The notes below the pieces were generated by a model. The model did no database searches and had not been told where the DNA came from. It saw only the letters and a list, made by a program, of their open reading frames with translations. From Oscillospiraceae bacterium (GTDB lineage: Bacteria; Bacillota_A; Clostridia; Oscillospirales; Ruminococcaceae): a DNA stretch of 13,356 nucleotides. Each line of letters starts with the position of its first letter. Within the stretch, counting starts at the first letter, position 1. Location: contig JAGAJA010000115.1 of the NCBI GenBank assembly GCA_017829075.1, positions 1-13,356 of the forward strand. Reading direction: 5' to 3'. The position numbers and the translations under genes are program-made. Positions 1-13,356 of this stretch are shown one piece after another.

Positions 1-99
1 CGGTAACAATTCCTCGCTTGGTGGGATGAGTTTAAGTACTTTTCCACAGCATGGACATATTCGTCTATCTTTTCCAAACACGATATTGGCTCCTTTCAT
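1..99 (-). CDS. Partial zinc-ribbon reading frame running off the left edge
   Basis: From an ATG at 99 the minus strand stays open to the window edge (33 codons). It encodes a basic N-terminus followed by CPCCGK and the stretch LKLIPPSEELLP. The CxxC pair is half of a zinc ribbon, as in many transposases and small DNA-binding proteins, but the second half lies outside the window. The ATG overlaps the stop of a 34-codon frame upstream (ATGA), and no good ribosome binding site is visible. It may be a fragment of one decayed gene broken by a frameshift. Family not recognised. Confidence 0.35.
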   Translation of the reverse strand, partial: MKGANIVFGKDRRICPCCGKVLKLIPPSEELLP

Positions 100-200
100 T
101 CGTTTTTTACTGGTATTGTGGTTTTTTCATAGTATTTTACCAACGAAAAATCATCATCGGTAATATCACGCTTATTGGAAAAATTCATGAAGTTTACCAT
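96..200 (-). CDS. Short 34-residue frame upstream of the zinc-ribbon fragment
   Basis: This small frame encodes a charged peptide containing NKRDITDDDFSLVKYYEK. Its stop overlaps the next start by four bases (ATGA). No Shine-Dalgarno sequence precedes its ATG, and it lies just beyond the truncated IS256 relic, so it is more likely part of a broken gene continuing into the 1-99 frame than an independent gene. The composition looks protein-like rather than random, but I recognise no family. Confidence 0.2.
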   Translation of the reverse strand: MVNFMNFSNKRDITDDDFSLVKYYEKTTIPVKNE

Positions 201-267
201 GTATGAAAAAGAAAGCAAGAACGAGAAATATCGCAATGATCCATACAGAGCGGTAAATTTCCCTATC

Positions 268-612
268 AATGAAAGTGTTTTGCCAGTCTGCCCGAAATGA
301 CTTTAGGCTCGAAATCGCCGTTCCTGTCGCGCGGAACAGCAATTTCGCACTCCCATAGTCGCTGATTATCGTCTTTTTCCCGTAACCATTCCGACTGTTT
401 CCGGAGTTGTTACCGGCTACGGAGTTCTTCTCGTAACCAAGATGTTCGTCCATTTCAGTCTCGAGCATCTGCTCTGTAGTCCCGGCAAACAGCTTTTTCA
501 GCTTTGCCTGAATGTCTCCGGTGGCTCAGACCAACAAGTTGGTCTGGCAGTCTGCCATCAGCAGCTTCACCAGTTCCATCTCTCGCTAGTCTAATCCGTG
601 TGTTCTTTTCAT
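268..612 (-). pseudogene. IS256-family transposase, N-terminal fragment with two stops and a frameshift
   Basis: The translation from the ATG at 612 follows the usual IS256 N-terminus: DIQAKLKKLFAGTTEQMLE, then EMDEHLGYEKNSVAGNNSG, NSRNGYGKKTI and SDYG. It is broken by an in-frame TAG at 586-588 and TGA at 526-528. One base is missing in a G run near 352-354; after that shift the frame resumes as CEIAVPRDRNGDFEPKVIS, which is the conserved VPRDRNGxFEP block. The DDE catalytic domain is absent, so the protein cannot transpose. The longest surviving open stretch, from 468 to 172, reads out of frame beyond the shift. Confidence 0.85.
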
Positions 613-703
613 GTCCTTATACCTCACTTTCTGTGGGTATTATTGGCATTTACACGGTTCGGTATTCAGACTCCAAGAGGCTGCATTTATAGTGCAGCCC
701 CTC
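268..703 (-). mobile_element. IS256-family insertion sequence relic
   Basis: The relic contains the start of an IS256-type transposase preceded by a leader of about 60 bases, and a probable element end at 677-703. That end is a strong dyad: GGCTGCA, a 7-base loop, then TGCAGCC. The element begins about 22 bases after the stop of the kinase-like gene (726). The other end is missing: transposase homology fades near position 270 and the DNA to the left is unrelated. The inserted copy is therefore both truncated and mutated. Confidence 0.7.
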
Positions 704-725
704 AGATATTTCAGGAAAAATAAGT

Positions 726-2648
726 TTATTGCTGTTTCCGGCGTATTTGCGGACTTTTGGTTTTGCCGTAGTTCCAGGCATATATTTTGTTGCCTACTGA
801 ACTTATCATATACTTGCCAAAGTAATTCTGCTGTAACTTAGTATCATCAATGACTTTGGCTGCTTCCTTTCCATTATCTATTGAATTGAACCTCCCAATC
901 TTTTTCCATGAGTCATCTATCAGCCTCTGGGCGGTATCGTCGTTCCACTCATCGTCCTCAAGTAAGCGTGACGGATCTTCCATTCTCTGCTTTTCGATGG
1001 CTTTCCGTGTTTTGTCCAGTCGGCGTATCGTGGCATTGATCTCGTCATCTGTGAGCAGGTCTTTAAGTGCAAACCTTATCAGCTCAGGGTCGATATGTTC
1101 TATACGCTCCGCAAGGTTTTTGTCCATGAACGGAATCGACATGTTGCCGTTTTTGTCATATATGGCGGCAGCGTGTCCTTCATGCCTTTTTTCAAGAGAA
1201 TTATCACCCAGACCAAATGCGCCATCGTTATCTATTCCCTGTACCCCTGAAAGTTCTTGGTCATCATTTTCCCCGACAAAGAAATTATTTTCATGCCGGT
1301 CCTGCTGACCGCATATGGCGTCCAGGACCTGAAGATTACACATATCCCTCTGAAATCCTCCGGTAACATTCATATTCAGCGACATGTCTATTTCTCTGCC
1401 TTCACCAAAGGCTTTGGCGTCGTTTTCTTCTTTTTTCATCATGTGCTTTCCTCTATATTCGGCCCCTGACGTTGTGTACCGGGACTTTTTCATGACATTG
1501 CCCCTCATAGTCTGCCCGGTGGATTCGTCAGTGATCTCCGCTGTCTGGGACTCCGCAACAAGGTTCCCGAGCCCAAGAAGCGCCGCCACACGGCTGGTCG
1601 CAACATTCCGGCGTGTCATGTTCACTTTCTGGTCAGAAATACCCATAGGGGTAAGCAGTTCATCTATGGTGGTCTGTGTGCCTTTCATGTTGCTGAGTAT
1701 ATTCTGTATCGCAGCCTTACCTTCTGTTGATAGCTTTTTCATTACCTTATCCGGTACAAAGGAGTCGCCGGAGGCGCACCATTGGAGGATCATTTTCTTA
1801 TCATTACTTGTCAGTTTAGAATATCTTGCCATGACGTTCGCAGAGATCTTCTGGGCGGTGGTTTTTTGGGAAAGGTCGATCTCGTCCTCTGGCTTGAAGA
1901 AAAACGTTTCATTCAGCGGAATAGACTCGCCGTGGGCATTCTTTACCGTTGCATTACCACCGGACAGGGTAACTACCTCCGATGCCTGACCGCCTTTGAC
2001 TTTATTTTTTTCCTTTATCGCCGCAAAGTTCTTTACCGAAATATGCAGCGAACGGCTGTCACTCAGCAGACCTCTCCAGGTCTTTGAAGCCTGCTCTTCG
2101 GGAGGCAGTGTGCAGAAATCAGTGCGCACGCCCTCAAGTGAAACAAGATCCTTCTGCGCCTGGTCAAGGACCTTGGTAACGAGCTCGCAGCGCCGCTTTG
2201 CCCAGAATGTCAGATGATCCCTTGAGATGTATCTGGAGCAGCTTTCGATCAGCTGACGATATAAGCTGCACGCACCGACCAGCTTTTCCTGATTTTCTTT
2301 GGGGCTGTTGGTAAAGCTCCCTCTGATCTCAGAGTTGACTCTTTTCAGGCTTTCGATCGCAGCCATGTACAGTTTGTCGCCGGTATCATTAGTCACCGAA
2401 CTTTTTCGGCTGACCAGAACATTATACATCTGTTCCAGCGACTCATTCGCCGCAGTTTCGTGCTCCTGGTCGTTCTCCTGTTCCCGCTGACCGGGTTGTT
2501 CGCCCACCACAGCAGCGAGCTGCTGCAATCCCTGGTTTCCCATCGCACCCGCGTGCGCATGAAGCCCCCCTGCCTGGACGGCGGCAGGAACCGGTGCGGC
2601 ATTTTTCGCCGGCGCTTTGTTTTTCTTCCAGAATTTCCATGTGTTCAT
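726..2648 (-). CDS. Large protein with an atypical (PI3/4-kinase or Fam20-like) kinase domain
   Basis: This 640-residue soluble protein has no signal peptide or membrane segment. Residues 1-75 are a basic start, an Ala/Pro-rich linker and a Gln/Glu-rich stretch. A helical region follows to about 220. A kinase-like core then appears: a Gly-containing strand pair near 229-240, FFFKPED at 249-255 with a candidate ATP lysine K252, a helix ending in AALLGLGNLVAES (355-367), CGQQDRHENN at 446-455, and IDNDGAFG at 472-479. DRHxxN followed by an Asp-containing FG motif is the catalytic loop and metal-binding signature of PI3/4-kinases; the IDN..FG form also resembles Fam20-type secretory kinases. Residues 540-640 are charged and helical. 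The substrate is unknown. It has its own promoter and a possible SD (GAGG) about 13 bases before the ATG, rather far. It could be an effector or a lantibiotic- or toxin-type kinase. The kinase fold is inferred from motifs only. Confidence 0.85.
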   Translation of the reverse strand: MNTWKFWKKNKAPAKNAAPVPAAVQAGGLHAHAGAMGNQGLQQLAAVVGEQPGQREQENDQEHETAANESLEQMYNVLVSRKSSVTNDTGDKLYMAAIESLKRVNSEIRGSFTNSPKENQEKLVGACSLYRQLIESCSRYISRDHLTFWAKRRCELVTKVLDQAQKDLVSLEGVRTDFCTLPPEEQASKTWRGLLSDSRSLHISVKNFAAIKEKNKVKGGQASEVVTLSGGNATVKNAHGESIPLNETFFFKPEDEIDLSQKTTAQKISANVMARYSKLTSNDKKMILQWCASGDSFVPDKVMKKLSTEGKAAIQNILSNMKGTQTTIDELLTPMGISDQKVNMTRRNVATSRVAALLGLGNLVAESQTAEITDESTGQTMRGNVMKKSRYTTSGAEYRGKHMMKKEENDAKAFGEGREIDMSLNMNVTGGFQRDMCNLQVLDAICGQQDRHENNFFVGENDDQELSGVQGIDNDGAFGLGDNSLEKRHEGHAAAIYDKNGNMSIPFMDKNLAERIEHIDPELIRFALKDLLTDDEINATIRRLDKTRKAIEKQRMEDPSRLLEDDEWNDDTAQRLIDDSWKKIGRFNSIDNGKEAAKVIDDTKLQQNYFGKYMISSVGNKIYAWNYGKTKSPQIRRKQQ

Positions 2649-2731
2649 ATAATACTAATACCTCTTCAAAACCATTGCGCAATTCTTTCTGACCGTATGT
2701 AAGATATTGCCTTTGAACATAATTTTTGTAT

Positions 2732-2760
2732 ATTATATCATATAATTCAGAAAAATTCAA
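2732..2760 (-). promoter_or_regulatory. Sigma-A promoter of the kinase-like gene
   Basis: On the minus strand TTGAAT (2760-2755) is followed after exactly 17 bases by TATAAT (2737-2732). Transcription would start near 2725, giving a leader of about 77 bases before the ATG at 2648. Confidence 0.75.
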
Positions 2761-2803
2761 CCTGTTTTTTCTTGTCAAACAAAAAACTTTTTCCAGACAA
2801 AAC

Positions 2804-2822
2804 CCTCCGCAAAAGCGGAAGG
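2804..2822 (-). terminator. Weak hairpin terminator after the 2832-3011 remnant
   Basis: A TCCGC/GCGGA stem with an AAAA/TTTT loop lies 10 bases after the stop codon at 2832. On the minus strand it is followed by GGGTTTTG, a short T run. The position right after a stop supports a terminator, but the tract is weak. Confidence 0.4.
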
Positions 2823-2831
2823 CGTATTGTT

Positions 2832-3011
2832 TTATTCTTCTGTGCCGTTTCCTAACTGACTGGGGTGCTTGGTGAAGAAATCCACCCTCGGCTCGAGGAA
2901 CTTCAGCTTGTGATCCTTGCCGCCGGTGAAATCCGAACTGGTATCGAAAAGTACTTCTGGGTGGAATAAATGCAGTTCCGGATAATTCTGTTGAACACGT
3001 TTTTGGGGTAG
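2832..3011 (-). pseudogene. C-terminal remnant of an unrecognised gene
   Basis: From just after an in-frame TGA (3014-3012) the frame is open for 59 codons to TAA at 2832. The peptide looks like real protein: QQNYPELHLFHPEVLFDTSS, then DFTGGKDHKLKFLEPRVDFF, ending in LGNGTEE. A hairpin follows the stop. No start codon or ribosome site was found, and upstream frames do not continue it convincingly. I read it as the surviving tail of a decayed gene. The alternative is that longer overlapping frames in this stretch are real, but their composition (many Ser, Arg and Pro) looks like shadow translation. The rest of 3012-3233 holds two small hairpins (3028-3046 and 3050-3067) and nothing else I can identify. 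Confidence 0.35.
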
Positions 3012-3233
3012 TCAAAGGACTGCTCAGGTACCGAAAAAACCGGTACAAAGGTCTGCGAAAACAGACCGCTAAATTGAATATCATGTTCGCCCTGGCGAAT
3101 CTGATTCTGGCTGACAGACCTCATCTGGCAGCTTGATTCAGTGCGCCCCGGCGAGCCTGATGGGTAACTCTGATGAACTTCGCTGCGTTTCACGCTTTTG
3201 ATGATAATACTTTGTTAATTGCGCGGTGTTGCC

Positions 3234-3911
3234 TTAAGCAAATTTGCAGTGAATGCAGGTGGTATAGTCCAGCAGCAGCTCTGCCGGAACCCGTTCGTCA
3301 TTTACGAATGTGCAGTTTGAAACTGAGCTGATGTCCTCAAGCTCAAGGGCGTATAAACCCATATCATCTCCAAATTCAAACGTGCAGTCAGAAATATTGA
3401 AATAACCCATTATAAGCGAGTTGTTGAAATAAAATTTCACCTCTTCATAGTCGTCATTATGTTTTTTTATAAACTCAGGAACCTCTCTGCTTATAAAGCG
3501 ACAATTGCTGATAGTACCATCATAATCGGTGTCCGTCTCAAAAATCTCGGACATACAATTCGTAAATTCACTGTTGGTTACTTCAAGCTCCTGATAGCTT
3601 CCCTCTGCAAAATGATAGAGATTGTAGAGCTTGCAGTCCTTTATCTTCATCGAGCCGTTATCGCTGGTGATGAAACAGAACTCGTAATTTTTCCTTTTGG
3701 ACACCCCAACGTCGCAGAAAATAATTTCGCAGTTAATAAATTCAAGCTTTCCGTCCTCTTTGATTTCCATGCTGCTTCCGTTGCCGTTTTCACAGCAGTA
3801 GATCTTGCAGTTTTCAAACACCGCTCTGCCCTCAATGGTAAGCGATTCGTCAAAATGTATCTCCTTGTCGGAGTACAGCATTTCCTCGCCTGCTTCAATA
3901 GTGTTTCTCAT
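3234..3911 (-). CDS. Beta-helix-like repeat protein of unknown function
   Basis: This 225-residue protein has no signal peptide. It is built from loosely repeating units of about 22-35 residues of the form (I/V)xxCxF or CxI: FENCKIY, FINCEII, IKDCKLY, VTNSEFTNC, ISNCRF, ISDCTF, VSNCTF and IHCKF. Such ladders of Cys/Asn plus hydrophobic residues are typical of right-handed beta-helix (pectate-lyase-like) folds. No catalytic site is evident, so a binding or scaffold role is as likely as an enzyme. The ATG is preceded by AGGAGGG at good spacing, and it lies 13 bases after the stop of the WYL regulator, so the two are very probably one transcript. The fold is inferred from the repeat pattern. Confidence 0.8.
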   Translation of the reverse strand: MRNTIEAGEEMLYSDKEIHFDESLTIEGRAVFENCKIYCCENGNGSSMEIKEDGKLEFINCEIIFCDVGVSKRKNYEFCFITSDNGSMKIKDCKLYNLYHFAEGSYQELEVTNSEFTNCMSEIFETDTDYDGTISNCRFISREVPEFIKKHNDDYEEVKFYFNNSLIMGYFNISDCTFEFGDDMGLYALELEDISSVSNCTFVNDERVPAELLLDYTTCIHCKFA

Positions 3912-3924
3912 GATTACCCTCCTG

Positions 3925-4893
3925 TTATTTATACTGCCCGATCATCTTATTAAGTTCCGCCTTGTATTCCTCAACAAAATCATCAGGCGCCATGACCTTT
4001 ACCCAGCTCCCCTGCGAGAGCAGATACATCATTATCCCGGTACCGTAGACTTCCGCTTCGACAAGCGCCTTGCCGCCGCTTATATCCAGCACTACCGCAG
4101 TCGGAAGCCTGTCCAGTATCGCCTGCAAAGACGGTCCGCTGAACTCAAACCGGATAGTTCTGCACACGCCGGGAAACATGAACTGTATCTTCTTTCGGAG
4201 CGCTCCCTCATCGAAATCCACGCCGTGCGGAAGCTCAAATTTCGTGCGGTGTTCGATAACTGATGTGATCCTGTCCACCCGGAAATACACCGGAGAATAG
4301 CTCTCGTCCTCCGCCTTGTACGCGATGAGGTAGAAGTAATACTCGCTGAACATTATCGACGCGGGACGTATCGTGTGCGTTACCCGGTCACGGTTCATCT
4401 TGTAGTAGGTTATCGTTATTTCCGTGCGGGAGCGGATATCTCCGGCGAGCTTCCAAAGCATATCCACAACGCCCTCGGAGCAGTCGTGCCGTACCTCGCA
4501 GTAGTGGTACTTTTCCTTTGAAATAAGGCTGTCAAGCAGCGCTTTATCCCTGGTGGAAGTGAATCTGCGCAGCTTCCCTATTATCTCCAGCAATTCCGGC
4601 TTGCTGAATGCACGGCTGCCTATCAGCACCTTTATCACCGCCAGAGTTTCGCTGTCACGCAGGAAATCGCCGATCCGCAGTGTATAGCACTTTGCGCTTC
4701 TGTCGTAGACAAGCTCCGCATGACCAGTCAAATCCCGGTTTTCCGCGAGAAAACAGCGTATCTCGCTGATATCACGGGCGATGCTCTTGGTGGAAACTCC
4801 GTATTCGTTCGCAAGCTCCGGAACTGTTATCTTTTCGCCGCGCATTCCGCGCAGGAATATCGCAAGGCAGCGTTCGTTCTTTTCTGTGCTCAT
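3925..4893 (-). CDS. WYL-domain transcriptional regulator
   Basis: This 322-residue protein has an N-terminal DeoR-like winged helix-turn-helix (VPELANEYGVSTKSIARDIS at about 24-43) and a central WYL domain. The WYL core is seen at ITITYYKMNRD and at MFSEYYFYLIAYKAED, with the typical C-terminal WCX part ending in GSWVKVMAPDDFVEEYKAEL. WYL regulators sense nucleic-acid or nucleotide ligands in several known systems, including phage-defence loci. The start has GGAGG at good spacing. It has its own promoter and likely also drives the downstream beta-helix gene. It is complete and at normal family length. Confidence 0.92.
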   Translation of the reverse strand: MSTEKNERCLAIFLRGMRGEKITVPELANEYGVSTKSIARDISEIRCFLAENRDLTGHAELVYDRSAKCYTLRIGDFLRDSETLAVIKVLIGSRAFSKPELLEIIGKLRRFTSTRDKALLDSLISKEKYHYCEVRHDCSEGVVDMLWKLAGDIRSRTEITITYYKMNRDRVTHTIRPASIMFSEYYFYLIAYKAEDESYSPVYFRVDRITSVIEHRTKFELPHGVDFDEGALRKKIQFMFPGVCRTIRFEFSGPSLQAILDRLPTAVVLDISGGKALVEAEVYGTGIMMYLLSQGSWVKVMAPDDFVEEYKAELNKMIGQYK

Positions 4894-4921
4894 ATGACCT
4901 CCGCATTCAGTTCATGCCTAC

Positions 4922-4950
4922 ATTTTACTTCATAGTCCGAAACAATTCAA
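4922..4950 (-). promoter_or_regulatory. Sigma-A promoter of the WYL regulator
   Basis: TTGAAT (4950-4945), 17 bases, then TAAAAT (4927-4922) on the minus strand. It begins just after the stop of the zinc-ribbon microprotein, so the WYL gene need not depend on upstream transcription. Confidence 0.6.
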
Positions 4951-4956
4951 CATATT

Positions 4957-5070
4957 TCACGAAACCGGGTAAATAATTATATGACCGCATTTCGGACATA
5001 TCTTCACGGATTTGCTTTTCAGCTTTGCACCGCAGCTGGGGCAGAGAGAAACCATTGGCAACAGCGTCAT
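4957..5070 (-). CDS. Zinc-ribbon microprotein, 37 residues
   Basis: This short gene encodes two CxxC knuckles, CPSCGAKLK and ICPKCGH, 15 residues apart, which together make a minimal zinc ribbon. It ends in a short hydrophobic tail (IIIYPVS). I chose the ATG at 5070 because GGAG lies 9 bases upstream; two earlier in-frame ATGs (5085, 5079) lack such a site. A strong promoter lies about 110 bases upstream, pointing this way. It is divergent from the XRE regulator and precedes the WYL regulator on the same strand. Many such ribbons are parts of larger proteins, so it could also be a remnant, but promoter, SD and intact stop support a real gene. Confidence 0.6.
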   Translation of the reverse strand: MTLLPMVSLCPSCGAKLKSKSVKICPKCGHIIIYPVS

Positions 5071-5177
5071 GCTTATCATCTCCATTTCTGATAATATTGT
5101 ATCATTCCACAGGGACGCTCCGTTGTCCGTATAAAATCTTTCCGATAAGCCAACATTAATAAAGTTTCTACATACTC

Positions 5178-5205
5178 AGTATATCACAGCAATAGCCGTT
5201 GTCAA
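5178..5205 (-). promoter_or_regulatory. Strong promoter driving the zinc-ribbon microprotein
   Basis: TTGACA (5205-5200), 16 bases, then TATACT (5183-5178) on the minus strand. The expected leader is about 100 bases. The upstream palindrome at 5214-5226 sits next to the -35 box. Confidence 0.65.
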
Positions 5206-5213
5206 TACATTCT

Positions 5214-5226
5214 TTACTTTAAGTAA
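5214..5226. promoter_or_regulatory. Palindromic operator candidate between divergent promoters
   Basis: TTACTT, one T, then AAGTAA: a perfect dyad placed between the minus-strand -35 box (5200-5205) and the plus-strand -35 region (about 5228). This is the expected place for an XRE repressor to control both genes. Confidence 0.5.
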
Positions 5227-5227
5227 G

Positions 5228-5256
5228 TTCAGCAAAATCGGGCAGTATGTTATACT
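5228..5256 (+). promoter_or_regulatory. Probable promoter of the XRE regulator
   Basis: TATACT at 5251-5256 is a good -10 box. The sequence 17 bases upstream (TTCAGC, 5228-5233) is a weak -35. The start would be near 5263, leaving a leader of about 14 bases before the ATG at 5277. Confidence 0.45.
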
Positions 5257-5276
5257 TTTATTAAGTGGCGGTCAGA

Positions 5277-5594
5277 ATGGAAACTCTTGGCGAAAGACTC
5301 CGTGATCTTCGGAGCAAAAACGGAATAACTCAGGCGGAGCTTGCGGAAAAAATATTCGTGAGCGAAAGCTACATTGCGCTAATTGAACTGAACAAGCGGA
5401 ATCCCAGCACCGAGATACTCGGGAAGCTGTGCGATCACTTCGGCGTTTCAACGGATTATCTGCTTACCGGGGAATCCTCCGAGGATGATATCCTGCACGT
5501 TAAAGAATGGCGGAATCTGGTTTCCGGGCGAACCGACCGGGAAATTACTAGCGCGCTGAATGATATTGTCAATATAGCTTTACACATTCATTGA
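5277..5594 (+). CDS. XRE-family helix-turn-helix regulator
   Basis: The protein has a Cro/C1-type helix-turn-helix over residues 1-65: LGERLRDLRSKNGITQAELA, then IFVSESYIALIELNKRNPST and DHFGVSTDYLLTG. A short helical tail (EWRNLVSGRTDREITSALND) follows. I prefer the ATG at 5277 over the in-frame GTG at 5265, because the GTG lies at the probable transcription start while GGCGG precedes the ATG. The gene is divergent from the zinc-ribbon microprotein, and a palindrome in the shared region suggests autoregulation. Its last codons overlap, on the opposite strand, the end of the IS3 relic. The C-terminus has therefore probably been changed by a few residues relative to the original gene. Confidence 0.88.
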   Translation: METLGERLRDLRSKNGITQAELAEKIFVSESYIALIELNKRNPSTEILGKLCDHFGVSTDYLLTGESSEDDILHVKEWRNLVSGRTDREITSALNDIVNIALHIH

Positions 5595-5979
5595 CAGCCC
5601 GACAGCAGTCAGGTCGTAACAATCGAATATCGCCGACACATATAACTTGCCATTTTTAGCTTAGACTTCCGTGATATCAGTTACGCATTTGCTGAAAGGC
5701 TTGTCGGCTTTAAAATCGCGTTTCAGCAGGTCGTCTGACTTTCTCGCTTCACGGTCCGCCTTCGTGTTCCCATTCGGCTTTCGGTTGGGTCTGTGCGTTA
5801 TTCCGATGGCTGTCATCACGCGGTATACCGTGGTTTCGCTTGGTATTCCGGAATCCGGAAATTTAAGGAGCAGCGCCTTATGCATTCGCTCCCTGACGTG
5901 TCACTTTCAGCGCTTTGCAGCAGAATGAAATTCTGCCTTTTGCGCCTCCATCGCAGGTTTTGAGCGCAATGAACTTCAT
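5580..5979 (-). pseudogene. IS3-family orfB transposase, broken
   Basis: From the ATG at 5979 (AGGAG a few bases upstream) the frame reads KFIALKTCDGGAKGRISFCC then KALKVTRQG and stops early. Family members continue here with a segment of about 30 residues that is missing. Homology resumes in a second frame with ALLLKFPDSGIPSETTVYRV, then HRPNRKPNG, ADREARKSDDLLKRDF and KCVTDITEV. A TAA follows at 5661-5663 where a Lys codon (AAA) would be expected, and the same frame continues beyond it with NGKLYVSAIFDCYDLTAVG. The first DDE aspartate (VTDITE) is present but the rest of the integrase core is lost near 5580. Confidence 0.85.
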
Positions 5980-5993
5980 TCGCTCCTGCTTGT

Positions 5994-6218
5994 TTACTTC
6001 CGACGGATCGCAGCGAAAAAAACTGCCGCCTCATTCAGAAAGTCTCTCTCCTCAATGTCCAGGTCGCCGTTCTTTGCCGCCTGCACCCACCCGTACAGCG
6101 TTCCGTACGGTATCTTCAGTTCTTCGCCGGCTCGCTTTACCCATATTTCCAGCGCCAGCTTTACTGACTGCTCCTTGTAGCTCCTGTCGTATTTCTTTGC
6201 TTCTGACATGTCCTTCAC
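5994..6218 (-). pseudogene. IS3-family orfA with internal deletion
   Basis: The 74-residue product starts at a GTG (6218) after AGGAGA, or at the ATG four codons later. It carries the orfA helix-turn-helix: YDRSYKEQSVKLALEI, then RAGEELKIPYGTLYGWVQAA and KNGDLD. It then jumps straight to DFLNEAAVFFAAIRRK, which is the normal extreme C-terminus of this family. The leucine-zipper/coiled-coil segment that usually lies between (about 20-30 residues) is gone. Reading frame is kept, so a short DNA-binding protein could still be made, but it would lack the multimerisation helix. Confidence 0.85.
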
Positions 6219-6230
6219 TCTCCTGGTTTT

Positions 6231-6259
6231 AGTATATTATTTTGAGCGTGGGGTGTCAA
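6231..6259 (-). promoter_or_regulatory. Promoter in the IS3 left end
   Basis: TTGACA (6259-6254), 17 bases, TATACT (6236-6231), just upstream of the orfA start. It could still transcribe the relic toward the XRE gene's 3' end, antisense to it. Confidence 0.65.
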
Positions 6260-6278
6260 GTTTTATTATACAACATCA

Positions 6279-6311
6279 AACACTTTTGCGGTTATAAATC
6301 GCAAAAGTGTT
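6279..6311. repeat. Perfect 12-bp inverted repeat, 9-base loop
   Basis: AACACTTTTGCG (6279-6290) and CGCAAAAGTGTT (6300-6311) surround GTTATAAAT. The stem lies between the 3' end of the ATPase gene (6420) and the IS3 left end. No T tract follows on either strand, so it is not a standard terminator. It may be the old terminator of the ATPase cut off by IS3, or an operator. The 6312-6419 stretch is AT-rich with nothing else clear. Confidence 0.6.
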
Positions 6312-6419
6312 CGACAAGAATTATATTAGCAGACTATTTTCGGCTTTTCGCAGCCTTTTTCTGTTGCTTTTTTTCATGCAGTTTTTTTGATCTTATTCAT
6401 AGTAAATTCCCAATTCGTT

Positions 6420-7718
6420 TTATAAATCCATCGACGTTTCATCAAGCAGGAACTGCTCGATACCTATATATTGCACACCCTTTTCATCATGCCACGGAAT
6501 GATCCTGTCCCTGACAACGACTATCTTTTTGAACGAGTCTGCCACACGGTACAGCGAGTTAGTTTCCTGCAGGCGCTTCTCTTCATCGGAAATGGAAAGC
6601 GCCGACTGCACATAATATTTCTTGCTGCCTTTACTTGCAACAAAGTCTATTTCGAGCCTGGAGCGGACGCTCTTTCCGGATTCGTCCCGGTGATTGTATT
6701 CCACAACGCCCACATCAACGTTGAAATCACGATATTGCAGCTCGTTGTAAATGATGTTCTCCATGATGTGGTTTTCCTCCTGCTGGCGGAAGTTCAGCCG
6801 TGCATTGCGAAGTCCCACATCGCTGAAATAGTATTTGAGCGGCGAGCCAATGTATTTTCTGCCCTTGACATCATAGCGCTCCGCCTTTGAAATCATGAAA
6901 GAATCAATGAAGAAATCGAGGTATCTCGCTACCGTTGCGGAATCAATATCGATCTTACGGACGCTGTGGAATGTCTTTGCAATTTTGCTCGGGTTAGTCA
7001 GCGAACCTATCGAAGATGAGATTATATTCAGCAGTTCGTCAAGTACGGATTTCTCGTGAAGTATCTTGTTCCGCTCGACAATATCGCTGATGTAGATTTT
7101 GTCGAACAGATTCTGGAGATACTGCGCTTTTTCCTCATGGGTCTTTTTCCGCATAATAAACGGCATTCCGCCATATGTGAAGTACTCCTGCCATGCGTTA
7201 TGCCTGTCACCGTCGTATGCGTTATAGAACTCGCTGAACGACAGCGGATAGACTCGTATTTCATCGCCTCTGCCACGGAATTCTGTCAGTATATCGGAGG
7301 ACAGCATTCTTGAATTACTGCCGGTCACATAAACGTCAATGTTATCGTGCTTCATAAGCCCGAGAACTACGTCAACAAAGCTGATTTTATCTTCGGCGTT
7401 TTCTATATATGGATTTTGCACCGGTACGACTTTTTGAATTTCGTCAAGGAACACATAATAATTCTTGCTGTCGTCGGAGGTTCTCTGCCTGAGGTACTCT
7501 CCCAGTTCAATTGGATTTCTGTACCGGATATTCTCGATTTCATCAAGCGCCAGTTCAACGATCTGATCGTCGCTTATGCCCTGCGATTTCAGATGATCCT
7601 TGTAAATATTGAACAGCAGGTATGATTTACCGCAGCGGCGTATTCCGGTTATTACTTTTACCATGCCGTTATCTTTTCGGCTGATAAGCTTGTCAAGGTA
7701 CTTCTTGCGTTCTATCAT
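6420..7718 (-). CDS. AAA_14 / DUF4143 ATP-binding protein
   Basis: This 432-residue protein is a typical member of the AAA_14-DUF4143 family. It has Walker A GIRRCGKS (25-32), Walker B YYVFLDE (87-93), a sensor-like TGSNSRML (132-139), and EFRGRG (146-151). The C-terminal DUF4143 part contains a PD-(D/E)XK nuclease-like core, EIDFVASKGSKKYYVQSA. The usual E-x-K is replaced by Q-S-A, so nuclease activity is unlikely. The family is widespread and multi-copy in gut Firmicutes and Bacteroidetes; its cellular role is not settled. The start follows GAGGTG. The gene has its own promoter, flanked by two direct repeats, and lies downstream of a small HTH gene on the same strand. Confidence 0.93.
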   Translation of the reverse strand: MIERKKYLDKLISRKDNGMVKVITGIRRCGKSYLLFNIYKDHLKSQGISDDQIVELALDEIENIRYRNPIELGEYLRQRTSDDSKNYYVFLDEIQKVVPVQNPYIENAEDKISFVDVVLGLMKHDNIDVYVTGSNSRMLSSDILTEFRGRGDEIRVYPLSFSEFYNAYDGDRHNAWQEYFTYGGMPFIMRKKTHEEKAQYLQNLFDKIYISDIVERNKILHEKSVLDELLNIISSSIGSLTNPSKIAKTFHSVRKIDIDSATVARYLDFFIDSFMISKAERYDVKGRKYIGSPLKYYFSDVGLRNARLNFRQQEENHIMENIIYNELQYRDFNVDVGVVEYNHRDESGKSVRSRLEIDFVASKGSKKYYVQSALSISDEEKRLQETNSLYRVADSFKKIVVVRDRIIPWHDEKGVQYIGIEQFLLDETSMDL

Positions 7719-7730
7719 CTCTTTACACCT

Positions 7731-7757
7731 CTTTCGACAAAAATGCGTATTGATACA
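7731..7757. repeat. 27-bp direct repeat, copy 1 (leader of the ATPase gene)
   Basis: Matches 7818-7844 at 24 of 27 positions, same orientation, 87 bases apart. The shared core includes CTTTCGA, AAAA and TGCGTATT. This copy lies between the -10 box and the start codon, close to the ribosome binding site. Confidence 0.75.
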
Positions 7758-7771
7758 ATTATATCGATTCT

Positions 7772-7800
7772 ATTATATCATGCCCGTGGTCAGAAGTCAA
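7772..7800 (-). promoter_or_regulatory. Sigma-A promoter of the ATPase gene
   Basis: TTGACT (7800-7795), 17 bases, TATAAT (7777-7772), with the start near 7765. It sits between the two copies of the 27-bp repeat, which suggests control by a protein bound at both. Confidence 0.75.
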
Positions 7801-7817
7801 TATACATTGATGTTTTT

Positions 7818-7844
7818 CTTTCGATAAAAGTGCGTATTTATACA
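7818..7844. repeat. 27-bp direct repeat, copy 2 (upstream of the ATPase promoter)
   Basis: Second copy of the repeat at 7731-7757 (three mismatches). It lies 18 bases upstream of the -35 box on the minus strand and after the stop of the small HTH gene. Confidence 0.75.
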
Positions 7845-7894
7845 CAAATTTCGTAAGTGACTTATTTCTTGCCGTTATCCTTGCTTTTGATATA

Positions 7895-8071
7895 TTATTC
7901 CATTCGCCGGATATATTTTGCGACACTTTCTTTAGAGACCCTCCACTGTTTCCCCACCCTGAACGTCTCGATCTCACCGCTCTGCACCAACCGCAGAGCG
8001 GTGTTTTTTCCTATGTGCAGCAGTTCCTGCAACTCCTTTAGCGTCAGTATATCTTTAGTATTATTAAGCAT
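7895..8071 (-). CDS. Small excisionase-like helix-turn-helix protein (58 residues)
   Basis: The protein is a single MerR/excisionase-type winged HTH (HTH_17): ILTLKELQELLHIGKNTALR, then FRVGKQWRVSKESVAKYIRR. The pattern of T-x-x-E-x-x-x-x-L-x-I/V-G, followed by a wing with FRxGKxWR and a closing helix, is diagnostic. AAGGAG lies 9 bases before the ATG. It is paralogous to the gene at 12846-13028 (about 24 of 52 residues identical by eye). Like that gene, it is followed on the same strand by an effector with a repeat-flanked promoter. It could be a local regulator of the ATPase or a recombination directionality factor. Confidence 0.88.
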   Translation of the reverse strand: MLNNTKDILTLKELQELLHIGKNTALRLVQSGEIETFRVGKQWRVSKESVAKYIRRME

Positions 8072-8125
8072 AGTTACACGCTCCTTTTTGGTTTATTTAA
8101 TCCCATGTTCGCCCGAAAAGCCAAT

Positions 8126-8156
8126 CCTCACAGAGGTATATTATACCGTTGTGAGG
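8126..8156. promoter_or_regulatory. Dyad symmetry between HTH gene and cassette, overlapping -10 boxes and an SD
   Basis: CCTCACA (8126-8132), GA, GGTATA (8135-8140), T, TATACC (8142-8147), GT, TGTGAGG (8150-8156): a 31-bp near-perfect dyad. The centre gives TATAAT on the minus strand (8144-8139) and TATATT on the plus strand, so both divergent promoters could share it. On the plus strand the right arm runs into GGAGG (8155-8159), the SD of the gene starting at 8167, so an RNA hairpin would hide part of it. The -35 boxes are weak. Confidence 0.6.
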
Positions 8157-8166
8157 AGGTGATCCG

Positions 8167-8354
8167 ATGAAGGAATAAGCGCACAGACGCTCGCCGCAAT
8201 AGCCGAAGCAGGTATCCTTGTGATATCAGGCATAATCGGCTTAGCTACTGAGCATCGAAAGGACGAGAAGCGTAATCAGCTTCAGCAGAAAATCGACGAC
8301 GCAGAACGTGAAATGAAACGCCTCGACAGCACGGACTTCCGGCTGAAGAAGTAG
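8167..8354 (+). pseudogene. Small membrane/coiled-coil protein, frameshifted after codon 3
   Basis: A strong SD (GGAGG) precedes ATG AAG GAA TAA, which stops after three codons. The other frame, entered by a -1 shift at GAA/ATA, is open for 59 codons to TAG at 8352. It reads ISAQTLAAIAEAGILV, a hydrophobic segment ISGIIGLAT, then a highly charged helix (EHRKDEKRNQLQQKIDDAER, EMKRLD) ending in RLKK. One transmembrane helix plus a coiled coil is a layout common among small phage and mobile-element proteins. Loss of one A from GGAAATAAG explains the break; no classical slippery site is present, so programmed frameshifting is less likely. A strong terminator follows. Confidence 0.55.
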
Positions 8355-8397
8355 TTTATTTCGGTTTATCCTGCACCCGATTTTCACAACAGAACAC

Positions 8398-8444
8398 AGC
8401 CCCGTTGTCGTGATGAAAATTCACGGTGACGGGGCTTTTGTTTT
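8398..8444 (+). terminator. Strong intrinsic terminator
   Basis: AGCCCCGT (8398-8405) pairs with ACGGGGCT (8429-8436); an inner CGTGA/TCACG stem extends it. TTTGTTTT follows (8437-8444). It ends the small gene at 8354 and lies only 43 bases before the next start, leaving little room for a separate promoter. Confidence 0.9.
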
Positions 8445-8486
8445 GCTCACAAACCGCATAACAGAGCCACACAGGAGGTAACAGAA

Positions 8487-8771
8487 ATGTTCAGCAACCC
8501 TAGATACAGCACCAGAGGAATCAGTGAAACAGTCCCGATATTAACGCAGATCATTCTCTGGAACTGCATCGACACCATGAAAATCGAAAAGGATTATCTT
8601 CAGGTTTTCAAACTCACGGCAAAGGACCATACCCAGCACGTCACTCACAGTCAGGAGGAACCTTCTTACGAACACTCGTTCGATTTCCGGACTGATGAAC
8701 CAATCACAGCGAAAATCTTCGTCATTGATGACGAAACTCACACCACCATGCTTTTGGCAGAAGAATATTGA
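8487..8771 (+). CDS. DUF960-family protein
   Basis: This 94-residue protein matches the DUF960 pattern: FSNPRYSTRGI at the start, PILTQIILWNCID, DYLQVFKL, HSQEEPSYE, and the C-terminal block KIFVIDDETHTTMLLAEEY. DUF960 proteins are small, of unknown function, and common on plasmids, phages and integrative elements of Firmicutes. AGGAGG lies at good spacing before the ATG. The stop is 13 bases from the amidoligase start, so the genes form an operon. I see no strong promoter between the terminator at 8444 and this start; expression may depend on read-through or a weak promoter. Confidence 0.88.
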   Translation: MFSNPRYSTRGISETVPILTQIILWNCIDTMKIEKDYLQVFKLTAKDHTQHVTHSQEEPSYEHSFDFRTDEPITAKIFVIDDETHTTMLLAEEY

Positions 8772-8784
8772 AGAGGAACACACA

Positions 8785-9903
8785 ATGGACAACAACGAAA
8801 ACACACGTCCCGTTTGCAGTTGCTGCGGAGCAACGATCGAAACCGATGACTATTACACTTTTGAAGGCAGCATACTCTGCGATGACTGCTACCACAGCGA
8901 ATCCGTTGTTTGCGAACACTGCGGCAACAGAATCTGGGCGGATGACAACGCAGGCACTGACAGCATGCCGCTCTGCAATTCCTGCTATGATGACTATTAC
9001 ACCACATGCGAGTGCTGTGGGCGTATTATCCACCGCGACTACGCCAATTACGACGATGAGGACGATTACGCCTACTGCGATAGGTGCTATGAGGAACGCC
9101 AGAACAGCTCCATTCACGAATACAGCTACAAGCCCGACCCTATCTTTTATGGCGACAGCAAGCGCTATTTCGGCGTGGAACTTGAAATCGACGAGGGCGG
9201 TAAGAACGGCGACAACGCTGATACGCTTCTGGGTATCGGCAACAGGATTGCGGAGCATATCTACATAAAATCTGATGGCAGCCTGTCAGACGGCATGGAG
9301 ATAGTGACCCACCCCATGTCCCTGAAATACCACAAGGAGAAAATGCCCTGGGCGGAGATAATGAAATCCGCTATCCACATGGATTACCGCAGCCATAAAA
9401 CCAGCACTTGTGGACTTCACGTCCACGTCAATAGAACAGCCTTCGGCAGAACCCGCGAAACACAGGACGAGTGCATTTCCCGGGTGCTTTATTTTGAGGA
9501 ACACCACTGGCTGGAGCTGCTGAAATTCAGCCGCAGAACCGAGTATCAAATGAACCGCTGGGCTGCGAGGTACGGCTATAAGAACAGTCCGAAAGAAATC
9601 TTAGAGGACGCTAAAAAGGGATGCAACGGGCGCTACGCTTGCGTGAACATCACAAACTACCACACTATTGAATTTCGTATGTTCCGTGGCACGCTCAAGT
9701 ACAATACGCTCATTGCAACGCTGGAGCTCGTGGACAAGGTTTGCGAACTTGCAACAGATCTGACCGACACAGAACTGAAATCCGTAAGCTGGTCTGATTT
9801 TGTATGCTCACTTGATGACAGTACTGAACCAGAACTGATAACCTATCTCAAAGAGCGCCAGCTCTACATCAACACGCCTATTACGGCAGAGGAGGACGAC
9901 TGA
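8785..9903 (+). CDS. Amidoligase (Amidoligase_2 family) with three N-terminal zinc-binding repeats
   Basis: This 372-residue protein starts with three LIM-like treble-clef repeats with CxxC pairs at 11/14-32/35, 43/46-64/67 and 75/78-98/101. The C-terminal half is an amidoligase of the glutamine-synthetase-like COOH-NH2 ligase superfamily: YFGVELEIDEGG, IKSDGSLSDGMEIVTHPMS, CGLHVHVNRTAFGR, and RYACVNITNYHTIEFRMFRG, holding the conserved Glu, His and Arg residues for ATP and metal. Such enzymes join an amine to a carboxylate using ATP; here the substrate is unknown, likely a peptide or protein. I chose the ATG at 8785 because AGAGGAA lies upstream, and an earlier in-frame ATG (8695) is inside the DUF960 gene. 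The next gene encodes a glutamine amidotransferase domain, a pairing reported for this superfamily in phages and mobile elements. Confidence 0.9.
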   Translation: MDNNENTRPVCSCCGATIETDDYYTFEGSILCDDCYHSESVVCEHCGNRIWADDNAGTDSMPLCNSCYDDYYTTCECCGRIIHRDYANYDDEDDYAYCDRCYEERQNSSIHEYSYKPDPIFYGDSKRYFGVELEIDEGGKNGDNADTLLGIGNRIAEHIYIKSDGSLSDGMEIVTHPMSLKYHKEKMPWAEIMKSAIHMDYRSHKTSTCGLHVHVNRTAFGRTRETQDECISRVLYFEEHHWLELLKFSRRTEYQMNRWAARYGYKNSPKEILEDAKKGCNGRYACVNITNYHTIEFRMFRGTLKYNTLIATLELVDKVCELATDLTDTELKSVSWSDFVCSLDDSTEPELITYLKERQLYINTPITAEEDD

Positions 9904-9904
9904 T

Positions 9905-10888
9905 ATGTGTGCAATATTTGGCTTGATAGACTACAATCACACCCTCAATGCGAAGCAGCGTGAAAAGCTGCTTCGTGTGCTTTCAGAGGAATGCGAGGAA
10001 CGCGGAACCGACGCTACCGGATACGCATTCAATCACAACGGCAAGCTGACGATATTCAAGCGTCCATTCGCCGCTCATAAAATTCACCTGCGCTTGCACG
10101 ATGATTCCAATGTAGTCATGGGACACACTCGAATGGCTACTCAGGGAAACAAGCTTGATAACCGCAATAATCACCCGTTTCCCGGAACGGTGAACGGAAT
10201 GCATTTTGCCCTGGCACATAACGGCGTACTTCACAATGATGTGAGGTTACGCAAACAGATGTCACTTCCGAATACTCCAGTCAAGACGGATAGCTACATA
10301 GCGGTTCAGCTTTTGGAGCAGCAGAAATCCCTCGACATACAGTCCATAAGCGAGATGGCTGAGCTTGTCGAGGGTTCTTTTGTGTTTACCGTGCTTGATG
10401 ACAAGAATAACATCTATTTCGTCAAGGGAGACAATCCGTTAGCGCTGTACCACTACGAAACATGCGGACTGTATGTCTACGCCAGCACGGAAGCAATCCT
10501 TGACCGTGCACTTACACGTCTCGGAATCATCAGTATTGAGCACCAGAAAATCAACACATCCTGCGGTGACATTCTGAAAATCGACAGCACGGGTGCAATG
10601 GAGCAGGGAATGTTCGACACAACCAATCTTATGATGTATGATTACCGTTACTTTCGTAGGGATTGGTGGAATGTCCCGGAATCGTACGCGAGCGAACCGC
10701 AGGATGTAAAGCAACTCAAAGACTTCGCAAGCTCCATAGGCGTGTCCCGTGAGGACATCGACCTGCTCTTAAGCTACGGCTATTTCGTGGAAGAGATAGA
10801 AGAAATGCTGTACCAGCCCGGAGTAATAGAGGAAGCCTTGTGCGAAATTCTGAACGAATGCGCATACGATTACTGCGGTGAGTTCTGA
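9905..10888 (+). CDS. Class II glutamine amidotransferase domain protein
   Basis: This 327-residue protein starts MCAIFG, so Cys2 becomes the N-terminal nucleophile of an Ntn hydrolase after Met removal. It then shows RGTDATGYAF, GHTRMATQG, NNHPFPG, LAHNGVLHND, TDSYIAVQLL and EGSFVFTVLD, the order of motifs in the glutaminase domain of GlmS, PurF and AsnB. It lacks the synthetase partner domain of those enzymes; about 80 C-terminal residues are helical and unassigned. The neighbour amidoligase may be the partner, with this protein supplying ammonia from glutamine or cleaving an amide. The start is 1 base after the amidoligase stop with GAGGAGG inside its end, so translation is probably coupled. 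Confidence 0.92.
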   Translation: MCAIFGLIDYNHTLNAKQREKLLRVLSEECEERGTDATGYAFNHNGKLTIFKRPFAAHKIHLRLHDDSNVVMGHTRMATQGNKLDNRNNHPFPGTVNGMHFALAHNGVLHNDVRLRKQMSLPNTPVKTDSYIAVQLLEQQKSLDIQSISEMAELVEGSFVFTVLDDKNNIYFVKGDNPLALYHYETCGLYVYASTEAILDRALTRLGIISIEHQKINTSCGDILKIDSTGAMEQGMFDTTNLMMYDYRYFRRDWWNVPESYASEPQDVKQLKDFASSIGVSREDIDLLLSYGYFVEEIEEMLYQPGVIEEALCEILNECAYDYCGEF

Positions 10889-10910
10889 GTGTTCGGAAAA
10901 CTCACCCACA

Positions 10911-10928
10911 TTGCGGATATATCCGGAA
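10911..10928. repeat. Palindrome upstream of the recombinase gene
   Basis: TTGCGGATATATCCGGAA has a perfect 12-bp core (CGGATATATCCG, 10914-10925) and two more matching outer pairs. It is 22 bases after the amidotransferase stop. It may be a subsite of a resolution (res) or crossover site for the adjacent serine recombinase. Confidence 0.45.
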
Positions 10929-10963
10929 AGCGCCAAACCGATATTTGCGAACGCAGAATCATG

Positions 10964-10994
10964 GTGTTTTCCGGTTTCCGCAAAAGTATACTTT
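10964..10994 (+). promoter_or_regulatory. Probable promoter of the recombinase gene with overlapping palindrome
   Basis: TATACT at 10987-10992 is a fair -10; GTGTTT 17 bases upstream is a poor -35. A perfect 12-bp palindrome, AAAGTATACTTT (10983-10994), covers the -10. A protein bound here would block transcription, as expected for an autoregulated recombinase. Confidence 0.4.
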
Positions 10995-11010
10995 ATCGAA
11001 CGGAGGTTCT

Positions 11011-11610
11011 ATGGGAAGAACATACGGTTACGCCAGGGTTTCCAGCACAGAGCAGAATCTCGACCGACAGATCGAGGCGCTCCTTGAATATGGCGTTGAG
11101 GAACGTGACATCGTTACGGACAAGCAGTCGGGCAAGGATTTTCAGCGTAAAGGCTACCTTGCTTTGAAGAACCAGATGCTCCGACCCGGCGACACGCTCG
11201 TCATCAAGGAGATGGACAGACTTGGCAGGGATTACGGCGCAATCAAGGACGAGTGGCTCGACATTCAGCGCATGGGCGTGGACATTGTGATAATCGACAC
11301 GCCCATTCTGAACACGAAAGAGAAATCCGACCTTGAAAAGAACCTGATTTGCAGCATTGTCTTTGAGCTGCTCGCCTACACCGCCGAAAAAGAACGCCGC
11401 AAAATCCGCATACGCCAATCCGAGGGAATCAGACTGGCGCTCGACAAAGGCGTAAAATTCGGCAGACCCGAAACAACGCTCCCCGACATTTACGCCGAGG
11501 TGATTGCCATATGGCAGTCCGGTAAAATTACAGCTGTGGAAGCAATGAAACGCCTGAACATGAAAAAGACCACATTCTACAAACTGGCTCGCAGGCTGAC
11601 GAACAAATGA
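11011..11610 (+). CDS. Serine recombinase of the resolvase/invertase family
   Basis: This 199-residue protein has the normal length and order of small serine recombinases. The N-terminus YGYARVSSTEQNLDRQI holds the catalytic Ser (S11), with DRLGRDY later supplying conserved Arg. A long helix (CSIVFELLAYTAEKERRKI, then RIRQSEGI) is followed by FGRPE and a C-terminal helix-turn-helix (ITAVEAMKRLNMKKTTFYKL). It resolves or inverts DNA between short dyad sites through a covalent serine link. GGAGG lies 6 bases before the ATG at 11011; an earlier in-frame ATG (10945) lacks such a site. Palindromes in the 122-base upstream region are candidate target or operator sites. It closes the plus-strand cassette and suggests it is mobile. 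Confidence 0.93.
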   Translation: MGRTYGYARVSSTEQNLDRQIEALLEYGVEERDIVTDKQSGKDFQRKGYLALKNQMLRPGDTLVIKEMDRLGRDYGAIKDEWLDIQRMGVDIVIIDTPILNTKEKSDLEKNLICSIVFELLAYTAEKERRKIRIRQSEGIRLALDKGVKFGRPETTLPDIYAEVIAIWQSGKITAVEAMKRLNMKKTTFYKLARRLTNK

Positions 11611-11615
11611 TTATC

Positions 11616-11634
11616 AGCGGTGCGAGCCGCTTTT
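11616..11634 (+). terminator. First terminator after the recombinase gene
   Basis: AGCGG (11616-11620) pairs with CCGCT (11627-11631), followed by TTTTATAT. It lies 6 bases after the stop; the stem is short. Confidence 0.5.
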
Positions 11635-11643
11635 ATATAGATC

Positions 11644-11678
11644 AACCGGTGCTTCGTATATGGAGCACCGGTTTTTTG
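11644..11678. terminator. Strong terminator shared by convergent genes
   Basis: AACCGGTGCT (11644-11653) pairs perfectly with AGCACCGGTT (11664-11673), then TTTTTT on the plus strand. It ends the plus-strand cassette and stands right at the 3' end of the minus-strand Fic gene (stop at 11679). A clean T tract exists only for the plus direction. Confidence 0.85.
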
Positions 11679-12725
11679 TTATTTTAATCTGTAATAGCAG
11701 ATATTTTTTCCGCTGCCCTCACGTTTAAGCTCGCCATCGTCGACCATTTTGCGGAGTGCGCTTTCAATTGCGCTCAGACTTAACGAGGGACACAATTCCC
11801 GGATATCCTGCTTGGTAAATCTGCCTATCTTGCTCTGTGAAGCCAGTCTGACAGTTTCCAGAGCAGTGCGCTTTATCTCAACCAGAGCAAACCGGTCCTC
11901 AAAATCCTTGTACGCCGCAAGAACAGTCCCGAGGATATATTTGATGAACGGAACAGCGTCCTCACTGCCCTCATGCCACCCCGTCTGGGATTCACTGAGC
12001 GCACTGTAATACAGATCCTTGTTTTTGGCTATTTTCGCTTCAAGCGAAATGTACCTGCCGACATAGAATCCGCACCTGTACAGCAGCAACGAAGTCAGCA
12101 GACGGCTCATTCTTCCGTTGCCGTCGTTGAACGGGTGAATGCACAGAAAATCGTGTATGAACACCGGAATTGCGATAAGCGGCTCCAGCTCCATATTACC
12201 GATGACTTTGTTGAATTCCCCGCATATTCTGTCCAGCGCTTCCGGAGTTTCATAGGGTTCAAGCGGAGTAAAAAGAATTTTGGTGTGCCCGTCGGGATAT
12301 GTTGCGGTGATGTAGTTCTGAACGCTTTTCGTTCTTCCTGCCATCGGGTTATTCATGTGGCTGTACATGATTTTGTGCAGCTGGAGAATGTAATTCTGCG
12401 TCACCGGAATTGCGTCAAAGCTCTCATGAATTATGTTGAGTGCGTCACGGTAGCCGGCTATTTCCTGCTCGTCACGATTGTGGGGAGTGGTCTTTTCCTC
12501 TACAAGCTGCCTTATTCTCGTGCTTGTCGTGACTATTCCCTCAATGGCATTTGAAGCCTCGGTGCTCTGGATTTTTGCTATCTCTACCAGCTTTTCAAGC
12601 TCCTGCGGGCGCTGTTTCAGATACAGTTCCTGCTTTCCGGCTTCCTTATATATCGCAGCGATAAGACTCAGCAGTTCAGAGTCCCATTTCTGATTCCTTA
12701 TCTGGGAGTAATTGAATTCTCGCAT
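11679..12725 (-). CDS. Fic-domain protein, likely AMP-transferase with inhibitory helix
   Basis: This 348-residue Fic protein carries the complete catalytic motif HPFNDGNGR (197-205), with H197 as base and the GNGR phosphate loop. The N-terminal inhibitory motif (S/T)xxxE(G/N) is present as SNAIEG (58-63), so it is a class II, self-inhibited Fic enzyme. The last 65 residues form a winged helix (FTKQDIRELCPSLSLSAIES, then ALRKMVDDGELKREGSGK) that probably binds DNA. Such proteins transfer AMP from ATP to Ser/Thr/Tyr hydroxyls of target proteins; the target here is unknown. AGGAGG is well placed before the ATG. The promoter lies inside a cluster of AAGGGAA repeats, so expression seems tightly controlled, perhaps by its own winged helix or by the HTH gene upstream. 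Confidence 0.95.
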   Translation of the reverse strand: MREFNYSQIRNQKWDSELLSLIAAIYKEAGKQELYLKQRPQELEKLVEIAKIQSTEASNAIEGIVTTSTRIRQLVEEKTTPHNRDEQEIAGYRDALNIIHESFDAIPVTQNYILQLHKIMYSHMNNPMAGRTKSVQNYITATYPDGHTKILFTPLEPYETPEALDRICGEFNKVIGNMELEPLIAIPVFIHDFLCIHPFNDGNGRMSRLLTSLLLYRCGFYVGRYISLEAKIAKNKDLYYSALSESQTGWHEGSEDAVPFIKYILGTVLAAYKDFEDRFALVEIKRTALETVRLASQSKIGRFTKQDIRELCPSLSLSAIESALRKMVDDGELKREGSGKNICYYRLK

Positions 12726-12743
12726 GACCTTACCTCCTTTGAG

Positions 12744-12840
12744 TTTCCCTTATATTATAGCAGAAAATAAGGGAAAGGTCAATAGGCTAAGGGAATATTC
12801 CCTTTATAGTGTTATCAAAATAAGGGAATATATTCTTTAT
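12744..12840. promoter_or_regulatory. Operator cluster: six AAGGGAA half-sites in three inverted pairs
   Basis: Pair 1: TTTCCCTTAT (12744-12753) and ATAAGGGAAA (12767-12776), a perfect 10-bp inverted repeat around the -10 box. Pair 2: AAGGGAATATTCCCTT (12789-12804), a perfect 16-bp palindrome just upstream of the -35. Pair 3: ATAAGGGAAT (12820-12829) with a degenerate ATTCTTTAT (12832-12840). The whole intergenic gap between the HTH stop and the Fic start is covered. Confidence 0.8.
12754..12782 (-). promoter_or_regulatory. Sigma-A promoter of the Fic gene
   Basis: TTGACC (12782-12777), 17 bases, TATAAT (12759-12754) on the minus strand. The spacer contains one arm of the AAGGGAA inverted repeat, so binding there would block RNA polymerase. 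Confidence 0.8.
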
Positions 12841-12845
12841 CTCTT

Positions 12846-13028
12846 TTATTCCTTGCCGCTCTCCTCGCTTTTCCTGATGTACTTATTTAGTGCGGCTTCT
12901 GTTATCTTCCATCGCTTCCCTGTGCGGAATGCTTTAATCTTTTTATCTGCCACCAGCTTGTACGCTTGGTTTCTTCCTATGCGGAGCCTGTCTTGTAATT
13001 CGTCTATTGTCAGGATTTTTTCGTCCAC
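12846..13028 (-). CDS. Small excisionase-like helix-turn-helix protein (60 residues)
   Basis: This is a single HTH_17 (excisionase/MerR-like) domain: ILTIDELQDRLRIGRNQAYK, then FRTGKRWKITEAALNKYIRK, with a short charged tail. It starts at a GTG (13028) preceded by GAGGAGG with 8-base spacing. It is paralogous to the 58-residue protein at 7895-8071. Its stop lies only 6 bases from the end of the operator cluster of the Fic gene, which runs in the same direction. It may repress the Fic promoter or serve as a directionality factor for a recombinase. The pairing of small HTH and effector occurs twice in this window. Confidence 0.88.
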   Translation of the reverse strand: MDEKILTIDELQDRLRIGRNQAYKLVADKKIKAFRTGKRWKITEAALNKYIRKSEESGKE

Positions 13029-13090
13029 GGCTTTCGCCTCCTCGCCAAAATGTATTTACAAAAATGTTTGCGCCGGCGACAGAAAATAAG

Positions 13091-13119
13091 ATTATATAAT
13101 TCACAAACAGTTTAGTAAA
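13091..13119 (-). promoter_or_regulatory. Promoter of the small HTH gene with symmetrical -10
   Basis: TTTACT (13119-13114), 17 bases, TATAAT (13096-13091) on the minus strand. The -10 is part of ATTATATAAT (13091-13100), a perfect palindrome that also gives TATAAT on the plus strand. Confidence 0.5.
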
Positions 13120-13139
13120 TATCAGAAAGGAGTTATTAG

Positions 13140-13169
13140 GTGTTAATATTGTACTCTATTGATAACTAG
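13140..13169 (+). CDS. Nine-codon frame with strong SD, possibly a cut-off gene start
   Basis: AAAGGAG lies 7 bases before a GTG that opens a nine-codon frame (MLILYSIDN) ending in TAG. The good ribosome site suggests a real gene once began here, divergent from the HTH gene, and lost its body by insertion of the DNA that follows. A short leader peptide is the alternative. Confidence 0.25.
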   Translation: MLILYSIDN

Positions 13170-13356
13170 GGAAACGCTGAATAAATAGCCTAGCAGAGCC
13201 GCCGTGACACAGGGTGCAAGTCAAAGTTAACGTTTTAGTTGAGCAATCGAAAATGCAGCATAAAACCCATCAAATTATCCCCATAACACAGGGTAAATGC
13301 CCATAAAAGGGCAGACTTATCCCTTAGCAGGTCGGAAATCTGTTTGAACACGCTTC
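13170..13356. other. Non-coding, structured right end; possible intron or IS edge
   Basis: No frame of useful length exists here. The stretch holds ACACAGGGT twice (13206-13214 and 13286-13294), three CCCAT elements, and a perfect TGCCC/GGGCA hairpin (13298-13313). GTGACACAGGGTGCAAGTC from 13203 resembles the 5' end of some bacterial group II introns (GUGYG then GGGUGCAAGUC), but the match is partial. It may instead be the non-coding end of an insertion sequence. Confidence 0.3.

Follow-up and report, generated by a model that had tools for sequence, protein, structure and literature searches.

The window analyzed here, a stretch of 13,356 nt taken as a whole, carries a cassette in which an amidoligase gene lies next to a gene for a class II glutamine amidotransferase (GAT). 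We propose, with a probability of roughly 0.55, that the core of this cassette forms a glutamine-dependent amidating enzyme of two proteins, which gut Clostridia carry as cargo of mobile, defense-rich islands, that its substrate is likely a peptide or protein, and that a micropeptide is the leading candidate wherever a cassette encodes one. The genes, their pairing, the conserved residues, the fold, the island context and the micropeptide with the selection acting on it were all computed here.

Gene content and pairing of the ligase with GAT

Three plus-strand genes occupy positions 8487-10888 of the window, for a DUF960 protein, an Amidoligase_2 protein with zinc repeats and a class II GAT; a serine recombinase gene on the same strand lies downstream. 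The initial annotation had placed four plus-strand genes here, with the ligase and GAT 1 base apart, and both the genes and the spacing were confirmed. The DUF960 protein (94 aa, 8487..8771) matches PF06124 (E 1.1e-28, 100 bits against a cut-off of 25). It is followed by the amidoligase (372 aa, 8785..9903), which matches PF12224 (31 bits, cut-off 22) and PHROG 16683 (E 1.6e-100), and, after a single base between stop and start, by GAT (327 aa, 9905..10888; PF13522, E 1.2e-13) with Cys2 as predicted nucleophile. The small serine recombinase (199 aa, 11011..11610; PF00239, E 6.4e-25) is a common but optional companion. A plus-strand terminator-like hairpin of 16 pairs with a T tail (8398..8436) lies 51 nt before the DUF960 start and is either the terminator of the upstream sequence or a 5′ attenuator of the cassette, while two further terminator-like hairpins on the same strand (11616-11631 and 11644-11673) close the unit. 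The whole window contains 19 terminator-like sites compared to 12.6 ± 3.5 in shuffled sequences, and the cassette hairpins are among the strongest. Of 34 loci, 15 have such a hairpin no more than 130 nt ahead of their first cassette gene, compared to 6 of 135 control genes. No Rfam or tRNA match was detected in the window.

The N-terminal part of the amidoligase contains three LIM-like units of four cysteines each, predicted to bind zinc (residues 11-101, 8815..9087, plus strand). LIM models matched this part at 22.3 bits, below the cut-off of 22.9, and by sequence LIM proteins in the PDB were matched (best E 0.0023). All 12 cysteines are invariant in a 32-row alignment; in a 37-row alignment of the ligase, 8 are invariant and the other 4 are conserved at ≥90%. 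The remainder of the protein (residues 124-366, 9154..9882, plus strand) is modeled as a ligase domain with a glutamine-synthetase fold, which together with the match above the curated cut-off identifies the protein as a predicted member of Amidoligase_2. Residues E132, E134, E172, H212, H214, E296 and R298 are invariant across the 32 rows. In GAT, whose nearest solved relatives are the glutaminase domains of GlmS and PurF, R76, N106-G107 and D129 are invariant across 33 rows and Cys2 is conserved at ≥90%, two rows having other starts; the presence of the Cys2 nucleophile and of the glutamine-binding residues supports its assignment to class II. We take these conserved residues of both proteins to be the catalytic ones of their families. 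Catalytic residues of the ligase and of GAT are retained across both alignments, as the initial annotation required.

The best fold match of the ligase model is YbdK, a carboxylate-amine ligase, which would suit a pair that makes a small amidated metabolite, dipeptide-like or an amide, in the manner of the glutamate-cysteine-ligase relatives. We consider this rather improbable, as the genes that recur beside the pair are only those for DUF960 or DUF3846, the recombinase and the micropeptide, and include no further conserved biosynthetic enzyme.

The pairing itself is almost obligate. Among 295 genomes of a related order, the ligase gene lies directly upstream at 35 of 36 GAT places, the sole exception beginning at a contig end, and all 21 GAT-bearing genomes also carry the ligase. 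Rare adjacency of the two genes was the test that the initial annotation had set for itself, and the pairing survives it. The pair also occurs outside that order, in genome G394, one of only three genomes with strong ligase matches in a 398-genome sample of the phylum (G001, G015 and G394; 18 others gave weak, partial matches). In 67 viral contigs with a next gene on the same strand, 48 of these next genes start with Met-Cys, and 53 are GAT-like by Cys2 or by a profile match within the next two genes. A ligase encoded by a Clostridioides difficile plasmid (38% identity over 69% of the query) has no adjoining GAT, suggesting that relatives can work otherwise.

Optional companions and island context

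The AlphaFold2 model of the DUF960 protein (pLDDT 82) matches PDB 2r41, a protein of unknown function. DUF960 lies directly upstream of the ligase in 18 of 33 loci, DUF3846 takes its place in 7 and neither was seen in 8; conversely, 17 of the 27 DUF960 places in the 295 genomes are directly upstream in the cassette. DUF960, initially described as part of the cassette, is thus a frequent but optional member, replaceable by DUF3846.

The recombinase was found behind GAT in 17 of the 29 loci with room for it. In four of seven close relatives (L069, L070, L071 and L074), the DNA block shared with the window ends exactly at the GAT stop, position 10888; in the other three it is broken or cut earlier. 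Except for a 49-base match in L071, the block common to the window and its relatives does not reach the recombinase, and three copies of the cassette within one genome (G113) share a 2.5-kb block without it. Other copies differ, since the block includes the recombinase in G234 (3993 bp) and in G001/G003. We therefore rejected the recombinase as an intrinsic part of the cassette in the window's branch, where the common block stops at GAT, and its role in moving the window cassette as a self-moving element is not supported, although 17 of 29 loci carry one. A search for direct or inverted repeats around the cassette that could serve as recombination sites gave only short, imperfect pairs at chance level. 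The recombinase matches PHROG 125, "DNA invertase", at E 8.5e-43; its IS607 match falls short of the cut-off, and we gave it no single label of DNA invertase or IS607.

Mobility of the cassette is instead supported by its neighborhood, which presents it as cargo of variable, mobile, defense-rich islands. The neighbors are rich in families of restriction, helicase, Fic and Cas3-like proteins and in PADLOC families: 130 neighbor proteins matched 293 families, compared to 19 for 132 control proteins from some of the same genomes. These are counts of families rather than of proteins, and overlapping models inflate the 293. Clusters named from their sequences as tyrosine integrase and relaxase-like occur in 11 and 6 of 42 loci, respectively, and Pfam Relaxase matches 2 of the 130 neighbors; neither an integrase nor a relaxase was found among the 10 window proteins profiled. 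Such surroundings would fit a role in offense or counter-defense, in which the cassette shields its element by amidating a protein of the host or of a rival, such as one of restriction or abortive infection. However, neighborhood is not function, and the ligase, GAT and recombinase matched no family among the PADLOC models, DUF960 matching only KwaA at E 0.021, so that we regard this role as quite improbable. For want of a matching model, the window cassette was also rejected as a known PADLOC anti-phage system.

A micropeptide gene behind GAT in related cassettes

Some related cassettes carry, directly behind GAT, a gene for a hydrophobic peptide of 22-35 residues in which conserved acidic residues adjoin the hydrophobic stretch. 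All 11 profile matches in the 295 genomes (E ≤2.4e-9) lie on the same strand, ≤340 nt behind GAT, although 9 of them are seeds of the profile and only those in G113:C6 and C31 are not. Within one family, 19 of 30 ligase loci have the micropeptide behind GAT, among them loci of the non-seed genomes G691, G722 and G723. Searching another 109 genomes with the profile revealed a new one in G764, 14 nt behind GAT, and one more was found in the viral contig L130. Of 34 pairs, not independent of each other, 33 have a higher synonymous than nonsynonymous proportion, and the gene is under purifying selection. The micropeptide matched no Pfam or NCBIfam model, and no description of it was found among the papers listed in searches of one open-access library.

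Type II micropeptides (L051, L057, L061, L067 and G764) have tails of Ser/Lys, not Asp/Glu. This led us to reject an acidic tail as the hallmark of the micropeptide, and a simple rule by which the acidic tail is amidated fails.

Three search methods gave no micropeptide match in the window, and in the family to which the window's closest relative belongs, none of the 15 ligase loci had one; 3 of these loci lack GAT or sequence behind GAT. No substrate gene is thus in sight for the window, which we do not class as a RiPP cluster because the precursor peptide gene is absent there, though present in other cassettes. A small frame at 8160-8355 encodes a hydrophobic stretch; it was rejected as a substrate gene since it has no in-frame ATG, GTG or TTG before that stretch, and tblastn against all collected loci returned nothing better than E 0.57.

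Relation to known systems and proposed function

Pairing of an amidoligase with GAT is already known from phages; the cassette with a micropeptide is a new form of it. Mycobacterium phage Marvin encodes an Amidoligase_2 protein and a class II GAT (gp105-gp106; ligase 29% identical over 63%) as the window does, but within a phage genome where DUF960 and the micropeptide were not seen. OM43 phages likewise carry the pair in their genomes, and in Pseudomonas phage UFV-P2 the amidoligase is near a class II GAT (ORF23/ORF25) as in the cassette, but with an HNH gene between the two and a separate ATP-grasp gene. Pup-type tags are small proteins ending in Gly-Gly-Glu/Gln. No such end was found among the cassette micropeptides, which lack a Pup-like C-terminus and so differ from the partner of the Pup ligase PafA and the depupylase Dop; moreover, PafA is not known to have a GAT partner, unlike the cassette ligase.

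MurT-GatD resembles the cassette in combining an ATP-dependent ligase and a glutamine amidotransferase to amidate carboxylates, in this case of peptidoglycan. Its families, a Mur-ligase fold and a class I glutaminase, differ from those of the cassette. This precedent, together with the mobile and prophage context, would fit a pair that modifies the cell surface, acting on carboxylates of peptidoglycan or of teichoic or other acidic polymers, for example to exclude competing phages or elements. Two reports on phages also pass on the proposal of a surface change, for phiEco32 (PMC10580990) and for amidoligases of Clostridium prophages (PMC11318856). We nevertheless hold a surface target to be unlikely, given that the cassette proteins have no obvious export or membrane signal and that the micropeptide, where present, would be a closer substrate. 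Among RiPPs, the nitrilobacillins offer a parallel to amidation of a peptide: there an asparagine-synthetase-like, GAT-related enzyme is reported to turn a carboxylate of a ribosomal peptide into a nitrogen group (PMC13060819). A single asparagine-synthetase-like protein is described there, unlike the glutamine-synthetase-fold ligase and separate GAT of the cassette.

For the glutamine-dependent amidating enzyme that we favor, we infer the reaction, the substrate and the roles of the zinc units and DUF960 as follows. Cys2 of GAT would split glutamine and pass ammonia to the adjoining ligase, which would activate a carboxylate with ATP and yield a primary amide. An isopeptide bond, initially suggested as a possible product, is not what this chemistry predicts, since the partner is a glutamine amidotransferase and a primary amide from ammonia would be expected instead. 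A probable role of the three zinc units, which precede the ligase domain, is to bind the target or the partner, and DUF960 and DUF3846 may be accessories that can replace each other. As substrate we expect most of all a peptide or protein, with the micropeptide as leading candidate in the cassettes that carry one, and those copies would be RiPP-like.

A bolder proposal, which we put forward only tentatively, is that of a mobile RiPP-like system traded among gut Clostridia in defense islands, in which the ligase and a separate class II glutaminase amidate carboxylates of a membrane-active-looking micropeptide; this chemistry and peptide family would be without a described member, and the window would hold the enzyme half, its substrate being elsewhere or lost.

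Amidoligase-GAT pairs of phages and plasmids have been noted for years, their role guessed as surface change or peptide tagging and their substrate not known, and an adjacent micropeptide under selection provides a concrete candidate. If the micropeptide is the substrate, the pair would represent a new route to the amidation of peptides made on the ribosome, and the micropeptides would form a new class of small peptides from gut bacteria; if it is not, it would still be a conserved partner of the two enzymes that had gone unannotated.

Ligase and amidotransferase genes

Four plus-strand genes at 8487-11610 of the window, each recognized by a domain match, code for a DUF960 protein (8487-8771), a zinc-repeat amidoligase (8785-9903; the ligase), a class II glutamine amidotransferase (GAT; 9905-10888) separated from the ligase gene by 1 base, and a serine recombinase (11011-11610). 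As the initial annotation described, the unit is flanked by terminator-like hairpins, a strong one on the 5′ side (8398-8436) and two on the 3′ side (11616-11673). Close protein relatives of the window come from Oscillospiraceae metagenomes, and one, a truncated GAT, is named Ruminococcus sp., which makes a Ruminococcus-like gut bacterium the probable host.

We searched 295 genomes of the order of genome G001, in which the closest relatives occur. A ligase match was found in 23, two of them weak or incomplete (G087, E = 3e-4; G206, where a contig end cuts the ligase). GAT, at E = 1e-40 or better, was found in 21 genomes, and the ligase was present in all 21. The ligase lies directly upstream at 35 of the 36 GAT places, the sole exception (G074:C11) starting at a contig end; the rare adjacency that would have refuted the initial annotation is thus not seen. 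GAT lies directly downstream at 35 of 42 ligase places, weak matches counted. The other seven are G141, in which only a GAT fragment is left beside the ligase, two contig starts (G074:C18 and G142:C21) and four matches that are weak or cover only part of the ligase. G394, the third strong-match genome of the phylum sample, also carries both genes. Ligase and GAT form an almost obligate pair.

From at least 487 distant ligase relatives on viral contigs, 80 were taken, 67 of which have a next gene on the same strand; this gene begins Met-Cys in 48/67, and a GAT-like gene, recognized by Cys2 or profile, lies within two genes in 53/67. Passages of PMC10580990, PMC3890496 and PMC11318856, which cite Iyer 2009, already put into print amidoligase-GAT pairing in phages and the guess of a cell-surface change against superinfection. 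The passages of PMC4431377, PMC7824862 and PMC6209634 hold nothing specific to the cassette.

No GAT was found near a ligase relative (38% identity) on C. difficile plasmid pCd18_2 (locus L008, 7722-8828), which adjoins DUF1653 and nucleotidyltransferase genes. Two tandem amidoligase genes (L261 and L264, G776:C86) precede a single GAT.

Genomic setting of the cassette

The ligase-GAT pair is sporadic, occurring in about 1 in 13 genomes of the order of G001, and its copy number is raised in some (six ligase places in G113, three in G234 and three in G262). Three G113 copies have in common a 2.53-kb block of 87% identity comprising DUF960, ligase, GAT and a micropeptide gene, outside of which their flanks share nothing. 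In three species, one integrative element backbone is 96-97% alike and the cassette 91% alike, and further genes differ between them. We scanned genes within 4 kb of cassettes (130 of 132, two being omitted for size) and, as controls, 132 of 226 proteins encoded elsewhere in a subset of these genomes. At E = 1e-10, the 130 neighbours matched 293 PADLOC anti-phage defence families, a count of families rather than proteins that is inflated by overlapping models, compared to 19 for the 132 controls. Pfam families of the neighbours included restriction helicases, DUF5906, Fic, AAA_14, relaxase and conjugation, versus housekeeping families for the controls. The cassette is cargo of variable islands.

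Its neighbours in the window, all on the minus strand, include an AAA_14/DUF4143 ATPase gene beside it (6420-7718; PADLOC PDC-S01, E = 4.3e-106) and a Fic gene facing it (11679-12725; PADLOC SoFic, E = 1.5e-38), the stop codon of which abuts the last terminator-like hairpin. Small excisionase-like helix-turn-helix genes lie on both sides (7895-8071 and 12846-13028; HTH_17, E = 2.9e-14; excise TIGR01764, E = 7.1e-11). Two overlapping short frames at 5661-6218 resemble IS3-type transposase pieces, a label given by sequence, and 726-2648 codes for a 640-residue protein whose sole Pfam match is weak and kinase-like (PI3_PI4_kinase, E = 0.047).

Companion genes and the upstream hairpin

The companions of the pair are optional. 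Over 33 loci with room upstream (the window among them, with several loci per genome), DUF960 is the upstream companion in 18, DUF3846 stands there instead in 7 and both occur together in none, and DUF960 lacks the pair at 10 of 27 DUF960 places, some of these at contig ends. A small serine recombinase follows in 17 of the 29 loci with 2.5 kb of sequence behind.

In 15/34 loci, the 130 nt before the first cassette gene hold a terminator-like hairpin, compared to 6/135 for control genes; in the G113 copies, this hairpin falls within the shared block. Because of this enrichment and this position, the "strong terminator" before DUF960 may be the cassette's own attenuator.

A micropeptide behind the amidotransferase gene

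Tiny ORFs with a ribosome-binding site, coding for hydrophobic peptides of 22-35 residues, lie in the DNA behind GAT of related cassettes. Type I micropeptides (MGLGTILVVIGEIIDLLEDEDDS..., start only, MNLGTIIMAAGMILGELLDSDDEDEPCQ and relatives) have a hydrophobic stretch, GxxxG-like in its spacing, and are acidic at the end; the middle is similar in type II (MIPLGPIFQAVGAVVDLIIEAVENFSDS, MLQLKEIFRVVGVLVDLIIEMVESSSKKGK), whose ends are Ser/Lys. Among the loci read, ORFs combining a ribosome-binding site, a hydrophobic stretch and an acidic tail numbered 12 near the ligase versus 2 elsewhere, the latter in two near-identical loci. The 12 comprise 10 distinct ORFs behind GAT, a second start and, at L007, a frame due to chance. 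A 9-peptide profile gave 11 matches in the 295 genomes at E = 2.4e-9 or better, 9 of them accounted for by the seeds, all on the same strand as GAT and within 340 nt behind it; the next best E was only 1.6e-3. In the family of G113, type I or II lies behind GAT in 19 of 30 ligase loci and 9 of 16 genomes, including non-seed genomes G691, G722 and G723. Neither type was found in the other 11 loci of that family, among them one without sequence behind GAT, one with a broken GAT and one with a different hydrophobic ORF. The synonymous proportion exceeded the nonsynonymous one in 33 of 34 type I pairs, which are not independent (exception, 0.00 vs. 0.02; type II left out). None of 8 micropeptides searched matched a Pfam or NCBIfam model. 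Of G113 loci L056, L065 and L068, the first two have a shared block that stops within the last micropeptide codons, and the tails vary with the following sequence.

When a 15-peptide profile was run against the G001 family (109 genomes), two matches were obtained. The G764 match (E = 9.3e-5; L266), found by profile alone, is a type II micropeptide starting 14 nt past the GAT stop, with the last ligase codons before GAT and a serine recombinase after the micropeptide, at the edge of the available stretch. The G841 match (E = 0.004) falls inside an unrelated 239-residue frame and is due to chance.

We searched for the micropeptide in the window, where it is absent, as it is from all 15 ligase loci in the G001 family (three without GAT or without sequence behind it; another, G837:C12, with small hydrophobic ORFs of different sequence). 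Because of these absences, and because the recombinase start coincides with the GAT stop in the G001-G003 branch, the micropeptide belongs to the wider system, in which it is bound to a clade, and not to the window. A small plus-strand frame at 8160-8355 of the window follows a good ribosome-binding site and codes for a hydrophobic stretch with charged residues at the tail; it contains no in-frame ATG, GTG or TTG and has no relative among the loci compared.

PMC13060819 describes an asparagine-synthetase-like enzyme that places nitrogen on a RiPP C-terminus. Judging from their families, the class II glutaminase would release ammonia from glutamine and hand it to its partner's active site, where the glutamine-synthetase-fold ligase would convert a carboxylate to a phosphate ester and then add the ammonia, the expected product being a primary amide. 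A peptide or protein target is favoured because the sole other conserved gene behind the pair encodes a peptide and because the usual partners of zinc units are proteins or nucleic acid; surface modification and small-molecule synthesis by the pair are less likely alternatives. The cassette is real and conserved, belongs to a known kind of enzyme cassette and shows a new arrangement; across part of its range, it has a newly recognized micropeptide partner.
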